Source of the DNA: a virus
IMG/VR virus record: IMGVR_UViG_3300045119_000151
Coordinates: 1-60,725 of that record
Strand: one strand, 5' to 3'
Length of the DNA stretch: 60,725 bases
The notes under the pieces are model-generated. The model made no database searches. It was not told where the DNA came from and saw nothing but the letters and a program-made list of their open reading frames with translations. Positions within the stretch are counted from its first letter, which is position 1. Each line of letters begins with the position of its first letter. Of the stretch, positions 1 to 60,725 are shown one piece after another. The position numbers were made by a program, and so were the translations under genes.

Positions 1-334
1 GGCGTCGTCCGTGGCGTCGTCCGTGGCGGCGCGCGTGGCGGCGCTCATGGCGTCGCGCGTGGCGGCGCGCGTGGCGTCGTCCGTGGCGGCGCGCGTGGCG
101 TCGTCCGTGGCGTCGTACGTGGCGTCGTACGTGGCGTCGTACGTGGCGGCGCTCGTGGCGTCGTACGTGGCGGCGCGCGTGGCGGCGCTCGTGGCGTCGC
201 GCGTGGCGGCGCGCGTGGCGTCGTACGTGGCGTCGTACGTGGCGGCGCGCGTGGCGGCGCTCGTGGCGTCGTCCGTGGCGTCGTACGTGGCGGCGCGCGT
301 GGCGGCGCGCGTGGCGGCGCGCGTGGCGGCGTAC
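1..334. repeat. 12-bp tandem repeat array, left-end portion
   Basis: At least 27 tandem 12-bp units of the form GTGGCG(T/G)CG(T/C)(C/A/G/T)C fill this stretch, ending at 334. Within the DUF6745 gene each unit encodes one tetrapeptide Thr-x-(Ala/Asp)-Ala. Variation sits in the middle codons while GCC-ACG is nearly fixed. The order of variants from about 25 to 205 almost repeats the order at the right end of the window, with one unit more here. The true copy number is not fixed by this assembly. Confidence 0.95.
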
Positions 335-618
335 GTGATTGGTGCTGCATTCTTTCGTAACCACCACATGGCTGCGGCAAATCCGCCCGCAAAGGCCATT
401 GTGCGGGGGCTATCAACAATCACGATTCGCGGCTCCTTCAGTCCAGCCGCCGCATAAAGTGATCGAATTGCAGGCGTGATTTTATCCGGCTCTATTGCCT
501 CAGTACGCATTGCCCTGCTTATCCAGAGATTGGCGTGCGCATCCATGCGCAGTTTTTCATCATCGGTAATTCCACCACCGGCAAAATCTGGACGACGAAC
601 GATTTTTGATTTCGACAT
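1..618 (-). CDS. DUF6745-like repeat protein, N-terminal part (continues at the right end)
   Basis: This is the first 206 codons of a gene that runs off the left edge and resumes at the right end. It starts at ATG 618 after a strong AGGGGAAGG ribosome-binding site. Residues about 50-95 read LYAAAGLKEPRIVIVDSP then TMAFAGGFAAAMWWLRKN, which I recognise from memory as the N-terminus of DUF6745-type bacterial proteins. From residue about 95 it becomes a tetrapeptide repeat, Ala-Thr-x-(Ala/Asp), with x = Arg, Tyr, Ser or Asp. Biochemical function is unknown. It lies directly downstream of the RQGDVLL-type gene, a pairing I also recall from bacterial genomes. The open frame on the plus strand over the same bases is a by-product of the repeat. 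One repeat has Met for Thr (base 49 region). Confident about frame; family by memory only. Confidence 0.8.
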   Translation of the reverse strand, partial: MSKSKIVRRPDFAGGGITDDEKLRMDAHANLWISRAMRTEAIEPDKITPAIRSLYAAAGLKEPRIVIVDSPRTMAFAGGFAAAMWWLRKNAAPITYAATRAATRAATRAATYDATDDATSAATRAATYDATYDATRAATRDATSAATRAATYDATSAATYDATYDATYDATDDATRAATDDATRAATRDAMSAATRAATDDATDDA

Positions 619-659
619 GACCTTCCCCTCAATTCGATCAGAACCAGCAACTCAATAAA

Positions 660-1028
660 TTAGTCAGCGACGCGCCGAACCTCGTCACCCCAATCCTCTA
701 CCTGGAATCCCTGCATCAATTTCCCTTCATGCAGTAATAGCGCCGTGTGATCTTGCGTATTCGGCTGCACGCCGAGGTTGGTTAGATTGCCGTGTGAGAT
801 CAGTGTTTGGCCGAGCAGCGAGAGGAACCGCTCACCTTCTGCTGTGCGCTTATAAACAACCTCACAAGCCTCGTTTTCTTCGACGACATGAGCGTGCCCT
901 GACGTTTCGCCATAAGCCAGAACAGCGAGTCCGTTAGTGTCTTTGGAATTCTCTTTCGCATCAGAAGGAATTTTGTCGACGTACATCAATAGCACATCGC
1001 CTTGTCGAACATGATCACCTGCTTTCAT
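660..1028 (-). CDS. RQGDVLL-type conserved protein paired with DUF6745
   Basis: 122-residue cytosolic protein. It contains RQGDVLLMYVDKIP near the N-terminus, AYGETSGHAHVVEE in the middle and an LISHGNLTN segment where relatives (from memory) have a LTHEEH-like motif. The conserved His residues of the GETSGHAH segment could bind metal, but that is inference. The start at 1028 is chosen because GGAG lies 7 bp upstream; an ATG at 1067 has no ribosome-binding site and overlaps the previous gene. It is followed closely by the DUF6745 gene, so the two are probably co-transcribed and may act together. Function unknown. Confidence 0.75.
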   Translation of the reverse strand: MKAGDHVRQGDVLLMYVDKIPSDAKENSKDTNGLAVLAYGETSGHAHVVEENEACEVVYKRTAEGERFLSLLGQTLISHGNLTNLGVQPNTQDHTALLLHEGKLMQGFQVEDWGDEVRRVAD

Positions 1029-1056
1029 TTCAATCTCCGATTGGTTTAAATAACTC

Positions 1057-1374
1057 TCACTCAGCATCTAGTTCTGCCGCTATTTCTGCCTCCATCTCGC
1101 TAAAATCTGATAGCGATAGCATCAATAGCGGCAATTCAACTTCGTTCTCACCACGCACAAGCGTTGCGCATTTGATATCGACCTCATGACCTTGGCCTTC
1201 CTCGCGCTGGCGACCGTCTATCGTATCCCACTCGCGGGTCGGTGTAGCGCGTTGCAGGATGATGTAGCCGTAACGGATTGACCAGCCGTGATCGTTACAC
1301 TTGCTGATGTACTCGCCGTCGATGCGATCTAGCTTATTGGAGCGAGAGCGTAACGCAGCAAGTATGGGATTCAT
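1057..1374 (-). CDS. Hypothetical protein, 105 aa
   Basis: I do not recognise this protein. It is acidic at the C-terminus (SEMEAEIAAELDAE) with a mixed N-terminal half, no signal peptide and no membrane segment. Its ATG overlaps the stop of the small membrane-protein gene upstream (ATGA), which indicates translational coupling in the leftward operon. Confidence 0.65.
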   Translation of the reverse strand: MNPILAALRSRSNKLDRIDGEYISKCNDHGWSIRYGYIILQRATPTREWDTIDGRQREEGQGHEVDIKCATLVRGENEVELPLLMLSLSDFSEMEAEIAAELDAE

Positions 1375-1529
1375 GACGGCCTCCGCTTGAAAAGTTTACT
1401 CAGAGCAAATTGAGCGGCTAACTCAATACTTAATACGGCGATCAGCGCAATCAGTAGGTAGTTCAGAATGACGAAACCGATCAGGATTACTAGAATGAAA
1501 TTGAGAAGTGCCGAGATCATGGTGGCCAT
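1371..1529 (-). CDS. Small membrane protein, 52 aa
   Basis: This short frame encodes a very hydrophobic peptide whose core reads LLNFILVILIGFVILNYLLI and continues hydrophobic to about residue 42, ending in a basic tail (KLFKRRPS). It should form one long or two short membrane helices with the basic end cytoplasmic. Two in-frame starts exist, at 1529 and 1520; the stop overlaps the next ATG. A good promoter overlaps the start region, so translation from 1520 could be almost leaderless. Function unknown. Confidence 0.6.
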   Translation of the reverse strand: MATMISALLNFILVILIGFVILNYLLIALIAVLSIELAAQFALSKLFKRRPS

Positions 1530-1555
1530 TATCCACGCCGATTACCGGATGTCAA
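1528..1555 (-). promoter_or_regulatory. Leftward sigma70-like promoter
   Basis: On the minus strand TTGACA (1555-1550) is followed after 16 bp by GATAAT (1533-1528). This should start transcripts near 1521 and drive the small membrane protein, the 105-aa protein and the RQGDVLL/DUF6745 pair separately from the upstream recombination genes. The 16-bp spacer matches two other leftward promoters in this genome. Confidence 0.55.
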
Positions 1556-1934
1556 CAGAGATTATTCGCAGCGCTTCCTCTGGCGATCTAGCAATCCCGG
1601 CAATCCCGCCAAGGCCCTGAATCGTCGATATAAACCGCTCTTGCTTGTCGCTCACGATGCCATCGTCTGTCTTGACCTCCACCCCAGCAAAGATGGCGAT
1701 GCGCTTGCCGACCATATTCGGCGTGACGATACGCGAGACGGCACCGATCAAATCTGAACTACCCGGACATAATCCGTATACGACTCGCTTCGGATGCAAG
1801 ATGATGAACGAGCCGTTAGGTTGACGGACTGCTTTACCGAGCCATGCCTCGCCGACCGGATTGTTCCAAAAGCGCGTATCCTCGCTTGAGATCGCGAGTT
1901 GGATGCGATGTTTTAGGGGTGTTTCGCCGGTCAT
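1542..1934 (-). CDS. VRR-NUC domain nuclease
   Basis: 130-residue protein of the VRR-NUC family in the PD-(D/E)xK nuclease superfamily. Visible motifs in order: GSSDLIG (Asp 61), the catalytic GVEVK (Glu 86, Lys 88) and KQERF (Gln 98), ending in the family-typical GGIAGIARSPEEA. Such stand-alone phage VRR-NUC proteins cut DNA, and related ones prefer branched structures. The start at 1934 overlaps the upstream stop (ATGA) and has AAGGA 8 bp before it. It lies near the RecT-like and helicase genes, so a role in recombination or junction processing is likely; this is inference. Confidence 0.88.
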   Translation of the reverse strand: MTGETPLKHRIQLAISSEDTRFWNNPVGEAWLGKAVRQPNGSFIILHPKRVVYGLCPGSSDLIGAVSRIVTPNMVGKRIAIFAGVEVKTDDGIVSDKQERFISTIQGLGGIAGIARSPEEALRIISVDIR

Positions 1935-2122
1935 TTGCAGGCGTCCTTGTAGCGCTCCAGCGCTGCACGACACATCGGCGAGATATTCTGATTCTCGCAG
2001 CGGGCGGCAAGTTCGTCGGCGGCGAGCAGTCGCAACTCTAGTACAGCTAGCATGTGCAGTTCATCATCGACATCCAATGGCAGCACTTTGTCGTGCAGCC
2101 ATTTAAGTTGCATATCTATCAT
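1931..2122 (-). CDS. Hypothetical protein, 63 aa
   Basis: Small, mostly helical, acidic protein (DDELHMLAVLELRLLAADELA). Not recognised. It starts at the ATG that overlaps the helicase stop codon and ends in an ATGA overlap with the VRR-NUC gene, so the three are translationally coupled. Longer in-frame upstream sequence lies inside the helicase gene and is unlikely to be used. Confidence 0.6.
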   Translation of the reverse strand: MIDMQLKWLHDKVLPLDVDDELHMLAVLELRLLAADELAARCENQNISPMCRAALERYKDACK

Positions 2123-3549
2123 GTTGCACCAGCCTGTAGTTTCGCTTTCTTCTTGAGTCTCCCCTGCCACACATAGTTCGCATGCCGCGGACCTTTGATC
2201 GGACCGTATCGCATCGTCGAATCCGCAATCAGTTCTTCCAATGTATTGCAGTTCGCGCGCGCGGCCCACATCTCGCGCTTCGCTCTTGCAACTTCCATTT
2301 CCTCAAGCTCGCCCTCGACCTGCTTAATTTGCCGGCCTTCCACCGGGAACGGCTCGCCGCAGATCGTGCACTTAGTGCTGCCTGAGCGACTGGCACCGAA
2401 GCAATAGGGACAGATGCGCGGAGGCGGCATATCGTTGTTCTTGCTCTTCTTCATCGTATCGCCAGCGAGAGTCCATTCGTAATCGTCATCCGGCAATCCG
2501 TGCTTTGGCATCCAGACATTTCCGCTTCTGGAGCCGGTATTGCCGACTGTATCGATAATCCATGCGAATTCTTTGCCGGGGAACGCGCGCATCACGCGAC
2601 CGACCTGCTGCCTGTGTAATCCAAATGAATCAGTGGGCCGCATAAGTAGCGCTGCGACGGCATCTTGACAGTCAAATCCCTCCCCAAATAATTCCACATT
2701 GAACAAAACTCGGACGCGCCCCGCCTTGTAGTCCTCCATCATCTTATCGCGCAGAATCGGATCAGTTGTTCCATCAATATGCAGCGATGGAATCCCCGCT
2801 GCATTAAATAGTTCACAGGAATCCTTGCTGTGCTCAATAGACGCGCAGAAGCCGATCGCCTTGGCCCCGTCACAAAATTTTCGATAGTGACTTACTACGT
2901 CACCGATAATCGCTGGCTTGTTCATCCGTGCTGCCGCCTCCGATTGCACGATATCGCCCATGCGCCGATGCAAGCCAGAAAGATCAGCGCGAATCGGTGG
3001 GACAACGAGGCGATACTTACTTAGAAATCCTTCGTCGATCAATTCCGCTTCAGATGGCCCCCTCACCATCTCATCGAAGTATTCTGCAAGGCCGCGGCCA
3101 TCGAGCCGCACGGGCGTTGCCGATAGCCCTACGTGATAGGCGTTCGTCAGTTTCTTAGCTAAGGTGCCCCATGACTTGCTGGGTAGGTGATGGCATTCGT
3201 CCCAGACAACGACATCCGGCTCAGGAAGCTTGTCGATTCGGCGCATCAACGTAGGGATGCTGCAAATTTGCGCTTGCGCTTGTGGGTTCATTTTATGATC
3301 GGCATCGACAATGGAATGCTCAAGACCATCCAACGTAAACGCACGCGATACCTGCGCGACCAATTCGCGGCGATGACAGCAGAACCAGACGCGCTTACCT
3401 TTATCGGCACTACCATGAAGCATACGACTCGCGATTGCTGTTTTCCCGCCGCCAGTGCCGAGCCTGATTAGCACCCGCTTACGACGACGCCGGAAATGCT
3501 GGCGCACATCCTCGATGATCTGCTGCTGATAGGGTCGCAGAGTTAACAT
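2119..3549 (-). CDS. Superfamily 2 DEAD/DEAH-type helicase
   Basis: 476-residue ATP-dependent DNA helicase or translocase. Motifs: Q-like LRPYQQQII (4-12), Walker A GTGGGKT (31-37), DECHH (117-121), motif III LSATP (about 142) and motif VI HRQQVGRVMR (about 310). The C-terminus has a four-Cys zinc site (CPYC and CTIC). Length and order fit the phage SF2 helicase family found beside recombination genes. The ATG at 3549 overlaps the HNH gene stop (TAATG). It probably remodels replication or recombination intermediates with the RecT-like and VRR-NUC proteins; the specific substrate is unknown. Confidence 0.93.
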   Translation of the reverse strand: MLTLRPYQQQIIEDVRQHFRRRRKRVLIRLGTGGGKTAIASRMLHGSADKGKRVWFCCHRRELVAQVSRAFTLDGLEHSIVDADHKMNPQAQAQICSIPTLMRRIDKLPEPDVVVWDECHHLPSKSWGTLAKKLTNAYHVGLSATPVRLDGRGLAEYFDEMVRGPSEAELIDEGFLSKYRLVVPPIRADLSGLHRRMGDIVQSEAAARMNKPAIIGDVVSHYRKFCDGAKAIGFCASIEHSKDSCELFNAAGIPSLHIDGTTDPILRDKMMEDYKAGRVRVLFNVELFGEGFDCQDAVAALLMRPTDSFGLHRQQVGRVMRAFPGKEFAWIIDTVGNTGSRSGNVWMPKHGLPDDDYEWTLAGDTMKKSKNNDMPPPRICPYCFGASRSGSTKCTICGEPFPVEGRQIKQVEGELEEMEVARAKREMWAARANCNTLEELIADSTMRYGPIKGPRHANYVWQGRLKKKAKLQAGAT

Positions 3550-3899
3550 TAAAACATCTCGATCGCACGGCCAGCGCGCCGAGTGTTGCGCGCTGTCTCT
3601 GCGTGATGGTCTTTGTCGTAGTGCAAGTGGCAGCCTTGGCACATCGATTTCAGGTTAGGTCGATCACCGGGCACGCCATTGTTTTCCGGTGTGTGATCGA
3701 GATGAGCCGTCGTGAGCACGACTTTCGATCCAGTGCCATAGGCGGCACCGCCGTTCACGTTCGGGCATCGCCCTTCGTGCGTGCCACGTCCGCATTCACC
3801 TTCGCACTCGCAGCGATTGCCGGCACGTTCACGCACTTCCGCTGTGATCGCCTTCCAGTCTTGCGGATAACGCTTTCTATTCTCTGGCCTGATAGGCAT
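3549..3899 (-). CDS. HNH endonuclease
   Basis: 116-residue HNH-type nuclease. The N-terminal half has a Cys cluster (CECEGECGRGTHEGRCP) and the C-terminal half shows the core TTAHLDHTPEN (the DH of the motif), then NLKSMCQGCHLHYDKDHH, which carries the metal-binding Cys and His residues. It sits inside the recombination operon and does not interrupt any gene, so it may be a resident processing nuclease and not a recent homing invader. A two-base gap separates it from the Gp157-like gene. Confidence 0.88.
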   Translation of the reverse strand: MPIRPENRKRYPQDWKAITAEVRERAGNRCECEGECGRGTHEGRCPNVNGGAAYGTGSKVVLTTAHLDHTPENNGVPGDRPNLKSMCQGCHLHYDKDHHAETARNTRRAGRAIEMF

Positions 3900-3900
3900 A

Positions 3901-4527
3901 TCACACGACTATATCAATGCGCTGACCTTGTTCGGGATGACACCCAGCGATTTCAATCCCTGCCTTATGCGCTTTCTTCACCGCATTCTTATCGACCGTC
4001 GCGGGCTTGAAGTCAAACACACCAGACTTCACCTTCGCGCCTTCCTTGTCTTTGATGGCCCACGTTCGCGGCACACCGTCTTCCGCATGCACGAATTCGA
4101 TGGTCTGATCCAAGTCAAGCACTGGCGGCTCATCCGGTGGCGTGATGTACTGATCCGGTACTTTATTCACGTCATCGACGCCAACCGAGGGCGGATTGTT
4201 CTTCACGACGATGTCGAACCACTCGGACTCGACCTTCGTTTGGTTAGTGCCTTGGAAATTCAATAGCAGGTAGTTGCGTAGCGACTCAGCGCGATCCGCG
4301 AGACGCTTCGCTGATGCCGCCATTTGCTTAGCAGCGGCGATCTTACTCTCAGCCGCCGCCTCGCAGTTCAGAATAAACTTGGCGACGTTGATCGCTTTGT
4401 CTTTCCACTCGCCGGTTAAGCCTTCGAGCGTGTCGAGTATGACTTGCGGCGGTAGATCGCCGGTTTCAGCGAGGTCGTTGAGTTGCTTGAACTGGTCGGT
4501 CAACTCGTACAAATGCAGAATAGTCAT
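3901..4527 (-). CDS. Gp157-like (siphovirus Gp157 family) protein
   Basis: 208-residue protein of the Gp157 family, named from Streptococcus phage Sfi. Residues about 1-90 form a long alpha-helical coiled-coil (LHLYELTDQFKQLNDLAE through AKQMAASAKRLADRAESLRN), followed by the family-typical beta-rich segment with KNNPPSVGV. The exact biochemical role is not settled; the gene normally lies next to single-strand annealing proteins or nucleases, as here. The stop of the next upstream gene overlaps its start. Confidence 0.85.
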   Translation of the reverse strand: MTILHLYELTDQFKQLNDLAETGDLPPQVILDTLEGLTGEWKDKAINVAKFILNCEAAAESKIAAAKQMAASAKRLADRAESLRNYLLLNFQGTNQTKVESEWFDIVVKNNPPSVGVDDVNKVPDQYITPPDEPPVLDLDQTIEFVHAEDGVPRTWAIKDKEGAKVKSGVFDFKPATVDKNAVKKAHKAGIEIAGCHPEQGQRIDIVV

Positions 4528-4730
4528 TGCTGCTCCTTCATCAATCTAAGGATACGACTAGCCTCGCTATAGGCACCATTAGCCCATGCGATCTCGCACA
4601 CTCGACGAACGTGCTCGCTCTGATCCTCCTCGCCAAGTGGTGGCAAACCGCTTCCTTCGTCGTGCCACCATCTATTAAACGCAGCCGTGGTTTCCTCAGA
4701 GACTACGATGGTTACGCTGTGGGCGGTCAT
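4524..4730 (-). CDS. Hypothetical protein, 68 aa
   Basis: Small protein with MTAHSVTIVVSEETTAAFNRWWHDEG at its N-terminus and a helical C-terminus. Not recognised. It overlaps the RecT-like stop and the Gp157-like start by four bases each, so it belongs to the recombination operon. Confidence 0.6.
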   Translation of the reverse strand: MTAHSVTIVVSEETTAAFNRWWHDEGSGLPPLGEEDQSEHVRRVCEIAWANGAYSEASRILRLMKEQQ

Positions 4731-5518
4731 ATTACATCCTCTACTGGTGCCGACTCATCCGCAGATTCAGGAGCAATCGGCGTCTCCAGTTCAGCTTTGC
4801 GCGATTGGTAAGCGAGTTCATAACTCTTGAGCCGCTTCTCATCCTTCTTCGCGCGCGCTTCCTTCCATGCGTCTTGATAGACGGTCTTGAGGGAATGCAT
4901 ATCCTTGGACTCAGAGATCGTCGTGATCCAATCGTCGACGACGGTTTGCTCTACGACGACGTGCGACGCAGCATCGACGGCTTGTGCGGCGGTTGTGGCG
5001 GGAATGACGTCGGGGTCGAGTGAGGCAATTTCCTCTGGCGTGTAAAATCCGCAGAATACGCCAGCATTCACAGTGCGGACGCCTTCAGAAATTAAGCGAC
5101 TACGCAGCATCGCACGGCCGTAAGACTTCCACACATCTTTGCCTGCAAGGCCGGCTGTCTTCGCGCGCTCAGGCGTCCAATCAAGTCGTACAGTTCCGCC
5201 TTGTGGGTGCGAGAATGTAGCATCGGCTTTAGCATCGCTCAGCTCGTGCCACTGCACGGTGCCGCCGCTTGCGATATGGCGGCCGAGAATCGTATCGGCC
5301 TTAAGCGACGGTTTCCCGTTAAACACATGGTAGTCGCGAACGGCGATCATCGGATGAATTCCCTCGGCTTGGCTCAGCGCCATCAAGGACAACGCTTGTT
5401 CTGGCGTTTTCATTCCGAACAATCCTGACTTGGCTACCGTAACAGCAAGTCGCTCCATTTGCTCGTAAGACAGGAACGCTAGTTGCGCGCCACTCGTCGT
5501 CGTAACAGATGTGCTCAT
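4727..5518 (-). CDS. RecT-like single-strand annealing protein
   Basis: 263 residues. The core ALSLMALSQAEGIHPM, DYHVFNGKPSLKADTILGR, then FSHPQGGTVRLDWTPERAK and RAMLRSRLISEGVRTV is the pattern of phage RecT-family recombinases, which anneal complementary single strands. An acidic tail (ESADESAPVEDV) follows. It lies downstream of the GHKL-ATPase-like gene with a four-base overlap. No lambda-Exo-type exonuclease is obvious; the VRR-NUC protein or the HATPase-like protein could be its partner, which is inference. Confidence 0.85.
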   Translation of the reverse strand: MSTSVTTTSGAQLAFLSYEQMERLAVTVAKSGLFGMKTPEQALSLMALSQAEGIHPMIAVRDYHVFNGKPSLKADTILGRHIASGGTVQWHELSDAKADATFSHPQGGTVRLDWTPERAKTAGLAGKDVWKSYGRAMLRSRLISEGVRTVNAGVFCGFYTPEEIASLDPDVIPATTAAQAVDAASHVVVEQTVVDDWITTISESKDMHSLKTVYQDAWKEARAKKDEKRLKSYELAYQSRKAELETPIAPESADESAPVEDVI

Positions 5519-6681
5519 ATTGGTTCTCCCGTAATTTCTTCAGCCAATGAAAGGATTTTATCAAACAACCAGTTCTGCATGTTGCGATCAAAGTCCGCCA
5601 CGCCATGCTTGCAGTGCACCCATTCCTCCATGATCGTCGATGCGACCTGCTTCGTCCCCATGTTGAATGGCAAGAGCGACAAATACATCGTTCCCTCGAT
5701 CGCGCGGCCCATCACGCCTTCGCCCAGTCCGTTGACGATGCGTAGCGGAAACAGTTCAGTATCGATATCAACCCGCTTGAGCACCGCACGTGCGCGCTCA
5801 AGCATCTTATGCTGCACGCTACTGAGATCGACTTCTGGCCAATTTCCGGCTTTATCGTCCAGCTTGGCCACAACTTGCCGAGCGCTTTCATTGCAGTCGA
5901 TGCCACATGCGATAAGTTGGCGCACATTGTCAACGAATTCCGCGCTCGTTGCATTGTGCTCGTAAAAATTCATGTCGTGCTCGTAACTATCGCGAGGCGC
6001 AGTGATAATTCGTCTCAGCATCTTGCCATCGCTCATCGATTGCACAGAGCGTCTAATCGCGCTATCAATCTGATACGAATAAGCGGCTGTGCGATCCTCG
6101 GTCAAGTCGATTTTGTCGCGAATGTTATAGGACAGGAGCGCCGCCTTCCCCGTATCGCGGACGGCGACTCCGCGATAAAAAATGTACTGACTGGGTTTGT
6201 TGTAGATTTCGCAGGATTCGTGAGCAATGGCGGGCTCGCCGTCGATAAAGAATTGCTCGCGATTCTGATAAGCGCGCGCAATTTCCTCACAGTTGACTTC
6301 GACAACGGTATCGCACGTCATCGGCTCGGTACCGCACTCGCCGCCTTCATCTTTGGCATTGCACCACAGTTCGCGAAAGGCTTGCCACGGCTGCCAGTTG
6401 ATACCTAAGCGAGTCGTAAACCCGGCATCGATACCATTGCATTTCACTATGTCAAAGTCTTTGCCGCGAATCGTTTCACGCGATGCCGTGAACACCAGTG
6501 TTTCTGCACCAGTGCGCACCGTAATCGCGCCACCAAGGCGCAGAATAATGGCAACTGCGTATTTAAAACCAGTGCCAAAGTAGCCGATAGCGTCGGCGTT
6601 CTCCTTAGCAGAGACGCCGAATGTCAGCATGGCGCGTATATCGAACGCGCCGTTGTTGCCAAAATACAGCGCCTTACTCAT
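5515..6681 (-). CDS. GHKL-ATPase-like protein with possible C-terminal protease-like motif
   Basis: 388 residues. The N-terminal 60 residues show a GHKL (HSP90/MutL/histidine-kinase type) nucleotide-binding pattern: NNGAFDIRAMLTFGVSAK, then IGYFGTGFKYAVAIILRLG, where the glycines form the ATP lid. Near the C-terminus (about 350-380) is TIMEEWVHCKHGVADFDRNM, whose spacing resembles the HExxH-like segment of phage ATP-binding proteins that end in a degenerate zincin; the first His is replaced by Glu here. Family members occur in phage operons, but I know of no defined function. Coupled to the RecT-like gene. Confidence 0.7.
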   Translation of the reverse strand: MSKALYFGNNGAFDIRAMLTFGVSAKENADAIGYFGTGFKYAVAIILRLGGAITVRTGAETLVFTASRETIRGKDFDIVKCNGIDAGFTTRLGINWQPWQAFRELWCNAKDEGGECGTEPMTCDTVVEVNCEEIARAYQNREQFFIDGEPAIAHESCEIYNKPSQYIFYRGVAVRDTGKAALLSYNIRDKIDLTEDRTAAYSYQIDSAIRRSVQSMSDGKMLRRIITAPRDSYEHDMNFYEHNATSAEFVDNVRQLIACGIDCNESARQVVAKLDDKAGNWPEVDLSSVQHKMLERARAVLKRVDIDTELFPLRIVNGLGEGVMGRAIEGTMYLSLLPFNMGTKQVASTIMEEWVHCKHGVADFDRNMQNWLFDKILSLAEEITGEPI

Positions 6682-6886
6682 CGCTCGCCTCCTCCGGCTT
6701 CACGCCCGCCACCAGCATGTCAACGAGTTCATCCTTATCCGGGATGCGCACGTCATGCAGATGGCGCAGCACCTGCCCCTCGCTCTTGGCCCTGATGAGC
6801 CGGGACGCGGCGAGTTCCTCCTTGACGGTGGCGAACTTTACACCGCGCGGAGCGGCAACGTAGTAGCGCTTGACGGGATCGGGCAT
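6674..6886 (-). CDS. Hypothetical protein, 70 aa, first gene of leftward operon
   Basis: Small protein beginning MPDPVKRYYVAAPRGVKFAT, then a charged helical half. Not recognised. The start at 6886 has GGAG 7 bp upstream; an ATG at 6910 has no ribosome-binding site. Being promoter-proximal in the recombination operon, it is a candidate early regulator or host-takeover protein, but nothing in the sequence proves this. Confidence 0.65.
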   Translation of the reverse strand: MPDPVKRYYVAAPRGVKFATVKEELAASRLIRAKSEGQVLRHLHDVRIPDKDELVDMLVAGVKPEEASDE

Positions 6887-6904
6887 GATGGTCTCCAGAT
6901 GGGG

Positions 6905-6934
6905 TTGCATTTACGATTAGAGCGTGTGTATACT
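6905..6934 (+). promoter_or_regulatory. Rightward promoter for accessory operon
   Basis: TTGCAT (6905-6910), 18-bp spacer, TATACT (6929-6934). Transcripts would start near 6941 and give a leader of about 27 bases before the first rightward gene, which has no clear ribosome-binding site. Confidence 0.5.
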
Positions 6935-6958
6935 ACGTCATCGATTACCGCCTGTAAA
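6930..6958 (-). promoter_or_regulatory. Leftward promoter for recombination operon
   Basis: On the minus strand TTTACA (6958-6953), 17-bp spacer, TAGTAT (6935-6930). Its -10 box overlaps the -10 box of the rightward promoter, so the two polymerases cannot both occupy the region; early leftward and rightward transcription may compete. Confidence 0.5.
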
Positions 6959-6967
6959 CACTTATTT

Positions 6968-7162
6968 ATGCCGCGCATCGCTGACTTGTTCCCCGACTTG
7001 AGCGACTTCGAGCAGTTACTGAGCGATGCGGAGTCGCAAGCGACTACTGAATGGGAGCAGACCTTCGTCGGCGATATCAACGAGAAGTATGAGCAATACG
7101 GCGCAGGCATGTATCTCACCGAGAAACAGCGCGAACACCTTGAGAAGATTGTGGAGAAGTGA
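6968..7162 (+). CDS. Hypothetical protein, 64 aa
   Basis: Acidic helical protein beginning MPRIADLFPDLSDFEQLLSD. Not recognised. It is the first gene after the divergent promoter pair. The ATG at 6968 is the first start within the transcript; sequence upstream in frame lies across the promoter and is not used. Confidence 0.65.
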   Translation: MPRIADLFPDLSDFEQLLSDAESQATTEWEQTFVGDINEKYEQYGAGMYLTEKQREHLEKIVEK

Positions 7163-7410
7163 TGGCAAGTAAACGAAATGGCAAGCTTAGCCCCCTGCAG
7201 TTGTGTATTCGGCGGTTCAAGGACGCCGGCGTCAGCGGGCGCCAATTGGGGCTCATGCTAGGCAAGAGTGAGTTCTATGTTGGGCAGCTCACCAGTAAGG
7301 GCAATCACATTCCGAACACGAACGGCATGCACCGCAAGTGGCTCGAACTTGCGCAGGCAAAGAAAGTGAAGTTAGAGGCCGAGGAATTGATTTATGGGGG
7401 TGAGGCGTGA
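7162..7410 (+). CDS. Small helix-turn-helix protein
   Basis: 82 residues. The segment CIRRFKDAGVSGRQLGLMLG then SEFYVGQLTSKGN has the spacing of a Cro/CI-like helix-turn-helix with ARQLG-type helix 2 and SEFYVGQL recognition helix. It may regulate the divergent promoters just upstream. The ATG at 7162 has GGAG 5 bp before it; a GTG one codon earlier is possible. Confidence 0.65.
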   Translation: MASKRNGKLSPLQLCIRRFKDAGVSGRQLGLMLGKSEFYVGQLTSKGNHIPNTNGMHRKWLELAQAKKVKLEAEELIYGGEA

Positions 7411-7592
7411 AAATTAAAGAGATCAGTGTATTTGCCTATGCTACAAAAGGCGAGGCACTTGATATAGCCAATCAGGCTATTGATGATCTTTGTGTGGCAT
7501 CGGTCTTTATAGTGACGGGACTTGCATCTATTGCTAAAGAGCCTGTTGTTTACATGGTGATGCCCGATCAAGATAAGGAAACCAAGCCATGA
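7407..7592 (+). CDS. Hypothetical protein, 61 aa
   Basis: Starts with GTG overlapping the previous stop (GTGA). A short mixed alpha/beta protein (ISVFAYATKGEALDIANQAI then VVYMVMPDQDKE). Not recognised. Its codon choice is more AT-rich than the neighbours. It overlaps the Acb2/Tad1-like gene by four bases. Confidence 0.55.
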   Translation: MKIKEISVFAYATKGEALDIANQAIDDLCVASVFIVTGLASIAKEPVVYMVMPDQDKETKP

Positions 7593-7810
7593 TCGGCGAT
7601 GACGCCCAAGAGCGCTATACCAGTAACGTAATGCGCCATCAATATCGACCCCTATCCGATGCTGAGAAAGGACAGATGCAGTCACTCAAAGACAAGGGTC
7701 TTGAGTTATTTCAACTGATCGACAATCTCGGTAGAAGTCGAGAAATATCCCTCGCACTCGCTAAGACCGAAGAAGCGGTGATGTGGGCGACGAAACATTT
7801 GACTAGGTAA
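7589..7810 (+). CDS. Acb2/Tad1-like cyclic-nucleotide sponge (anti-CBASS/anti-Thoeris)
   Basis: 73 residues. After a short tail, residues 17-73 match the pattern I know for small phage Acb2/Tad1-family proteins: HQYRPLSDAEKGQMQSLKDK, LELFQLIDNL, then SREISLALAKTEEAVMW (50-66) and a final basic turn. Family members are small helical proteins that form oligomers and sequester the cyclic oligonucleotides or cADPR isomers used by CBASS and Thoeris immunity; Acb2 of Pseudomonas phages and Tad1 are the named examples. The assignment rests on remembered motif pattern, with no search. It lies near the front of the accessory operon, so early expression is expected, which fits an anti-defence role. Confidence 0.78.
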   Translation: MIGDDAQERYTSNVMRHQYRPLSDAEKGQMQSLKDKGLELFQLIDNLGRSREISLALAKTEEAVMWATKHLTR

Positions 7811-7815
7811 GGGCC

Positions 7816-8163
7816 ATGAGCGAATACGACACTGCGGAAGAGATAGCCATTCGGCCACGAGGCAGCATGCATTTCGCATTCGAGCTATCTATGCCAAATA
7901 ACAACGCATGGGATGGCAAGTGGTCTGGCGAAGGTCGCTCGTATGTTCGCGTGAAAAGCTTCTCGCAAAAGGAATGGAAGACCACTGCCGCCAAATTAGT
8001 TGGCGGGCATTACTTCAATTTCGGCGACGGTTGGGGTGCTTCGGTATCTGTGCGCGTTGTCGATGCGGATACAAAGAAGAAACTCGTTAAGCAATCGGCT
8101 GGATTTTGCGGTTACGACTGGATGATTGATAGTCTGATTTTGCACGGAGTGATTAGGCGATGA
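7816..8163 (+). CDS. Conserved phage protein, 115 aa
   Basis: Contains FELSMPNNNAWDGKWSGEGR, the aromatic segment YFNFGDGWGASVSVR and GFCGYDWMIDSILH-like end (here GFCGYDWMIDSLILHG). I recall this three-block pattern from uncharacterised phage and prophage proteins. No function is known to me. It follows the Acb2/Tad1-like gene by five bases. Confidence 0.7.
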   Translation: MSEYDTAEEIAIRPRGSMHFAFELSMPNNNAWDGKWSGEGRSYVRVKSFSQKEWKTTAAKLVGGHYFNFGDGWGASVSVRVVDADTKKKLVKQSAGFCGYDWMIDSLILHGVIRR

Positions 8164-8354
8164 CCGACCACAACACTACTGAGACTAAGGCCAAACCATT
8201 CCGCGAGGACTGCACGAACTGCATGGGTACCGGCCAAGTCGCGCATGACTGCGAAGCATGCGAGGGCAAAGGCTGGGTTGATGACCCAGAGGATGGTGGC
8301 ACTATGGAGTGCCCAGAATGCGGCAACGAGCAATGTAAGGAGTGCGAAGCATGA
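8160..8354 (+). CDS. DnaJ-like zinc-finger protein, 64 aa
   Basis: Carries two CxxCxGxG-type repeats, CTNCMGTG and CEACEGKG, followed by CPECGNEQCKEC. These are the zinc-binding repeats of the DnaJ central domain, without a J domain. It probably folds around two or three zinc ions. Role unknown; possibly protein or nucleic-acid binding. Overlaps its neighbours by four bases on both sides. Confidence 0.8.
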   Translation: MTDHNTTETKAKPFREDCTNCMGTGQVAHDCEACEGKGWVDDPEDGGTMECPECGNEQCKECEA

Positions 8355-8557
8355 GTGGCGATAGTTCCGCAGAGAAGAAACCCGCGCGAATTCGGGTTAC
8401 CAATGCATACCCAGGATATGCGCATACAAAGTATGAAGGTACATGCGATCCAGATGTTACCTACAAAGAAATCTGCGATTGGCTTAACTTGGGTCTTGGG
8501 TATCGAAGCGTTTATTTAAGTGATTGCAAATGGGGCGGTATTCGTCATGACGATTGA
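8351..8557 (+). CDS. Hypothetical protein, 68 aa
   Basis: Begins MSGDSSAEKKPARIRVTNAY and ends WGGIRHDD. Not recognised. Start ATG 8351 overlaps the previous stop; a GTG at 8342 is less likely. The end overlaps the next gene by 11 bases. Confidence 0.55.
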   Translation: MSGDSSAEKKPARIRVTNAYPGYAHTKYEGTCDPDVTYKEICDWLNLGLGYRSVYLSDCKWGGIRHDD

Positions 8558-9164
8558 ACATCCCACTCCCGATGAAGTACTCGCGCTCGCATTCGCTAAG
8601 TATCAAGGCTGCGAATGTGTTAACAAGAATTTCGTTTCGCTTCGCAAAGAAGAGCTGTTGCGCATGCTACAAGAGTGGCGCTCTCCACCGACTAGAAAGA
8701 CTCTCATATCGGATGACGCCGATGAACTATGCCGTCGCCTCGAAGCAGAGGGAATGGTCTCGATGCGGCATACGTTTAAATGTATGTACTTGCAGATTGA
8801 AACAGTGGGAAGGCGAGCGCCTATTCATGGCATGGAATCTGTAGACGCATCAGAGTTAACGTTAAAGGCCATTCGCGAACGCTCAACCGCTTTCAATCAC
8901 TGGTTTACGCGCAACGGCGGCTACAAGGGCTATGAAGCTCAAGCGATCGATGCTTTGCTGGATTGCATCGACAAGCAATCTCTACCGCCGAAAGCGCCTC
9001 GCCCGCTCGTAACTGACATTGTCGATTTGATTCGCAACGATTCGTACGCCGTCACGTTTCAAAGCATGGGCGAATATAGATCGGCTCTAGTCCGCCATGC
9101 CGCGCAAATGCTGCTTGAATTCGAATCACAGCAATCCGTCGAGACACGGGATAGCCATGAGTGA
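8547..9164 (+). CDS. Hypothetical protein, 205 aa
   Basis: Largely helical protein beginning MTIEHPTPDEVLALAFAKYQ. The C-terminal third (ALLDCIDKQSLPPKAPRPLV, then LVRHAAQMLLEFESQQ) looks like a small helical bundle. Not recognised. It is one of the largest proteins of the accessory operon. Confidence 0.6.
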   Translation: MTIEHPTPDEVLALAFAKYQGCECVNKNFVSLRKEELLRMLQEWRSPPTRKTLISDDADELCRRLEAEGMVSMRHTFKCMYLQIETVGRRAPIHGMESVDASELTLKAIRERSTAFNHWFTRNGGYKGYEAQAIDALLDCIDKQSLPPKAPRPLVTDIVDLIRNDSYAVTFQSMGEYRSALVRHAAQMLLEFESQQSVETRDSHE

Positions 9165-9462
9165 GATTCATTCAAAGTATTTGTGGCCCGCCGCTGAGCG
9201 CATTGCCGATATCGTTTGCCTGTCGGTTGCGGAAATCCCTGACCGCGACAGCCCGGACGATCAGCCAGAGATGATGCTCGTGACCGGTGACGAACTAAAG
9301 GGCCACATCATTCGCGCATTTGAGCAATGGCGGGAAGAGAAGCAAACTGAGTCTGAGACGTCAGAGCTTCGCAATACCGCATGGAAATGCGTTGATTGCG
9401 GTAATTCTTGGATGTCAGCGCTGGGCGGAACTTGTCCGACTTGCGGCGGCGAGCTTAAATGA
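9157..9462 (+). CDS. Hypothetical zinc-ribbon protein, 101 aa
   Basis: The N-terminal part is helical and acidic (YLWPAAERIADIVCLSVAEI). The C-terminus is a zinc ribbon: WKCVDCGNSW, 13 residues, then TCPTCGGELK. Zinc ribbons of this kind commonly bind nucleic acid or protein. The start at 9157 overlaps the previous stop by eight bases. Confidence 0.65.
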   Translation: MSEIHSKYLWPAAERIADIVCLSVAEIPDRDSPDDQPEMMLVTGDELKGHIIRAFEQWREEKQTESETSELRNTAWKCVDCGNSWMSALGGTCPTCGGELK

Positions 9463-9481
9463 ACACCGAAGGTGACCATGT

Positions 9482-9589
9482 ATGATGGAAATTCTTCATT
9501 TTGTATTCTCCGATTTCTGGCACTGGTTGGGCATGCTATTTTTATGCGCGGTAATCTTTGGCGGGATTGGCGGCATTATTAGGCGATAG
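9482..9589 (+). CDS. Small membrane protein, 35 aa
   Basis: Short frame starting ATG-ATG after AAGGTG. The translated peptide has one hydrophobic helix, WLGMLFLCAVIFGGIGGII, ending in Arg-Arg. Single-span membrane peptide; function unknown. It fills the gap between the zinc-ribbon gene and the next conserved gene. Confidence 0.5.
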   Translation: MMEILHFVFSDFWHWLGMLFLCAVIFGGIGGIIRR

Positions 9590-9608
9590 TTGAGCGAGGG
9601 TTAAGGTC

Positions 9609-9971
9609 ATGGGTTGGTCGATTGGATACGATGATAAGTGGCAGCGCGATATTGGCTATGGCGTGCCTGCCTTTTGTGACCATCCTAACTGCATGACTCA
9701 TATTGATCGCGGCCTATCGCATGTATGTTGCGCTCAGAAGCCATATGGCGGCGACGATGGATGTGGTTTGTATTTCTGCGCAAAGCATCAGGACTTGCAA
9801 GGTAAGTGCGAGCGATGTGCTGACGACCAAGCTGCATTCGATCCGACGCCGGATCATCCGACTTGGATGCGATGGAAATTAACTGATGGAAGTTGGTCAG
9901 AATGGCGTGGGCAGAATCCGCACGAAGTGAATAAATTGCGAACTGCATTGGGTGAGAAAGATGGCCGCTGA
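9609..9971 (+). CDS. Conserved Cys-rich phage protein, 120 aa
   Basis: Begins MGWSIGYDDKWQRDIGYGVP, an N-terminus I recall from many phages, followed by a Cys/His cluster (CDHPNC, CCAQKP, CGLYFCAKHQ, CERC) that should hold two zinc ions. The C-terminal third is WxxWK-rich and uncharged by comparison. Function unknown. Confidence 0.72.
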   Translation: MGWSIGYDDKWQRDIGYGVPAFCDHPNCMTHIDRGLSHVCCAQKPYGGDDGCGLYFCAKHQDLQGKCERCADDQAAFDPTPDHPTWMRWKLTDGSWSEWRGQNPHEVNKLRTALGEKDGR

Positions 9972-10194
9972 TAACGAATGTGATCCGAATGCGTTCGAAT
10001 CGATACCGCATAGCATCGCGCGCATCGGTGTTCCGCTTCTACCGACAAGTAGTCGAGAGTTGCAGGCGCTATGTGCGGTAGAGATATTATTGCGAGAACG
10101 ATTCTTATTAGAGTTTTTACTTGATGAAGAACGCGCGCGCATTTGTCGGTATCTGGCGGAGAAGTATTCTTCTGGCAAGGAAGGTAGCAAGTGA
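9961..10194 (+). CDS. Hypothetical protein, 77 aa
   Basis: Helical protein whose middle reads LLPTSSRELQALCAVEILLR. Not recognised. Starts 11 bases before the previous stop and ends in a GTGA overlap with the next small gene. Confidence 0.55.
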   Translation: MAADNECDPNAFESIPHSIARIGVPLLPTSSRELQALCAVEILLRERFLLEFLLDEERARICRYLAEKYSSGKEGSK

Positions 10195-10325
10195 AACTGA
10201 AGCAGATATTTTGTCGGCACAAGCATGAAAAATGCTGGTTGGCTCGCATTGAGAACGATGGCGAACGATTCTGGCTCTATACCTGCCAGCGCTGTTATCG
10301 AATGCGTGCAATGAATTTTGACTAG
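10191..10325 (+). CDS. Small Cys-rich protein, 44 aa
   Basis: GTG start overlapping the previous stop. The peptide has FCRHKHEKCW and, near the end, YTCQRCYRM, a likely CxxxxxxxC...CxxC zinc-binding arrangement. Not recognised. Confidence 0.5.
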   Translation: MKLKQIFCRHKHEKCWLARIENDGERFWLYTCQRCYRMRAMNFD

Positions 10326-10333
10326 CGGGAGAG

Positions 10334-10591
10334 ATGATTGTGAAAACCTACGAAGAACGACAACAGGAGCGCCGCGAATATGAGGCAGATGTTTCATACG
10401 AGGCTTGGCGACGCGGGATGAATCCTGATCGTGCCAGCGAGTGCGCCTCAGACTGCTATTACGACGGCAAGACTGCTAGCGAGTGCGTCGATGGTACGCA
10501 ACGCGAGATTCGCCGCGAACGTGAAGCTAGAGAGATTCGGCAAATGGAGGAAGAAGAGTATTACCGCCAGATGCAGGAAGCGAACGAGTAA
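10334..10591 (+). CDS. Hypothetical charged protein, 85 aa
   Basis: Extremely charged, likely coiled-coil C-terminus (QREIRREREAREIRQMEEEE) after a Cys-containing middle (ASECASDCYYDGKTASEC). ATG 10334 lies two bases after GGGAG-AG, and a GTG at 10340 has better spacing. Not recognised. Confidence 0.55.
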   Translation: MIVKTYEERQQERREYEADVSYEAWRRGMNPDRASECASDCYYDGKTASECVDGTQREIRREREAREIRQMEEEEYYRQMQEANE

Positions 10592-10610
10592 CGATTTTCC
10601 TAGGGGAACG

Positions 10611-10820
10611 ATGACCATGAACGCTGAACCAATCGATACACGCGGCGCTGGCGACACAGAGCCGTTGCTGCGCAAGCTCATCAAGCGCGACAGCTACGAA
10701 GATCCCATTGGCGGGATTGATGAGCAGGGCCGAAGTGTCGTGTATGAAGATTGGCGGCTAGATCGGTTTGTGAAAATGGTAGAGCCGCGCTCGGTTAAAT
10801 CAGTAGGAAGTCAGATATGA
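10611..10820 (+). CDS. Hypothetical protein, 69 aa
   Basis: Contains LLRKLIKRDSYEDPIGGIDE and DWRLDRFVKMVEPR. Not recognised. AGGGG precedes the start; ATG 10617 is an alternative with better spacing. Overlaps the next gene by four bases. Confidence 0.55.
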   Translation: MTMNAEPIDTRGAGDTEPLLRKLIKRDSYEDPIGGIDEQGRSVVYEDWRLDRFVKMVEPRSVKSVGSQI

Positions 10821-11011
10821 GCGAATATTACCGAGTCCGCATTAGCGAGTACGAAAATGCGAGGGTGGCAGTTGCGCAAATGGCAATGGCGGTAGAAGCG
10901 ATTAAGAGCGAGAACACTCGACTTCGTGCCGAAAACGAACGGCTGATGATTTGTGTTGAAAGACTAGCGGGTGCGCGAGTCCCGTCCGCTGCGAGTGATC
11001 GCCATGAGTAA
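10817..11011 (+). CDS. Small coiled-coil protein, 64 aa
   Basis: Residues about 20-45 (MAMAVEAIKSENTRLRAENE) form a heptad-patterned coiled coil, so the protein probably dimerises. Not otherwise recognised. Confidence 0.55.
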   Translation: MSEYYRVRISEYENARVAVAQMAMAVEAIKSENTRLRAENERLMICVERLAGARVPSAASDRHE

Positions 11012-11228
11012 CGATGTAAAGCGAAAGGCACAATTGTTTGTCGATGGCTTCGAGAAAGGTCGTGAATACGAGTCGCGCCGATCAATAAAAAGCATGGCGT
11101 ATGCGAGGAAGCGCATCGCCTATTTAGCCAGATGGCGGCGGATTGCGATAGACAGGCTGGCCCTCGGACCGAAATTAATTACTGAGATTGATAGAACTGC
11201 TCGCACATCGAACACGACTCATGGATAA
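11004..11228 (+). CDS. Hypothetical basic protein, 74 aa
   Basis: Rich in Arg and Lys (KRKAQLFVDGFEKGREYESR, YARKRIAYLARWRRIAIDRL). Could bind nucleic acid, which is inference. The start at 11004 overlaps the previous stop by eight bases. Confidence 0.5.
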   Translation: MSNDVKRKAQLFVDGFEKGREYESRRSIKSMAYARKRIAYLARWRRIAIDRLALGPKLITEIDRTARTSNTTHG

Positions 11229-11457
11229 ATCATTGCTCACAATCTGGCTGCTAGGCCGCGAGCGTAGCGATGCTCTAAAGTGCAAAGCATGCAAGGGCCG
11301 TTGTGGTCTTTGGGATTGGGTACAAACACCGCTCAAGTGGAATCCAATGCGCCAACATCCGGGCAAGCGATGGCAGCGAAACGAACCACGATTCAAGCGC
11401 TACCGCGAGGCTGGAGTTGGAACGCTTCGGCAACGGTTGCGAGCTTTTCACAAATGA
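11221..11457 (+). CDS. Hypothetical protein, 78 aa
   Basis: Contains CKACKGRCGLWDW, a possible single zinc knuckle, followed by a very basic C-terminus (GKRWQRNEPRFKRYREAG). Not recognised. ATG 11221 overlaps the previous stop. Confidence 0.5.
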   Translation: MDKSLLTIWLLGRERSDALKCKACKGRCGLWDWVQTPLKWNPMRQHPGKRWQRNEPRFKRYREAGVGTLRQRLRAFHK

Positions 11458-11666
11458 GTCAACAGCCAAACACTGCCGGAATGATCGGATGTCCATTGTG
11501 TTATCAGTGGTATAACGCAGAGTTCGCGCATTTATGCCAGCAAGCTAGAAGCGGTGCGACATACGGACCACAACCGCTTACCGCTGAAGAAGTCCGCAAG
11601 ATCGTACGCGAAGAACTTGAACGAGCATTGTCCAAATCCAACACAGCTAACGAAGGTGAAACATGA
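11454..11666 (+). CDS. Hypothetical protein with CPLC motif, 70 aa
   Basis: CPLCYQWYNAEFAHLC forms a likely CxxC-x10-HxxC-type zinc site; the C-terminal half is an acidic/basic helix (TAEEVRKIVREELERALSKS). Not recognised. Confidence 0.55.
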   Translation: MSQQPNTAGMIGCPLCYQWYNAEFAHLCQQARSGATYGPQPLTAEEVRKIVREELERALSKSNTANEGET

Positions 11667-12217
11667 ACGTCGATCAATTGAAAGTCGATCCTGAAAAGGC
11701 TCGCGAGTTGTGGCAGAAATATCAAAGTCATCGCGTACACCAGACGCCGGCCGATGCGGAGATTGCAGCGATCTACAAGCGCATTGCGCAGGGCAAGACT
11801 GTCATTCGCGCGCTTGAATCCATTCGGGCGGCTGGCATGGGTACTGATGGATGCCCGAAGCTGGCCATTGCGCGCGCCGATACGACGCTTTGCTATTGGC
11901 GTCCGCGCCGAGGTAACTGTACGTTTGGCGAACGCTATCCGCGCTCTAATTCGCGCAAAAGCGTTGCCATGGATTGGCCCGGTCTCGATTCTGCAAAATG
12001 GGAAGCTGAAGCTTCGGTGCCGTTAATCCCGGTTCATTTGCGCCCGCGCCGAGGCTTGGAGAACTATCATATTTTATGGGAGGCCGAATGGAGCAAGCGC
12101 TACCCGGTCGATCCGTACTTGCTTCGGCGCTTTGGTGGCGATGCGTGGCTAGTAGTTGCTGCATGGGACTTGACCGATGTTGAGCGCGCTGTGATGTCGC
12201 AGCGGTTGACTTCGTAG
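11663..12217 (+). CDS. Hypothetical protein, 184 aa
   Basis: Begins with a helical region (LKVDPEKARELWQKYQSHRV) and has aromatic, conserved-looking blocks later (LCYWRPRRGNCTFGERYP and LENYHILWEAEWSKRYPVDP). I vaguely recall similar proteins in other phages but can give no function. Overlaps the previous gene by four bases. Confidence 0.6.
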   Translation: MNVDQLKVDPEKARELWQKYQSHRVHQTPADAEIAAIYKRIAQGKTVIRALESIRAAGMGTDGCPKLAIARADTTLCYWRPRRGNCTFGERYPRSNSRKSVAMDWPGLDSAKWEAEASVPLIPVHLRPRRGLENYHILWEAEWSKRYPVDPYLLRRFGGDAWLVVAAWDLTDVERAVMSQRLTS

Positions 12218-12238
12218 CACTGCGGGAGAAAGTCAGAA

Positions 12239-12658
12239 ATGATACCTGTAAAGCAAACCAAACTATGGCAGGCGGATGGGGCGCATGCTGGCAATTGTCT
12301 GGCAGCTTGCCTCGCATCGCTTCTTGATATTCCGCTATGGATGGTGCCCCCATTTGATGAAATGTTTGGCTCCTTCGCGATCATCAATCGCGTCAATGAA
12401 TGGCTCGATCAATTCGCTAATCTGGAAATGGTGCAACTAGAAGGACATCAACTGGAAAGGCTTCCGGTGTTTTATATCGCAAGCGGGCAATCGCCGCGCG
12501 GGATTCTGCATGCAACAATCTATAGCGGCGGCCAACTAATCCATGATCCGCACCCCAGCGATGCCGGTCTTTCGACTGTGGAATTTACTAGGCATCTGCA
12601 AAAGATCATTGCGGACGAACCATTGCCCACATCGAATGGTGACCACAATGGCACTTAG
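12239..12658 (+). CDS. C39/papain-like cysteine-protease-fold protein
   Basis: 139 residues. GNCLAACLASLLDIPL (about 18-33) places a Cys at the start of a helix, as in C39 peptidases and transglutaminase-like folds. Residues about 85-105 read SPRGILHATIYSGGQLIHDP then HPSDAGL; the His and Asp complete a plausible Cys-His-Asp triad. I recall this NC.AAC...SPRG.HA...HDPHPS pattern in small phage proteins of unknown substrate. Could cleave a peptide or isopeptide bond, or act as a deamidase. Substrate unknown. Confidence 0.7.
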   Translation: MIPVKQTKLWQADGAHAGNCLAACLASLLDIPLWMVPPFDEMFGSFAIINRVNEWLDQFANLEMVQLEGHQLERLPVFYIASGQSPRGILHATIYSGGQLIHDPHPSDAGLSTVEFTRHLQKIIADEPLPTSNGDHNGT

Positions 12659-12839
12659 TCGCGGCGAGCATGAAAACAAAGCGGAGTACGGCTGCACAAA
12701 TTGCGCCTGGGCTGGCACTAATCCGCATAAGGAGTGCTATTGCCCTAACTGTGGGACTGAACTATTTCCGCCTGAATGGCTAGATAATTCGTTGGGCAGT
12801 GGATCAGTAATCGCATCGACAGCAGGTCAGAAACCGTGA
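12648..12839 (+). CDS. Zinc-ribbon protein, 63 aa
   Basis: YGCTNCAWAG then ECYCPNCGTELFPPEW is a classic rubredoxin-like or zinc-ribbon knuckle pair. Start uncertain: ATG 12636 in the same frame is possible. Not otherwise recognised. Confidence 0.6.
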   Translation: MALSRGEHENKAEYGCTNCAWAGTNPHKECYCPNCGTELFPPEWLDNSLGSGSVIASTAGQKP

Positions 12840-13060
12840 AGCGATTTCAAGCCTCGATCATTCGTAGCATAGTGTTCCAGTTATTTCCGACGGTCGGTGC
12901 TGGATACCAAAGGCTCGGTTTCGTGCCATTCGCATCGAACGATCTTCTTGGCTATCGAGGTTACTTCACCTTACAGGTCTGCTGGCTTAATCGAGGTATT
13001 GCCTTTGATTGGTATTTTCTCATATCGCGATCACAGTTCAATGGAACTGATCGCCAATGA
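12836..13060 (+). CDS. Hypothetical protein, 74 aa
   Basis: GTG start overlapping the previous stop. Aromatic, beta-rich peptide (YRGYFTLQVCWLNRGIAFDW). Not recognised. Confidence 0.5.
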   Translation: MKRFQASIIRSIVFQLFPTVGAGYQRLGFVPFASNDLLGYRGYFTLQVCWLNRGIAFDWYFLISRSQFNGTDRQ

Positions 13061-13251
13061 ACGTAATCGACCTATATACGGATGCCATGACGCCTCGACA
13101 ATTGGCTCTCAAGGCCAAGCATGGGACGCCTAGTGAGTTCGCTCGGGCATGCTATGCCGCCGTTCCTGGTTTCATCAGCATGGACGAAGCTGCCGCCGCT
13201 ATCGCTAAGTATCAAACTGAATGGTGCTCTGACAGCAATGCAAATGGTTGA
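13057..13251 (+). CDS. Hypothetical protein, 64 aa
   Basis: Mostly helical (TPRQLALKAKHGTPSEFARA, FISMDEAAAAIAKYQTEWCS). Not recognised. Overlaps neighbours by four and fourteen bases. Confidence 0.5.
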   Translation: MNVIDLYTDAMTPRQLALKAKHGTPSEFARACYAAVPGFISMDEAAAAIAKYQTEWCSDSNANG

Positions 13252-13435
13252 ATTACGCCGCATCACCGATGTTCCTGTGACTTGCAAACTCTGTGACTGG
13301 CAAGGTGTTACTGGTGAGTGCTTGCCCGATGACGATGGAAAACTGCTATGCGGTCGATGCGCGAGTTATGATATTGAGATTCATCAGCTGCCGCACGAAC
13401 TAGATCCACACAGCAGCGGAGCAAACAATGGATGA
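13238..13435 (+). CDS. Zinc-finger protein, 65 aa
   Basis: VTCKLCDWQG, spacer, LLCGRCASYD gives a CxxC...CxxC zinc site. Start 13238 or 13244. Not recognised. Confidence 0.55.
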   Translation: MQMVELRRITDVPVTCKLCDWQGVTGECLPDDDGKLLCGRCASYDIEIHQLPHELDPHSSGANNG

Positions 13436-13601
13436 TCCCGCTTTTTATTTAGGCTATCAAGCCGGTCGCAACGGGGAATCGTTTTATGCGAATCCCTTCG
13501 GCCTAGAGAAGCCATCTGACGATACGCGTAAGTGGGTCGATGGAATGGTGCAGGCGATTATCGAAGAGAAACTTGCCAGCAACGATCATGCTAACAACTG
13601 A
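13428..13601 (+). CDS. Hypothetical protein, 57 aa
   Basis: Short frame beginning MDDPAFYLGYQAGRNGESFY and ending in a charged helix (MVQAIIEEKLASND). The GYQAGRNG segment resembles a Gly-rich turn seen in small phage proteins but is not diagnostic. It fills the space between two coupled genes and overlaps both. Confidence 0.5.
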   Translation: MDDPAFYLGYQAGRNGESFYANPFGLEKPSDDTRKWVDGMVQAIIEEKLASNDHANN

Positions 13602-13782
13602 GCAAATTAAAGACGTTTGCCCGGCAGTCTTTGGCACGCATGATTGGCATTGGTTTGAAACGCCGATTCTGCAAACATTTGTAGAGAAAACAGCGGAGCC
13701 TCTTTTCGATACCTATATGCGAATGTGCAAACGATGCAGCATGATTCAACACTTTGATGTCCCATCATCCAGCAACGAGTAA
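13588..13782 (+). CDS. Hypothetical protein, 64 aa
   Basis: Contains CPAVFGTHDWHWF and YMRMCKRCSMIQHF; the Cys and His residues could form one zinc site. Not recognised. Confidence 0.5.
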   Translation: MLTTEQIKDVCPAVFGTHDWHWFETPILQTFVEKTAEPLFDTYMRMCKRCSMIQHFDVPSSSNE

Positions 13783-13787
13783 ACTCA

Positions 13788-14168
13788 ATGTGCAGCATTT
13801 TCCTAATTATCGATGACAATAATGAGACTGTTCGTTTCGCTGGATTTACCAAGGAAAGTTCGCCACCGCAATGTCCAAAGTGTCATCGTCTTTTTCCGCT
13901 CGCCAAGCCACTGAATCCTGGAAATAGATGGGTCGAAATCTTCTGCACCAGGGAAGATGAGCACGAACGAAATGGCGAGCACTGGCATCAGCACGGTGAT
14001 ATTCGTCTGTCATGGATAATTCCGAGTGATGCCGCTTGGATGGCCACCGTAGCGTGCGAAGTAACAAAAATAAAATGGTACACGCGGCTATGGTGGCTTG
14101 CATGTCGCATTGGTCAGTGGATTCGCCATGGGCGCTGGTATTCCAGCAGTGCGAGTAAGTCAAAGTGA
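13788..14168 (+). CDS. Hypothetical Cys/Trp-rich protein, 126 aa
   Basis: Begins MCSIFLIIDDNNETVRFAGF, then CPKCHRLFPL and an HxxHxH cluster (ERNGEHWHQHGD), ending with a Trp-rich helix (KIKWYTRLWWLACRIGQWIR). The last segment may be amphipathic and membrane-associated. Not recognised. Confidence 0.5.
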   Translation: MCSIFLIIDDNNETVRFAGFTKESSPPQCPKCHRLFPLAKPLNPGNRWVEIFCTREDEHERNGEHWHQHGDIRLSWIIPSDAAWMATVACEVTKIKWYTRLWWLACRIGQWIRHGRWYSSSASKSK

Positions 14169-14199
14169 CCATGTTTGTTGATGATAGCCGAGAAAGTCA

Positions 14200-14412
14200 G
14201 TGACCAAAGAAGAATTCACTAGCGCCTATTGCAAGCAATACGGAATGGACATGGAGCGCCTATCGAGGACGCGAACCGCTTGTCCTTGCTACTGCGGTGA
14301 GGAAAACTGCAACGGTTGGGCCATGATCGCTAACGACATCGTTGATTTTCACATGGAAACGAATGGGCAGCCACCAACGCCACCAACTAACAATGGGAAT
14401 CGCAATGAATAA
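14200..14412 (+). CDS. Hypothetical protein, 70 aa
   Basis: GTG start after GAGAAAG. Contains RTACPCYCGEENCNGWAMIA, a Cys-rich knuckle followed by a Trp. Similar CPCxCGExxCxGW segments occur in other phage proteins I recall, without function. Overlaps the next gene by eight bases. Confidence 0.55.
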   Translation: MTKEEFTSAYCKQYGMDMERLSRTRTACPCYCGEENCNGWAMIANDIVDFHMETNGQPPTPPTNNGNRNE

Positions 14413-14611
14413 AATCGGGTACGCAGTGACACCAGTTGGCGAGGTTGATCTCTGCTTTACGAGCGCTCCTGAGATACTTGGCGAAGGCTCTATCTATCAA
14501 ATTTACACAAATAGGGCCGATGCCGAGCGTTTCTGCGCGGAGATTGAATTCTCGGATGCTGAGTATGAAGTAGTGGAAGTGACTATTAGCAGCGAAAACC
14601 ATAGAGGCTAA
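14405..14611 (+). CDS. Hypothetical protein, 68 aa
   Basis: Alpha/beta protein: IYQIYTNRADAERFCAEIEF then YEVVEVTIS. Looks like a small ferredoxin-like fold, by inference only. Not recognised. Confidence 0.5.
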   Translation: MNKIGYAVTPVGEVDLCFTSAPEILGEGSIYQIYTNRADAERFCAEIEFSDAEYEVVEVTISSENHRG

Positions 14612-14614
14612 GAC

Positions 14615-15139
14615 ATGCAGAAATTCCACAAAGGCGATCACGTAAAGATCGCCGACGATCTCGGCCCAACAATGCGGCATTTCACGGCCGGTGTCGAAGC
14701 GATTGTGATGGGTTCCTACCGAGACCAATACGGCGGAAGAAACACCAAAAGCTACACCCTTCACCTCAAGGGCGCCGGGGAAACCTCTTGGTATGAGGAA
14801 TATCAGTTGACTCTCATTGAATCCGGGCGTGAAGATTTACTGAAGCAATGGGAAACTGCGCGCGATGCCGAGATTGCGACGAAGGCGGATAGGGATTGGA
14901 TATTTGAACACGGAGATGAAGTTGTAAAATCTCCGTGTGGTGCAAGCCTAGCGACGTTGGGTCAGGATCTTGGTTGCAACAATCTATGGGGTGCCAACGG
15001 CGAGGGAATCACTTACTATCAGAATTCACTGATTGTGTGGACGGCTGCGAAGCCATTTCTAGAGACGAAAGACAAGGACGGATGGCTAAAGTATTGCGCT
15101 GAATTTCTGGCATCAAGCGCAAACCAAAGCGGCGAGTAA
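14615..15139 (+). CDS. Hypothetical protein with SH3/KOW-like N-terminus, 174 aa
   Basis: The first 70 residues (FHKGDHVKIADDLGPTMRHF, EAIVMGSYRDQYGG, YTLHLKG, WYEEYQLTLI) have the spacing of a small SH3-like barrel. The second half is mixed and includes a Trp-rich region. Not recognised further. Confidence 0.55.
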   Translation: MQKFHKGDHVKIADDLGPTMRHFTAGVEAIVMGSYRDQYGGRNTKSYTLHLKGAGETSWYEEYQLTLIESGREDLLKQWETARDAEIATKADRDWIFEHGDEVVKSPCGASLATLGQDLGCNNLWGANGEGITYYQNSLIVWTAAKPFLETKDKDGWLKYCAEFLASSANQSGE

Positions 15140-15144
15140 ATTCT

Positions 15145-15453
15145 GTGCCAGCCAATCCGCAACATCACGAAGCCGCCTTCCACCGTGCACAGCAGGAATA
15201 CAACCGCGCGTGCATCGAAGCGGCAATTGAACGCATCAAGTCTTTTAATCCTGAACGCGCAATCAACGACCATTTCAGTCAGCGAGAACGACAGGTGATT
15301 GAACTGCGAGTCAAAGGCGTTCCGTATCACTCGATTGCAAATCAGCTTGGCATACACGTTCGTGTTGTTGCTCACTATCTGGAACGGGCGCGGACTAAGA
15401 TGGGCTTGTCAACCAATGAGCAGTTGCTTGAACTCGTGAGGCGATCACGATGA
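15145..15453 (+). CDS. LuxR-type helix-turn-helix regulator, 102 aa
   Basis: GTG start. Residues about 45-98 form a GerE/LuxR-type DNA-binding domain: FSQRERQVIELRVKGVPYHS, IANQLGIHVRVVAHYLERAR then KMGLSTNEQLLELV. There is no receiver or ligand domain, only a helical N-terminus. Such stand-alone domains bind promoters; a target in the divergent hubs is plausible. It is one of the last genes of the accessory operon. Confidence 0.85.
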   Translation: MPANPQHHEAAFHRAQQEYNRACIEAAIERIKSFNPERAINDHFSQRERQVIELRVKGVPYHSIANQLGIHVRVVAHYLERARTKMGLSTNEQLLELVRRSR

Positions 15454-15647
15454 GTTACGCCTACGCCGAACGACTGCTGACGGATGATGAGACACGACAA
15501 CTTGTGGAGTACCAACGACAGTTCGATAAGGACTTAGTGCACCGCGCCGAAGTGTTAGCGGTTCGGATTTTAATGCGGAGTGAAATTCGTCCGAGAGTGG
15601 TTGGGATGACGGACTTCAATGGCATCTTTGGAGTTGATTCTCCATGA
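15450..15647 (+). CDS. Hypothetical protein, 65 aa
   Basis: Helical, charged N-terminal half (ERLLTDDETRQLVEYQRQFD) and a short beta C-terminus (VVGMTDFNGIFGVDSP). Not recognised. Four-base overlaps on both sides. Confidence 0.5.
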   Translation: MSYAYAERLLTDDETRQLVEYQRQFDKDLVHRAEVLAVRILMRSEIRPRVVGMTDFNGIFGVDSP

Positions 15648-15964
15648 GGCTTAAAGTTCGCCATCGTCGACCGCACGTGAAACAGCGACTCTGTTTTCAT
15701 GGCTTCGCTCGCGTGCCGACCAATATCGTTCCTCAGCGTAATCCAGATGGCCACTGGATACGCGTCATTCGTTGGCAACATGCTGGAATGAACTACTCAT
15801 TGGGATACAATCCTGATCGACTATTCGGTGAGAGACTTAGAAGTATTCGCCGTGCGCTATTACTATCGATGCAGTTTACGATTGAGCAGGCGACCGGAAG
15901 CCATCAATTGTATGTGGATGAAGTAAATGCGATGTTTGAAGGACGTGGACAAACGAGGCATTAA
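15644..15964 (+). CDS. Hypothetical basic protein, 106 aa
   Basis: Very basic N-terminus (LKVRHRRPHVKQRLCFHGFA), an IRVIRWQH strand region and a helical C-terminus. May bind DNA or RNA, inferred from charge only. Not recognised. Confidence 0.5.
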   Translation: MRLKVRHRRPHVKQRLCFHGFARVPTNIVPQRNPDGHWIRVIRWQHAGMNYSLGYNPDRLFGERLRSIRRALLLSMQFTIEQATGSHQLYVDEVNAMFEGRGQTRH

Positions 15965-15965
15965 C

Positions 15966-16418
15966 ATGACTGATCCAGCCGCCCCTCAATCCAATTGGTG
16001 GCCGTTCCCGCCGCCAGTGCCTGGAATCTACAACATCAAACGAAACTACCGCAATAGCATTCATCGCTTAGACGCCTATTGGCCTGCAGTTACCGTCTCG
16101 CTGGTAAATACTGGGAAAGCGGAGATTATAATGCGTGTTCAGTTTCCTGGAGAATCGTCCAATCGGGTGATTGGCTTCATCTATAAGTCGGCATGGAGCG
16201 ACTATGAATTTCAGTTCATCGGAACCGAAACATGGATACCGAAGATCCATGCCGATTCAGACATTGTGCTGCCGATCGCACACAGCATCGACGAAGCCAT
16301 ATACATCGTACGGCAGCAGCCGGAACTATGGCCGCAATTGAACGGCGTGCATGTGGAATATGTGGAGCAGGCTAACCGACCGCCTTCTTCAGCGCCAGCA
16401 ACCGACGACGCTCCTTGA
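15966..16418 (+). CDS. Hypothetical protein, 150 aa, last gene of rightward operon
   Basis: Begins MTDPAAPQSNWWPFPPPVPG and has mixed alpha/beta sequence. Not recognised. Its final 47 bases overlap, on the opposite strand, the end of the leftward 983-aa protein, so the two operons converge without a gap and no terminator hairpin is visible between them. Confidence 0.55.
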   Translation: MTDPAAPQSNWWPFPPPVPGIYNIKRNYRNSIHRLDAYWPAVTVSLVNTGKAEIIMRVQFPGESSNRVIGFIYKSAWSDYEFQFIGTETWIPKIHADSDIVLPIAHSIDEAIYIVRQQPELWPQLNGVHVEYVEQANRPPSSAPATDDAP

Positions 16419-19323
16419 TGTGCGCATCCTCCAGTTTCTTCAGTCTCTCGGATGGCGACTTACTGTAGAACAGTTTTTTCTTCGCAGCATCGGCGTCAAG
16501 CGCTTTCAGTTGTGCATCGATGTCGCTCACCACAGTCGCAGCCTTTGGTGAACTAATCTCATACACCGGCACTGTCGGATCGTCAGTCACGAGTTCACCT
16601 GTTTTTTTATCGAGAGTCGAGGGATTCTGCTTGACAGTATAGCCATCGCGTTTCAGTGCAGCATACACGCGCTGCTGTGCTTCTGATACGCTGAAGTCGC
16701 TCACCGGCTGCAGTCCCTTTGCCTCGCCTTCCTGAACCATGCGTTTGAGCATCGCTTGCCCGTATTGGTTGCCGCGGGCTTCTGGTTTGACTTGCGCGTA
16801 CTTGATCTTCAGTTGTCCATTACCGGTTTCTTGCGCGATCATGGCGCCGACTGGCGACTCGATCACGTGCTCGCCGGCATCGTTGACGCTGTACTTCAAA
16901 TCAGGCGGTGCGTTGCGCTTGTTGATATTCGACAGTATTTCACCCCACGGCTTGTGCGGAAGTAGTCCAGTACCGGATGTCGGCTGAGCCGCACGTTGTG
17001 CTAGGAGCGATTTCAAGTACCCAACGTTGTCAGTTGGCTCAGGCTCGTGCAGGTTTCGAATGAGGTCTTCAGCCGCAGTGCGGCCTTGCACTTCGACGGC
17101 TGTCGATTCACCAGGAACATTGATCTTGAAGTAGCCTGGTTGCGATCCAGGGGAAATCGTTGCTGTTGGTGCTGCACCACGTTCCTCCCCCGGCGCCAAT
17201 CGAGCAAACCGTCCCGGTGGCGGGCGTGGTAGCGGTTCAGCGCGAGGCGGAAGCGGCGGCACGTTCTCGGGTGGATTAAATGGCACACCGCCAGGCTCAT
17301 CAGTCGTGAGATCACTAGTCCGCGCGCGACCTGACTCCATCCGCGCACGCGGAGACATACCCGGCATGAACGACTCGGGATTGATGACGTTAGTCGGCGT
17401 GTACGGAATCGTCTCTATCGGCTTTGGTGCCGCTTCAGCCTGAGCACGGCGGATCGTACCTTGCAAGGTATCGCTGAGCGCACTCAAGGGTGGCTGCCTA
17501 GCGTTACCGACCTCGTGCAGTCCCATCTCCTGACGTGCGAAGTCCGTACCAGGATTGAGTTGTGTGGTGCCTTCCTCGCCGGCAATCATTCCCGGCGCAG
17601 GCAACCGCAGAATCGGTCGCTGCGCGGCTTGTGCCGCTTCAGCCTGAGATTGAGCGGTAGCTTGGCGTAGCGCAGCTAACTTGTTCTCGCGGTCGAAGTA
17701 ACCAGACAGCTTTGGACTGGTGCGAATATCCGAAACGGGCGCACCCAGCGTATTCTGGTATGTATCGGACCCGAGTATTTTCCGGCCGACCGCAGTCAGC
17801 GGTGCCTTCACGGCATTGTAGAAGTTCTCGCCGCCGAGCGTTTTTGCTCCTTTGATGTCGGCGTACGTGAGCGGATGCTTTGTCACCCACGGAAAGTTTT
17901 CAGCGGTGTCGGCGATGATCTTGAGACCACCGCTCAACGGAACGCCACTCTGTTGCAATTTATTCAGCACGTGCGCATCGACTTGGCCGGCACGCGTCGC
18001 TGCGTCGACGTTATTGATCTTGGCTAATTGCGTGCGAGCCTCTTGGAAGCGCGATACTAAGCCAGGATCTTTGTCGCTGACTTGCCGTCCGAGTTCACCT
18101 TCCATCGCATCGGCGATGGCTCGATTGGCAACGCCGCGATCTTGCACGCCGACATCATCGCTTTGCATCTGCTTGCTAGCGCGTTGCCGTAGTGCGCTGA
18201 TTGTCTTGACCGCATCAGGACCATCTAAAAATCCAGTGCGATACTTATCAACCTGCTTGGCGATGGTCTCGCGAATATCCGGCTCTAAGCCGCGGCGATT
18301 AGCGATGGCATCAAAATCAGTCTGCAAGTCAGGCGATGTTCTAAACGTCCCGGCCGTATCCCCAACTTCCTTGTAGACGGCGACATGCGGCTTAACAAGA
18401 TCATCCAAGTGCTCTTGCGTGATGCGCTTCGTCTCTTTCGGTAATCCAATATCCTGCGCGGCGATCGATGTCGTATTCGCTTGGTTCGGTTCAATGTAGT
18501 CCTTGCGCAGTTCTCCGCTGCCGGAGAATTTTTCGATTTTCTTGCCGACTCCAACAGACGCATCTGGATCAACTTTTGCCACATCTGATGGCCGTAAATT
18601 GTAATTAGCGGCGCGCGCGACTTCGGTGGGAGTTTGCGCTGGAGCATTAGCCTTCGCTTCTGCTGCTGCGCGTGAGGCTGTTACTGCATCCTCCATCGCG
18701 CCCATACCGCGCAACCCGCCTTTCAGGCCGAGCGCTTGCACCGCTGCATCGGGAGCCGTTCGAACCGCTGCGCCGATCGTGGCTGCTATTTCAGGTGAGG
18801 CGCCCATCTTGGTCAGCGCATCAACCGTAGGCTCGGCCATTGCTTCTCCGGCCTTCCCAGGAAGTGCCATCACTTTACCAACGAGATTAGCTTGCGCCTG
18901 ACCAGCATCGGAACGCGGTTGATATGTGAGTGCATTCTGTGTGGATTCCTGCACGGCCTTAGCTGCATCCACATCGCCGCGTGTAGCAGCAAGCGTTCCA
19001 AGAAAATTCAATCCACCAGCGAGTGCAGCAGGGATTCCAGTGCTGACATGGAGTGCCGCTTCGCCTAATCCAACAGTATTCTTAGCAAGATCAGCAGCTA
19101 CTGAGTGCGGTGCCTGCTCAGCCGCAATCTGCCGCTGCAATTCCTCCTTCGTACCGTTGAATCCTTGCTTCTGGAATTCGGCGAAGTCGGCGTCGCTGAG
19201 CGGTGGAAGTACGGGGCCAACTTCCTGAAATGGTTGTGATGGATCGAACGCTGGCTTGCTACCAACGCTAGCATCCGTAACCTGGAACGGCTGACTAGGA
19301 TCGAATTTTGGTTTGTCGGCCAT
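16372..19323 (-). CDS. Large putative ejection protein with C-terminal GNAT-like segment, 983 aa
   Basis: N-terminus carries two copies of a KPxFDPSQPFQ repeat. Residues about 70-230 are Ala/Gly-rich helices (VGKVMALPGKAGEAMAEPTV), typical of internal virion proteins that cross membranes during DNA ejection. A coiled region and a Pro-rich linker (about 690-740) follow. Residues about 850-950 (VGAMIAQETGNGQLKIKYAQ, VKPEARGNQYGQAMLKRMVQ) match the strand and the pyrophosphate-loop helix of a GNAT acetyltransferase fold. It is the last gene of the leftward virion operon, after two other internal-protein-like genes. Ejection role inferred from size, composition and position. Confidence 0.65.
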   Translation of the reverse strand: MADKPKFDPSQPFQVTDASVGSKPAFDPSQPFQEVGPVLPPLSDADFAEFQKQGFNGTKEELQRQIAAEQAPHSVAADLAKNTVGLGEAALHVSTGIPAALAGGLNFLGTLAATRGDVDAAKAVQESTQNALTYQPRSDAGQAQANLVGKVMALPGKAGEAMAEPTVDALTKMGASPEIAATIGAAVRTAPDAAVQALGLKGGLRGMGAMEDAVTASRAAAEAKANAPAQTPTEVARAANYNLRPSDVAKVDPDASVGVGKKIEKFSGSGELRKDYIEPNQANTTSIAAQDIGLPKETKRITQEHLDDLVKPHVAVYKEVGDTAGTFRTSPDLQTDFDAIANRRGLEPDIRETIAKQVDKYRTGFLDGPDAVKTISALRQRASKQMQSDDVGVQDRGVANRAIADAMEGELGRQVSDKDPGLVSRFQEARTQLAKINNVDAATRAGQVDAHVLNKLQQSGVPLSGGLKIIADTAENFPWVTKHPLTYADIKGAKTLGGENFYNAVKAPLTAVGRKILGSDTYQNTLGAPVSDIRTSPKLSGYFDRENKLAALRQATAQSQAEAAQAAQRPILRLPAPGMIAGEEGTTQLNPGTDFARQEMGLHEVGNARQPPLSALSDTLQGTIRRAQAEAAPKPIETIPYTPTNVINPESFMPGMSPRARMESGRARTSDLTTDEPGGVPFNPPENVPPLPPRAEPLPRPPPGRFARLAPGEERGAAPTATISPGSQPGYFKINVPGESTAVEVQGRTAAEDLIRNLHEPEPTDNVGYLKSLLAQRAAQPTSGTGLLPHKPWGEILSNINKRNAPPDLKYSVNDAGEHVIESPVGAMIAQETGNGQLKIKYAQVKPEARGNQYGQAMLKRMVQEGEAKGLQPVSDFSVSEAQQRVYAALKRDGYTVKQNPSTLDKKTGELVTDDPTVPVYEISSPKAATVVSDIDAQLKALDADAAKKKLFYSKSPSERLKKLEDAHIKERRRLLALKKAVG

Positions 19324-20735
19324 CACTCATACTCACCAGTTGCATCGTTAAGTGTGTAGGTGTGTCCATTTTGAGTTACTGATTTTGGCTTACTACCTGG
19401 AACGGGTGGCGCAGTCGGTGCTCCAGGCTTGGCCGTGATCTTCTGTTTGATCAAATCATTCAGAGTAGTGCTCGGATTGGTTTGTTGGGCGCGTTGCAAT
19501 CTCGTGATGTCGGAATGTTCGAATGGGACGGCTTGCTTCGTCATGTCGATGATCTTTTTGATCAATTCCTTTTGCGATGGCTGCACACGCGGATTCTCAA
19601 GACTTGGTTCCAGTCCCTTTTCAATGATCTGCCGCATTTCAGCGAGCTTACGCAACTTCGTCATCTGAGTATCGCCCTGACGAAGCTCTAGTTTACCGAA
19701 CGACCCCATGAACGTATTCGATGGCACAAGACCAGCTGATTCGATAGAGGCTAAGTTGCGCTCGATACCAGGCAGCATCGTGTTGTAGTCCTGAACATCT
19801 TGAGAGGCGATCTCATTAGTGAGCGCGCCCTTCACGCTGGAAAAGAGGCTATGTCCAGGACTAGCACCAATACCAAGAACGCCAGTCGATGCTCCTACAG
19901 GCAGTTCGGTAATGTTTTTGATCGCAGCGACGGCTTGGTTGGCGCCACCGAGCACACGATTCAAAAATACCGCTTCGCGCGAACCCATCGGCGGTGCTGT
20001 CATGGGATCTTTCGGTCCACCCTTGATCGGCCGTAGTTGCCCTGGATTGTCTGGATCTTCTTCAAACCCAGACGGCGGCCGACTGCCAGTAACCCGAAAC
20101 AACTCAGGATGTTCAGCCTGCTTTTTACGCAGCGCCGCCAGTGCAGTCAACGCATCCGCTGATGCCTGATTACGTGTGTTCGCAGAGTCCGATGTCGGCG
20201 TGCCGATCGTACGCAGCGATTCACCCATCAACTTGTCTTCCGCCGCGCGACGCGCTTGAATCATCTTTAGGCGATTCTGGACCATGCCTTGGTCGATGCC
20301 GCCCATGCCTTGCTGAAATTGCAGTGCCTGCGCATCACGCGCATCTTCCCAGTCGCTCTGGCGTTGACTGTTCTGACCGAGCGCAGTCGCCATACGCGCG
20401 AGCGGCTCGCCCGGTGAGTTGGTATACGTCGGTGCTCCCGCTGCTGCTGCCAATGCAAAATACTTTTGGCTCTGATCGAACTTCTTTGATAGCAGTCGAT
20501 CACGCGCATCAGAGAGTACTTGTCGCGCTTCTTTCGCGCGCGTCTCGTACTCATCCATCTGATGCTGTTCTTCGGTATCGAGCCCATGCTTCCCCTTGTA
20601 CAGATTAGCCAGCAACCCAGCAGCGACGGATCGCGCTTCGGGCGTGGTCGTCTGCAATCCCTTCAGTACTTCAAGCGGCGATTGGCCACTATCGCCACCA
20701 TCGGCGCCGTCATCTTGTTCATCGGTGTCAGCCAT
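19323..20735 (-). CDS. Putative internal virion/ejection protein, 470 aa
   Basis: Acidic N-terminus (MADTDEQDDGADGGDSGQSP), then helical Ala/Gln-rich sequence (EARQVLSDARDRLLSKKFDQ, FALAAAAGAPTYTNSPGEPL) and a C-terminal part with LNDLIKQKITAKPGAPTAPP. No enzymatic motif seen. Starts at ATG 20735 with GGAGG upstream. Adjacent to the 430-aa and 983-aa proteins, suggesting the second of a three-protein ejection set. Confidence 0.6.
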   Translation of the reverse strand: MADTDEQDDGADGGDSGQSPLEVLKGLQTTTPEARSVAAGLLANLYKGKHGLDTEEQHQMDEYETRAKEARQVLSDARDRLLSKKFDQSQKYFALAAAAGAPTYTNSPGEPLARMATALGQNSQRQSDWEDARDAQALQFQQGMGGIDQGMVQNRLKMIQARRAAEDKLMGESLRTIGTPTSDSANTRNQASADALTALAALRKKQAEHPELFRVTGSRPPSGFEEDPDNPGQLRPIKGGPKDPMTAPPMGSREAVFLNRVLGGANQAVAAIKNITELPVGASTGVLGIGASPGHSLFSSVKGALTNEIASQDVQDYNTMLPGIERNLASIESAGLVPSNTFMGSFGKLELRQGDTQMTKLRKLAEMRQIIEKGLEPSLENPRVQPSQKELIKKIIDMTKQAVPFEHSDITRLQRAQQTNPSTTLNDLIKQKITAKPGAPTAPPVPGSKPKSVTQNGHTYTLNDATGEYE

Positions 20736-20736
20736 G

Positions 20737-22029
20737 TTATGCCGCCTCCAGTATCGCCAATGCACCACGACGCGGCTCAGTGAACTCGCCGTCGACTACA
20801 TCGGCTAGCTTCACGTGACCACCGCGCTTGAACCGCACGACAGGGCCACCGTACGCGTAGCGAATCACACCGCCGCGGGCTTTCTGGCTGGAGATGCCTG
20901 CGTAAATATCCGCGAGCGATGCCAATGAACTTAATGGCGATGCACCCAGTTGCATCTGATTGGTCATCGGGGATACCTGCGTCGAGGTCGTCGCCTTATC
21001 CGTCGGCACACCGTGAATGACGTTCGATAGCCAGTCAATCTGCCCCTTTGGGTAGTTGGTCTGATTCTGGAAGTCGTTGTATGCCAGGTCCAAATTCCCT
21101 TGATTCTGCTGCTGCTGCTGCTGCCCGATCGCCGCGAGCGATGCTGCATCTTTGATGCCCATCGACTGACCGACTTGTGAGAGTGCTCCCAAGTTCTGCG
21201 CAGACTGATTCTGGAGCGCGCCTTGCTGTAACCCCAGCGTTCCCAATTGCGTGCCAGTCGCCGCCGTACCTGCCGCCGCACTTTGGAGCGCATTGCGGTC
21301 CTGTTCGGTGAGATTTCCGGCAAGTGTTCCGAGCGATGCGAGCCGACCCGTATCCTGCCCGAATAGCTGTCCAGCCTGATTGTAGGCACCGGAGAGCGCA
21401 CCAAGTGCCTGACCTTGAATACCTTCGGTTAGATCGCGCGCACCTGCATTGGCTGCCCGTTCGTGAGCGGAGGAACCATATTGGCCACTGCGCACGAACT
21501 GATCGTTGATGCCGGGCATCACGTTCGAGTTGTAGTTGCGCATCGCGAGTTGTGTCGCACGGTCGATCACGTTACCGACGTATGGGTCCATGTAGCTTTG
21601 CACGACACCCGGATTGTTGAACGTCTGTCCGGCTTGCGCGATGTAGGGCTGAGCTGCGTTCATGGTGGAATGCGACGGATCAAGCGACTGTTGGTACATG
21701 CTCGCCGCGCCCGTCAAATACGGCGTTGCAGCATTGAGTGCGCCCGCGCCCGTTGCGCCGCCCGCTAAGTTGATCGCATTATTGATACCAGGTTGAAACG
21801 CGCCGACATTCGAGCGCGTAGCATTGAATGCCGCCGTTTGATCGGGTGTGAAATCGGCAATGCGCGGGCCTTGGTACTGCTGATAGGGCTGATCGGCGAT
21901 GGTGTTCGCCTTGGCGATCAAGCCTTGCGTGTAGTCGGAAAGCCATGCCGGAAGGTCGCTCGTAGTCTGACCGTAGGTCGTGACAGAGGGCGGAGAAACG
22001 CCATTGAACAAAAAATCACTCAAGGACAT
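20737..22029 (-). CDS. Putative internal virion protein with Gln tract, 430 aa
   Basis: Ala/Gln/Gly-rich helical protein. Conserved-looking blocks: PAWLSDYTQGLIAKANTIAD, YQQYQGPRIADFTPDQTAAF, YMDPYVGNVIDRATQLAMRN and QFVRSGQYGSSAHERAANAG, which I recall in structural proteins of many podovirus-like phages. A poly-Gln run at the codons near 21107-21124 comes from (CTG)n on the plus strand. C-terminus is Gly/Arg-rich (YAYGGPVVRFKRGGHVKLAD). Probably ejected with DNA; inferred. Confidence 0.65.
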   Translation of the reverse strand: MSLSDFLFNGVSPPSVTTYGQTTSDLPAWLSDYTQGLIAKANTIADQPYQQYQGPRIADFTPDQTAAFNATRSNVGAFQPGINNAINLAGGATGAGALNAATPYLTGAASMYQQSLDPSHSTMNAAQPYIAQAGQTFNNPGVVQSYMDPYVGNVIDRATQLAMRNYNSNVMPGINDQFVRSGQYGSSAHERAANAGARDLTEGIQGQALGALSGAYNQAGQLFGQDTGRLASLGTLAGNLTEQDRNALQSAAAGTAATGTQLGTLGLQQGALQNQSAQNLGALSQVGQSMGIKDAASLAAIGQQQQQQNQGNLDLAYNDFQNQTNYPKGQIDWLSNVIHGVPTDKATTSTQVSPMTNQMQLGASPLSSLASLADIYAGISSQKARGGVIRYAYGGPVVRFKRGGHVKLADVVDGEFTEPRRGALAILEAA

Positions 22030-22031
22030 GA

Positions 22032-23522
22032 TTATTTACCTCCCTTCAAATACGACAGCGGTGCTTTCGCATTGGGGCTGAACTTACCGCGTGAGAGTGA
22101 CTTGCCCTTGTGCTTACGCAGTGCAGTGCGAAACTCATCGAGTTTCTTCGCGCCCGCATTCGATGAGCCGTCGCCGAGCATCGAGACCGTCTCGGCATCC
22201 ATCACATACTCACCGTCGCTTAGGCGCGCTGGGATGTCATCCGAACGTCCCGTACCGGGGCCATTCACCGCATGCGAGCCTTCTGCAAACCCCCGAACGC
22301 GCGAGAGCGGGCCAGCATACTTGGGCGCCATGCCTGCGCCGATCATGCGATGTGGAGATGCCATCCGCATCGGTGTTCGTCCCGCGTTGTGAAGCATCGG
22401 ACCCGGAATATGCGGCGTCAGGATACCGCCGCCGATGGCATACCCCTGCTCGGGCATGAGCGTATCGGGACCGCCAGAGTACTTCTTGGCATCTGTAGAG
22501 GATGAGTCGGTGTACCACAAATGCTCGGGTCGCGATCCATAGGTGTAGTAATCCACCGGAGCCATGTTTCGTGATCGACTCCAATCGGAGGTGGGTGCGA
22601 TGTGCGAGGTAAACTCCGATGGCAGTGCGGGCGCTTGCGTCCCTTGCTGTCCTGCATTGTTGACGAGCTTGCCGACCGCATTCACACCACTGAGAATCTG
22701 CCCCCAGTTTTTCGGATTTTCGACGTAACTACCAATTTTGCTTAAGACACCTGCACTATTCGATCCAGCCGCAGGTGCCGCCGCCGTGATAGCCTGAACA
22801 CCCGGTTCTGCACCGATGGTGGCTCCGGTTCCCGCCGTGTCATTCGCGGCATTGATGGCCGACTCCAATTCTGGATTGGACGTGGCCGCCGTGCTTCCGA
22901 ATTTACTGCTGAGTGCGCCGAGCCCTTTGCCAGCGACATTGGTGAGTCCATTCGCGCCAAATAGGCCAGCAATCGTACCGATCACATCGTGTATCGTCTC
23001 GCTGCCCGCGACGCCTTTAACGCCACGTGCACGCGCGTTGTCATAGTTCTGCTGTGTAGGGCCACCCAACTGATTGATGATCGGGTCGTAGTTTGTGCCG
23101 GTCAGCTTGTTCGTGATCTTCGTCATCAAAGGATCGATCGCGCCGTACAGTAATCGCTGTGGATGCGACTTCAGCTGAGCAAAGACGTCACTCAGTTTGC
23201 TTTTCTCAAGGTCACTGAAGTTCTTCAGTTTGTCGTAGCCGGAACTGAGCGCACTGTCGGTCGCCTTAGCGATAGGATCAACCTTGTACACCACATTCTT
23301 TGCGTCCCCAATGGCATCGCTCAACCAACTGTAGTCTGGTAGCCCGGTGCGCGGATTCTTACCAGGCTTGCCCCACAGTTTTCCGAGCTCGCCAAGCTCC
23401 TTGGAACTCATGTGTACCAGGCGGTCATCACCACCGCGCCCAGCCGCTTTCACCTGAGTTGCCAGCGCCGCAAGACCACCGCGAGCAAAGCGCTGCGGAG
23501 TAGAAGATCGAACGGAAGTCAT
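22032..23522 (-). CDS. Putative virion protein, 496 aa
   Basis: Gly/Ala/Ser-rich with central helices (DVIGTIAGLFGANGLTNVAG). The C-terminus has GPGTGRSDDIPARLSDGEYV then MDAETVSMLGDGSSNAGAKK, a block I recognise in internal or tail proteins of many tailed phages of unknown function. Start overlaps the 75-aa gene by four bases. Confidence 0.65.
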   Translation of the reverse strand: MTSVRSSTPQRFARGGLAALATQVKAAGRGGDDRLVHMSSKELGELGKLWGKPGKNPRTGLPDYSWLSDAIGDAKNVVYKVDPIAKATDSALSSGYDKLKNFSDLEKSKLSDVFAQLKSHPQRLLYGAIDPLMTKITNKLTGTNYDPIINQLGGPTQQNYDNARARGVKGVAGSETIHDVIGTIAGLFGANGLTNVAGKGLGALSSKFGSTAATSNPELESAINAANDTAGTGATIGAEPGVQAITAAAPAAGSNSAGVLSKIGSYVENPKNWGQILSGVNAVGKLVNNAGQQGTQAPALPSEFTSHIAPTSDWSRSRNMAPVDYYTYGSRPEHLWYTDSSSTDAKKYSGGPDTLMPEQGYAIGGGILTPHIPGPMLHNAGRTPMRMASPHRMIGAGMAPKYAGPLSRVRGFAEGSHAVNGPGTGRSDDIPARLSDGEYVMDAETVSMLGDGSSNAGAKKLDEFRTALRKHKGKSLSRGKFSPNAKAPLSYLKGGK

Positions 23523-23746
23523 AGCTGCACCGCCTGATTAAATCGAGACGCCCATTCTTGCCAGTCGGCAAAGAGGAGCGGATTGGGAGGATTGTACTTG
23601 GTGAGTCCCGTAAAGTTGAGCGTTGCGATGGCCCACGGCTGCCAGTGATCGCCTTGCAAATACGGGACCGTTCCGAACTTGGATAGCTGTAACACCATTG
23701 CATCACACCAGCGCTTCATCGTGAGGCCACGGGGATCTATGTTCAT
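23519..23746 (-). CDS. Small conserved protein, 75 aa
   Basis: Contains MKRWCDAMVLQLSKFGTVPY and LFADWQEWASRFNQAV. I recall similar small proteins next to gp10-like genes. The start ATG at 23746 overlaps the gp10-like stop. Function unknown. Confidence 0.6.
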   Translation of the reverse strand: MNIDPRGLTMKRWCDAMVLQLSKFGTVPYLQGDHWQPWAIATLNFTGLTKYNPPNPLLFADWQEWASRFNQAVQL

Positions 23747-25281
23747 GATGTGATCCTGCCGTCGCCCTTCTCGATGTGCGCGATGCAATTGCCCATTTGA
23801 TAGTTGCCACCTGGCGTGTTGGACTCGAAGTAGAACGACATCAAACGCCGCGTTTCTTTGATTGGCACCGTCTGTTCGGCCGCATTGGTGGCCACATCGG
23901 GGAACGTAAATACCTCACCTTGGATAACAGGCGCGCGCGCATTCGACCGTCCATCGACGCGTACACTCATGTCGCCGACTTGCACGAAGTCAGGCTCAAT
24001 TCGTGCGCAGCGCAGCGAGTCGGTCGCGGCCGGTTGCGATGTAAGCAGCGAATTCTCATGCGTCTGAAAAAACGACTTGATCGGATCGGTTGTTGAGCCA
24101 TTCACGCTATCGACACCGGTTTCATGCTGCCACAGAGAATAGCCGGTGCCCGTGAGCACGAGGTCCGTCATGAACGGCTTGTCGTATACTTGCGCGAAGT
24201 AAGCGGCCGAGCGCCCCAGCGTTGGTAATGGGGTGTCGTACCATGTGCCGGTTGCGGGCTGCATCACAATCGCGTGATTACACTCGGTGGAGTCGCCCTT
24301 CGGAAAGCACCACCAGATTTCGCCGAACCGCGGCACTTTGAAGACGAAGACTTTCTGCCGATACGCCATGTTGACGTTATCGAAGAAAAAGTTCTTGTTC
24401 ATGTCGTTCGGTATTTCCTGAACGACGCCGTTGAACATCATCCAGCGGTCGATGGCGATCCAGTAGAAAATTCCGTCGTACTCGATCACGCTCTGAGAGG
24501 AGAGGATTGAGATTTGCGCCGAGAGCGTGTCGAACGCAAAGGGGATCGGATTAGGGCCACCATCAGCGGTCGCGGAACTTGTGAACGTCGCACGAATCAA
24601 AGAATCGAGCGACCAGAGCAGTCCAGACGGGCCAGAACCCGAGCCGCGTAGTGGCAATCCGCGAACGATCTTGGAGCCGGTGATAAACGCCGAATCGCCC
24701 GGCGCCGACAACGGATCATTGATCGGCGAGACATCCACGCGACCATCGTTGCCGAATGCGAGCAGGTAAGGATTGAGTGCGAGAATGCCACCGCTCACCG
24801 CATCCATCGCGGATACGGTAAGCACGCCACCGGCAGTAATGTCGCCCACAAAGATATTCGTCTCAGTCGTATTGTCGATGTGCGTGAGATTCTGTCCCGC
24901 ATGTGCAACCAACGACATCTTGCCGGAGGGGCCATCGTAGAAGTGTTCGAACTGCCAAAGGTTATCTGGGCTAGCGACGAAACCGGATGCTGGCGTGCGA
25001 TCTGTTTGCGATGAGAATGTGCCCACCGAATTTAATTCAATCTGATTGAGCAACGACTCCGATCCCAAATGAATAAACTGCATGCCGTTCGCAGTGAACA
25101 CATCCATGCCGTAAATCTTTTCGAGCAGCGATGAGGTGATGTTTCGATAGCCATACATCTTGCGCGGCAGTCCGCGTTGAAAGCGCACCCACTGACCATC
25201 CATGTAGTAGTCGCTATCGAACGTCGTGCCATCCCGCTTGATACCGGGGCGCGAACGGATTGGCGTAGGCTGGAGCGGCAT
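23743..25281 (-). CDS. gp10-like tail hub / DNA stabilisation protein
   Basis: 512 residues. All-beta pattern with repeated blade-like segments: YDGIFYWIAIDRWMMFNGVV, then NKNFFFDNVNMAYRQKVFVF and EIWWCFPKGDSTECNHAIVM. This resembles phage beta-propeller hub proteins such as P22 gp10 and T7-type gp12 nozzles that close the tail after packaging. The N-terminus (SRPGIKRDGTTFDSDYYMDG, QWVRFQRGLPRKMYGYRNIT) is family-typical. The upstream neighbours are a 96-aa protein and a fibre; downstream are the ejection proteins. Confidence 0.6.
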   Translation of the reverse strand: MPLQPTPIRSRPGIKRDGTTFDSDYYMDGQWVRFQRGLPRKMYGYRNITSSLLEKIYGMDVFTANGMQFIHLGSESLLNQIELNSVGTFSSQTDRTPASGFVASPDNLWQFEHFYDGPSGKMSLVAHAGQNLTHIDNTTETNIFVGDITAGGVLTVSAMDAVSGGILALNPYLLAFGNDGRVDVSPINDPLSAPGDSAFITGSKIVRGLPLRGSGSGPSGLLWSLDSLIRATFTSSATADGGPNPIPFAFDTLSAQISILSSQSVIEYDGIFYWIAIDRWMMFNGVVQEIPNDMNKNFFFDNVNMAYRQKVFVFKVPRFGEIWWCFPKGDSTECNHAIVMQPATGTWYDTPLPTLGRSAAYFAQVYDKPFMTDLVLTGTGYSLWQHETGVDSVNGSTTDPIKSFFQTHENSLLTSQPAATDSLRCARIEPDFVQVGDMSVRVDGRSNARAPVIQGEVFTFPDVATNAAEQTVPIKETRRLMSFYFESNTPGGNYQMGNCIAHIEKGDGRITS

Positions 25282-25571
25282 TACGCGAAAATCTCCAGAT
25301 ATTGAACAGTGACGGTAAAGTCAGTGCCGGATTTTTTCGTCGCCCATACTTCGCCTTCAATGGAAATCAAGTATTCAGACGGTCCAGACGCGATTGGGTA
25401 GCCAGTCGCCGCAGTCACAGTGTTATCTCCACCGATAAATACTGCACCACCTTGAATATCGGCAAGCCCGCGAATGCGAAGTTCAGTACGCCCCGCACGC
25501 GCAGGCACAATCAACGTCGCCGTGTTCTGCGCGCTGAATGAAGTCTGTCCGCTGGCGGTTTGAGTCGTCAC
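25281..25571 (-). CDS. Small virion protein, 96 aa
   Basis: All-beta protein with NTATLIVPARAGRTELRIRG and ISIEGEVWATKKSGTDFTVT, resembling the small phage proteins that often sit between fibre and hub genes. No cysteine, no signal peptide. Function unknown. Confidence 0.6.
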   Translation of the reverse strand: MTTQTASGQTSFSAQNTATLIVPARAGRTELRIRGLADIQGGAVFIGGDNTVTAATGYPIASGPSEYLISIEGEVWATKKSGTDFTVTVQYLEIFA

Positions 25572-25574
25572 TTC

Positions 25575-27431
25575 TTATGTTCCGGTTATGCAGAAATTGA
25601 AATCCATATCCGCCAAGCCGATCGTATTGACAAACGTCTGCACACTAATTGATGTGGGGCTCGTTGCGATAGCAGCCACCGTATTATCAAGACCAAGCGG
25701 AATTCCTTGCGGAGTGCATTGCGTAAACGGCTTGTTGGCAAAGCCAGCCGCAGTTACATCTATGGTATAAGAGCCAGTCCCGGCATGTGTAACGCTAGTG
25801 ACGCCGATGCTATTTGCTGCCAGCGCGTTTCCCTCAACCGCTCCCATTGCGGCTTTAAATCCAGTCAACGCCGTGACTACAAAGAACCCCTTCGTGCCGC
25901 CGCTATCGGTTCCGTAGTATTTGCTGTTACCGGGAGAGGCAGCATCGTTCACCAGCGACAATGTACGAGTAGCAGTAATATCGCCGCCACCTGTTAGCGA
26001 ATTTGCAGTACTGATCGAGACTGCGGTGTGATCGACATTGCGCGTACTCGCCGTATCAAGTGCCACGTCATTCGCATTGACGGTAATACCGGTGCCTTGG
26101 CCGACGTCAAGAGTACGCGTAGCGGAAATGTCACCACCGCCCGTCAACCCAGCACCAGCAGTGATCGTCACCGTTGCATGATCTGTGTTTCGCGTACTCG
26201 CCGTATCAAGCGCCACGTCATTCGCATTGACGGTAATACCGGTGCCTTGGCCGACGTCAAATGTGCGATCAGCACTTAAGTCGCCGCCGCCAGTCAATCC
26301 AGCACCAGCAGTGAGCACACGAGTATCTGAAACACCCCCCAGGTTCGCGAGCGCAGTTGGAGCTGTCGTTGCCCCAGTGCCGCCTTGCGCGATACTGACC
26401 GGCGTCACAATCAAGATGGTCTCAGCATTGACGACATTGGTGCCGTCGCAGTAGAGGATCGTACGCTGAGTCTGCGGTATGGAAATACCGGTTATCTGAG
26501 CAGCCGTTTTAACGGACAGAGTAAACGCACCCGTCGTCTCGTTGTCCACCCAGTATTGCTGCACTGTATTTGGCACGATGACATTGCGATCACCGGTCAG
26601 TACGCCAGTGAACTTGTAGGCAATACGGTTGAGTTGTGCGCCGCTAAGCGTGTAGTCGCCCGTCCCGGCCACATTGATTGAGATAAAGTCGAACACTGAG
26701 TTGACTTGCTGACCCAAGCCAACGGTATGCAAATTCGTTCCATCGGAATAGATGAACGCTGACTGGTTCGGGCTGAAGTTAATCGACGCGCCATCGTCAA
26801 TCGTTCCCGCCGCCGCAAGTAAATTCACCGTGCCGCTACCGGCGTTCTTCACGATGACAAACCAGTCCGTACCAACAACGGAAGGATCGGGAAGCGTCAA
26901 CGTGCCCACGCCACCAGTCCACTCGATGACCTTCGCACGATCACCATCGACGATGGTGTAATCCGTGCTCTTAGCCGATGGCAGCATCGCTTCATTGAGC
27001 GTCGTCGTGACCGCCTTAAGACCGGCACCAGCCAACGCCCCGGCGTTTGCACTCGATGTGCCCGCACCCATCTGAAAGAGCTGCCACGTGCCGCCTGCAG
27101 TCGAGTTATCTTCGAGATAGATAAACCACGACAGTCCCGATGCCACTGTCATCAGTGTCGAGCCAGTCGAACTCTTAACCGAGAACGTATTCGATCCGAC
27201 GTTGTTGAATACAACTGGATACCCAAGCGAGCCTTGCGTCGCATCCGGGAAGATCACCGATAGACCACCAGCAGACGCCGTGACTTCGATGATCGCTGCA
27301 ACGACGTTCGTAGAGGTCGCTTGTTCAATCGGCCACTGCAACTGCACATCCGCAGTCATGGCGAGTTGAAGCAGAGATACTTGCGAAGGCAGGATCACAT
27401 TGCCGCCGAACACGTTAGTAAAAGTAGGCAT
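25575..27431 (-). CDS. Tail fibre or spike protein with internal 50-aa repeats
   Basis: 618 residues, almost all beta, rich in Thr, Ser, Gly and Asn. Residues about 375-500 contain a 50-residue repeat (AGAGLTGGGDLSADRTFDVG QGTGITV core) present twice in full and once in part. Tandem beta-repeats like this occur in trimeric phage fibres. The C-terminus (VTAAGFANKPFTQCTPQGIP to the end) probably forms the receptor-facing part. Likely attached to the tail; receptor unknown. Confidence 0.75.
   Translation of the reverse strand: MPTFTNVFGGNVILPSQVSLLQLAMTADVQLQWPIEQATSTNVVAAIIEVTASAGGLSVIFPDATQGSLGYPVVFNNVGSNTFSVKSSTGSTLMTVASGLSWFIYLEDNSTAGGTWQLFQMGAGTSSANAGALAGAGLKAVTTTLNEAMLPSAKSTDYTIVDGDRAKVIEWTGGVGTLTLPDPSVVGTDWFVIVKNAGSGTVNLLAAAGTIDDGASINFSPNQSAFIYSDGTNLHTVGLGQQVNSVFDFISINVAGTGDYTLSGAQLNRIAYKFTGVLTGDRNVIVPNTVQQYWVDNETTGAFTLSVKTAAQITGISIPQTQRTILYCDGTNVVNAETILIVTPVSIAQGGTGATTAPTALANLGGVSDTRVLTAGAGLTGGGDLSADRTFDVGQGTGITVNANDVALDTASTRNTDHATVTITAGAGLTGGGDISATRTLDVGQGTGITVNANDVALDTASTRNVDHTAVSISTANSLTGGGDITATRTLSLVNDAASPGNSKYYGTDSGGTKGFFVVTALTGFKAAMGAVEGNALAANSIGVTSVTHAGTGSYTIDVTAAGFANKPFTQCTPQGIPLGLDNTVAAIATSPTSISVQTFVNTIGLADMDFNFCITGT
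26041..26260 (-). repeat. Direct repeat within the fibre gene, 150-bp period
   Basis: Bases 26041-26110 and 26191-26260 are the same over about 70 bases with one or two differences. They encode the tandem 50-residue fibre repeat, so the duplication is at both DNA and protein level. Confidence 0.85.
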
Positions 27432-27434
27432 AGA

Positions 27435-28082
27435 TCAATCCTTCTCTCTCGATGTGTTGCGGTCGGCAATGCGGCGCAAGTCTTGTGCGTCAAGGCTCGC
27501 TTTCGACGTCTCGTAGGCTTCTCTCCATACAGCGATGCGCGAGTCATTCTTCAGGAATGGCTCACACTCAAGCAGTGATCGGTAGAGCAGCGTCGTCGAT
27601 GCCAAGTCCGTCAGCCAGTTCGTTTGATTCACATTGTCCAGGAACGGCGGTTGCTGATAAATATTCAGTTCCCACGGATAAGTAGTCACAGGAGTCGGCA
27701 CGATCAGCCAGTGATAAAAGTCGTAATCCGCATAGAACTTCGGGATACCGGTCGCCGTTGCATCGGGCCAATACTGCCGGCAGTACTCATACGAGCGTGG
27801 ATAGAGTTGCACGCGTTTATTGTTCGATGTGCCGACACCGAAGTTCATGCTCACGGTACTGCGCCAACGGTTCGGCTTTAAGTATGTCGGCGTGTTGATC
27901 ACGAGCGACGAATTCAGATTCTCGATGAAGCCGAGTATCTTCATGTCCTGTGCAATCTCGCGCTCTGCGTTATTGATGAGGCGCGGCAACTGGTCGTATA
28001 CCGTCGTGTCCTCCACGAAGCCGCGCTCAAGGTAACGCCGCAAGTCTTCTTGCAGAGAATTGAATGTCATCGCCGTAGACAT
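27435..28082 (-). CDS. Head-tail adaptor-like protein
   Basis: 215 residues. Helical N-terminus LQEDLRRYLERGFVEDTTVYDQLPRLINNAEREIAQDMK, followed by RSYEYCRQYWPDATATGIPK and WELNIYQQPPFLDNVNQTNW with YRSLLECEPFLKNDSRIAVW. This matches the phage adaptor family I know as SU10-type or gp4-like, which joins portal to tail. Placed between the 73-aa gene and the fibre. Confidence 0.65.
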   Translation of the reverse strand: MSTAMTFNSLQEDLRRYLERGFVEDTTVYDQLPRLINNAEREIAQDMKILGFIENLNSSLVINTPTYLKPNRWRSTVSMNFGVGTSNNKRVQLYPRSYEYCRQYWPDATATGIPKFYADYDFYHWLIVPTPVTTYPWELNIYQQPPFLDNVNQTNWLTDLASTTLLYRSLLECEPFLKNDSRIAVWREAYETSKASLDAQDLRRIADRNTSREKD

Positions 28083-28086
28083 TTAC

Positions 28087-28308
28087 TTAGCCGTCCGTTG
28101 TTTTCGCAGCTGCCGCCGCGATAGCATCGTTAAGTCCCTTGATCGCCGCATCATCGGCAGACAGAAGCGGCGACCACTCATCCGGCGTCAACGTCTCTCG
28201 ACCTTCAGATTGCGCCTTCGCAACGACAGCAGAAATTTCCTGCGCCTTCGCATACAGTGCGGTTGCGAGATTGATGGCCTCTAACACCGTGGTAATGGTT
28301 GCACTCAT
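28087..28308 (-). CDS. Small helical protein, 73 aa
   Basis: Ala-rich helical sequence (EAINLATALYAKAQEISAVV, PLLSADDAAIKGLNDAIAAA). Not recognised. Lies between the lipoprotein and adaptor genes; overlaps the lipoprotein stop. Confidence 0.55.
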   Translation of the reverse strand: MSATITTVLEAINLATALYAKAQEISAVVAKAQSEGRETLTPDEWSPLLSADDAAIKGLNDAIAAAAAKTTDG

Positions 28309-28655
28309 TTGGCACTCCTAGAATTCAGATACGTTTGCAGTTGAGTTAAAATGTTCGTCGCCAATTGCAACTTCGCCGTGGCGGTTGAGTAGTCACCCGT
28401 ACCGGATGCCGCGCGTGCCGCATCAAGCAATGTTCTCGCTTGCTGAGCTAAGTCGGATACTTGCTGAGCATCCGAGACCGACAACGAGCCAGACTTAAGC
28501 GCTTGCGTCGCCGACGTCACGACAGCAGTATGCACGCCGTAGGCATAGGCGAGCGATTGATCGACGCTCTTTGCTGACGTAAGACCCAGCGATGAGCACC
28601 CAGCCAAGATAGCGATCAACGCTACCGAGAAAAACAATGTGAACTTCTGTTTCAT
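28305..28655 (-). CDS. Lipoprotein (possible lysis/outer-membrane component)
   Basis: 116 residues. Signal peptide MKQKFTLFFSVALIAILAGC ends in a clear lipobox LAGC with Cys 20, so it should be lipidated. The mature part is helical and Ala/Ser-rich. The position beside a holin-like protein and an endolysin makes an outer-membrane role in lysis plausible; it is longer than a typical Rz1-type o-spanin, so this stays inference. Confidence 0.75.
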   Translation of the reverse strand: MKQKFTLFFSVALIAILAGCSSLGLTSAKSVDQSLAYAYGVHTAVVTSATQALKSGSLSVSDAQQVSDLAQQARTLLDAARAASGTGDYSTATAKLQLATNILTQLQTYLNSRSAK

Positions 28656-28664
28656 AGAGACCTC

Positions 28665-28883
28665 TTAGATTCGACCCGCTGAATGCAAATACCCCAAAAG
28701 CAATGCTGCGCCAGCGGAAATGCTTGCTTCATCGCCAGCGGCAAAGTCTACGCCGAAGGCGTGACACACTCGTATGGTGATAACAGCGACGACACCGCCA
28801 ACCGCAGTCCATACCGTATTGGGTGATGGCACCCAGCCTGGCTTGGGATCTGATCCAGAGCCAGTTTGATTTTCATCTGTCAT
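28665..28883 (-). CDS. Holin-like membrane protein
   Basis: 72 residues. After a soluble, Pro/Gly-rich N-terminus there are two hydrophobic stretches, TVWTAVGGVVAVITIRVCHAFG (about 24-45) and SISAGAALLLGYLHS (about 54-68). Small size, two-helix shape and position next to the endolysin fit a holin, but no family is recognised. Confidence 0.6.
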   Translation of the reverse strand: MTDENQTGSGSDPKPGWVPSPNTVWTAVGGVVAVITIRVCHAFGVDFAAGDEASISAGAALLLGYLHSAGRI

Positions 28884-28897
28884 GATTCAATTCCTCT

Positions 28898-29314
28898 CTA
28901 AGTAACTACATTCACCAATGATCGCCAGTTAGGCATCTGCAGGTGACAGCCTTCGATAAACGGCGAGTCAGGCGCACCGAACCACTCAAGGCCAGCGGAC
29001 TGCCCTAACTCTCCCACCTTAGACCAAATCGGCCCAGGATTTTTCACATCGAACGTCCATAGCGGCTTACCGTGCACCATCGGCACGACGTCAAGCGCCA
29101 TGCCGTAATTGTGAGCCGATGATCCGGGCTTCGCGTTCGTCACAATGTGTCCTGGCGCTGTTCTGCCTTGTGCATACAGTTCCGTTTGCTCAGCAAGACT
29201 GCGAAGCGTGCACGTGATGAGTACGTCGAGTCCGGCTGCTTTGCAACGATCTAGAAACGTCTGAGCCAACGGGCGTACGCGCGCATCGAGATCGTCTATA
29301 GAACGACTGCTCAT
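28898..29314 (-). CDS. M15 D-Ala-D-Ala/L-Ala-D-Glu peptidase endolysin
   Basis: 138 residues, full length for the family. Zinc ligands: His 68 and Asp 75 in SAHNYGMALDVV, and His 124 in EGCHLQMP. The family (VanY-like, T5 endolysin type) cuts peptide cross-links in peptidoglycan. No signal peptide, so export needs the holin. It sits in the lysis cluster with the holin-like, lipoprotein and spanin-like genes. Confidence 0.93.
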   Translation of the reverse strand: MSSRSIDDLDARVRPLAQTFLDRCKAAGLDVLITCTLRSLAEQTELYAQGRTAPGHIVTNAKPGSSAHNYGMALDVVPMVHGKPLWTFDVKNPGPIWSKVGELGQSAGLEWFGAPDSPFIEGCHLQMPNWRSLVNVVT

Positions 29315-29409
29315 TTAAACCAACTTACTAGCCAGTCTTTGAGTCGCTGCCATCGGCTTTTCTTTGGTGCTGCCGCCCTCACCACTACATCATCGTCATC
29401 TCTTGGCAT
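29311..29409 (-). CDS. Small basic peptide, 32 aa
   Basis: MPRDDDDVVVRAAAPKKSRW and then an amphipathic basic helix (QRLKDWLVSWFK). Its stop overlaps the endolysin ATG, so it may be coupled to endolysin translation. Could be a membrane-active peptide; not recognised. Confidence 0.45.
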   Translation of the reverse strand: MPRDDDDVVVRAAAPKKSRWQRLKDWLVSWFK

Positions 29410-29743
29410 GATAGGACTCCTCTAGTTTTTCAAGAATCACCGCTTTGTTTGTCGCCTCATCAACATGATTCTGAAGCACTCGCACATGAGCATCCACGTC
29501 GGCTTGCTGCCTTGTCGCAATGTAAACCGAGAACAACGATGTTGCCGCACAGATACCACACAAGGCCGCACACAAGGCAATCGCCGATACACTCTTACCC
29601 AAATCAATCTTGATCGTATTCGCACTACCGCCTTTCTCGGCGCGAGTGGAATCGCCGCTAACCGATTCAGACGAACTAAACGGCGGACGCATGGGCAACG
29701 GGCGCCCTTCATCATACGTTCCGGTTTCAGTGGATTGCGTCAC
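29396..29743 (-). CDS. Single-span membrane protein with coiled coil, 115 aa
   Basis: Soluble N-terminal half, membrane helix AIALCAALCGICAATSLFSV (about 53-72), then a predicted coiled coil (RVLQNHVDEATNKAVILEKL). This N-in shape with periplasmic coiled coil resembles inner-membrane spanins, though the TM is central, not N-terminal. Inference from layout only. Confidence 0.55.
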   Translation of the reverse strand: MTQSTETGTYDEGRPLPMRPPFSSSESVSGDSTRAEKGGSANTIKIDLGKSVSAIALCAALCGICAATSLFSVYIATRQQADVDAHVRVLQNHVDEATNKAVILEKLEESYHAKR

Positions 29744-30105
29744 GGATGCTTACCCAGAGACATGACCCAAATCACGGCACCACCGATTGCAGCGATGACG
29801 ACCACGAGACCGCCGATGAACCTGATAAAGTTATTCGCACCTTCGAGTTGCTTCTTGACGCCAGCGCCGTCACTAGCCACGCCGGAGATCACCACATACT
29901 GACCTTCGATGCGCGCGAATCGCTCGCGGTCAAGCTGGTCATGCGCATCCTGCCAAGACTCCGAGAATCGCTGCGACGTTTCGATTCTCGCCACGCTCTC
30001 GGACATCTTGATACGCCACTGCACATCGTCATGGACGCTCTCTAGCATCTCCTTGGCGATGCGCTTCGCTTCAATCTCAAGTGCAGGTGGACGTGTGTTA
30101 TCCAT
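29740..30105 (-). CDS. C-terminally anchored membrane protein, 121 aa
   Basis: The helical N-terminal part (EIEAKRIAKEMLESVHDDVQ) ends in a membrane helix IRFIGGLVVVIAAIGGAVIWV followed by a short tail. Start at 30105; the upstream protein reads in another frame. Lysis-cluster position. A role as a second holin, antiholin or spanin is possible but unproven. Confidence 0.55.
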   Translation of the reverse strand: MDNTRPPALEIEAKRIAKEMLESVHDDVQWRIKMSESVARIETSQRFSESWQDAHDQLDRERFARIEGQYVVISGVASDGAGVKKQLEGANNFIRFIGGLVVVIAAIGGAVIWVMSLGKHP

Positions 30106-30106
30106 G

Positions 30107-31540
30107 TTAGGTGCGAGAGTATTGGTAGATAAGGTGATCGACGTTATTGGTGACGTAGACAAATCGGCCGTTTGGCGTAATTCCGATACCGAACTTTCCG
30201 CTACCAGATCCCACATCTGGAGGCACTAACGGAGTCAATGCACCAGCAGAGGTGTTAATTGAGTACTGCAGCAGCGGCTCAGCGGCGAAGTACACGTGGT
30301 TACTATCTGGACTTACAATCAATTCGTTAATGCCGACCGACCCTGGGGTCACTGTGGCAGGAGACAACACTGCTAACAATCCTGACGTGATTGAGTACTG
30401 CGTAATCGATGGCGAAGAACTGTTAACCACATAGAAGTACAGCCCATCAGGACTAATGCCCATCGAAACCGCACTATTGCCGGTAGTCGCAACCGTTGCA
30501 GGCGATAACGGCGACAGCAATCCAGACGCAATAGAGAATTGCCGTATCTGATTCGAGTTGCCTTCCGATACATAGGCGTACAAGCCGCTCGGATGCACGA
30601 TGATTTCTTGTGCGTTGATTCCCGCAGTGACAGTCGCAGGCGATAACGGAGTCAATGTGCCGCCACCGCCAATTGCAAATTGAAAGACGGTGCTTGATCC
30701 AGAGGAATACAGATAGTTGCCGCTCGGATGCATCGCAAGTCCCGTCACGCCAGAGACAGCAGAAACCGTTGCGGGAGATAGAGGGGTCAGCGTACCACCG
30801 ACCCCAACCGAGAATTGCGAGATCGTATTGCCAGCGCGGTTTGCCACGTAAGCAAAGTTGCCGTTCGGCGTCACCACAACATATCCAGGAATCGATCCCA
30901 CGGCGACCGTTGCCGGCGAGAGCGGAGTCAGTTGGCCAGTGACGTCAATAGAGAACTGATTCACGCTGGCCGCGCTGAAATTCGTGGAGTAGAGGAAATT
31001 CCCCGTTGGATGCACAGCGACAGGACCGTAACTCGCTACACTTACCGTAGGAGGTGACAGCGGAACTAGCGGGCCTAAAAAGATGTAGGCGGACGTCACA
31101 GTCGGAGCAATCCCAGTGAGAGCCATGCCACCTACTGATGGTGCTCTCGATATCGCCACGTTTCTGATAGGCGCGCTACCAGCAAGCGCGAGAACCCCAG
31201 CACCCGGAACTCTCGCAGACGGTGCAGATATCGTTGGACTAGACCCGGTGATCGATAGCACTCCAGTATCTGGAGTAATCATTCCTGTGGTGATGAAGAC
31301 TGTCGGCGAAACGCCAGCACTCAGAGGCGCGTCAGGACGCACGAACGGCAAAATAATCCGGTCATCCTGCAATGCAGGCAATCGGTACGGATCGAAGTCG
31401 TCTGAACAATGCTTGTGCACGCGCAAGCCGGGGATATTGCCGTCGGGGACTAAGTCTTCGAGCGGCGCTTTGAAGTGGCACCGGTCGCAGGTTCCAACTG
31501 CAATGACTGCCCTGCCTAAAGTATTAAGAAACTTTGGCAT
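30107..31540 (-). CDS. YVTN-type beta-propeller virion protein
   Basis: 477 residues. N-terminus has a zinc-like CDRCHF-type segment (GTCDRCHFKAPLEDLVPDG) and short P..G.L.L.G.AP repeats (about 85-155) like those of the downstream 553-aa protein. From about 160 on it has seven 6-bladed or 7-bladed propeller repeats, each with VHPxGxxxY then S..T..QFSI and LTPLSPATV. This YVTN/lactonase-like propeller resembles surface and cell-wall binding proteins. Probably displayed on the tail or capsid as an adhesin; inference. Confidence 0.75.
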   Translation of the reverse strand: MPKFLNTLGRAVIAVGTCDRCHFKAPLEDLVPDGNIPGLRVHKHCSDDFDPYRLPALQDDRIILPFVRPDAPLSAGVSPTVFITTGMITPDTGVLSITGSSPTISAPSARVPGAGVLALAGSAPIRNVAISRAPSVGGMALTGIAPTVTSAYIFLGPLVPLSPPTVSVASYGPVAVHPTGNFLYSTNFSAASVNQFSIDVTGQLTPLSPATVAVGSIPGYVVVTPNGNFAYVANRAGNTISQFSVGVGGTLTPLSPATVSAVSGVTGLAMHPSGNYLYSSGSSTVFQFAIGGGGTLTPLSPATVTAGINAQEIIVHPSGLYAYVSEGNSNQIRQFSIASGLLSPLSPATVATTGNSAVSMGISPDGLYFYVVNSSSPSITQYSITSGLLAVLSPATVTPGSVGINELIVSPDSNHVYFAAEPLLQYSINTSAGALTPLVPPDVGSGSGKFGIGITPNGRFVYVTNNVDHLIYQYSRT

Positions 31541-32159
31541 TGCGCATCTCTTTATTCGCTCTACGTGCTGAAATAGACAGCGCGTTAGCGCGGCGTCTGT
31601 TTTCCCTTACAGTAACGGCATATTCTGGATTCTTCATCCTTTCCTTGAAAGTAGACACTGCATTAGCGTTTCGCTTCGCAGCATCTTCGCTGCTAACCGT
31701 ATCCCAATTCTTCCTTGAGGCACGCGAGCGAGATGCCCGATATTCTTGATCGAACTCGCTGTCAGACTCGCGCTTAAGTTTGTTATTTTTCTCTCTAAGA
31801 TACTGGGCAACTGATCCCCTATACTCGTCTGGTATAGCAGCCAAAATCTCTCTGGTTGGCGCTCCAGCAAAAGCGCCAACATTGTATCCGTTAGGGAATC
31901 GCGACCCTTTACTTTCTATGTGAAATCGCTCTCTTTCTTCAAGGGAAGGCTTGAGGCATTGCTCAAGTATCTCAAAGGAAAAATTTACCCACCCATGCTC
32001 ACGGATCGCTCTTTGAACAGGTGCTTCCTTCCCTCTCTTGGCGTCATGCTTGTGGCTATTTTTTCTACCCCGAATATCAACGCTCTGACCAACATATTGC
32101 CTACCATCCACCAGATTGGTGATGCAGTATATTCCGCAAAGTTTGTATTTGTAAGGCAT
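31524..32159 (-). CDS. GIY-YIG endonuclease (possible homing)
   Basis: 211 residues. The nuclease core CGIYCITNLVDGRQYVGQSV (GIY...YVG) is followed by Arg and the helix with RKNSHKHDAKRGK, plus FSFEILEQC and EERERFHIESKG. A basic DNA-binding tail (KRESDSEFDQEYRASRSRAS, NAVSTFKERMKNPEYAVTVR) follows. It stands alone between two virion genes and reaches 17 bases into the start of the propeller gene. This is the pattern of a free-standing homing endonuclease. Confidence 0.9.
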   Translation of the reverse strand: MPYKYKLCGIYCITNLVDGRQYVGQSVDIRGRKNSHKHDAKRGKEAPVQRAIREHGWVNFSFEILEQCLKPSLEERERFHIESKGSRFPNGYNVGAFAGAPTREILAAIPDEYRGSVAQYLREKNNKLKRESDSEFDQEYRASRSRASRKNWDTVSSEDAAKRNANAVSTFKERMKNPEYAVTVRENRRRANALSISARRANKEMRNAKVS

Positions 32160-32161
32160 CG

Positions 32162-33226
32162 TTATCTCGTGTACGGCGAGATATTCGGTGAGATATAGAT
32201 CGGCCCCTTCGCGGCGATGCCACCCCATGCGAGCGTGAGCGCTTCCTGTGCCTTCGATGCGATGCGGTTGATGTCACCTTTGAAGTCCGGGTCTTCATCC
32301 GCCACATTCTCAGCAAGACACCACACGGCAGCGTTGTACCAGCGGTCCGGGATTTCCAATTCCATCGTCATGTCGCCGACGTCTTGAATGCGCATGTGTA
32401 CTTGCGCTTCGATCAATTGGAAATTCGCCGCAGCGTTCGGCACCGGCCACAAGTTCATCACCGGAACCGTGCGCTGTACATCCTGCCAATACTGAACAGG
32501 ACGGCCTTGAAACGCCTTGTTAGGCAAGTTGAAATAGTCATCCTTGTTTAGCGGAGCCATCGGGATCGATGCCGGAATGCCCGCGACATAGAACTCACAT
32601 ACCGAGAGCGTCGTGCCACCCGTCGCACGAATGCGCACATACTGGAACGTATCCGGTGGCGTCGTGATCGAATAATCGTTCCATATCCACGTGAGCGCCG
32701 TGACCGCCTCTAGCGTGAAGGTATCAACCGTGGTCCATGTCGAGCCATCACCCGATATCTCGTAGACGAAACTCCATGTGCCCGTCGCGAACGGCAAGAG
32801 ACCGATCGTGTTGATATAGGTGGCATCGCCTAAGTTGACGGTGATTGAGCCATCAGTGGAAGTCTGTACGCACGCCGTGGTGAGATCCGAGTCGAATGCC
32901 GAATCAGCATCGCCTCCCGCATCCGTGCTATTGGTGCCGAGCAATCGCTGCATCTGCCGCAAGTTCGCATTCAGAACCTCGACGGTGCCAGTAAGCGCCG
33001 GAACTTGTCCTAGCCCCTGATAGAGCGGCAAGAGCTGCGTCTGAATCTTCCAGATCGGCACGCCCTTGCTCGCTTGCTCCATTAGCCACAGCCACAGGAG
33101 TTCAAGCGCAGAGTCGATCTTCTCTCCGCTGATTAACTCGGGTGGAATTTTGCAACGACGATACGCATGGTCGATGACCTGTTGCGTCGTAAACGTCGTC
33201 GCGCCTTCAGTGCCGGATGTTGCCAC
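32162..33226 (-). CDS. Tail-adaptor-like protein with inserted F5/8C (discoidin) domain
   Basis: 354 residues, GTG start. N-terminal helical part (FTTQQVIDHAYRRCKIPPEL) and C-terminal part (LIEAQVHMRIQDVGDMTMEL, VWCLAENVADEDPDF) match the phage adaptor/tubular protein A-like family. Between about 105 and 215 there is a galactose-binding-like jelly-roll insert: TACVQTSTDGSITVNLGDAT, WSFVYEISGDGSTWTTVDTF, YVRIRATGGT. So this is an adaptor that gained a carbohydrate-binding-type domain. Confidence 0.7.
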   Translation of the reverse strand: MATSGTEGATTFTTQQVIDHAYRRCKIPPELISGEKIDSALELLWLWLMEQASKGVPIWKIQTQLLPLYQGLGQVPALTGTVEVLNANLRQMQRLLGTNSTDAGGDADSAFDSDLTTACVQTSTDGSITVNLGDATYINTIGLLPFATGTWSFVYEISGDGSTWTTVDTFTLEAVTALTWIWNDYSITTPPDTFQYVRIRATGGTTLSVCEFYVAGIPASIPMAPLNKDDYFNLPNKAFQGRPVQYWQDVQRTVPVMNLWPVPNAAANFQLIEAQVHMRIQDVGDMTMELEIPDRWYNAAVWCLAENVADEDPDFKGDINRIASKAQEALTLAWGGIAAKGPIYISPNISPYTR

Positions 33227-33303
33227 GAGCCCCTCATCGGTTCGTATTTCATGGTGTCAGCAAGCCGTGCGGCAAGCTCATGGCTAAAAGTGTTCGTATC
33301 ATG

Positions 33304-33319
33304 CCTGCTCTACAGCAGG
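33304..33319 (-). other. Hairpin between structural genes
   Basis: CCTGCT-4-AGCAGG stem without a following U-tract, after the end of the 209-aa gene. It is not a convincing terminator; possible processing site. Confidence 0.3.
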
Positions 33320-33330
33320 GCTTCAAGCGA

Positions 33331-33960
33331 TCAGCATTTGATCATCGGTTTCGAGTTGAAACGGCCAAAGCCAACACGACCGCCACGCGCACCGCCCGCC
33401 GCAGCAATTGCCGCATCGAGTTTAGACTTGCGATCTTGCATGGCTTGCCCAGCCTTGGCGGCTGCACCGCTACCCAAGGCAGACGGATCGGGTTTCTTCG
33501 GCGGCGGTGTTTCGACTTTACCGCCATCGGCTTTGTGCATATGACGCATGGTCTCCGCAAGTACGGCACGCTTGCGCATGGTCGGGTTGTTCGAATGCGT
33601 CGCCTTCTCCAATTTCTTTGCAGGGATCGGCTGACCCTGCTTCGCATGCAATGCCGCACGCAGCGCACCGGGATGCTTAATTGCACCTTGAATGAAATTC
33701 TTCGGTGCACCACCTTTCGCAAAGCCAGACCGCAGCGGTGTCTTGCCGCCATACTCCCTGTCGAATTCGGTGACAGGATCGGCTCTCATGACAGCTGCAT
33801 TCCCTACCGTACCACCCTTTGCTAAGCGCACACGCGGAGCGCCGCGCGTGAATCCCTTCACATGCTGCACTTTGCCGGTTGAGCCCGTGAATCCATGCTG
33901 TGACGTGAACTTAGGTTCACCGTAGACGGGACCGCGGCCTGTGGGTTTAAAACCTTTCAT
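33331..33960 (-). CDS. Conserved basic virion-associated protein, 209 aa
   Basis: Basic protein. The middle carries FIQGAIKHPGALRAALHAKQ and EKATHSNNPTMRKRAVLAET then MRHMHKADGG; this conserved block (IKHPGALR...PAKKL...N.T.RKRA.LA.T) recurs in phages next to coat and tail genes, function unknown. GAGG precedes the start. Confidence 0.68.
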   Translation of the reverse strand: MKGFKPTGRGPVYGEPKFTSQHGFTGSTGKVQHVKGFTRGAPRVRLAKGGTVGNAAVMRADPVTEFDREYGGKTPLRSGFAKGGAPKNFIQGAIKHPGALRAALHAKQGQPIPAKKLEKATHSNNPTMRKRAVLAETMRHMHKADGGKVETPPPKKPDPSALGSGAAAKAGQAMQDRKSKLDAAIAAAGGARGGRVGFGRFNSKPMIKC

Positions 33961-33980
33961 GATGCCTACCTCAATCAAAA

Positions 33981-34595
33981 TTAAGGAACTTGAACAGCCG
34001 TCACATTCGTCGGTGCCTGCGGCGCGGGATTCACCGTGATCGATATCTGTTGCGACACATTCGGCGCCGTGATCGTCACGACTGCCGTGCTCGTGCGCGT
34101 TGACTCGATGTTGCCGGAATTAAATGCCGTCATCTGAAACCCATACGCACCGGGAGCCAAGCCCGTGAGTGTCGTCGTCGTCAGTAGCGGGCCAGGACTT
34201 GCAACCTTACTAAACGCGCCGCTGTTGAATTGCTGATAGATATTGAATCCAGTCAGATCGGTGAGTGTGCTTCCATCGGTATTCTTGGTTGGTGCCGTCC
34301 AGTTAATCTGCGCGTTGCCCGTCGTCCAGCTGCAATTCAGTACGAAGGTTGTCGATGCTGTGATCGCTGGGATAAGCTGGGAACCAGAGGGCGCTTTCGT
34401 TCCTGTCCATCCACCGGATGCCACGCATGAGCTTGCAACTGGCGACGTCGACCAAGTCAGTGTCGGCGATACGCTTCCGTTCCCGCTCACTAGATCGGCG
34501 TTAAGCGTGACCGTGTTGGCCGCCAATGCGGGAAGCGACATGAACGTGAAAAGCAGAACCGCAACGAGTGCTCGCATGTGCAAAAACATCTTCAT
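33981..34595 (-). CDS. Exported protein with FN3/Ig-like fold, 204 aa
   Basis: Signal peptide MRALVAVLLFTFMSLPALAA with a cleavage site near ALA|A. The mature part is a beta-sandwich (NTVTLNADLVSGNGSVSPTL; LTGFNIYQQFNSGAFSKVAS; ...GLAPGAYGFQMTAFNSG) like a fibronectin type III or Ig domain, ending NPAPQAPTNVTAVQVP. A host-exported protein inside a virion cluster is unusual; it may decorate the host envelope or be released at lysis. Confidence 0.65.
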   Translation of the reverse strand: MKMFLHMRALVAVLLFTFMSLPALAANTVTLNADLVSGNGSVSPTLTWSTSPVASSCVASGGWTGTKAPSGSQLIPAITASTTFVLNCSWTTGNAQINWTAPTKNTDGSTLTDLTGFNIYQQFNSGAFSKVASPGPLLTTTTLTGLAPGAYGFQMTAFNSGNIESTRTSTAVVTITAPNVSQQISITVNPAPQAPTNVTAVQVP

Positions 34596-34598
34596 AAT

Positions 34599-36260
34599 TT
34601 AACCCTCAACTGATGAACCTTCTACGGAGTGTATACCTGACCCTTCAACAGATGAACCTTCCACACCGCCTCCTGTTATGCCGCCGCCCTGACCAGCTGG
34701 AGCATACCCTGTTAGGACCAAAGAACCCGCGCCGGGAACAATAAAGCCTAAAATGTTAGCCGCATTCCCGGTAAGCACCAAGGCTCCCGATAAGGGGGTG
34801 ATGGTGATCGCCATGTTAATGCTCGCAGCGTATCCAGTGAGAGTTAAAGATCCGACTGACGGGCTGATGGACAATTGTTGATTCACGATCGGCGCTATCC
34901 CGGACAGCGTCAGCGCACCAGTTGCCGGCGCAATTGCCGCTACCGTACTGACCGTAGGCGCAACGCCAGTAAGCACCAAAGCACCAGTGACTGGTGATAT
35001 CGAATACGATGTCATCACTCCAGGGCTAAGTCCGGTGATGGATAGTGCTCCAGGCAATGGAGTGATGGTTCCTGGCACAGTGACGATGACTGTGGCCGTC
35101 CCGCCTGTTAGGGACAAGGCTCCGACCAATGGAGTGATGGGCGTATTTCCGACTTGCGATACGACTGCCGCTATTCCGGTTAACGTCAGCGATCCGGCCG
35201 TAGGAATTCTTGCCGCATCCTGCGTCACAGATGGGGCGAGTCCATCGAACACAAGTGAGCCAGTGACGGGAGCGGGCTCAGTCAATTGCTGAATAGGTTG
35301 CTGCCCTACAAGCGTGAGTGCTCCAGCAGAAGGCGTAGAATTTAATTGCTGAGTGACCGATGCTGAGCCACCAGAGAAGGCCAATGAGCCGACAGTCGGT
35401 GTGATATTTGGATTCGGCTGCGTGACGGTTGGAGTCGATCCAGACAATGCAAGCGATCCAGCAGCGGGCGAGATAGTCAATTGCTGAGTAACCGACGCAG
35501 CGATGCCGGCCAATGTGAGCGCAGCGACACTGGCGATTCGGCTGAAGTCAGTGCTCCGGGAAGCAGTCGTACCTGATATTGAGAGCGAGCCCACTGCGGG
35601 CGTAATAGATACGCCAGACGTCGCTTCCTTAAAGGTCGCGATCCAACTCACCGCCTCTGTCACTGCCGCATCGGTGAAGCTAGATTGGAAGGTCCCCGTG
35701 GCGGAAACGATTTTGCTTGCGCTAGTACACGTGACACCAACGGTGCTACTGAGATCATCGACCGTCGCAAAGCTGTTCCCCCAGGTCGGAGAAGTCGCGC
35801 TGCTTCGATTATCGAACTGAAACGCTAAGATGGCTTCATTCGCTTGCGCAGTCGTGCCAGTGGTCCCCGAAGTGAATGGACTGGCTGAATCGTCATTGGC
35901 TGCCGCCGATTGATCGAAGCTTGCCGCCGCAGCACCGGTAATGCGCACCGCGATAATGGAGCTAATATCGCCGGCATTCGTTGTGGTCGCGGTAAACGTA
36001 TGTCCCGCGCCACCTGCCGCATTCGAGAAGTAGTACAGCGTACCGGTGACACCAAACGCCGTGACGTTGCTTTGAATCTTGATCCAACTCGCCGCCGCAT
36101 TGCCTTTGTTATCGGAAATCGGATTGGCCGTATACGTGCCGGTTGTTGCCGCAAAGACAACAAAGGTGTCACCCGTCGTCGTAGTCGTACTATTCGTGAC
36201 GGCTGTCGCGCTGCCAGAGGTATTCTCTTTCGAGCCTGCGCTGGTGACTGCAATAGCCAT
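34599..36260 (-). CDS. Repeat-rich virion surface protein, 553 aa
   Basis: After an N-terminal beta domain with TTTTTGDTFVVFAATTGT, about 12 imperfect repeats of roughly 23-30 residues follow, each P..GSLxLTGxAPxV. The C-terminus repeats VEGSSVEGS. Similar segments occur at the N-terminus of the 266-aa protein upstream and the propeller protein, so the three share repeat modules. Likely a fibre or decoration protein; adhesion inferred. Confidence 0.65.
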   Translation of the reverse strand: MAIAVTSAGSKENTSGSATAVTNSTTTTTGDTFVVFAATTGTYTANPISDNKGNAAASWIKIQSNVTAFGVTGTLYYFSNAAGGAGHTFTATTTNAGDISSIIAVRITGAAAASFDQSAAANDDSASPFTSGTTGTTAQANEAILAFQFDNRSSATSPTWGNSFATVDDLSSTVGVTCTSASKIVSATGTFQSSFTDAAVTEAVSWIATFKEATSGVSITPAVGSLSISGTTASRSTDFSRIASVAALTLAGIAASVTQQLTISPAAGSLALSGSTPTVTQPNPNITPTVGSLAFSGGSASVTQQLNSTPSAGALTLVGQQPIQQLTEPAPVTGSLVFDGLAPSVTQDAARIPTAGSLTLTGIAAVVSQVGNTPITPLVGALSLTGGTATVIVTVPGTITPLPGALSITGLSPGVMTSYSISPVTGALVLTGVAPTVSTVAAIAPATGALTLSGIAPIVNQQLSISPSVGSLTLTGYAASINMAITITPLSGALVLTGNAANILGFIVPGAGSLVLTGYAPAGQGGGITGGGVEGSSVEGSGIHSVEGSSVEG

Positions 36261-37060
36261 TAGCTAGTCACCACGCTATAGTTTTTCCACCCGACGTTGT
36301 TTGACTGACCGTTGCCGTCATCTCCGCCGATACCGGGATTGCCAGTGACGTAAGGTGCGATGCCGCTGATCGCAGTGGAGTCGTTTGCCTGCGCAATCAA
36401 GGTTCCATTCTGCTTAAGCGTGAGTGTCGACAGCGTTGCATCGCCCGTGATGGCGGCCACAAAGACGTCACCATTACTCAAGGTAAGTCCTGTGCCATCA
36501 GTGCCATTGGTAAACGGCAAGATGGTGATGTCACCGATATCCCCTTTCCATTTGACGATGATGACCGAGTTGGTCGCAAACGAAATGTCGAACTCGTAAG
36601 TAAAAATCTGAGTACTGTTGAACGACGTCCGTACATGCAGCTCCACTTCCGTCGACCCACCAGAACCGGCAACAAATAGCGTCGCAGTGATCGTCTGATT
36701 CTTCTGATAGCCGGTGCCCGTGAGGCGCGAAATACTATCGTTGAAGCTAGACGCACCAGAACTTCCGACCGCGCCGACATTGGCGATCGATTGCATGGGA
36801 TGCGTCCAAACGCCAGGCGCGCAACTTTCCCACTTCCCGCCACTACTTAGCGGATTCTCAGTGGCAGTGAAATTATCAGTATACGAAGAACCTGATGCTG
36901 TCACGGTTGCGGCGCTTCCAGCGATAGACAATCCACCGACGAGTGGCACCCTACTATTCCCGATTAAGGGAGCGATAGGACTAAGGGAAAGCGCTCCTGC
37001 TCCGGGCACTCGGAGCGAATCCCTTACTAGCCCACTCGAATAATAGATCGACCACGCCAC
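36260..37060 (-). CDS. Beta-sandwich virion protein, 266 aa
   Basis: N-terminal 55 residues carry two P..G.LSL.G.AP repeats (VPGAGALSLSPIAP, VPLVGGLSIAGSA). The rest is a beta sandwich (ITATLFVAGSGGSTEVELHV, FTYEFDISFATNSVIIVKWK) with a concanavalin-like spacing. Probably a surface/fibre component; function inferred. Confidence 0.6.
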   Translation of the reverse strand: MAWSIYYSSGLVRDSLRVPGAGALSLSPIAPLIGNSRVPLVGGLSIAGSAATVTASGSSYTDNFTATENPLSSGGKWESCAPGVWTHPMQSIANVGAVGSSGASSFNDSISRLTGTGYQKNQTITATLFVAGSGGSTEVELHVRTSFNSTQIFTYEFDISFATNSVIIVKWKGDIGDITILPFTNGTDGTGLTLSNGDVFVAAITGDATLSTLTLKQNGTLIAQANDSTAISGIAPYVTGNPGIGGDDGNGQSNNVGWKNYSVVTS

Positions 37061-37065
37061 AGCTC

Positions 37066-37533
37066 CTACGCCAGGGTAAAGACCCCAGTGGCAGCGGGCG
37101 AGATAGTCAGCGTATTACCGCTGGCAATCGTAAACGCCGCTGTCGATAGCGTACAAAAGCACAGTACCTTACCCGCGCCAGCGCCCGTCGAATTGCGAAT
37201 CAACCCATAACGGATGTTGTTGAGCGCAGCACCGGAAGCCGTGAACACGAGCCCAGCCGTCGTATAAGTAAACTTATACTGCTTAGCGCTGGCACCGACT
37301 GTCCACTGTGCGGTTGCGGGAACTAGGTTTCGACCACCGGTCGCATAACCACCCGTGGCAGAAATTTCTGCTGGGATGGAGGCGAACGTCGATCGCGTCG
37401 ACAAAACAAGGATCGCCGCAGACGCTGACGTTCTGTGCAGGGACATCTTGAAGACACCCGCACCCAAAGTGATCGTCCCTGCTCCGATAAGCTTCTTAGC
37501 CTTAGCGTAAATCTTCCAAGTACCTGCAGCCAT
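37066..37533 (-). CDS. Conserved virion protein, 155 aa
   Basis: Beta-rich protein with MAAGTWKIYAKAKKLIGAGT and KMSLHRTSASAAILVLSTRS, a block I recall from phage proteins near fibre genes. No catalytic motif. Possibly a fibre-linked or decoration protein. Confidence 0.6.
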   Translation of the reverse strand: MAAGTWKIYAKAKKLIGAGTITLGAGVFKMSLHRTSASAAILVLSTRSTFASIPAEISATGGYATGGRNLVPATAQWTVGASAKQYKFTYTTAGLVFTASGAALNNIRYGLIRNSTGAGAGKVLCFCTLSTAAFTIASGNTLTISPAATGVFTLA

Positions 37534-37534
37534 T

Positions 37535-38995
37535 TTAAACCACCTCTACTGTTGAAACATCCAAATCCGACAAAGACGCACCCGTGTTCAATATATGAGC
37601 AATCAATCCATCGCCGTACACTTCGATCTCGATCTCATCACCGAGAAACTTAATCAGGTCCATGAACTCTTGCGCTTGCGACACCATCCACGGATGACAC
37701 TTAAACACTCTACCGCCGCAGGTCACGTCGATGACCATCGCGCCATCGTTCTCTGGTTGTTTGTACGCATGATGCGCATCGTCGCTCAGGCATGAGTCGA
37801 AGCCATACAGATGAAATTTCCTGAATCCAAGCATACGAAGCAGTGGGATAGCTCGCAGCATGACGCTTGATCCACCGGGGATGGCGTGGTAAATCTCATA
37901 CCGAGCGTTTAGTTCCTCGCGTGCATTCTCCATTGTGGTATGCCACAGCAGAGTGCGATCATGCGGCAATCCTTTCATCACTTCTGGATGAACTTGACTT
38001 GCCATCAAGTATTTGCATTCAGGAACCACGGGGCTGACGAAGCGCTTATTAAACTCACGCGCGTCGACCATGATCTGCGCCGAGGGAGTGAGTCCGCGAT
38101 CTAAACACCAATTGTAGGTGCCGTTGGTCGTGATGAGTTTAACGCCTTCACTTCGATGCGCCTTGATCGCTTCTTCAAATCCCGACAGACTCGGACCACC
38201 GCCAAGGATCATAACCTCCGTATCGTTGGTCAAATGCGGGGCCACTTGATTCCATGCCAAGTCGGGGCCAGCCGCATCCACCGCGATATTCGCGCGGACG
38301 TTATTCAGGATTTCATCCTCAGTCGTATTCAGTGCACCCGCATTGACGAAGCTTTCGCCGGACTGCCACGCCGTCACATAGAACAGGCAGTGAGTGCCTT
38401 CGTCGCGCGACCAATGGACAACGCAATCTAAGTCTTGCAGCTTCTTGAGCCACCAGCTGTACGGATGCACGGACAGGTGCAACGGCTGGCCTATCAGTAC
38501 GCCGAGACTGTCTTCCTGGCAACTGATCTGAAAAAATACATGCTGAGAAGCCAGCAGAATGTTTTTCAGCACGACATCGACTTCCGCTGGTGGAAGGTGC
38601 TCCATAACATCGGTGCAATACCCGTAACTCGCAGTGTAAGGGCACGGCTTGTTTAGATCGTGCGAAGTAAACCGCAGCGCATGCGCCTGAGTCTGAAGCG
38701 CCTCGCGAACTTCTGGATCAAGACAGTTCTCAGCGAAATCGAGCATCTCGACGCGCAGGCCACCGAACAGCGCGAGCATCAATGCGCCGCGGCCGGTGCC
38801 GGTTCCAAAGTCTATGATCGACGATCCAGCCTTGGGTTGCGCTTGCGATAAGAACAGCGGTGCCGCGCCTTCGCCCGGCGCCACGCCACGGTACGCAGCA
38901 TGATTCCACATCTGCTCATACTTGGCTTGCTCGATGGTTCTAACCTTCACCACTGGCGCAAACCCGGTACACCCAACATCTGTCAAACCCAGCAT
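37535..38995 (-). CDS. SAM methyltransferase fused to DUF115/MptE-like domain
   Basis: 486 residues. Residues about 55-210 form a class I methyltransferase: motif I IIDFGTGTGRGALMLALFG, then VEMLDFAENC and CTDVMEHLPPAEVDVVL. Residues about 255-460 match DUF115 (6-hydroxymethylpterin pyrophosphokinase-like, also in motility-linked glycosyltransferases): VMILGGGPSLSGFEEAIKAH, ITTNGTYNWCLDRGLTPSAQ, MVDAREFNKRF. It lies within virion genes, so it may modify a virion surface glycan, DNA or a small molecule. Activity inferred from motifs; substrate unknown. Confidence 0.8.
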   Translation of the reverse strand: MLGLTDVGCTGFAPVVKVRTIEQAKYEQMWNHAAYRGVAPGEGAAPLFLSQAQPKAGSSIIDFGTGTGRGALMLALFGGLRVEMLDFAENCLDPEVREALQTQAHALRFTSHDLNKPCPYTASYGYCTDVMEHLPPAEVDVVLKNILLASQHVFFQISCQEDSLGVLIGQPLHLSVHPYSWWLKKLQDLDCVVHWSRDEGTHCLFYVTAWQSGESFVNAGALNTTEDEILNNVRANIAVDAAGPDLAWNQVAPHLTNDTEVMILGGGPSLSGFEEAIKAHRSEGVKLITTNGTYNWCLDRGLTPSAQIMVDAREFNKRFVSPVVPECKYLMASQVHPEVMKGLPHDRTLLWHTTMENAREELNARYEIYHAIPGGSSVMLRAIPLLRMLGFRKFHLYGFDSCLSDDAHHAYKQPENDGAMVIDVTCGGRVFKCHPWMVSQAQEFMDLIKFLGDEIEIEVYGDGLIAHILNTGASLSDLDVSTVEVV

Positions 38996-39023
38996 TATTC
39001 GCTCCTAGACTGCGTTGAAATTT

Positions 39024-39659
39024 TCATCCGAAGATGCCCGACTGAACTACACGCAAGACCACGGTGCCGGTGCCAGAGTTATTCAGCACGCGCACCGCCG
39101 TCACGGGGGAGATGAGCGTGCCAATTGCCGATGCCGTCTTCGCCGTGAGATCCGAATGCGATGTCCACGTGAGCGCATCAAGCGATGTCGTCACGTTGAT
39201 ATCATCGCCGGTGTACTGCACGGTCGCGTTCGCAGTGCCGGTAATCTCCAGAAACAGCGATACGTTGAACGGTGTGAGGTACAAATCGAGCGGCACCACC
39301 GCAGACGATCCGGAAGCCGCATTACCTGCCGACGTATTAGTGCCCACCGCGCCCGACGCCGCGATGCTCGTTATCGTCGCGTACGTGTTAACTGACGTGA
39401 CTGTATTGTTGTTCGGTCCCGCCAAGACTTCCGAGACACTGATGCCGCGATAGTCCGTGCCGGTGATCGTGAAATTGACAGCACTGATGTTGCCGGTCGA
39501 TGTAAGTGTAATTTGACCAGGCGATACCAATGTCGCCACACCCCCAGAGGCTAGCGCACCCGTGATCGTCAAGTTCGCGGCACCTGGCGTAGTTTGCGCA
39601 AGCGAAATGGAATTTGTCACCGCTGCCGTCAGCGTGCGCGTGATCGTAACTGGACGCAT
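39024..39659 (-). CDS. Beta-rich virion protein, 211 aa
   Basis: Thr/Ser/Ala-rich all-beta protein beginning MRPVTITRTLTAAVTNSISL, with TSLDALTWTSHSDLTAKTAS later. I recall similar proteins next to phage coat genes. Likely structural; function unknown. Confidence 0.6.
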   Translation of the reverse strand: MRPVTITRTLTAAVTNSISLAQTTPGAANLTITGALASGGVATLVSPGQITLTSTGNISAVNFTITGTDYRGISVSEVLAGPNNNTVTSVNTYATITSIAASGAVGTNTSAGNAASGSSAVVPLDLYLTPFNVSLFLEITGTANATVQYTGDDINVTTSLDALTWTSHSDLTAKTASAIGTLISPVTAVRVLNNSGTGTVVLRVVQSGIFG

Positions 39660-39712
39660 TCGATATCTCCCATGATGCGGAGAGCAGGACTAGCCTACCC
39701 TCCGCCAACCAA

Positions 39713-40690
39713 TTACGTCGGATTGACAGCAATACCAGTCGTACCAGCAGTCGGCGCACCGCCGTCTACCCAGCATTGAGCGCGCGACGTCGCATCAGTG
39801 CCAAACTCGGTAATACCAACCAAGGTTGGATTCTTGAACACGATGCCACCACCTGCAGATGCAGCGAGTGTCGACAATCCCGACATCGTCGTTGCGCCAG
39901 AACTTGCCGCATTGAGGAACGTGCAGTCCTCAAATAGTTGGAACCGATCCATTGATGCCGCACCAGAGGCAATGATACCGAGCGGCGACGATGCCGACGC
40001 GTAGAACGGCAGTACACACTTTCGGAAGATATTCCGTGGCGTTCCGCCCTTAAACTCGATCGATGCATTCGCCGCGCCGCGCGAGACGGTATCGAGACCG
40101 ATGACGCAATGCTCGAAGAGGTTCTCACCGCTGCCGGCAAGCCCGATCACCAATGATCGTGAACCCGCGTCCGCCGCAGAAGCAGCATCACCCATTCCAC
40201 CAAATTGAACATTCCCATAATAATTGCGGGAGCCCTCATCGATCCAGCAGCGCTGAGCCGTTGTGCCGGTCGTGAATCCATCGAATGTCGAGAAGTTCAT
40301 GAATGCACAGCCACTTGCCGTGACGTTCACAAAGTCAGCAAAAGCAGTCACACCAGCCGTCGGCGCAATGCGTGCGCGCTGCGCAATCATGGCGGGTGCT
40401 GTGATGCCGATAAGATGCGTGGCGTTCTTGCTCCACGTCAGCGTCGATGACAGTCGGCACGTCGCTGACGTGCCGCCGTTGCCGACGATGAACACAACGT
40501 CGTTGTTGCCAGCAGTGCAACGAGCAAGCGCACCAGAGAGCGTTGACAATGGCTGATCCGGCGTACCCGCATTACCATCGGCTCCAATCAGCGGATTCAC
40601 ATAAAAATAGTTGCCAGTGAACGGGAGCATTCCGGGCGTGACAACCGCGCCAAAAGAAGTAATGCCGTTCGGGAAATTCGTCGTAGTCAT
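39713..40690 (-). CDS. Putative pectin-lyase-like beta-helix virion protein
   Basis: 325 residues, rich in Gly, Ser, Thr and short strands. Early part YFYVNPLIGADGNAGTPDQP followed by VNVTASGCAFMNFSTF and NLFEHCVIGLDTVSRGAANA looks like a right-handed beta-helix, as in phage tail spikes or head fibres. Starts after GAGG; the coat gene terminator lies between it and the coat gene. Confidence 0.6.
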   Translation of the reverse strand: MTTTNFPNGITSFGAVVTPGMLPFTGNYFYVNPLIGADGNAGTPDQPLSTLSGALARCTAGNNDVVFIVGNGGTSATCRLSSTLTWSKNATHLIGITAPAMIAQRARIAPTAGVTAFADFVNVTASGCAFMNFSTFDGFTTGTTAQRCWIDEGSRNYYGNVQFGGMGDAASAADAGSRSLVIGLAGSGENLFEHCVIGLDTVSRGAANASIEFKGGTPRNIFRKCVLPFYASASSPLGIIASGAASMDRFQLFEDCTFLNAASSGATTMSGLSTLAASAGGGIVFKNPTLVGITEFGTDATSRAQCWVDGGAPTAGTTGIAVNPT

Positions 40691-40706
40691 GTGCGTAAAC
40701 CTCAGT

Positions 40707-40729
40707 CACCGGATTACATAGGCCCGGTG
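40707..40729 (-). other. Hairpin in leader of beta-helix gene
   Basis: CACCGG and CCGGTG arms separated by about 11 bases lie just upstream of the beta-helix start at 40690. A possible translational or processing hairpin; no partner motif seen. Confidence 0.35.
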
Positions 40730-40732
40730 GCT

Positions 40733-40761
40733 AAAAATAGCGCCCCTTTACGTCGGGGCGC
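40733..40761 (-). terminator. Intrinsic terminator after the coat gene
   Basis: On the minus strand GCGCCCC (40761-40755), 8-base loop, GGGGCGC (40746-40740), then a U-rich run (TATTTTT). This is a strong rho-independent terminator directly after the coat gene. It would cut transcription of the fibre genes relative to head genes, giving graded expression. Confidence 0.88.
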
Positions 40762-40790
40762 AAAACGGAGATAACAACTACAATTGATCC

Positions 40791-41708
40791 TTACAAACCA
40801 GCTGTTCCAAAAACTGCGCGCGGGTCTGTCCATCCCTCCCGATAACGCTCGGTCGACTTGTAGCGCATCGAGTCTGTGTCAAAATCGCCTTCCATGCTGC
40901 GCTCCAGTCCGCGACGCTTCATGAGCTTCAAGCCTTCTGGCGCATCGGTCTGCACAAACCACGACGTGGTCGACGTGATGCGCGATAGATTCGCCTGACC
41001 TTTTGCCAAGAGACCCATCGACTTCACAGGATTGATGTCGTTGTTCGCGGCACCGGCACGCAACGGCGTCTTGAGCAGCACTTCCGCTTGGAACACGTTC
41101 GACGGACCGGTGACGATCTGAGTCGGTGTTAAGCGAATGCGCTTGTTATTGTTGTCGACCGCATTGCGGACTTGAATCAACATTTGCTCAAGCGATGTTT
41201 GCGACAGAGCCGCAGGCGTCGTCAGTACGTTGCTGAACACACCGCCGGTTGCGATCGGATGAGAGGCGTTACACAGCGAGACGTTATCGCCGCCGACGTA
41301 CGAGCCGTTGAACGCACGGTTCATCACGTTAGCGCACAGCGTTTCCTTGGTCTCGATCATCGACTGCGCCAAATGGCGCGAGTACACCTGACCGATGCGG
41401 ATGTGATCGCCGTCTTCGATGAGTACCTTGGTCATCGCAAACGCGAGACCATACACACCATAGACGTAACGCTTGATAAAGAGCACGCCACCCGACTGAT
41501 AGGTGACAGGCAAACCGTCCGGCAATTCCGGTGCGGCACCCATTCCGTAGAGCACGGGTTCTTCGTGGTAGTTTCGGGGAATGCCGGTTTCCTCGCGGAA
41601 AACCTGCTGCCATTCATCCGCTCGTTGTTCATAGATACCATCGAACTCCTCGTTCATGATGGGCTCGACAATCGAGCGGAAATCAGTACTGCGCATTGGA
41701 TTAGACAT
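40791..41708 (-). CDS. Major capsid (coat) protein
   Basis: 305 residues. Sequence MRSTDFRSIVEPIMNEEFDG, then VLFIKRYVYGVYGLAFAMTK, VNVSLCNASHP-like GGDNVSLCNASHPIATGG and LLAKGQANLSRITSTTSWFV is typical of phage Mu-like/HK97-fold coat proteins. Position after the decoration and scaffold genes and its own terminator agree. Preceded by a short leader. Expected in many copies per head. Confidence 0.85.
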   Translation of the reverse strand: MSNPMRSTDFRSIVEPIMNEEFDGIYEQRADEWQQVFREETGIPRNYHEEPVLYGMGAAPELPDGLPVTYQSGGVLFIKRYVYGVYGLAFAMTKVLIEDGDHIRIGQVYSRHLAQSMIETKETLCANVMNRAFNGSYVGGDNVSLCNASHPIATGGVFSNVLTTPAALSQTSLEQMLIQVRNAVDNNNKRIRLTPTQIVTGPSNVFQAEVLLKTPLRAGAANNDINPVKSMGLLAKGQANLSRITSTTSWFVQTDAPEGLKLMKRRGLERSMEGDFDTDSMRYKSTERYREGWTDPRAVFGTAGL

Positions 41709-41738
41709 TGAAATAACTCCTGAGTTTTAGGCTCACCG

Positions 41739-42311
41739 TTAGGCGTAGGCGACTTGGTCGGCCACGTCTTGGTGTTCGCTGATTTGAACCTGAACAATGG
41801 TGTAGGTATCGCCCCAATCATTGTCAGGACCCGGAGTGAGCCCAACGATCCGCAACCCTGCGCTTCCTGAAGTAGTAATCGTGCCCGTCGCGAGAGCTAC
41901 GCTCGACAATCCCGTTGTCGTATTTCCAGACGAGGTTGTGTTGGTGCTCCAATCGGCTTGATTGCCGAGATTGGTAAGACCTAAGCTGCCGTCAGCTTGG
42001 ATCTCGTAAGTGATCCACGGATCTTTCGTGAAATATGCCCTGATGTTGGTAGCCGCGAGACTTGCCGGCCACATATTGGACACCACGCGCGGCCCCGTGG
42101 CAGTCAGTTGATACTCAACACCTTGGAACGCGCCTTGAATGCGCGAACCTGCGGCACCGAGAATGAGAGTACCGTCAGTCGTGATCGCGACCGGCGAATT
42201 CATGTAGATGTTGCTGGCATAGCCAGAGGCCACCGTTCCATTAGTCGGACGGATAGTGCCGGACTGATGGAAAGCGGGACGCAATCCGAATGGAGCGTTA
42301 ACCGAACTCAT
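41739..42311 (-). CDS. Head decoration-type protein, 190 aa
   Basis: Starts at ATG 42311 with AGGAG 9 bases upstream. Begins MSSVNAPFGLRPAFHQSGTI, a pattern I recall from small head proteins immediately upstream of coat genes. All-beta content (YASNIYMNSPVAITTDGTLI). Role as decoration or stabiliser inferred. Confidence 0.65.
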   Translation of the reverse strand: MSSVNAPFGLRPAFHQSGTIRPTNGTVASGYASNIYMNSPVAITTDGTLILGAAGSRIQGAFQGVEYQLTATGPRVVSNMWPASLAATNIRAYFTKDPWITYEIQADGSLGLTNLGNQADWSTNTTSSGNTTTGLSSVALATGTITTSGSAGLRIVGLTPGPDNDWGDTYTIVQVQISEHQDVADQVAYA

Positions 42312-42322
42312 TGAGATGAACT

Positions 42323-42353
42323 CCTGCAAAGGGGTAATCGTTACCCCCGCAGG
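42323..42353 (-). promoter_or_regulatory. Hairpin overlapping the ribosome-binding site of the decoration gene
   Basis: CCTGC-AAA-GGGGTAA-TCG-TTACCCC-C-GCAGG. A perfect 7-bp stem is extended by a 5-bp outer stem. On the minus strand the CAGGAG site for the decoration gene overlaps the outer arm. The hairpin could limit translation or mark mRNA processing before the coat operon. Confidence 0.55.
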
Positions 42354-42373
42354 CCATCACGCGATCGACACAG

Positions 42374-42389
42374 CGAACTATTTAGTTCG
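42374..42389 (-). other. Hairpin at the stop codon of the 221-aa gene
   Basis: CGAACT-4-AGTTCG inverted repeat contains the stop codon of the upstream gene, close to the next hairpin. Two adjacent hairpins suggest an RNA processing or attenuation site at the head-gene boundary. Confidence 0.4.
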
Positions 42390-43047
42390 TGAGTCCTTCA
42401 AACGATGGCTTGCGAGGCGTGTAAGAGCCCATCGCCGCCATTCCATCTTCTACGAGTACTTTGCCTTTGTCGCCGGACGCTTGATTGCGAATTTGATCCA
42501 ATGTCGCCTTGATCTTGCCTTCTTCCGCAAGCGGCTGATTGTGATGTGCTTCGGTCATGTAGAGACTGTACAAACGCAACGGCAGCTTGGCCCCCACCAT
42601 CTCGTTGATTCCGATGCAGCCTGCATACTCGCCAGTCTTGAGCGATGAATGTTCCCAACCGGGAACCTCCACCGACTTCAATAACTGGTAGCCGAGCATT
42701 AAGCGGCCGTGAATCGAATCGCGCGGATTGGTTGTCGTGAGCCAGCAGCAGTGATACCCAGGTAGATTCGGTAATGTCGGTAACGAACTCTGGAACAGAG
42801 TCATTCGAAACAATTCCAGGCGTTCAGCGTCGGTGATTTCCCGCTCATCGTGCTCACGTTCGGATGAGAGTCGGTCTGAATCGTCACGAGCATACTGAGC
42901 GTCGCCAATGACACGCTCTTGATACCCTTCAGATTCTGTCGGCTCTACATCTTCCACTTGCGCGATCAACGGATCACCCATCACTGGGTCTACGCCTCGT
43001 CCTATGCGTTCATCGGTTTCTACAAACTGATTTCGGTTCTTACTCAT
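42382..43047 (-). CDS. Conserved head-associated protein, 221 aa
   Basis: Acidic N-terminus (EDVEPTESEGYQERVIGDAQ), then a conserved-looking block PNLPGYHCCWLTTTNPRDSI and HGRLMLGYQLLKSVEVPGWE. I recall this block in head gene clusters of podovirus-like phages. Function unknown. Confidence 0.65.
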   Translation of the reverse strand: MSKNRNQFVETDERIGRGVDPVMGDPLIAQVEDVEPTESEGYQERVIGDAQYARDDSDRLSSEREHDEREITDAERLELFRMTLFQSSLPTLPNLPGYHCCWLTTTNPRDSIHGRLMLGYQLLKSVEVPGWEHSSLKTGEYAGCIGINEMVGAKLPLRLYSLYMTEAHHNQPLAEEGKIKATLDQIRNQASGDKGKVLVEDGMAAMGSYTPRKPSFEGLTN

Positions 43048-43075
43048 GGTCTCACGTACTCATACAGTGCGTCGT

Positions 43076-44179
43076 TCAATGTCGTGCCGCCGCGCTCTCG
43101 CGGTCGGCTTCTGCGTATCGCGCCAGTAATCTCGCGCGCTTCTTCGGGTCTTCCCATGCGCCAGCAGCCACCATCGCCGCTTTGCGTTCAGGAGACACGT
43201 ACACTTCGTTGCGGCCGAGTCGGCGCCCATTGCCATTGGCAGTGCCAGAACTCGATGCCATGCGCGGACCCGAACTACGCACAGTGGTAGTCGTGTCCGC
43301 TTCTTGATTTGGTTTCGCTCGCGTCTTGAACCGGTGCGGCAATTGATCGCGCACACGGTCTTCCAATTCTTCCCAATACTCGGTGGTCTCCGGATTAAAT
43401 CCTTCCTCGGTGACGGCATTGTCGATCGCTTGCACGATCAGCGAATCTTGATCCTTGCCCTTCGGGTCGTACCACTTGAGCTTTTGCGCGAACGCTACTG
43501 CTTGCGTAATCACTGTAGGCGATATCTGCGCACCGCTGACTTGACCGCCTTGCGCAGCCTGCGTCTCTTGCGCCGAATGCTCCTGACCCTGCCGGCGTTG
43601 CTGCTCGGCACGCTGGAGCGCGAATTCAATCTGCCGCTTTTGATCGCGCAGTTGATACTGAATCTCGGTGACTTCCGCCACCCCATCGCCATCGCCTGCT
43701 TTGACGCAGGTCGACATCGTGTCTTTGGCTTGTAGCAATTGCGAATTGATTTGCGCGAGCTTGTCGCTGAGCCCGGTGACGTCGTAGTTGAAATTACGAC
43801 CTTCGATGGCCGCAATGCGCTCCATCATGACCTGACGGTCGGCCTGCAACTGCTCGATCAGCTTATCTTTTGCCTGACCCGTACCGCGGCGCTTGGCATT
43901 ACGCGCTTGACGTTCTTTCTTACGACGCGCGCGGCGTTCTTCAACGGTCTCGCCTTCGACCTCGTCGTCGCTCTCGCTGTGGCCGACGCGTTCATCCTCA
44001 TCGACTTCGCCGCTAGCATCCGCACCGGCCTCATCAGCCTCCGCGTCCGCCGCTTGATTGATCGGCTTGCCGTTGTCGTCGGTCTCGACAACGACTAACT
44101 CGTTCTCGGCCTCCTTGTCGGCGCCGTCTTTGTCATCGGCCTGATTAGCATCAGACCCGTTCTTGACCTTTTCAACCAC
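43076..44179 (-). CDS. Scaffolding-type protein, 367 aa
   Basis: Strongly acidic N-terminus (EVDEDERVGHSESDDEVEGE), a long charged coiled coil (EERRARRKKERQARNAKRRG ... IEQLQADRQVMMERIAAIEG), and a basic C-terminal part (SPERKAAMVAAGAWEDPKKR). This composition and the position between portal and coat genes fit a scaffold. Confidence 0.75.
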   Translation of the reverse strand: MVEKVKNGSDANQADDKDGADKEAENELVVVETDDNGKPINQAADAEADEAGADASGEVDEDERVGHSESDDEVEGETVEERRARRKKERQARNAKRRGTGQAKDKLIEQLQADRQVMMERIAAIEGRNFNYDVTGLSDKLAQINSQLLQAKDTMSTCVKAGDGDGVAEVTEIQYQLRDQKRQIEFALQRAEQQRRQGQEHSAQETQAAQGGQVSGAQISPTVITQAVAFAQKLKWYDPKGKDQDSLIVQAIDNAVTEEGFNPETTEYWEELEDRVRDQLPHRFKTRAKPNQEADTTTTVRSSGPRMASSSGTANGNGRRLGRNEVYVSPERKAAMVAAGAWEDPKKRARLLARYAEADRESAAARH

Positions 44180-44196
44180 AGTGATGGACTCCTGCC

Positions 44197-44688
44197 TTAA
44201 ACGAACGCAATCGCCGCGAGCGGATCGGGAACGATGCCGCCCAACTCTAAATCTTTCTGCACGATGAACTGTACGACGCCGTCGCCATACGGAACTTCGA
44301 AGCGCTCGGCACCGCCGAACTTCGGTACGCGCACATAGTCGCCGCGCTTAACCCACGCGCCCTCCGGCCATTCCTGACCGGTGTTGCGATTCTTAAAAGC
44401 GAGCGGACCGTAAGAAAGAACCTTCGCGACTTGCGTATTGGCTTGAATGGTCGCGATGACTTCATCTGGAAGGACGAAGTTCGACTTGCCGACCGTGCGC
44501 TTGGCGACGCGAATTTGCATCAGCACGAGCGAGCCGAGCGGGAGGTAATTCGGATCGACTTTCGGAAACGCTTCTTCAAGCGTCTGATTGATCGCCGCAA
44601 TCGGCGCGAAACTCGCGCTGGGCGAACCCTTCAGCGGATTAGCGGCTGCTAATTGTCTTGCCAAACCAACCGATTCAATTCTGCTCAT
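44197..44688 (-). CDS. GroES-like (Cpn10-like) protein
   Basis: 163 residues. LPLGSLVLMQIRVAKRTVGK, FVLPDEVIAT, then AKVLSYGPLAFKNRNTGQEW, VKRGDYVRVPKFGGAERFEV and GGIVPDP match the GroES beta-barrel order, with the strand that follows the mobile loop. Like T4 gp31-type proteins it may assist coat folding through host GroEL. It precedes the scaffold gene. Function inferred. Confidence 0.78.
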   Translation of the reverse strand: MSRIESVGLARQLAAANPLKGSPSASFAPIAAINQTLEEAFPKVDPNYLPLGSLVLMQIRVAKRTVGKSNFVLPDEVIATIQANTQVAKVLSYGPLAFKNRNTGQEWPEGAWVKRGDYVRVPKFGGAERFEVPYGDGVVQFIVQKDLELGGIVPDPLAAIAFV

Positions 44689-44915
44689 ACACCATCCGCG
44701 TACGGGTTATTCGACTGCACTATCGGCGAGGGTTTCTTGCCGTCCACTTCATCTTGCAACGAAGCAAGGACCGCGAGCGACTTCTCAAGTCCCTGCGCGA
44801 ATCCAGACTGAAAACCATACTCAAACGAATCTCGCTGCTTCGGAACTAACACCGACTCGAGCGCTTGATCGATCTGAGCCTGCTTGACAGCCGCAATGAA
44901 CTTTTCAATATCCAC
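44685..44915 (-). CDS. Hypothetical protein, 76 aa
   Basis: Helical N-terminus (FIAAVKQAQIDQALESVLVP) and a Gly-linked helical middle (SFEYGFQSGFAQGLEKSLAV). Not recognised. Directly after the strong promoter at 44940-44967 and coupled to the GroES-like gene (ATGA). Confidence 0.55.
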   Translation of the reverse strand: MDIEKFIAAVKQAQIDQALESVLVPKQRDSFEYGFQSGFAQGLEKSLAVLASLQDEVDGKKPSPIVQSNNPYADGV

Positions 44916-44939
44916 AGGCTACCAACAGGTTATGCACAC

Positions 44940-44967
44940 GTTATACACAGAGATATCCACGTGTCAA
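44940..44967 (-). promoter_or_regulatory. Strong leftward promoter for head genes
   Basis: On the minus strand TTGACA (44967-44962), 16-bp spacer, TATAAC (44945-44940). A near-consensus sigma70 promoter feeding the GroES-like, scaffold and coat genes from a point downstream of the portal. Confidence 0.72.
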
Positions 44968-44969
44968 GC

Positions 44970-45101
44970 CTACGGACCCGGCTTCTTGCTATTCACTGGA
45001 GGGCCAGCCGGAAATTTTCCGGTGCGTGCGTACTCCTGATGCTGACGCAACGGGCCGCTCGCGGGACTGCTCTTGCTCGGATTGTCGGATTTCTTCGCCA
45101 T
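44970..45101 (-). CDS. Small basic protein, 43 aa
   Basis: Short frame with GAGGTG ribosome-binding site. Peptide MAKKSDNPSKSSPASGPLRQ HQEYARTGKFPAGPP (Lys/Pro-rich). Not recognised. It fills the space between the 149-aa gene and the promoter. Confidence 0.5.
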   Translation of the reverse strand: MAKKSDNPSKSSPASGPLRQHQEYARTGKFPAGPPVNSKKPGP

Positions 45102-45109
45102 ACATCACC

Positions 45110-45559
45110 TCAAGGTTGAAATTTCATTGCAGCCAATGCCGCTTTCGATTGCCGCTCATGTCGCTCGATCCACATCATCGCCTCATCAAGCTTCGTTTGC
45201 GCAATCGACAGTTCACGCGATGTCGATGCGCCAAATCTACCAATCGACGAAGTTAAGCCCGACGCGCGCGATGCAACCGTATCAACAGTGACACTGTTAT
45301 TGGGTTGAGTTGACATTGGAATTGCGCTCGGCGCGTCGGTGTTCGGTGGAGCAGTTGCCTGCTCTGAAGTGGCGGTCTGTTTCGGTGGCTCATCCGCCAA
45401 CACCAACCCGTTCGCACTCATGCGCTCGCCGGTCATCGTGTTGAACGTCTCACCAATTTTATTCACGAAGGTATCTTTCGCATGACTCCACTCGAACCCA
45501 TCGGGGATCGCCAATTTACGATGGGCATGCGTTGCGCCTTCGCTTGCTGAATTGCTCAC
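45110..45559 (-). CDS. Head-region protein with Acb2/Tad1-like C-terminal signature, 149 aa
   Basis: N-terminal half FEWSHAKDTFVNKIGETFNT with Thr/Pro-rich linker. Residues 114-130, SRELSIAQTKLDEAMMW, match the C-terminal signature of Acb2/Tad1-like proteins and of the gene at 7589, which reads SREISLALAKTEEAVMW. Here it is fused to an unrelated N-terminus and sits between portal and scaffold genes. I infer a second ligand-binding or oligomerising helix pair; role unknown. Confidence 0.6.
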   Translation of the reverse strand: MSNSASEGATHAHRKLAIPDGFEWSHAKDTFVNKIGETFNTMTGERMSANGLVLADEPPKQTATSEQATAPPNTDAPSAIPMSTQPNNSVTVDTVASRASGLTSSIGRFGASTSRELSIAQTKLDEAMMWIERHERQSKAALAAMKFQP

Positions 45560-45560
45560 T

Positions 45561-48158
45561 TCACTCTCCTGGGTTAATGCCGGTGCCAGTCGATACCGTA
45601 GATCGATGACCCGTCAGTGTTTCTGCTGTTGAGATGGCCATTGCCGTGTCGTTGTCGGCGGTGTTGATTTCTAACTTGGTTTGATTATCGAGCGCAGCGC
45701 GCTGCATGTCGCCCTGCTCCTTCATTTGCGCGACATCCACATCGACAGCACGATCCGCCTGCTTGTTCTTATCGTCGCGCTGCCCATCGATCGCGCGCAA
45801 CTGCAATTCCTTCATGCGCTGCGCCACGTCGGCGGACTTGATCTGTGCTTGCCCATGCTGCCTCGTCTGCTCTAAAGCCTGCTGATTCTTTCCACGGAGA
45901 GTCTCGACCGCCGTCGCCGCCTGCACAGCGGGATCTTGCGGCTGCATCGACTGCTGCAACTGCTGAACCATCTGGAACGCCTTGGCGATGATTGGCGGCA
46001 GACTCTTGAATGCTTCCGCCGCCTCATCGATAGCCAAGCCCGACGCCACCGCCATGACCTTATCGACCTCACGCCGCGTGTCGGCGTCCTTGAATTTCAG
46101 CATCTCCGCGAAGTCCTGATCCACCGCTGAACTTGCATGCTCATACACGCGAGACGCATACCACAGCGTCATGTGCTCAATCAAATGCTGCAAGATCGCC
46201 GGTATAAACTTGCCCATCACCATCGGCATCATCCCAAAGAACGGCGATTGCATGTAGTCCAAGTGTGCTTGGATGTGCGCTAAGTGATCCTGCTCCGGGA
46301 ATGCCGAGATCGGACGACCCAAGGTCGCCGCGACGTTCTCATTCACGGCGTTCAGTTCATGCGGCTTGGTCTGCGGTGCGAGCAGTTTCTCTGGATGCGC
46401 GATCTTAAGCCGCTCCAAGAGCAGCATCTCGACCTCGCGCGCGTTGTACAATTCCGGGTGCGCATCAGACCGCTGTGACACAACCTGTATTTGCGCAAAC
46501 CGCTGTACCTCACTGAAAATACGCGGATCGGCGACCGGGATCACATCCATCGGCCCTTGGTAGTCCTCACGCATCGCGAGCAGTTCGCCCGTCTCGTCGA
46601 ATATCTGCTTGTCCGTCACATACATCTTGTTGATGCGATGAAGCACGAGCAACGTGCGCTCCATCGCCGAATACAGTCTCCCGTGGATCGCCGATAACAC
46701 GGCCATGCCCTGTTCGATCAGCGCGAGTGTCGTACCGACCGGCATGTTCGGATGCTGCTCGGCTAAGTCCTCGAACGTCGTGCGCACCACATCCTTGCCG
46801 GCATCGACCAAGAATCCGAGCAACTGATACAGCACCGTCGACGTCGGGTTGTACGGGATCGCCATAATCAACTTGCGGATGTCATCGGCGCCGGGACCGC
46901 CTTCGAGTTCCGTCACTTGCATCGGCTGCGGCGAAACGCTTTGTCCGCCCTGCACACTGCCCTTCAATTTCAGCATCGCCGGGAAGTTGTTCACATGCGC
47001 CGAGTCAAGCAGCGCACGCAGCGCACCAGTCGCCGCCGCGGGCAAGCCCGCCATCATCTGCGGCAGTCCTATCGCCATCGCACCGCGCCACGGCACGAAC
47101 GGCCACTCAACCACCCACGCCATCGGCTCAATCAGCTTGTCGTCTTTCTCCCAGTTGCGCACGATGCCGAGCACCTTCTTGGTCATCGAGCACAGGCGCA
47201 CGATGTATGGCCGCACTTCGTCATCGGCCTCGTCATCGAACTCCGAGAAATCCTGCATGATCTCGACTTCGTACATGCGCCGCACGCCGTCTTTGTTGTA
47301 TACGTCGTCGTCTTTGCCTTCGACGCGGTCAGTCGCTTTTTGCGCCAGCGTTTTCTCTGGCGGCATGCTACCGACACCAAGCACGCGATCTTCCGTGTAG
47401 ATTTCATCGCGTACGCGCTTATCGAATTCCATCCGCGTGATGTCTTCGATGAACGTGCGCCGCTCAGCCGAATAAAAATCCGCTGCCGCTGCCGGAATGA
47501 TCATGAAGTCAACCGGGACGAACGACGCCTCCGGACGCTTCTTGCCGGGATTCCATACCCAGCGCTGATACTGCACACCGCCTAGCGGCACTTGCGTGAG
47601 CAATTGCTCAAGCGTCGCGCGAAACTCGGGAATCTGGCGCGTGAGCTGCCAGTTCATATGCTTGGTCTTGCGCCGCGCCTTCGCTAACCGCTCCTTCGTC
47701 GGATCACCCGGAATAAAATCCTTAGCCGGCCCACCGGGCGGCATAATTTCTTTGATCGCGCGCGCTTCGAAGTCCACGCACGCTTGCGTGAGCATCGGAT
47801 GCACTGTCTTGCTCGCGCCTTGAAAACTTGCGCCACCCGGCGCATCGCCGCCCATGCCAGTGCGGCGGATACCGTCCTCGTACTGCTTATCGCGCGGCTC
47901 GCGCGCCTTGATGTCGTACTCGATGGACTCGCACAGGTCCGATGCGAACGACCCGAGAAACGACTGCGTGAACGCCGTATTACCCAGCAGTAGGTTATCG
48001 TAGAACGAGGAGTCGCCCTCCGTTGCTTCGTCCTCGCCGGTCTTGACGATAGCTCCACCATCCGGCGTGTCCTCGACATCGGTACGCTCCGGCTCTAACT
48101 CCAGCACATCACCGAGTTCGGATTGCGACTCGTCAGCAGCGTTCGGTGTGTCAGCCAT
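45561..48158 (-). CDS. Portal protein
   Basis: 865 residues. Acidic N-terminus, then the portal pattern GGASFQGASKTVHPMLTQAC, VDFEARAIKEIMPPGGPAKDF, and PLGGVQYQRWVWNPGKKRPE, continuing through long helical crown/wing regions and a Gln-rich C-terminus (QQLQQSMQPQDPAVQAATAV). Portal function: dodecameric DNA entry ring. Large size and acidic ends are seen in podovirus-like portals. Between the 97-aa gene and the 149-aa gene. Confidence 0.9.
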   Translation of the reverse strand: MADTPNAADESQSELGDVLELEPERTDVEDTPDGGAIVKTGEDEATEGDSSFYDNLLLGNTAFTQSFLGSFASDLCESIEYDIKAREPRDKQYEDGIRRTGMGGDAPGGASFQGASKTVHPMLTQACVDFEARAIKEIMPPGGPAKDFIPGDPTKERLAKARRKTKHMNWQLTRQIPEFRATLEQLLTQVPLGGVQYQRWVWNPGKKRPEASFVPVDFMIIPAAAADFYSAERRTFIEDITRMEFDKRVRDEIYTEDRVLGVGSMPPEKTLAQKATDRVEGKDDDVYNKDGVRRMYEVEIMQDFSEFDDEADDEVRPYIVRLCSMTKKVLGIVRNWEKDDKLIEPMAWVVEWPFVPWRGAMAIGLPQMMAGLPAAATGALRALLDSAHVNNFPAMLKLKGSVQGGQSVSPQPMQVTELEGGPGADDIRKLIMAIPYNPTSTVLYQLLGFLVDAGKDVVRTTFEDLAEQHPNMPVGTTLALIEQGMAVLSAIHGRLYSAMERTLLVLHRINKMYVTDKQIFDETGELLAMREDYQGPMDVIPVADPRIFSEVQRFAQIQVVSQRSDAHPELYNAREVEMLLLERLKIAHPEKLLAPQTKPHELNAVNENVAATLGRPISAFPEQDHLAHIQAHLDYMQSPFFGMMPMVMGKFIPAILQHLIEHMTLWYASRVYEHASSAVDQDFAEMLKFKDADTRREVDKVMAVASGLAIDEAAEAFKSLPPIIAKAFQMVQQLQQSMQPQDPAVQAATAVETLRGKNQQALEQTRQHGQAQIKSADVAQRMKELQLRAIDGQRDDKNKQADRAVDVDVAQMKEQGDMQRAALDNQTKLEINTADNDTAMAISTAETLTGHRSTVSTGTGINPGE

Positions 48159-48451
48159 TACGATGCTACTCCCACGAATATCTTGCAGAAATTAGCCACG
48201 TACGGAAACTCACGCAGCGCGCACACCGGACACCGTGCTGCAACCAATGCTTGCGTGCCGATGGTCTTCGCCGCGAGCGAACTTAAACCGTGCGAGATTT
48301 TCAGGAGAATGTCCGGTGTCGCATGCATGCCGAGCGTCTCGATCAACTCGCCGTGATGGTCATCGCATAACTGGATTGCGAACTTCTCAGGATCGTCGCT
48401 GAATTCGGTGCGTACGTCGGCGTCGATGATGGCGTGTAGCTCGGCGTTCAT
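48158..48451 (-). CDS. Hypothetical protein with CPVC motif, 97 aa
   Basis: Helical protein with ARCPVCALREF near the end and CDDHHGELIETLGMH earlier; His and Cys could bind zinc. Not recognised. Coupled to the portal gene. Confidence 0.55.
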   Translation of the reverse strand: MNAELHAIIDADVRTEFSDDPEKFAIQLCDDHHGELIETLGMHATPDILLKISHGLSSLAAKTIGTQALVAARCPVCALREFPYVANFCKIFVGVAS

Positions 48452-49005
48452 GCTGTCGCCTCACCAATCGGCTCGCGAGCATACCATCCGATGTCCTGCA
48501 GAAATTCCACACCAATCGAATGGGGCTCGCAGCCCTCCATCGTTACCTGACTCAATTTTCCGCGCGGATCATCCATTGCTATTCGAGCGCGAATTCGCAA
48601 TGACTTGTATTCTCCCACCGGATTGATTCCGCCATGTTCGAAGTTGAACCCCGAATGGTGGACGTATTCTTCAAGCTGTATCTTCTCCACCTTCCGCCAG
48701 AACAATCGACGTCGATCTTGCGTGAGATGCTGCGGGCCATTCCAATCCAGCACCGCACCGTATACTGCCTTGCATAGCAGTGCCTCTGCGTGCTCAAACG
48801 GCAAACCAATTTGAAACGAGATGACGTAGTACGGAAACTCTGCAACCTGATCTCCGCTAATCAGAACATGCCGGTCACGCCGATCGCCTATCTCGCAGTG
48901 ACACAGCTTCTCAATCGCTGCGATGAGCGACGGCACATCAATTACATCAGGCCACGCAACTCGGCTCGCATCGTCGATGTCGACGCCCTTGTCGTACACG
49001 TACAT
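48448..49005 (-). CDS. Hypothetical protein, 185 aa
   Basis: Mixed alpha/beta protein (IAAIEKLCHCEIGDRRDRHV, PYYVISFQIGLPFEHAEALL, FRKVEKIQLEEYVHHSGFNF-like). Not recognised. In the packaging part of the operon. Confidence 0.55.
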   Translation of the reverse strand: MYVYDKGVDIDDASRVAWPDVIDVPSLIAAIEKLCHCEIGDRRDRHVLISGDQVAEFPYYVISFQIGLPFEHAEALLCKAVYGAVLDWNGPQHLTQDRRRLFWRKVEKIQLEEYVHHSGFNFEHGGINPVGEYKSLRIRARIAMDDPRGKLSQVTMEGCEPHSIGVEFLQDIGWYAREPIGEATA

Positions 49006-49295
49006 TACGCTGCCCCCTTCGGCGAGTCCTGCGGCGTCTCGCTCATCGCGTCGCCGTGCTTAAATTCTTCTTGCATATCGATGGTGAGACTCGCCACGTG
49101 CATACACAGCGTCGACATCTTCATGTTGGAATAGTCCGTCGCGAACGTGCCGTCGTCCCACTCGATGGAGATGCATACCGACTTCACGCGGCCTTGCTGC
49201 GCCTTGTCAAGCGTACGCGAGAGCGATGTGACCGCATCGATGCGCACGCCCGGAAGCGTCGCGATCTTGCGTTGCTTGTTCCAGTCGTTACCCAT
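49005..49295 (-). CDS. Hypothetical protein, 96 aa
   Basis: Contains VKSVCISIEWDDGTFATDYS and TLCMHVASLTIDMQEEFKHG. Not recognised. Lies between the terminase and the portal region; four-base overlap downstream. Confidence 0.5.
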   Translation of the reverse strand: MGNDWNKQRKIATLPGVRIDAVTSLSRTLDKAQQGRVKSVCISIEWDDGTFATDYSNMKMSTLCMHVASLTIDMQEEFKHGDAMSETPQDSPKGAA

Positions 49296-49309
49296 CGACG
49301 TGCATCGAA

Positions 49310-50809
49310 CTATTCTGCATATGGATTCACTGACCCCGGCTGCTGCGACCGACTAGAGACTCTCGTGCGGTCGGAATCTACTACATGCGAGCCCTTCTCG
49401 CTAGTGAGGGACTTCATGAAGTTGTCCTTCACATACCGCAATGCCTGCGTCGCCGCGTCGACGTCGTCGTCATACTCGATACTCCCCGACCCCCTGAACG
49501 TGCACAATGCCTCGCGAACCGGTTCCGCCCAATTGCGGACCTTGCCCGGATGCACATTACTCTCGACCATCCACACCCGGCCGTGGGCGAACAGCGGCGA
49601 CACCAAGTGCAGGCGCATCAGCTTGTCTTCGCGCCCCGGATTGTACGGATGCGTTAAGATGTTCTCCGATGCCAGTTGCTGACGCAGTGATATACCCGAG
49701 CCCTTGTCTTCGATGATGGTCAAGTCGATGGCCTTTCCTTGGTGTCCGATCGGCGGCCCCTTCGGCAAGATCAGTGGCCGGAACATCGGCTCATCCGTTG
49801 CGCCGTACGTCGTCTTGATTTCCTTCTTGACGCGGCTCACTAACTGCGGAAACGACAAAAAGTCTCGCCACGCATCCAAGAGCATCACGTGATACTCGCG
49901 ACCCACGACGAACACACCCCAGACCTGCATCACCGACTGGTCTGGATGATGCGTCTTCTTGTCCGACGTGCGCTCAGTGAACGCCGTGTCTAAGCTCGCA
50001 ATCACAAACCTAAGCGTCGGCAACGGCTTGTTTGCCGGCCATAGCTTGATCTGCGAGTTCGGAATAATCCCGTCGTCTTCGGCTTCCAGAATCTCGCCGT
50101 GCAACTCTTGCCGACCTAGCTTCGTGCCCTCGTACTGCGCAATTTCCTCCCAGTACACATCCGATAAGTTCGCACGATTCTCGTACGATGAGCCGCGCAC
50201 GATCACCGAATGTTTTGCCGCCATCAGCCGCTTAATGATCTTGTTGGTCTTCGGCGTCGTCGTCCACAGAAAGCGCGGATGCTCACCTAACCGCAACCCG
50301 AACCGCATCATGTCAAGCGTATCGATCGGATTCTCCCACGACGCAGTCTCATCTCCCCAACAGTTATGATGCTGCGGGCCGCGTAACTTCGACGGCGTCT
50401 CACTGCTGAATCCGCGTATTTTCGCGCCGTTGAACAGCGTCACTAAGTGATCGCTGCGGTTGTAGTCGTCGAGCAACTCAGGCGGTGACAATGTAACTAG
50501 CCCGGTAGGACCTTCAAGCAGCGTATGGCGCACATCGGATAACGACGGCGCAATAATCCCGTTGAATGAACCCGGTTGAGTGCCGGCAGTTTCAACGATC
50601 CAGTGCGAGCCGGTCTGCGTCTTACCAAAGCCGCGACCCGAGAGAATCCCCCAGTTATTCCACGGCCCGAGCGGCGGCAACTGTTTCGGGCGCGCTATCT
50701 CGCGCCATTCGAGCGACCATTCGAGAAGCCTTAACTCTTTGTCGGATAGGCCATCGATCTCAGCGCGGAGTGCAGGGTTCTCGGTGTAGTGAGTGTCGAT
50801 GACGGACAC
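49310..50809 (-). CDS. Terminase large subunit
   Basis: 499 residues, GTG start. ATPase part: Walker A SGRGFGKTQTG (57-67), Walker B with WGDE (Asp 153, Glu 154), and coupling motif WTTTPKT. C-terminal RNase H-like nuclease starts at FVIASLDTAFTE (Asp about 272) and includes IIEDKGSGISLRQ. Packages DNA into the head with ATP. Full length. Confidence 0.95.
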   Translation of the reverse strand: MSVIDTHYTENPALRAEIDGLSDKELRLLEWSLEWREIARPKQLPPLGPWNNWGILSGRGFGKTQTGSHWIVETAGTQPGSFNGIIAPSLSDVRHTLLEGPTGLVTLSPPELLDDYNRSDHLVTLFNGAKIRGFSSETPSKLRGPQHHNCWGDETASWENPIDTLDMMRFGLRLGEHPRFLWTTTPKTNKIIKRLMAAKHSVIVRGSSYENRANLSDVYWEEIAQYEGTKLGRQELHGEILEAEDDGIIPNSQIKLWPANKPLPTLRFVIASLDTAFTERTSDKKTHHPDQSVMQVWGVFVVGREYHVMLLDAWRDFLSFPQLVSRVKKEIKTTYGATDEPMFRPLILPKGPPIGHQGKAIDLTIIEDKGSGISLRQQLASENILTHPYNPGREDKLMRLHLVSPLFAHGRVWMVESNVHPGKVRNWAEPVREALCTFRGSGSIEYDDDVDAATQALRYVKDNFMKSLTSEKGSHVVDSDRTRVSSRSQQPGSVNPYAE

Positions 50810-50812
50810 ACG

Positions 50813-50947
50813 CTACGCTCCCGGCAACGTCGTACGCTCACCGAGCGCAGCGGCAAGGATCGCGCGGATAGTGAACTTGAGTATGGTGCGCTTGATGTAG
50901 GCGCGGGCTTGCGCGGCATCGCTAGTGCTGACAACCTTGGCGCTCAA
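50813..50947 (-). CDS. Small protein with TTG start, 44 aa
   Basis: The TTG overlaps the previous stop (TTGA). Peptide SAKVVSTSDAAQARAYIKRT ILKFTIRAILAAAL has an amphipathic helix. It fills the 134-base gap before terminase with no start conflict, but the TTG start makes it tentative. Confidence 0.4.
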   Translation of the reverse strand: MSAKVVSTSDAAQARAYIKRTILKFTIRAILAAALGERTTLPGA

Positions 50948-51384
50948 TGCTTCACCGCGCCGTTGGGCTTCGTCGCTGTAAATACGCCGTCGACAACCTG
51001 CGCCTCACGCTGTGTCTTTTCCGTGATCTTGGCGAGCACGCGACTGACCGTGTCGCGGCGCACATCGCCCGGCACCGTCGTTACTGTCACGTCGGTCTGC
51101 TTCAAGTCCGGCATGGTCTTGGCGAGTGCGATGCGAATACCCAGGAGAGCGACTTGCGCCGCGGCGATCTGCATCTTGGTCATTGGTTCGCTGCCTGCCG
51201 CGCAGTCGCTGAGTTGATCGGTTAGCTTAACGAGGTTGTCGACTTGCTTTGCGCAGTCCAGGCGCGCGCGCATGCTATCAACAAAGGCACTGTCGAGATA
51301 TTGCGGACGGAGGCGCGTCGCTGCAGCTGGGGGCGTATCGGCCACGGCCAGCGGATCGATAACCGCAAGTAAATCATCGCTCAT
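50944..51384 (-). CDS. Possible terminase small subunit, 146 aa
   Basis: Helical protein (VDSMRARLDCAKQVDNLVKL, KMQIAAAQVALLGIRIALAK) that precedes the large subunit, as a small subunit would. No HTH is clear. Assignment rests mainly on position. Confidence 0.5.
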   Translation of the reverse strand: MSDDLLAVIDPLAVADTPPAAATRLRPQYLDSAFVDSMRARLDCAKQVDNLVKLTDQLSDCAAGSEPMTKMQIAAAQVALLGIRIALAKTMPDLKQTDVTVTTVPGDVRRDTVSRVLAKITEKTQREAQVVDGVFTATKPNGAVKH

Positions 51385-51422
51385 ACTGCGAGAGTAGAGC
51401 GGCGGACGTTGTCAAGTCAAAT

Positions 51423-51797
51423 TTAGCGATGCTGCTTACGCTCAGCGCGTAGCCGCTCCGTCTCGCGCAGCGTTAGACCGCCCACTGACTGGAACTTGAT
51501 CCCCAATAGTCGACGCTTGAGTGTAAACACGAGGCAACCTGGCATCCCCGCGACATACGCGCGTCGGTTTATCTCCACGATATCGAGCGGCTCAGGACAC
51601 GTGAGCAAGTACGATCGCACGAAGTGAAGCCACGGTCTCGCGCGTTGCTCAATGCGTAGCCAGACGTTCGCGCCCTCCGGCTGCAGTATCCAGCGCTCGC
51701 CGTCCGCATCGACCACGCGGAACGCATCGCCATTCACAGCTTGCCGGTAGGCTTCAGACCGCGCTGCATGTGCGGCGAAGTCGGTCACGCTCGCCAC
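51423..51797 (-). CDS. Hypothetical protein, 124 aa
   Basis: GTG start. Alpha/beta sequence with WILQPEGANVWLRIEQRARP and basic C-terminus (ETERLRAERKQHR). Not recognised. Confidence 0.5.
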   Translation of the reverse strand: MASVTDFAAHAARSEAYRQAVNGDAFRVVDADGERWILQPEGANVWLRIEQRARPWLHFVRSYLLTCPEPLDIVEINRRAYVAGMPGCLVFTLKRRLLGIKFQSVGGLTLRETERLRAERKQHR

Positions 51798-51985
51798 GGT
51801 TGGCGAACCATGCGCGGCACCGGTGGAGCTCGTTCACTGGATGACGGCAACGGCGCCGACATGATCGCCGCAATGTCCGCGCGGAACTTAAGCCTAGCGG
51901 CGAGCTCCTTAGCGCTCGGTGGCCTGGGACTCGGCAGAGTCTCGGCTAGCCACTTGCTCTTGCGCAACTCGCTTAGGCAGTACAT
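51785..51985 (-). CDS. Hypothetical protein, 66 aa
   Basis: Contains LAARLKFRADIAAIMSAPLP; basic and helical. Not recognised. Overlaps the next gene by 13 bases. Confidence 0.5.
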   Translation of the reverse strand: MYCLSELRKSKWLAETLPSPRPPSAKELAARLKFRADIAAIMSAPLPSSSERAPPVPRMVRQPWRA

Positions 51986-52209
51986 GGGCGCGTCGTCCGT
52001 TCGTTGTAGGCCATCCAGTCGGCGAGTGACGGCGTGCCGTGGCGATAGCGCGCGCGCGCATTGAACAGCGCTTGCTCTACGTTAAGTTGGGCGCGCCTTT
52101 GCCAATCGATTACGGCCCCGACAAGCGAAGCCGAAACGATACCGAGCGGCTGCGTACTCTCCACATCCGTCGACCCCATCATGCTCAGCAATTCGTCAAT
52201 ATCACTCAT
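51973..52209 (-). CDS. Hypothetical protein, 78 aa
   Basis: Helical: DIDELLSMMGSTDVESTQPL, then VGAVIDWQRRAQLNVEQALF. Not recognised. ATG 52209 is used; an upstream frame start is less likely. Confidence 0.5.
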   Translation of the reverse strand: MSDIDELLSMMGSTDVESTQPLGIVSASLVGAVIDWQRRAQLNVEQALFNARARYRHGTPSLADWMAYNERTTRPCTA

Positions 52210-52220
52210 AGTTTGAAACC

Positions 52221-52430
52221 TCAATGATTGGCAATCTCCATCGTTAAGAAATTCTTACCGCTGGCCATGCGGCGACAACTTAGCACACGGCCGTAGGATG
52301 CACCCAAGTCGCACATGTCGCGGGCACTCATGCGAGACCATAGCGACGGATGCACGACAACCAGCGCGGGCCGATCTAGGCGCGGCGCCTCGGATCGCAT
52401 AACGACCAATTCGTGCACGTTGCTAACCAT
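52221..52430 (-). CDS. Hypothetical protein, 69 aa
   Basis: Mixed fold with ALVVVHPSLWSRMSARDMCD. GGAGGG lies 7 bases before ATG 52430. Not recognised. First gene after the 52595 promoter. Confidence 0.5.
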   Translation of the reverse strand: MVSNVHELVVMRSEAPRLDRPALVVVHPSLWSRMSARDMCDLGASYGRVLSCRRMASGKNFLTMEIANH

Positions 52431-52594
52431 CACGATACCCTCCCAAAATCAATACGGACTCGTTACAGACGACTTAAAGCTGACCCATTGTCGGGTAGCG
52501 GGTCGATATACATCGCGTTACAGCACCTCACAGGCTCAATGCTGGCTAGATCGCCGCTGGCGACTCAGGACCGAAAACCATCCCGGACGATGCC

Positions 52595-52622
52595 AGAATA
52601 CAGGATGATTACCAGTTGTCAA
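52595..52622 (-). promoter_or_regulatory. Leftward promoter for packaging/virion operon
   Basis: On the minus strand TTGACA (52622-52617), 16-bp spacer, TATTCT (52600-52595). It lies at the end of the 82-aa gene and would transcribe the packaging and virion genes. The leader between it and 52430 holds only a 16-codon frame (MYIDPLPDNG...). Confidence 0.6.
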
Positions 52623-52867
52623 CGCTTATCGTGTGGTGCGCCGCACCATTCGGCGTACAGCGCTGCAGCGTCCTGCGAGGCGATCCACTCCGGGTCCAGC
52701 GCGATCAGGGTTGCGTAGTCGTGCGCCCCGAGTCGCGGACGTAGCCAGCGGAAAAAATCCTTCGCATCACGCTTGCGATACTTGCGGCTACTGCGCGGAG
52801 CAGATACCGCGGTGTAAGTTAATTTCCACAGCGCCGAATTAATAGCCCATTTTTTGTTGGTCGACAT
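52619..52867 (-). CDS. Hypothetical protein, 82 aa
   Basis: Basic, helical N-terminus (SSRKYRKRDAKDFFRWLRPR) then acidic C-terminus with YAEWCGAPHDKR. GGGGG-AAG lies before the start. Not recognised; first gene leftward of the intergenic hub. Confidence 0.55.
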   Translation of the reverse strand: MSTNKKWAINSALWKLTYTAVSAPRSSRKYRKRDAKDFFRWLRPRLGAHDYATLIALDPEWIASQDAAALYAEWCGAPHDKR

Positions 52868-53005
52868 ACTTCCCCCGATTTACTAATCGCTTTTACAGCA
52901 TAAAAACCCGTGTACATCTGATTCTATTCTGTTTTCTAGATACCACATATAACCGTAAGTTATCAAAAACCATTCTCTTATAACCATTTTTCCATTTGTT
53001 GTGAA

Positions 53006-53108
53006 TGTTGTATGCGCCTGCGAGGTAAATATCTGCAAGCGCTAATACGATAGAAATAAGTTAAAACTCGCCCTATGTTCTTTTCTTATCTCGCAGCCGC
53101 ATACAACA
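53006..53108. repeat. 19-bp inverted repeat with 65-base loop
   Basis: Left arm 53006-53024 (TGTTGTATGCGCCTGCGAG) and right arm 53090-53108 (its reverse complement with one mismatch). The arms can form a large stem. Two heptamers TGTTGTA lie inside the arms. Confidence 0.8.
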
Positions 53109-53185
53109 AGTGTCCACTAAGCTATCTAAATTCTAGGATACGTTGTAGATGTTGTACTGAGTAATATGATGTTGTAATTGTTGTA
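53006..53185. repeat. TGTTGTA iteron-like heptamers
   Basis: Exact TGTTGTA at 53006, 53150, 53170 and 53179, and its reverse complement at 53102. TGTTGTACT occurs twice (53150, 53179). Looser TTGTTG elements lie around. Could be replication-initiator or regulator sites. Confidence 0.6.
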
Positions 53186-53201
53186 CTACGGACTAATAGA
53201 T

Positions 53202-53301
53202 ACCGGTCACTTAACATAAGTAGAATTGTAGTAATTGTTGCGAAAGTTGTTGACTTGCGACCGGTCACAGATTAGAGTAGCGGCACGGTAAACGAACCGG
53301 T
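53202..53301. promoter_or_regulatory. Three ACCGGT operator-like sites
   Basis: ACCGGT at 53202, 53260 and 53296. The first two read ACCGGTCAC; the second is the palindrome GACCGGTC placed between the -35 and -10 of the rightward promoter. A regulator binding here would control 53317 onward. Confidence 0.5.
53250..53278 (+). promoter_or_regulatory. Rightward promoter for clamp operon
   Basis: TTGACT (53250-53255), 17-bp spacer containing GACCGGTC, TAGAGT (53273-53278). Start of transcription near 53285. Confidence 0.5.
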
Positions 53302-53316
53302 AACGGGAACTCGAAA

Positions 53317-53541
53317 ATGTCACTAGTAAATGCACTACCAACGAAGGCCGACACCGATGCAATGGAGTCACTTATCGATCGCGTTGGAATGTATGAAACG
53401 CTTAGCCTAGTCGCCGCGATTTGCGGTGAGAAAGCGGCCCATATTCGGGAAAACTGGCAAGACGACAGCGCGGCTAAATGGTGGGACAAATTAGGCGCGG
53501 CATTGACGGAATTGGACGACTTAGCTAGCACCGTGAGCTAG
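53317..53541 (+). CDS. Hypothetical protein, 74 aa
   Basis: Helical: KADTDAMESLIDRVGMYETL then ENWQDDSAAKWWDKLGAALT. Not recognised. First gene of the clamp operon; contains a Trp-Trp pair. Confidence 0.6.
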   Translation: MSLVNALPTKADTDAMESLIDRVGMYETLSLVAAICGEKAAHIRENWQDDSAAKWWDKLGAALTELDDLASTVS

Positions 53542-53586
53542 CCCGACACATCAGAAAAACTTAACTGACACAACGAGAGGCGCATC

Positions 53587-54207
53587 ATGATTACCCTACC
53601 CGCTGCAACCATCAAAGGCCTACTACGCATCGCACCGAAAGCGGAAGCGCGCTATTACTTAAACGGAATCTACTTCGACCCGAAGGGCTACGCCGTCGTG
53701 ACGGATGGCAAAATGATCCTCGCCGTGAAGTGCGAGAAGTTCGCCCCATCGGCCGACACGTCGGTAGGGGCGGAAGGCTTCATTGTTCCACGCGATGTGC
53801 TGGCGGCGGCGATAAAGGGCGTGAAGCCAAGAATGGTAGTTACTGTTACTCGATCCAATGTGAGCGTTGACCATATGGAGCTCGCCTACACGCCGATCGA
53901 CGGCCGTTTTCCCGATTGGCGCCGCGCTGTGCCCACGGCCTGCACGGGCGAAGTCGCACACTACGACTCGCAGTTAACCGACGTCCTGCGCGAAGCCTTC
54001 GAAGATATCGACGCGCCGTCGAAGGTCCGCGCGTATGTATCAATCGCGATGAATGGCACGAGGGGCGGCGTCGTTCGGACTGGTCCTGATAAGCTGGCCG
54101 TCGTGATGCCATTCCGCGTGTCTGAGTTCGACGCGGCGGCGCATGTGGCTAAGTTCTTGGGGATAGAGGCGCCCGCACAGAGTGAGGTCGACACGGCGAC
54201 GGCGTAG
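53587..54207 (+). CDS. DNA polymerase III beta-clamp-like protein, short
   Basis: 206 residues against about 366 for DnaN. Segments YYLNGIYFDPKGYAVVTDGK, FIVPRDVLAAAIKG, then ELAYTPIDGRFPDWRRAVPT match sliding-clamp domains, roughly two of the three. It probably forms an oligomer of fewer domains or a partial clamp. Sliding clamps tether polymerase to DNA. No phage polymerase is visible, so host polymerase may use it. GAGAGG precedes ATG. Confidence 0.75.
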   Translation: MITLPAATIKGLLRIAPKAEARYYLNGIYFDPKGYAVVTDGKMILAVKCEKFAPSADTSVGAEGFIVPRDVLAAAIKGVKPRMVVTVTRSNVSVDHMELAYTPIDGRFPDWRRAVPTACTGEVAHYDSQLTDVLREAFEDIDAPSKVRAYVSIAMNGTRGGVVRTGPDKLAVVMPFRVSEFDAAAHVAKFLGIEAPAQSEVDTATA

Positions 54208-54248
54208 GGGAAGGCGGGAAGACAGACAACCACTAACGAGGTGCAATT

Positions 54249-54761
54249 ATGAGCAACACGAAACGAAAAGACGAAGACCACGGCCTACAGAACGCCCTTG
54301 CAGGCTACGACAATATCCGCGAGATGGTCGCGGCGATGGAGTGCGACTACGAGCGGCTGCAGGAACTGCGCGAGATGAAGGCGGACGGCGATACCATCAT
54401 GGACGCGGACGAAGCCCAGGAACTGACCGACCTAGAGTCCGCCGCAGGCGACTGCGAAGACCAGGACGCAGCGCGCGAGCGGATATCCGAGGACGCATTA
54501 GAAGTCTGCATCCGCTCTGGCTGGTACGCTCCAGGTGGCGATGCGACGCCATCTGAGTTCTACATTCTACTGACCACGGGTGGGCCTGCATTGCGCTTAC
54601 GTGGCGAGCTAAACCAGCACAGCGAGCCGTCGCGCGCGTGGCTTGAGTATCAGGATTGGAGCACGCCGTGGACGCAGTTGGTTAATGACAGTGCGGGCGC
54701 ACAGGTAGATCAAGACGTGCTACTCACGTATGCCGGCTGCTTCTACTTCGGTGAGGGGTAA
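54249..54761 (+). CDS. Conserved phage protein, 170 aa
   Basis: N-terminal helices (YDNIREMVAAMECDYERLQE), then EVCIRSGWYAPGGDATPSEF YILLTTGGPALRLRGELN and LEYQDWSTPWTQLV and YFGEG at the end. I recall this block in many phage and integrated elements, without known function. Confidence 0.72.
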   Translation: MSNTKRKDEDHGLQNALAGYDNIREMVAAMECDYERLQELREMKADGDTIMDADEAQELTDLESAAGDCEDQDAARERISEDALEVCIRSGWYAPGGDATPSEFYILLTTGGPALRLRGELNQHSEPSRAWLEYQDWSTPWTQLVNDSAGAQVDQDVLLTYAGCFYFGEG

Positions 54762-54929
54762 ATGGGCACCGATGCCGCCACCCGCAAACGTACCGAGCGC
54801 GCCCGCCGCAAAGCGCTTGGACTCGTGCGGGTGGAGATATGGATAGACCCCTCGCAGCTTGCGAGGCTTAGGCGGTATGTGGAGGTGTTGAAACGAGCGG
54901 CGATAGCAGCAGAGAACGGCCACGATTGA
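54762..54929 (+). CDS. Ribbon-helix-helix-like protein, 55 aa
   Basis: Basic N-terminus (TRKRTERARRKALG) then VRVEIWIDPSQLARLRRYVE, the strand-helix pattern of MetJ/Arc RHH proteins. GAGGGG ribosome site. A candidate for the ACCGGT operator protein; inference. Confidence 0.6.
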   Translation: MGTDAATRKRTERARRKALGLVRVEIWIDPSQLARLRRYVEVLKRAAIAAENGHD

Positions 54930-54970
54930 CCCTAGAGGTCATAGGGTCATAACCACGGGAGTAACGAGCC

Positions 54971-55249
54971 ATGATTAGCGACGTACTGAGAGAAGCCGCA
55001 CAGCAGATCCTTGACTACCTAGTCAGGCAGCCAGAGGTGTATAGCGAGTGCACGAAGGAGATACAGGACGTGCTGATGGCAATGGATCGGCTGATGGCAG
55101 TGCTAGATGCGCCACCCGATGGTAAGCCGTGGAACAGATCGGCTAGTGCAGTCATTGATCGCGCGATGGTTTCGGCGCGGGACTCAGCAGAGAGACAGAC
55201 GCTAGCCGTCTCCTTTCCCGCCTTGCTCGCGCCGCTCCGCCGCCGATAA
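54971..55249 (+). CDS. Hypothetical protein, 92 aa
   Basis: Helical protein (REAAQQILDYLVRQPEVYSE, TKEIQDVLMAMDRLMAVLDA). Its last 48 bases overlap the end of the DUF3987 gene on the other strand. Not recognised. Confidence 0.55.
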   Translation: MISDVLREAAQQILDYLVRQPEVYSECTKEIQDVLMAMDRLMAVLDAPPDGKPWNRSASAVIDRAMVSARDSAERQTLAVSFPALLAPLRRR

Positions 55250-57259
55250 TTCAATCCGCGCGCGGCTCTCGGCGCGGGCCATGCGCTCGATCTTCGCTCG
55301 ATCCTGAAATGCAATGTGCACCTCCGGGTTGACGTCCCATCGTACCGGCAGGTTCGAGCGCTTGTTGATTCTGGCGGTCGGGTGCGGCCGTACCCAGCCG
55401 TAATCCTCTAGCCGTATCCAGATGCTACGATGTGCGCCGTCGCCTAGCGTGTTGAAATGCTTGTATCGCTGCGAGACCTCGCGCGTCGTGATCTCCATTG
55501 CGTTGGTCGCGAGAATGTGGCCGGCGATCCAACCGACGTGCTGCAGTAAGTCATTCTGCCCGAGCATCTCGCCGTAGAATTGATAGGCATGCGGATACAA
55601 GCACGACTCCATGAGTTCACAGACATGCATCGCCGTTTCGGCCTCAATGAACGTCGGCGGCGTGCGGCCGGCGTGGTCGATCATATGGTAAGTGCACATC
55701 AGCCGCGCAAAGAGCCCAGACCACTTACCCAAGTAACCGGCCATGCCGCGGGGGAGCTCAGTCGCCGCGGCGCGATCGATCGTCGCCGTGAACATCCTGC
55801 GCACTTCCTGCGCTTCCGGCGCCAGCCGGTAGACTTCCATCTCACCACGGACGCGCATCTCGCGCAGCTGATAGAGAATCTTGTGATAGTCGGCGATGAG
55901 CTCGGCGTTCGGCGTGCGGTCGATATCCGTGCCGGCGCGCGTGCCGATCACTACCATGAAGCGCTGGAGTAGGCCGTCGTTATCGAGCTTACTTGCGATG
56001 CTGCGGAAAATATCAGGCTGGATGCCGCCTAGCAGGCACGCCGACCAGTTCGGGACGAAGATATGGCCGCGGGTTACGCGGTCGATCCGCTGGGGTCCGC
56101 CGTTGTAGGCTTCAAGCCAGAGTGCGCGGTCCTTGCTACCGCCTTTGCTGTAGACGTCGAGACTGCCGAACCAGCCAGAGAGTTCATCGGGCGCGCAGAG
56201 TAAGCCTTGGGGATTATCCTTGAGAATGTCCGAGAGTGCTTCGACGGTGGCATTCTGTGTGAGCACGCGCGGACTCGCCGGCCGTTCAGGCGGCGGCGGT
56301 TTGTCCTTACCGCGTAGCGCCGCATGGGCGGCGAGTTCCTCCTCATGCTCGCGCATGACATCGGCGTATTGTGCGGCCAGCTTAGCGTCGATCTTGCGCA
56401 CCGGCGACATGGCAGACCGCATGCCTGGGGACTTCTTAGTGCTTGGGTCACCTACAATGGCGCCCCAGAGTCGCGCGGATTCGGTCCAGGTTGTGTCATG
56501 TTCCTTCGGCTGCACCCGGAATCCGTCATCGATGACGCTCGCAGCACAGACCAAAGCTGAGAGACCCACTACTGACGCATCGCAGCCGATCAAGTCGCAC
56601 TGCTCGGCGACATATTCGCGAAAGCGCGGCGGTAGGCAGGTAATGCGCATCGGCACCACCGGGCGCGCAGTCCATAGATCGATCGGCGGCTCCCATCGTA
56701 ATTCGTCGTCGACGTTCAGGCGCTCGCTTGGCGCATAGGCGGCGCGCGCCATGTCGCTCAGCACTCCGTGCGGCGCCTCCGGTGGATCGTCATCGATGGG
56801 CGCGTCACTCGGCGCATCCCACTCCATCGTAGGGTCCGGTTCGAATTCTTGAGCGGTCAAGATGCGGATACGACTGCGGGCATAGGCCACAATCTGCGCC
56901 GAAGTCATGCCGGCCGCTTGCGCTGAAAATGGCTCGATCGATTCGCCCCCCTGCGGTTCGATCACGCGAACGCTGCAGCCTAGGCGCAAAAGCTCCGTGA
57001 CTACCGCCAGATGTGGCCACCGCTCTTTGCGCACCGACGCCCACACATCAACACGACGTCCGGCTAGCGAGCGCAGTGCACCGTTCGTGATCGGCTCACC
57101 GCCCGCGGAGTCGAAGTAGTCGGCAGTCGCCCAACTGCCAACTAAATACGCCGGCAGTAATGCGCGCGCGGCACCGATGGCCGCAGGACCGCAGACAAGC
57201 AGCACCGGATGATTCGGCTGAGCGGTCAGCGTCTCGGATGTGGGGAGCAGATTAGTCAT
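55202..57259 (-). CDS. DUF3987-type replication protein with degenerate Toprim-like N-terminus
   Basis: 685 residues. Residues about 18-105 (PVLLVCGPAAIGAARALLPA ... SVRVIEP) align by eye to a Toprim fold, but the catalytic Glu of VEG is replaced (VCG) and the DxD is lost. Residues about 250-520 are DUF3987: RLWGAIVGDPSTKKSPGMRS, ATVEALSDILKDNPQGLLCA, PDELSGWFGSLDVYSKGGSK and LGGIQPDIFRS. These phage primase-helicase-like proteins carry a P-loop-like GDPSTKKSP. Likely replicative. Confidence 0.82.
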   Translation of the reverse strand: MTNLLPTSETLTAQPNHPVLLVCGPAAIGAARALLPAYLVGSWATADYFDSAGGEPITNGALRSLAGRRVDVWASVRKERWPHLAVVTELLRLGCSVRVIEPQGGESIEPFSAQAAGMTSAQIVAYARSRIRILTAQEFEPDPTMEWDAPSDAPIDDDPPEAPHGVLSDMARAAYAPSERLNVDDELRWEPPIDLWTARPVVPMRITCLPPRFREYVAEQCDLIGCDASVVGLSALVCAASVIDDGFRVQPKEHDTTWTESARLWGAIVGDPSTKKSPGMRSAMSPVRKIDAKLAAQYADVMREHEEELAAHAALRGKDKPPPPERPASPRVLTQNATVEALSDILKDNPQGLLCAPDELSGWFGSLDVYSKGGSKDRALWLEAYNGGPQRIDRVTRGHIFVPNWSACLLGGIQPDIFRSIASKLDNDGLLQRFMVVIGTRAGTDIDRTPNAELIADYHKILYQLREMRVRGEMEVYRLAPEAQEVRRMFTATIDRAAATELPRGMAGYLGKWSGLFARLMCTYHMIDHAGRTPPTFIEAETAMHVCELMESCLYPHAYQFYGEMLGQNDLLQHVGWIAGHILATNAMEITTREVSQRYKHFNTLGDGAHRSIWIRLEDYGWVRPHPTARINKRSNLPVRWDVNPEVHIAFQDRAKIERMARAESRARIELSAAERREQGGKGDG

Positions 57260-57431
57260 GCGGCATTGCCGCAGAGACTAAGCGCTCTCGATAGCGGTCC
57301 GACGGCTCGCGATTCACCCACGCCGCATACTCATCACTCGCGAGCCACTTACGGTAGTCGCCAATCGACTCGATACGGATATCGAGCCATGCTGGCAGCG
57401 GCTCTGGATTGCTGGGTAGTGCGGCCTTCAT
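57252..57431 (-). CDS. Small protein, 59 aa
   Basis: Short frame: PAWLDIRIESIGDYRKWLAS DEYAAWVNREPSD. Trp-rich helical peptide. Overlaps the DUF3987 start by eight bases and the upstream stop by four. Not recognised. Confidence 0.5.
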   Translation of the reverse strand: MKAALPSNPEPLPAWLDIRIESIGDYRKWLASDEYAAWVNREPSDRYRERLVSAAMPHD

Positions 57432-57640
57432 TTGCCGCCCATCCCAAAGCGCTCAATTGCATCGCGCAAGTCAGGGTAAGACGGATAGTCGCCAAGTTCG
57501 GCGCCACGCGCATTGACTGCATGAATACACCAGGCTTTGAATTGATTGCGTGCGCGACGATTGGAATGCGATCGCGGTTTGAGCGTCAACGTCGGACGGA
57601 CGTATTTCGATGGTGCAGAATCGATTGACTTCGTAGACAC
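57428..57640 (-). CDS. Hypothetical protein, 70 aa
   Basis: GTG start with GGGGAAG. Basic N-terminus (KYVRPTLTLKPRSHSNRRAR), then LGDYPSYPDLRDAIERFG. Not recognised. Confidence 0.5.
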   Translation of the reverse strand: MSTKSIDSAPSKYVRPTLTLKPRSHSNRRARNQFKAWCIHAVNARGAELGDYPSYPDLRDAIERFGMGGK

Positions 57641-57762
57641 AGTCTTCCCCTGTACTTCCCGACGTTGCTGTTAAAGAGAGGGCGGACCAAACGAGAAACG
57701 GTCATCTCGCGCGGGAAGATCGCGATAGCCCAGTCGTGAAATCTAATGGAGTAGCAGCGAAG

Positions 57763-57930
57763 TTACAAGCGAAACCAGAGATAGACAGCGATCAGCAGTG
57801 CAGCTCCGACCACCGACCAGAAAATGATACCGGACATCGCGCGGAATTCGTCGTCTTGGCACTGCGGACAGTCGCCATGCTCATCACGCTGCGCATAGGG
57901 ATGAAGGCCATCGTCTTCGCTGTTGTTCAT
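57763..57930 (-). CDS. Membrane protein with CPQC motif, 55 aa
   Basis: Contains GDCPQCQDDEFRAM, then a C-terminal membrane helix SGIIFWSVVGAALLIAVYLW. GGAG 8 bases before ATG 57930; an in-frame ATG at 58023 is an alternative. Bases 57641-57762 hold no convincing gene. Confidence 0.5.
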   Translation of the reverse strand: MNNSEDDGLHPYAQRDEHGDCPQCQDDEFRAMSGIIFWSVVGAALLIAVYLWFRL

Positions 57931-58019
57931 TGTGGCAACTCCATAACTTCGAAAGTTGGTGAGCGGTTCATCTTCATGGAGGAGGCGCGCGCATTGATTG
58001 GGTCTTCCCGTTAAACTGC

Positions 58020-58358
58020 TCATCGCTGCGGTCTCGGCTTGAACTGCACAATGGTCGCCGCCTCTGGTGGATGACTGGCGGCGCGAATCTCAGCCGACAA
58101 AACTCCCAGCCGTAACGTCGCGCGCTTAAACCGCAATGCCATCGCGATGCGCATCCATATTTCACGGTCTTCAAAGGATCGCAAATCCGGCAAGTCTCTA
58201 GCACGCCGCACTGCGATCGTATCGCGCGCTACCGTGCCGCCGCGTGACAGCCATACATCGAACCACTGGCGACACTGGTTGTGATCGTAGCTAAATGCAG
58301 CAGACGGTTGGGGGCGTGGCCCATACGGATATTTCGGACGAAAGTGTTTTCCAGTCAT
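58020..58358 (-). CDS. Hypothetical protein, 112 aa
   Basis: Basic protein: RPKYPYGPRPQPSAAFSYDH, then LRSFEDREIWMRIAMALRFK. Not recognised. Confidence 0.5.
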   Translation of the reverse strand: MTGKHFRPKYPYGPRPQPSAAFSYDHNQCRQWFDVWLSRGGTVARDTIAVRRARDLPDLRSFEDREIWMRIAMALRFKRATLRLGVLSAEIRAASHPPEAATIVQFKPRPQR

Positions 58359-58465
58359 GGTCTGCTCACCCAGGTTTCAAGCCATCGTTGGCGCTCGCGC
58401 GCAATCGTATACTCGCGCAACAGTTGGCGTAGATACTTCGTTCGGCGACGGCGTTTGACACTCAT
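58355..58465 (-). CDS. Small basic protein, 36 aa
   Basis: Peptide MSVKRRRRTKYLRQLLREYT IARERQRWLETWVSRP, extremely basic. Stop overlaps the next ATG. May bind nucleic acid; not recognised. Confidence 0.45.
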   Translation of the reverse strand: MSVKRRRRTKYLRQLLREYTIARERQRWLETWVSRP

Positions 58466-58470
58466 GGCAG

Positions 58471-59073
58471 TTATCCGGCCCTATCATATAGCCACCAGAA
58501 GAACCACCCGACAAGCCCTAGCGCTGCAAGAATGATCACGATATTCGCCACGACCACATACCACGGTGGCCCATCATGGCCGGGACGGTCAGCCGATACC
58601 ACTGAGTTGTAGGGAAGTGGCGGCGCAATCCCTGCAGCGGCAGGCGCAGTCGCCACAATGATCGGTTGCTGTTGCGGGCGATCAAGTGCCCACATCCAGA
58701 ACCAGAAGCCAGGACCACTATTATAACTCGTGTCGTAATGATGCACGACGGTAGTCGGCTGAGCATAAGTAGAGACCCGGCCCACCGGGGCCGTCGTAAT
58801 CGGCGCACTGGGTTTAAATGTTTCCGATGAGTAAGGCTTCGACTTAGGCGTAGGCGATGAGTACGACGGAGAACTATAAGTAGATGGCTTGCTTGACGAA
58901 GTAGGCGGCGCTTTGTAGCTTGGCGAACTGTATGACGGCCGAGGGCTGTAGCTAGATGATTTGTAGGATGATGCGCTACTCGATGTGCCAGCGAAAGATT
59001 CCGCCGATAAAAATAAAGCGAGGCAGAGCGCGGCCAGCAGCACGAGAAATAGGCAGAGAATAGTTCTACGCAT
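58471..59073 (-). CDS. Exported membrane-anchored Ser/Tyr/Pro-rich protein, 200 aa
   Basis: Signal peptide ILCLFLVLLAALCLALFLSA, then a low-complexity Ser/Tyr/Pro-rich region (SSSYSPRPSYSSPSYKAP), then a C-terminal membrane helix VVVANIVIILAALGLVGWFF. GAGGGG precedes ATG 59073. Likely envelope-located; could alter the infected cell surface. Confidence 0.65.
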   Translation of the reverse strand: MRRTILCLFLVLLAALCLALFLSAESFAGTSSSASSYKSSSYSPRPSYSSPSYKAPPTSSSKPSTYSSPSYSSPTPKSKPYSSETFKPSAPITTAPVGRVSTYAQPTTVVHHYDTSYNSGPGFWFWMWALDRPQQQPIIVATAPAAAGIAPPLPYNSVVSADRPGHDGPPWYVVVANIVIILAALGLVGWFFWWLYDRAG

Positions 59074-59281
59074 TTTTGAACCCCTCGAATTTCTGAAGAA
59101 ATTCCGCTTTGTTGGTGATGTCGCTCTCGCTGACTTCATTCAGCGTATTCTCGATGCTCGTTAGTCGGTCTTCCTTGCCTTCAAGGAATTCAATGTAGCG
59201 CTCCGCCTCATCCAGAATCTGATTGATCTGCTGCTCACCGCGCAGATTGTTGAAGTCGACTTGTAGGGATTTATTGCGCAT
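59066..59281 (-). CDS. Small coiled-coil protein, 71 aa
   Basis: Helical charged protein: NQILDEAERYIEFLEGKEDR LTSIENTLNEVSESD. Not recognised. Overlaps RNase H start and the exported-protein gene. Confidence 0.55.
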   Translation of the reverse strand: MRNKSLQVDFNNLRGEQQINQILDEAERYIEFLEGKEDRLTSIENTLNEVSESDITNKAEFLQKFEGFKNA

Positions 59282-59759
59282 GAACTTCTCCGATGGCTTT
59301 TAATTTTACGACCTTCCGCGCTTTCGCTAAATTCTCTCGCGCTCGCTTATCGGTCATGCGCTGCGCTTTCGAGCGCTGATCCATCACGCGCGTATGACCG
59401 CGCACATGGCGAAGTTCGATCACAAGCGAATGCTCAGCCTTCAACTTATCGAAGGCGGCACCAATCGCTTTAAGATCCTTGCGCTTCACTTTCTTGATGC
59501 GTTTATCCAAATGGAAGATTGCATGCATGCAGTCGGTTTGCAGAAGGACATTATCTCCGTCAGCGGCAATACCGAGTTTAAGCGCGCAGTGGATCGCATT
59601 GACGATGGCTTTCGCTTCGCAAACTAAGGCGTCCTGCTGCGTACCAGTCAGCACTCCACCACCGCCATGCGAGCCGCGCTTCGATACTGCCCAGAATCCG
59701 TATGAGCCGACATTCAGATTGGGACAATGCGACGCATCGGAGATGATCGTGACGTTCAT
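59271..59759 (-). CDS. RNase H family protein
   Basis: 162 residues. IISDASHCPNLNVGSYGFWA, EAKAIVNAIHCALKLG, LLQTDCMHAIFH and ELRHVRGHTRVMD provide the Asp, Glu, Asp and His-containing order of RNase HI. A basic tail follows. Removes RNA from RNA-DNA hybrids such as primers. Start overlaps the DUF6745 stop (TGATGA). Confidence 0.85.
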   Translation of the reverse strand: MNVTIISDASHCPNLNVGSYGFWAVSKRGSHGGGGVLTGTQQDALVCEAKAIVNAIHCALKLGIAADGDNVLLQTDCMHAIFHLDKRIKKVKRKDLKAIGAAFDKLKAEHSLVIELRHVRGHTRVMDQRSKAQRMTDKRARENLAKARKVVKLKAIGEVHAQ

Positions 59760-60725
59760 CAACTCTCCAACATCGGCGAGTAATCTTTGTAATTTTTGAA
59801 CATCAACGTCTTCCCCGCAGGCGTCGTCCGCCAAGTCGATGCAACCGCCGCTTGCGGAATTCTTCCGGCATCGCCGTTGTACAAGTCTGGATTGATTGGC
59901 AGCCAGTAGATTTTAAAACTCCCATCTGGCTCAGCGGTGCGGTTCACTACCTTAATGCGGCAAATCGGCTTACCAACCTCGGTTCGTTCCACAAACAACG
60001 TCCCGAATCGATCATCATGCGCAACCGGTTGCATCCCCGATTCTTCGATATAACGCGCTTCGCCAAAGCGCTCGATCATAATGCGGCGCACTTCGGCATT
60101 CGACTCAGATTTAATCTGAGTGATGGTTAGCGTCTCGGGATATTCGACAATCTGCTTCGTTACGCGAATGCCATGCCAGAAATGCAATTCCCATCCATCA
60201 CGCCAACGATGTGATGGGCCGTCTGCGCAGTGAGGCCGGTTTTGCTCGTCTTTCTTCAGTACTTCCGGGAAGTTACTGACAATGCAAAATTCTTCGTGCA
60301 TCAAGCGGAACGATCCGTGAATCGCGCAGGCTTCCCAAGCATTGTATTTTTCATGCTGTGGAAGCTTCAACCCAAGAATGTCGCGTGCGGCGGTGAGGTA
60401 GGTATCCCATGCTGCCCACATATTTCCACCTTGATACATGCGCCACCAATTGCTAGCGCATTTCAGGCCAAATAAAGCATGCGGCCCGAGAATTGATTTA
60501 GCGATTGAAAGGAAGTCAGCGTCGTCCGTGGCGTCGTACGTGGCGGCGCGCGTGGCGGCGCTCGTGGCGTCGCGCGTGGCGGCGCGCGTGGCGTCGTCCG
60601 TGGCGGCGCGCGTGGCGTCGTCCGTGGCGTCGTACGTGGCGTCGTACGTGGCGGCGCTCGTGGCGTCGTACGTGGCGGCGCGCGTGGCGGCGCTCGTGGC
60701 GTCGCGCGTGGCGTCGCGCGTGGCG
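59759..60725 (-). CDS. DUF6745-like repeat protein, C-terminal part (continues at the left end)
   Basis: 321 codons in this part. From the right edge the frame reads the tetrapeptide repeat, then DADFLSIAKSILGPHALFGL, then MYQGGNMWAAWDTYLTAARD. The rest has the family-typical RPHCADGPSHRWRDGWELHF WHGIRV, NAEVRRIMIERFGEARYIEE, DRFGTLFVERTE and EPDGSFKIYWLP. Unknown function; not part of the virion by sequence. The gene is promoter-distal in the recombination operon and is followed by RNase H. Confidence 0.85.
   Translation of the reverse strand, partial: ATRDATRDATSAATRAATYDATSAATYDATYDATDDATRAATDDATRAATRDATSAATRAATYDATDDADFLSIAKSILGPHALFGLKCASNWWRMYQGGNMWAAWDTYLTAARDILGLKLPQHEKYNAWEACAIHGSFRLMHEEFCIVSNFPEVLKKDEQNRPHCADGPSHRWRDGWELHFWHGIRVTKQIVEYPETLTITQIKSESNAEVRRIMIERFGEARYIEESGMQPVAHDDRFGTLFVERTEVGKPICRIKVVNRTAEPDGSFKIYWLPINPDLYNGDAGRIPQAAVASTWRTTPAGKTLMFKNYKDYSPMLES
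60518..60725. repeat. 12-bp tandem repeat array, right-end portion
   Basis: About 17 units. Their order of variants from the third unit matches the left-end array from its third unit, except that the left has one extra TCGTAC-type unit. Joining the ends with a 4-bp overlap (GGCG) keeps the reading frame; a plain join would not. Confidence 0.95.

Follow-up and report, generated by a model that had tools for sequence, protein, structure and literature searches.

Proteins of the Acb2/Tad1 family soak up the small cyclic molecules that bacteria use as an anti-phage alarm. A short open reading frame (ORF) at positions 7589 to 7810 (+) of a viral contig raises the question of whether its phage makes a sponge of this kind. 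The window analyzed is the entire contig of 60,725 bases. The ORF begins with ATG and encodes a 73-aa protein, in which we find all three of the motifs (HQYRPLSDAEK, LIDNL, and SREISLALAKTEEAVMW) from which the first-pass annotation had argued for an Acb2/Tad1-like sponge.

The family assignment is most directly addressed by profile searches. Residues 19 to 73 of the protein match positions 2 to 58 of the 58-position Pfam profile PF24729 (Acb2/Tad1 hairpin) with an E value of 5.6e-18 and a whole-hairpin score of 65.3 bits, against a curated cutoff of 27 bits. This is the sole full-length PF24729 match in the 60.7-kb record. When a profile made from the protein and 24 relatives was compared with the whole PDB, only Acb2/Tad1 chains were retrieved: Acb2 homolog 43 (9ptq), T4 Vs.4 (7uq2), PaP2 p26 (8ixz and 8h2j), and Tad1 (7uav, 8kbe, 8kbg, and 8kbh). 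A profile is required for this result, since a single-sequence phmmer search of the PDB gave no real match. The protein has no match in NCBIfam or PADLOC, and its PHROG matches have no assigned function except for one weak HTH match.

The AlphaFold2 model (22 sequences) shows the two long antiparallel helices typical of the family. Residues 24–45 and 51–72 form a two-helix hairpin with pLDDT values of about 96–98 over most of its length, in agreement with the earlier description of the protein as helical. Residues 1–18 have pLDDT values of 50–63 and adopt neither helix nor strand in the monomer model; the short helix that precedes the hairpin in Acb2 is therefore not seen in this poorly modeled stretch. 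The first six Foldseek ranks are occupied by T4 Vs.4 and Pseudomonas Acb2, with unrelated helical proteins and Tad1 lower. VIA-align superimposes the model on 7uq2 with a Z of 6.8 (2.3 Å over 59 residues) and on 8h2x with a Z of 6.3 (1.8 Å over 58 residues), but Z values of 6–7 are no higher than those for unrelated helical hairpins and are not taken as proof, so the case for family membership rests on sequence rather than on fold. Together, a PF24729 match far above the cutoff, a PDB profile search that finds the family only, and a predicted fold nearest to T4 Vs.4 and PaP2 Acb2 bear out the Acb2/Tad1-like identity first proposed. Judged from its sequence, the protein is a clear, and ordinary, member of an already known family, and the assignment itself is not where the interest lies.

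Among solved members, the best fold match is T4 Acb2 (Vs.4, 7uq2), whose helix 2 segment AKTKLKEASMW matches the signature of the 73-aa protein. T4 Acb2 differs in having Asp61 without the Arg of SRE, Phe82 where the family of the 73-aa protein has Thr72, and Thr68 where the 73-aa protein has Ala58. The Acb2 proteins of PaMx33 and PaP2 (8h2j, 8h2x, and 8ixz) are likewise small helical hairpins made from a single phage gene, with R67 and the Y11/K26 spacing in common with the 73-aa protein. However, they are only 15%–21% identical to it in structure alignments, have a chain of 93 aa in which the region between the helices is longer, and carry GKT in helix 2 where the 73-aa protein has LAK. A much closer relative is the uncharacterized Acb2-like gp37 of Sinorhizobium phage Aussie (58% identity), with an NNVMRHxYR N-terminal motif and a similar C-terminal end. 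The gp37 gene lies between head-tail adaptor and stopper, whereas the gene studied here is in a nonstructural operon.

Residues Y11 and K26 of PaMx33 Acb2, and also R67, are ligand residues of that protein. The 73-aa protein has a Tyr with a Lys 15 residues on, as expected of an Acb2 protein, and this spacing (Y19/K34) is identical to that of T4 Acb2 (Y8/K23) and PaMx33 Acb2 (Y11/K26). R51 aligns with PaMx33 R67. Eight positions, including K34, are invariant in 25 relatives (R16, L22, K34, A56, E61, A63, M65, and W66). In T4 Acb2, both dinucleotide binding and function are lost when the corresponding Tyr is mutated to Ala (Y8A; PMC12657218).

The departure from this pattern is at residue 58, which corresponds to T68 of T4 Acb2. 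Of 98 relatives, most of them collected through the pattern EEAVMWA, 88 have Thr in this column, and the others have Glu (6), Ala (2), Asp (1), or Pro (1). Thr is also present in the solved members found by the PDB profile search. Bas35 is a T4-like phage that has been discussed among those resistant to Panoptes, and its T68M change is described as reducing T4 Acb2 binding (PMC12657230). Given that T4 Acb2 is weakened when this Thr becomes Met, the Ala at position 58 leads us to expect that the trinucleotide site is usable and that the dinucleotide site is possibly weaker. In seven other loci (L020, L067, L071–L073, L075, and L099), Asp or Glu replaces the helix 2 Thr with the other motifs intact; to judge by these residues, such relatives may form a ligand-specificity subgroup.

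With its family membership, hairpin fold, and conserved ligand residues, the 73-aa protein very probably serves as an Acb2-type sponge, a hexamer that binds CBASS cyclic oligonucleotides and blocks CBASS. If it behaves as the family does, then signaling would be blocked in this phage, as the first-pass annotation had proposed. During infection, the chains would fold into helical hairpins and assemble as a hexamer like that of solved Acb2. The pockets between chains, with Y19 and K34, would hold cyclic dinucleotides, and the trimer interfaces, with R51, would hold cyclic trinucleotides. The CBASS second messenger would thereby be removed, rather than degraded, before the killing effector switches on. 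The dinucleotide pocket would be the weaker of the two sites as a consequence of Ala58. CD-NTases, the CBASS synthases (PF18144), are encoded in 17 of the 149 Phenylobacterium-family genomes and in eight of 29 genomes holding an Acb2 locus, two proportions that are not read as enrichment since the genome sets differ in taxonomy. The presence of PF18144 in such genomes means that there is a target for the sponge to inhibit.

A more specific reading, which we consider possible but rather unlikely, is that Ala58 marks a family member whose weakened dinucleotide pocket is kept because it prefers cyclic trinucleotides or because it evades a Panoptes guard. In the latter case, a weaker dinucleotide sponge would avoid tripping the host guard that punishes phages carrying Acb2. 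The predominance of Thr at this column, the retention of R51, and the lower binding reported for T68M of Bas35 at the same column (PMC12657230) are all consistent with this idea. However, Ala is a milder change than Met, and the Glu, Ala, Asp, and Pro residues of relatives with otherwise intact motifs indicate that change here is tolerated.

The Acb2-type gene is closely packed with its neighbors (see the table). Its start codon overlaps the stop codon of the preceding gene (ATGA, a 4-base overlap with 7407..7592), which is itself overlapped at its start by 7159..7410. A Shine-Dalgarno-like AAGGA lies ∼10 bases 5′ of the start, and five bases separate the stop codon from the start of the next gene. 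These overlaps and the short gap place the gene in a tight plus-strand operon of small genes.

Features of the window discussed in the text
Feature	Coordinates	Strand	Evidence
Upstream operon gene, 83 aa	7159..7410	+	No match in Pfam, PHROG, NCBIfam, or PADLOC
Upstream operon gene, 61 aa	7407..7592	+	Sub-threshold SpoVG match only
Acb2-family hairpin gene, intact, 73 aa	7589..7810	+	PF24729, PDB profile matches, AlphaFold2 model, Foldseek
N-terminal motif NVMRHQYR, residues 13–20, includes Y19	7625..7648	+	Alignment with relatives, PaMx33 and T4 Acb2
Helix 2 signature SREISLALAKTEEAVMW, residues 50–66, includes R51 and Ala58	7736..7786	+	Alignment with relatives
Downstream operon gene, 115 aa	7816..8163	+	43%–48% identical hypothetical proteins in Salmonella, Erwinia, and Pantoea phages
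ORF, 149 aa, with diverged C-terminal Acb2 hairpin (residues about 92–135)	45110..45559	-	PF24729, A1 profile, slot shared with L003 and L007
Portal-type gene, 865 aa, preceding the diverged hairpin gene	45561..48158	-	47%–49% identical to its positional counterparts in L003 and L007

The suggestion that the neighboring genes (starts given as 7162, 7407, and 7816) encode further anti-defense proteins found no support. Searches of Pfam (over the cutoff), PHROG, and PADLOC gave no match to any of the three, and no relatives of the first were found in phage records. Relatives of the third occur in three phages of enterobacteria; in two of these, the gene lies among other small unannotated genes. 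By these sequence comparisons, nothing supports or excludes an anti-defense role for the three genes. The same operon also encodes two small Cys-rich, zinc-ribbon-like proteins (8160–8354 and 9097–9462, +), the first of which weakly resembles the zinc domains of anti-TRAP and Q-like antiterminators. At 9609–9971 (+) is a 120-aa protein of PHROG 18518 (3e-38), a group with no assigned function.

We collected 21 related viral loci at 43%–65% identity to the 73-aa protein and 74 hairpin loci in bacterial genomes, mostly of Alphaproteobacteria. Phages with a relative include one of Sinorhizobium and, at greater distance, Paenibacillus phages. One locus (49% identity) comes from Dunaliella viridis virus SI2 (L026), which is labeled a green-alga virus and classed as a tailed phage; its host is probably a bacterium that lives with the alga. 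In a tree of 100 hairpins, which is mostly unresolved and was used only for the nearest rows, these rows are L003 and two loci from Caulobacteraceae, L029 and L030. The major head protein shares 80% identity with those of Caulobacter phages GB2A, RW, RLK, and KcrB (62 kb), and the gene order is that of RLK. On these sequence grounds, we assign the phage to the group of RLK, RW, KcrB, and GB2A. The head-protein identity, the RLK gene order, and the two nearest Caulobacteraceae hairpins make a Caulobacteraceae host likely. The late region also encodes a 486-aa protein (37535–38995, -) that weakly matches methyltransferases and contains a domain like MptE, a 6-hydroxymethylpterin diphosphokinase (3e-16), which is odd for a phage.

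What is new here is a second, diverged hairpin directly after the portal gene. A second PF24729 match (45158–45220, -) scores 28.0 bits against the cutoff of 27 (E = 2.6e-6), and the 149-aa protein containing it scores 27.8 bits with the A1 profile, compared with 8.8 bits for the best of 2000 shuffles. The ORF starts one base after the portal-type gene; in MW202545, the gene in the portal position is annotated as a "head to tail connecting protein." A full Acb2 occupies this post-portal slot in the related viral contigs L003 and L007, where the hairpin matches begin 22–37 bases past the portal gene; both contigs share portal, co-chaperonin-like, and head genes with this phage at 30%–80% identity. 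Reading and HMM searches of the post-portal slot of RLK, HTVC023P, and CRP-901 revealed no hairpin; in RLK the slot holds an unrelated 146-aa protein. A second copy over the cutoff is present in none of the 26 other phage records with the family, several of which are fragments, and tblastn searches of phages and viral contigs found no relatives of the 149-aa ORF. At 44197–44688 (-) is the positional counterpart of the GroES-like co-chaperonin gene of MW202545 and CRP-901, itself without a Pfam match.

The 149-aa protein keeps SRELSIAQTKLDEAMMW, Thr included, and has lost NVMRHQYR together with its ligand Tyr. Because of this N-terminal loss, the sequence makes it unlikely that the protein can act alone as a sponge. 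Helices span residues 92–108 and 115–146 of its model, with pLDDT values of 81–92 for the block, an outcome favored by the Acb2-sequence alignment used. The N-terminal part is long and mostly disordered. The simplest reading of these observations is that the post-portal slot is an accessory-gene site, occupied by an intact Acb2 in some sisters and by a diverged or fused remnant here, with the working copy at 7589. This phage would then retain, in this slot, a hairpin gene that has decayed or been repurposed. Alternatively, the 149-aa protein could be a working late-stage or virion-linked partner that may co-assemble with, localize, or modulate the sponge encoded at 7589. We consider this highly improbable, but if it is true, then one phage runs two hairpin proteins from different expression modules.

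Among alphaproteobacterial phages, the hairpin gene is often a neighbor of head genes. For 23 of 74 genome loci and five of 24 viral loci, no more than 250 bases separate the hairpin gene from a same-strand gene for a portal, head-tail adaptor, head protease, minor head protein, or terminase, and head-adjacent hairpin loci occur in Mu-like and other phage types. The corresponding count within 5 kb (34 of 74) is not read as enrichment, because a gene picked at random from a phage of 40 kb is often that near. The 250-base counts could mean that the hairpin proteins of the alphaproteobacterial branch are virion or head-assembly parts, instead of or besides being sponges. We find this very doubtful, since RLK and MW202545, whose major head proteins are 73%–80% identical to that of this phage, carry no hairpin anywhere in their records, which indicates that virions of this type can do without it. 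It is likewise missing throughout the records of CRP-901 and HTVC023P, which are more distant. Moreover, the gene changes location often (26 times on a poorly resolved tree), and the copy at 7589–7810 sits outside the head genes. Since close relatives do without the hairpin, a role as a virion component seems unlikely, and the head-gene proximity may plausibly be explained by co-expression with capsid proteins.

Least probable of all is a Tad1-type anti-Thoeris protein that captures gcADPR: the common hairpin domain retrieves Tad1 structures too, and cbTad1 (7uav, 8kbe, and 8smd) shares the SRE...EEA.MW signature in helix 2, but Tad1 has an N-terminal antiparallel β-sheet ahead of the hairpin (PMC12043709), whereas only 18 residues, strandless in the model, precede the hairpin here, and Foldseek places Tad1 below Acb2. 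Because this β-sheet is absent from the model, the 73-aa protein is best described as Acb2-like rather than Tad1-like.

As an Acb2-type protein, the product of 7589–7810 would be a CBASS-type sponge from the Caulobacter-phage lineage, a setting that offers tractable hosts. What makes the locus interesting is the Ala58 change, together with the two copies and their link to the head module. Ala58 provides a direct test of whether pocket residues trade binding against detection by the host. Members of the alphaproteobacterial branch, being often adjacent to head genes, would be made with the capsid proteins, which predicts a late timing.

Follow-up and report, generated by a model that had tools for sequence, protein, structure and literature searches.

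What is the signature helix of a phage sponge doing in a gene that directly follows the portal? Acb2 and Tad1 are phage proteins that soak up bacterial alarm molecules; the Acb2 sponge forms homohexamers and binds cyclic di- and trinucleotides, and the Acb2/Tad1 hairpin packs into dimers and hexamers. The window analyzed here, the whole 60,725-nucleotide stretch of IMG/VR record IMGVR_UViG_3300045119_000151, encodes a complete Acb2 relative (the 7589 protein) and, far from it, a 149-aa protein with the helix-3 signature at its C-terminal end (Table 1). The sequence-only reading had placed this second gene between the portal and scaffold genes, which holds with three smaller genes intervening on the scaffold side, and had suggested either a sponge carried in the virion or a structural role for a helical motif common to the two proteins.

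Table 1. Coordinates of the features discussed, in window numbering
Feature	Position	Strand	Remarks
Complete Acb2 relative, 73 aa	7589..7810	(+)	65 bits to PF24729
Scaffold-like gene	43076-44179		
GroES-like gene, downstream of the slot	44197..44688	(-)	Weak Cpn10 match
43-aa gene (MAKKSDNPSKSSPASGPLRQHQEYARTGKF...)	44970..45101	(-)	Absent from the ORF list; by-eye likeness to post-portal proteins
149-aa gene with Acb2/Tad1 helix-3 signature	45110..45559	(-)	GTG start; its SD, AGGAGAG, overlaps the end of the portal gene
Helix-3 signature, residues 114-134 (SRELSIAQTKLDEAMMWIERH)	45158..45220	(-)	PF24729 columns 35-55; pLDDT about 95
Possible degenerate helix 2, residues 92-110	45230..45286	(-)	Weak: L116/L348 alignment, shuffle tests, low-pLDDT helix
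S/T/A/P-rich linker, residues 50-91	45287..45412	(-)	Predicted disordered
N-terminal part, residues 1-49	45413..45559	(-)	No relatives found; one predicted helix, 24-49
Portal (head-to-tail connector) gene, defining the slot	45561..48158	(-)	

The likeness between the two proteins proved to be real. Residues 114-130 of the 149-aa protein (SRELSIAQTKLDEAMMW) are identical to the corresponding segment of the 7589 protein (SREISLALAKTEEAVMW) at 10 of 17 positions without a gap, and the Pfam profile PF24729 (Acb2_Tad1_hairpin) matches residues 114-134 with 28.0 bits (E = 2.6e-6 against all of Pfam), above its gathering score of 27, although the match covers only columns 35-55, that is, 21 of the 58 columns, corresponding to the last helix. 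When the whole record was scanned with this profile, just two matches were obtained, the 7589 protein (64.9 bits, columns 2-58) and the 149-aa gene (28.8 bits, E = 8.7e-8, columns 35-55), and none was found in 14 control genomes. A profile built from 37 Acb2 proteins gave 30 bits (E = 1.6e-11, as a single target). At the level of sequence, these matches establish homology between the C-terminal helix and the Acb2/Tad1 hairpin, and every helix-3 column that is invariant in the alignment is retained. The 7589 protein itself is modeled as a confident helix hairpin (mean pLDDT, 86.6), whose best PDB matches are T4 Vs.4 (7uq2) and Acb2 (8h2x), with Tad1 lower down; the weak Foldseek E-values are to be expected for 73 residues. 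A recent duplication of the 7589 gene can be ruled out as the source of the helix, since in its C-terminal part the 149-aa protein is closer to the Acb2 proteins of other phages (27 bits) than to the 7589 copy (16 bits).

Three features recur in relatives of the 7589 protein, namely the NVMRHQYR block at the N-terminus, a helix 2 with KDxG, and the helix-3 signature, and it is the first two of these that set the 149-aa protein apart. Profile tests found no match to the conserved N-terminal block and no detectable relation of the N-terminal half to Acb2, as the sequence-only reading had stated; at the sequence level, an unrelated segment followed by a flexible linker stands in place of the dinucleotide-binding part of Acb2. 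The Y8A substitution in T4 Acb2 disrupts dinucleotide binding (PMC12657218). The counterpart of Y8 is probably the tyrosine in the NVMRHQYR block; roles of other residues in Acb2 and Tad1 are taken here from reviews or treated as inference. The 149-aa protein contains no tyrosine at all and so lacks the residue on which dinucleotide binding by T4 Acb2 depends. Its helix 2 has either disappeared or degenerated strongly, and the evidence for a shortened form at residues 92-110 is suggestive: the protein of L116 aligns over 42 residues with 55% identity, including this region, shuffle tests gave p values of 0.005 to 0.16, and a helix is predicted at 94-106 with a pLDDT of only about 50. The lack of a match to the N-terminus/helix-2 profile of the 7589-type Acb2 clade does not exclude a helix 2, since other hairpin proteins in our data set miss that profile as well. 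A different arrangement, in which a long insertion would separate helices 2 and 3 of an Acb2 and residues 1-46 would be the N-terminus plus helix 2, had been suggested by the AlphaFold2 helix at 24-49 and found no sequence support in shuffle tests (p = 0.53 and p = 0.12-0.45). Because the known binding parts are missing, the 149-aa protein is probably a reworked relative of the sponge rather than a working one.

The structure model was computed with only helix-3 rows in the alignment, so that helix 2 was not imposed. It contains a confident helix at residues 109-146 (pLDDT about 95), which extends through the tail after the MW pair and carries the basic residues R133, R136, and K139, together with the helix at 24-49 and no strands; the fold beyond helix 3 is of low confidence, and the N-terminal part was modeled from one sequence. 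Foldseek and VIA-align returned a single, meaningless spliceosome match in the PDB, which does not imply a difference in fold, and a single-sequence PDB search with the 149-aa and 7589 proteins yielded chance matches only. Neither protein was recognized by NCBIfam or PADLOC. No homologue of the whole 149-aa protein was found in phages, IMG/VR, or genome contigs, nor any relative of residues 1-49 or of the linker in the same collections, and a plasmid search returned one match (E = 0.6) that did not cover the signature. Likewise, no homologue of the protein was detected in 224 DNA sources (the window and 223 loci). About 160 of them are portal-related loci from IMG/VR, some breaking off shortly behind the portal, and in these neither the protein nor its N-terminal part has a homologue near the portal. 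The sequence-only reading had looked to predicted structures and to homologues for a decision, and the outcome was mixed, with helix 3 alone confidently predicted in the model and no whole-protein homologues available for inspection.

The GTG start codon of the 149-aa gene lies 1 nucleotide past the portal stop, immediately preceded by a Shine-Dalgarno-like sequence, and its GC3 of 0.55 is below that of the portal and capsid genes, a low value common to the 7589 gene and to the 76-aa gene nearby. Between it and the scaffold-like gene lie genes for proteins of 43 aa, 76 aa, and 163 aa, the last being GroES-like with homologues annotated as co-chaperonin GroES in relatives. The 43-aa protein contains a motif, RQHQEYARTG, that resembles by eye those of the small proteins that most relatives encode immediately behind the portal (RQRYQLATG, RQHYRLATG, NMHKRLAMG, and VPQHKRIAMG).

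The portal of the record is about 50% identical to that of Caulobacter phage RW and its relatives, among which the stretch from the portal to the GroES-like gene varies. Two records found via the 7589 protein, L091 and L095, have a related portal with a normal, full-length acb2 directly behind it, followed by homologues of the same 76-aa, GroES-like, and scaffold-like genes, so that acb2 occupies the exact slot of the 149-aa gene; in each, this is the only copy, and no acb2 was found in 25 other portal-related records searched whole. The Acb2 encoded in the slot of L095 (L095:2965-3267) has about 20 extra residues inserted between its second and third helices, and shorter insertions at this place occur in the Acb2 proteins of L096, L117, L121, and L130, which indicates that the loop tolerates them. 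Head genes are also common company for acb2 in general. For 20 ordinary Acb2 genes, the longest ORF on the same strand, no more than 1.2 kb away to one side, was assigned with PHROGs, which gave terminase, portal, or major head proteins in 8 of the 20 cases, tail proteins in 2, and replication or integration genes in 4, and Sinorhizobium phage Aussie has its Acb2 copy between head-to-tail adaptor and stopper genes. Since acb2 often lies in head and packaging clusters, the location of the 149-aa gene says little about carriage in the virion.

Compared with known proteins, the 149-aa protein resembles Acb2 (anti-CBASS 2; T4 Vs.4 7uq2, 8h2x/8h2j; PF24729) in its helix-3 signature, SRExSxAxTKxxEAxMW, and in its slot, but differs in having no NVMRHQYR block, tyrosine, or recognizable KDxG helix 2, and in carrying an unrelated front part of 110 residues. 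Like Tad1 (Thoeris anti-defense 1; 7uav, 8kbe), it is of similar length and has a differing N-terminal part before the same signature helix, which continues after MW; in Tad1, however, an antiparallel beta-sheet domain precedes the two helices, whereas none is predicted here, and no match to Tad1 was found in sequence or fold. Further hairpin proteins with unrelated N-termini were recovered by scanning for [DE]EAMMW, which returned Tad1-like proteins as well as a fusion of 160 aa (L232, L325) and hairpins of only about 60 aa (L331, L278, L236), and by a second scan, which added hairpin proteins of 99 aa (L348, L349). Apart from the Tad1-like proteins, these have a helix 3 nearly identical to that of the 149-aa protein (QTKLDEAMMW, RELSIAQTKIDEAVMWL) under N-termini unrelated to Acb2, the exact string TKLDEAMMW occurring in just three other viral contigs among those searched, besides this record. 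The hairpin proteins matched by PF24729 nevertheless align from column 15-18, with a recognizable helix 2, unlike the 149-aa protein, which aligns from column 35. New N-termini placed before helix 3 are thus a known theme, and the variant here is a match beginning no earlier than helix 3 in a gene that fills the acb2 slot after a portal. In the 160-aa fusion (L232:10750-11229, L325:8342-8821), an N-terminal domain (YVVKHQPDVGGYYVQFADGY) precedes the hairpin among small genes; no head genes are present among the listed, unannotated ORFs of L232, L325, and L278, and in L348 a terminase-like ORF follows some 4 kb further downstream. In two further records (L120:3140-4525, L123:3854-4549), Acb2 runs without a stop into a holin-like/membrane-protein frame (...KHITA, then hydrophobic segments), suggesting either an Acb2-membrane protein fusion or a frame joined by sequencing error, and in L107:1-1140 Acb2 ends a long open frame with a ParB-like segment upstream, as judged by eye.

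Our leading explanation, held tentatively and at somewhat less than even likelihood, is that the 149-aa protein belongs to the Acb2/Tad1 hairpin lineage as a derived member, encoded in a post-portal accessory slot and joining an oligomerizing helix to a new N-terminus, for which the existing fusions of such hairpins to other N-termini provide a precedent. An ancestral acb2 in the slot would have given rise to the gene, with the C-terminal helix kept; this descent is drawn from position, as one sequence of the protein is known. Helix 3 would then oligomerize the protein, alone or mixed with the complete 7589 Acb2, and present the new N-terminal arm, although helix 3 alone might not oligomerize. 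If a nucleotide is still caught, the site would be that of the trimer channel (cyclic trinucleotide) and not the dinucleotide site. The protein is probably a late accessory product, expressed along with the head genes; its packaging is not supported, nothing in the data indicating it.

The structural role proposed earlier fits one part of the data, in that a head-assembly or other late protein could have taken the hairpin end as a multimerization module with no anti-defense role, which would account for a gene inside the head cluster in which helix 3 alone is conserved and all other Acb2 binding parts are missing. We consider this rather unlikely: the conservation at the post-portal position that would be expected of a head structural protein was not found, the lack of homologues in portal relatives indicates that the protein is not a conserved assembly part, and in two of these relatives a true acb2 fills the same slot. 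The proposal may hold in the sense of a motif serving oligomerization; nothing points to a role in the virion. Alternatively, the gene could be a decaying remnant, an old slot acb2 whose front half was removed when it recombined with unrelated DNA and whose product is inert. The orphan N-terminal part, the GC3 below that of the portal and capsid genes, and the complete Acb2 elsewhere, which would make a slot copy dispensable, are consistent with decay, but the frame is open, with a good Shine-Dalgarno sequence and tight spacing to the portal stop, all invariant helix-3 columns are kept, and the low GC3 is found in the 7589 and 76-aa genes as well, so that we regard a remnant as unlikely.

Readings that retain a sponge function fare worse. 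A working Tad1-like sponge, with its new N-terminus binding cyclic trinucleotides or another signal, could appeal to the unrelated N-terminal domain of Tad1 before the same helix signature and to the helical, basic tail after MW, but it seems quite improbable given the absence of predicted strands, of any Tad1 match, and of the dinucleotide pocket residues. We give a similarly low probability to a sponge paralogue of the head operon that co-assembles with the 7589 Acb2 and whose N-terminal arm tethers or re-targets the sponge (e.g., to portal or prohead) or alters the response of Acb2-sensing systems (e.g., Panoptes). The virion-carried sponge, injected with the DNA, is a very remote prospect; its one argument was the position between the portal and scaffold-like genes, which is ordinary and uninformative for Acb2 genes and is taken in two relatives by acb2 itself, and the parts of the dinucleotide pocket are missing. 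Moreover, sponges act by amount and not by turnover (PMC12043709), so that a few copies per virion could hold few molecules.

To conclude, the signature helix of the sponge is found here parted from the dinucleotide-binding part of Acb2, in a slot where relatives keep acb2, which hints that the helix can be reused as an oligomerization module and that a match to PF24729 by itself should not be taken to mean an anti-CBASS sponge. With one full and one half copy in the same phage, this virus offers a natural test of whether partial Acb2 proteins are partners, decoys, or debris.
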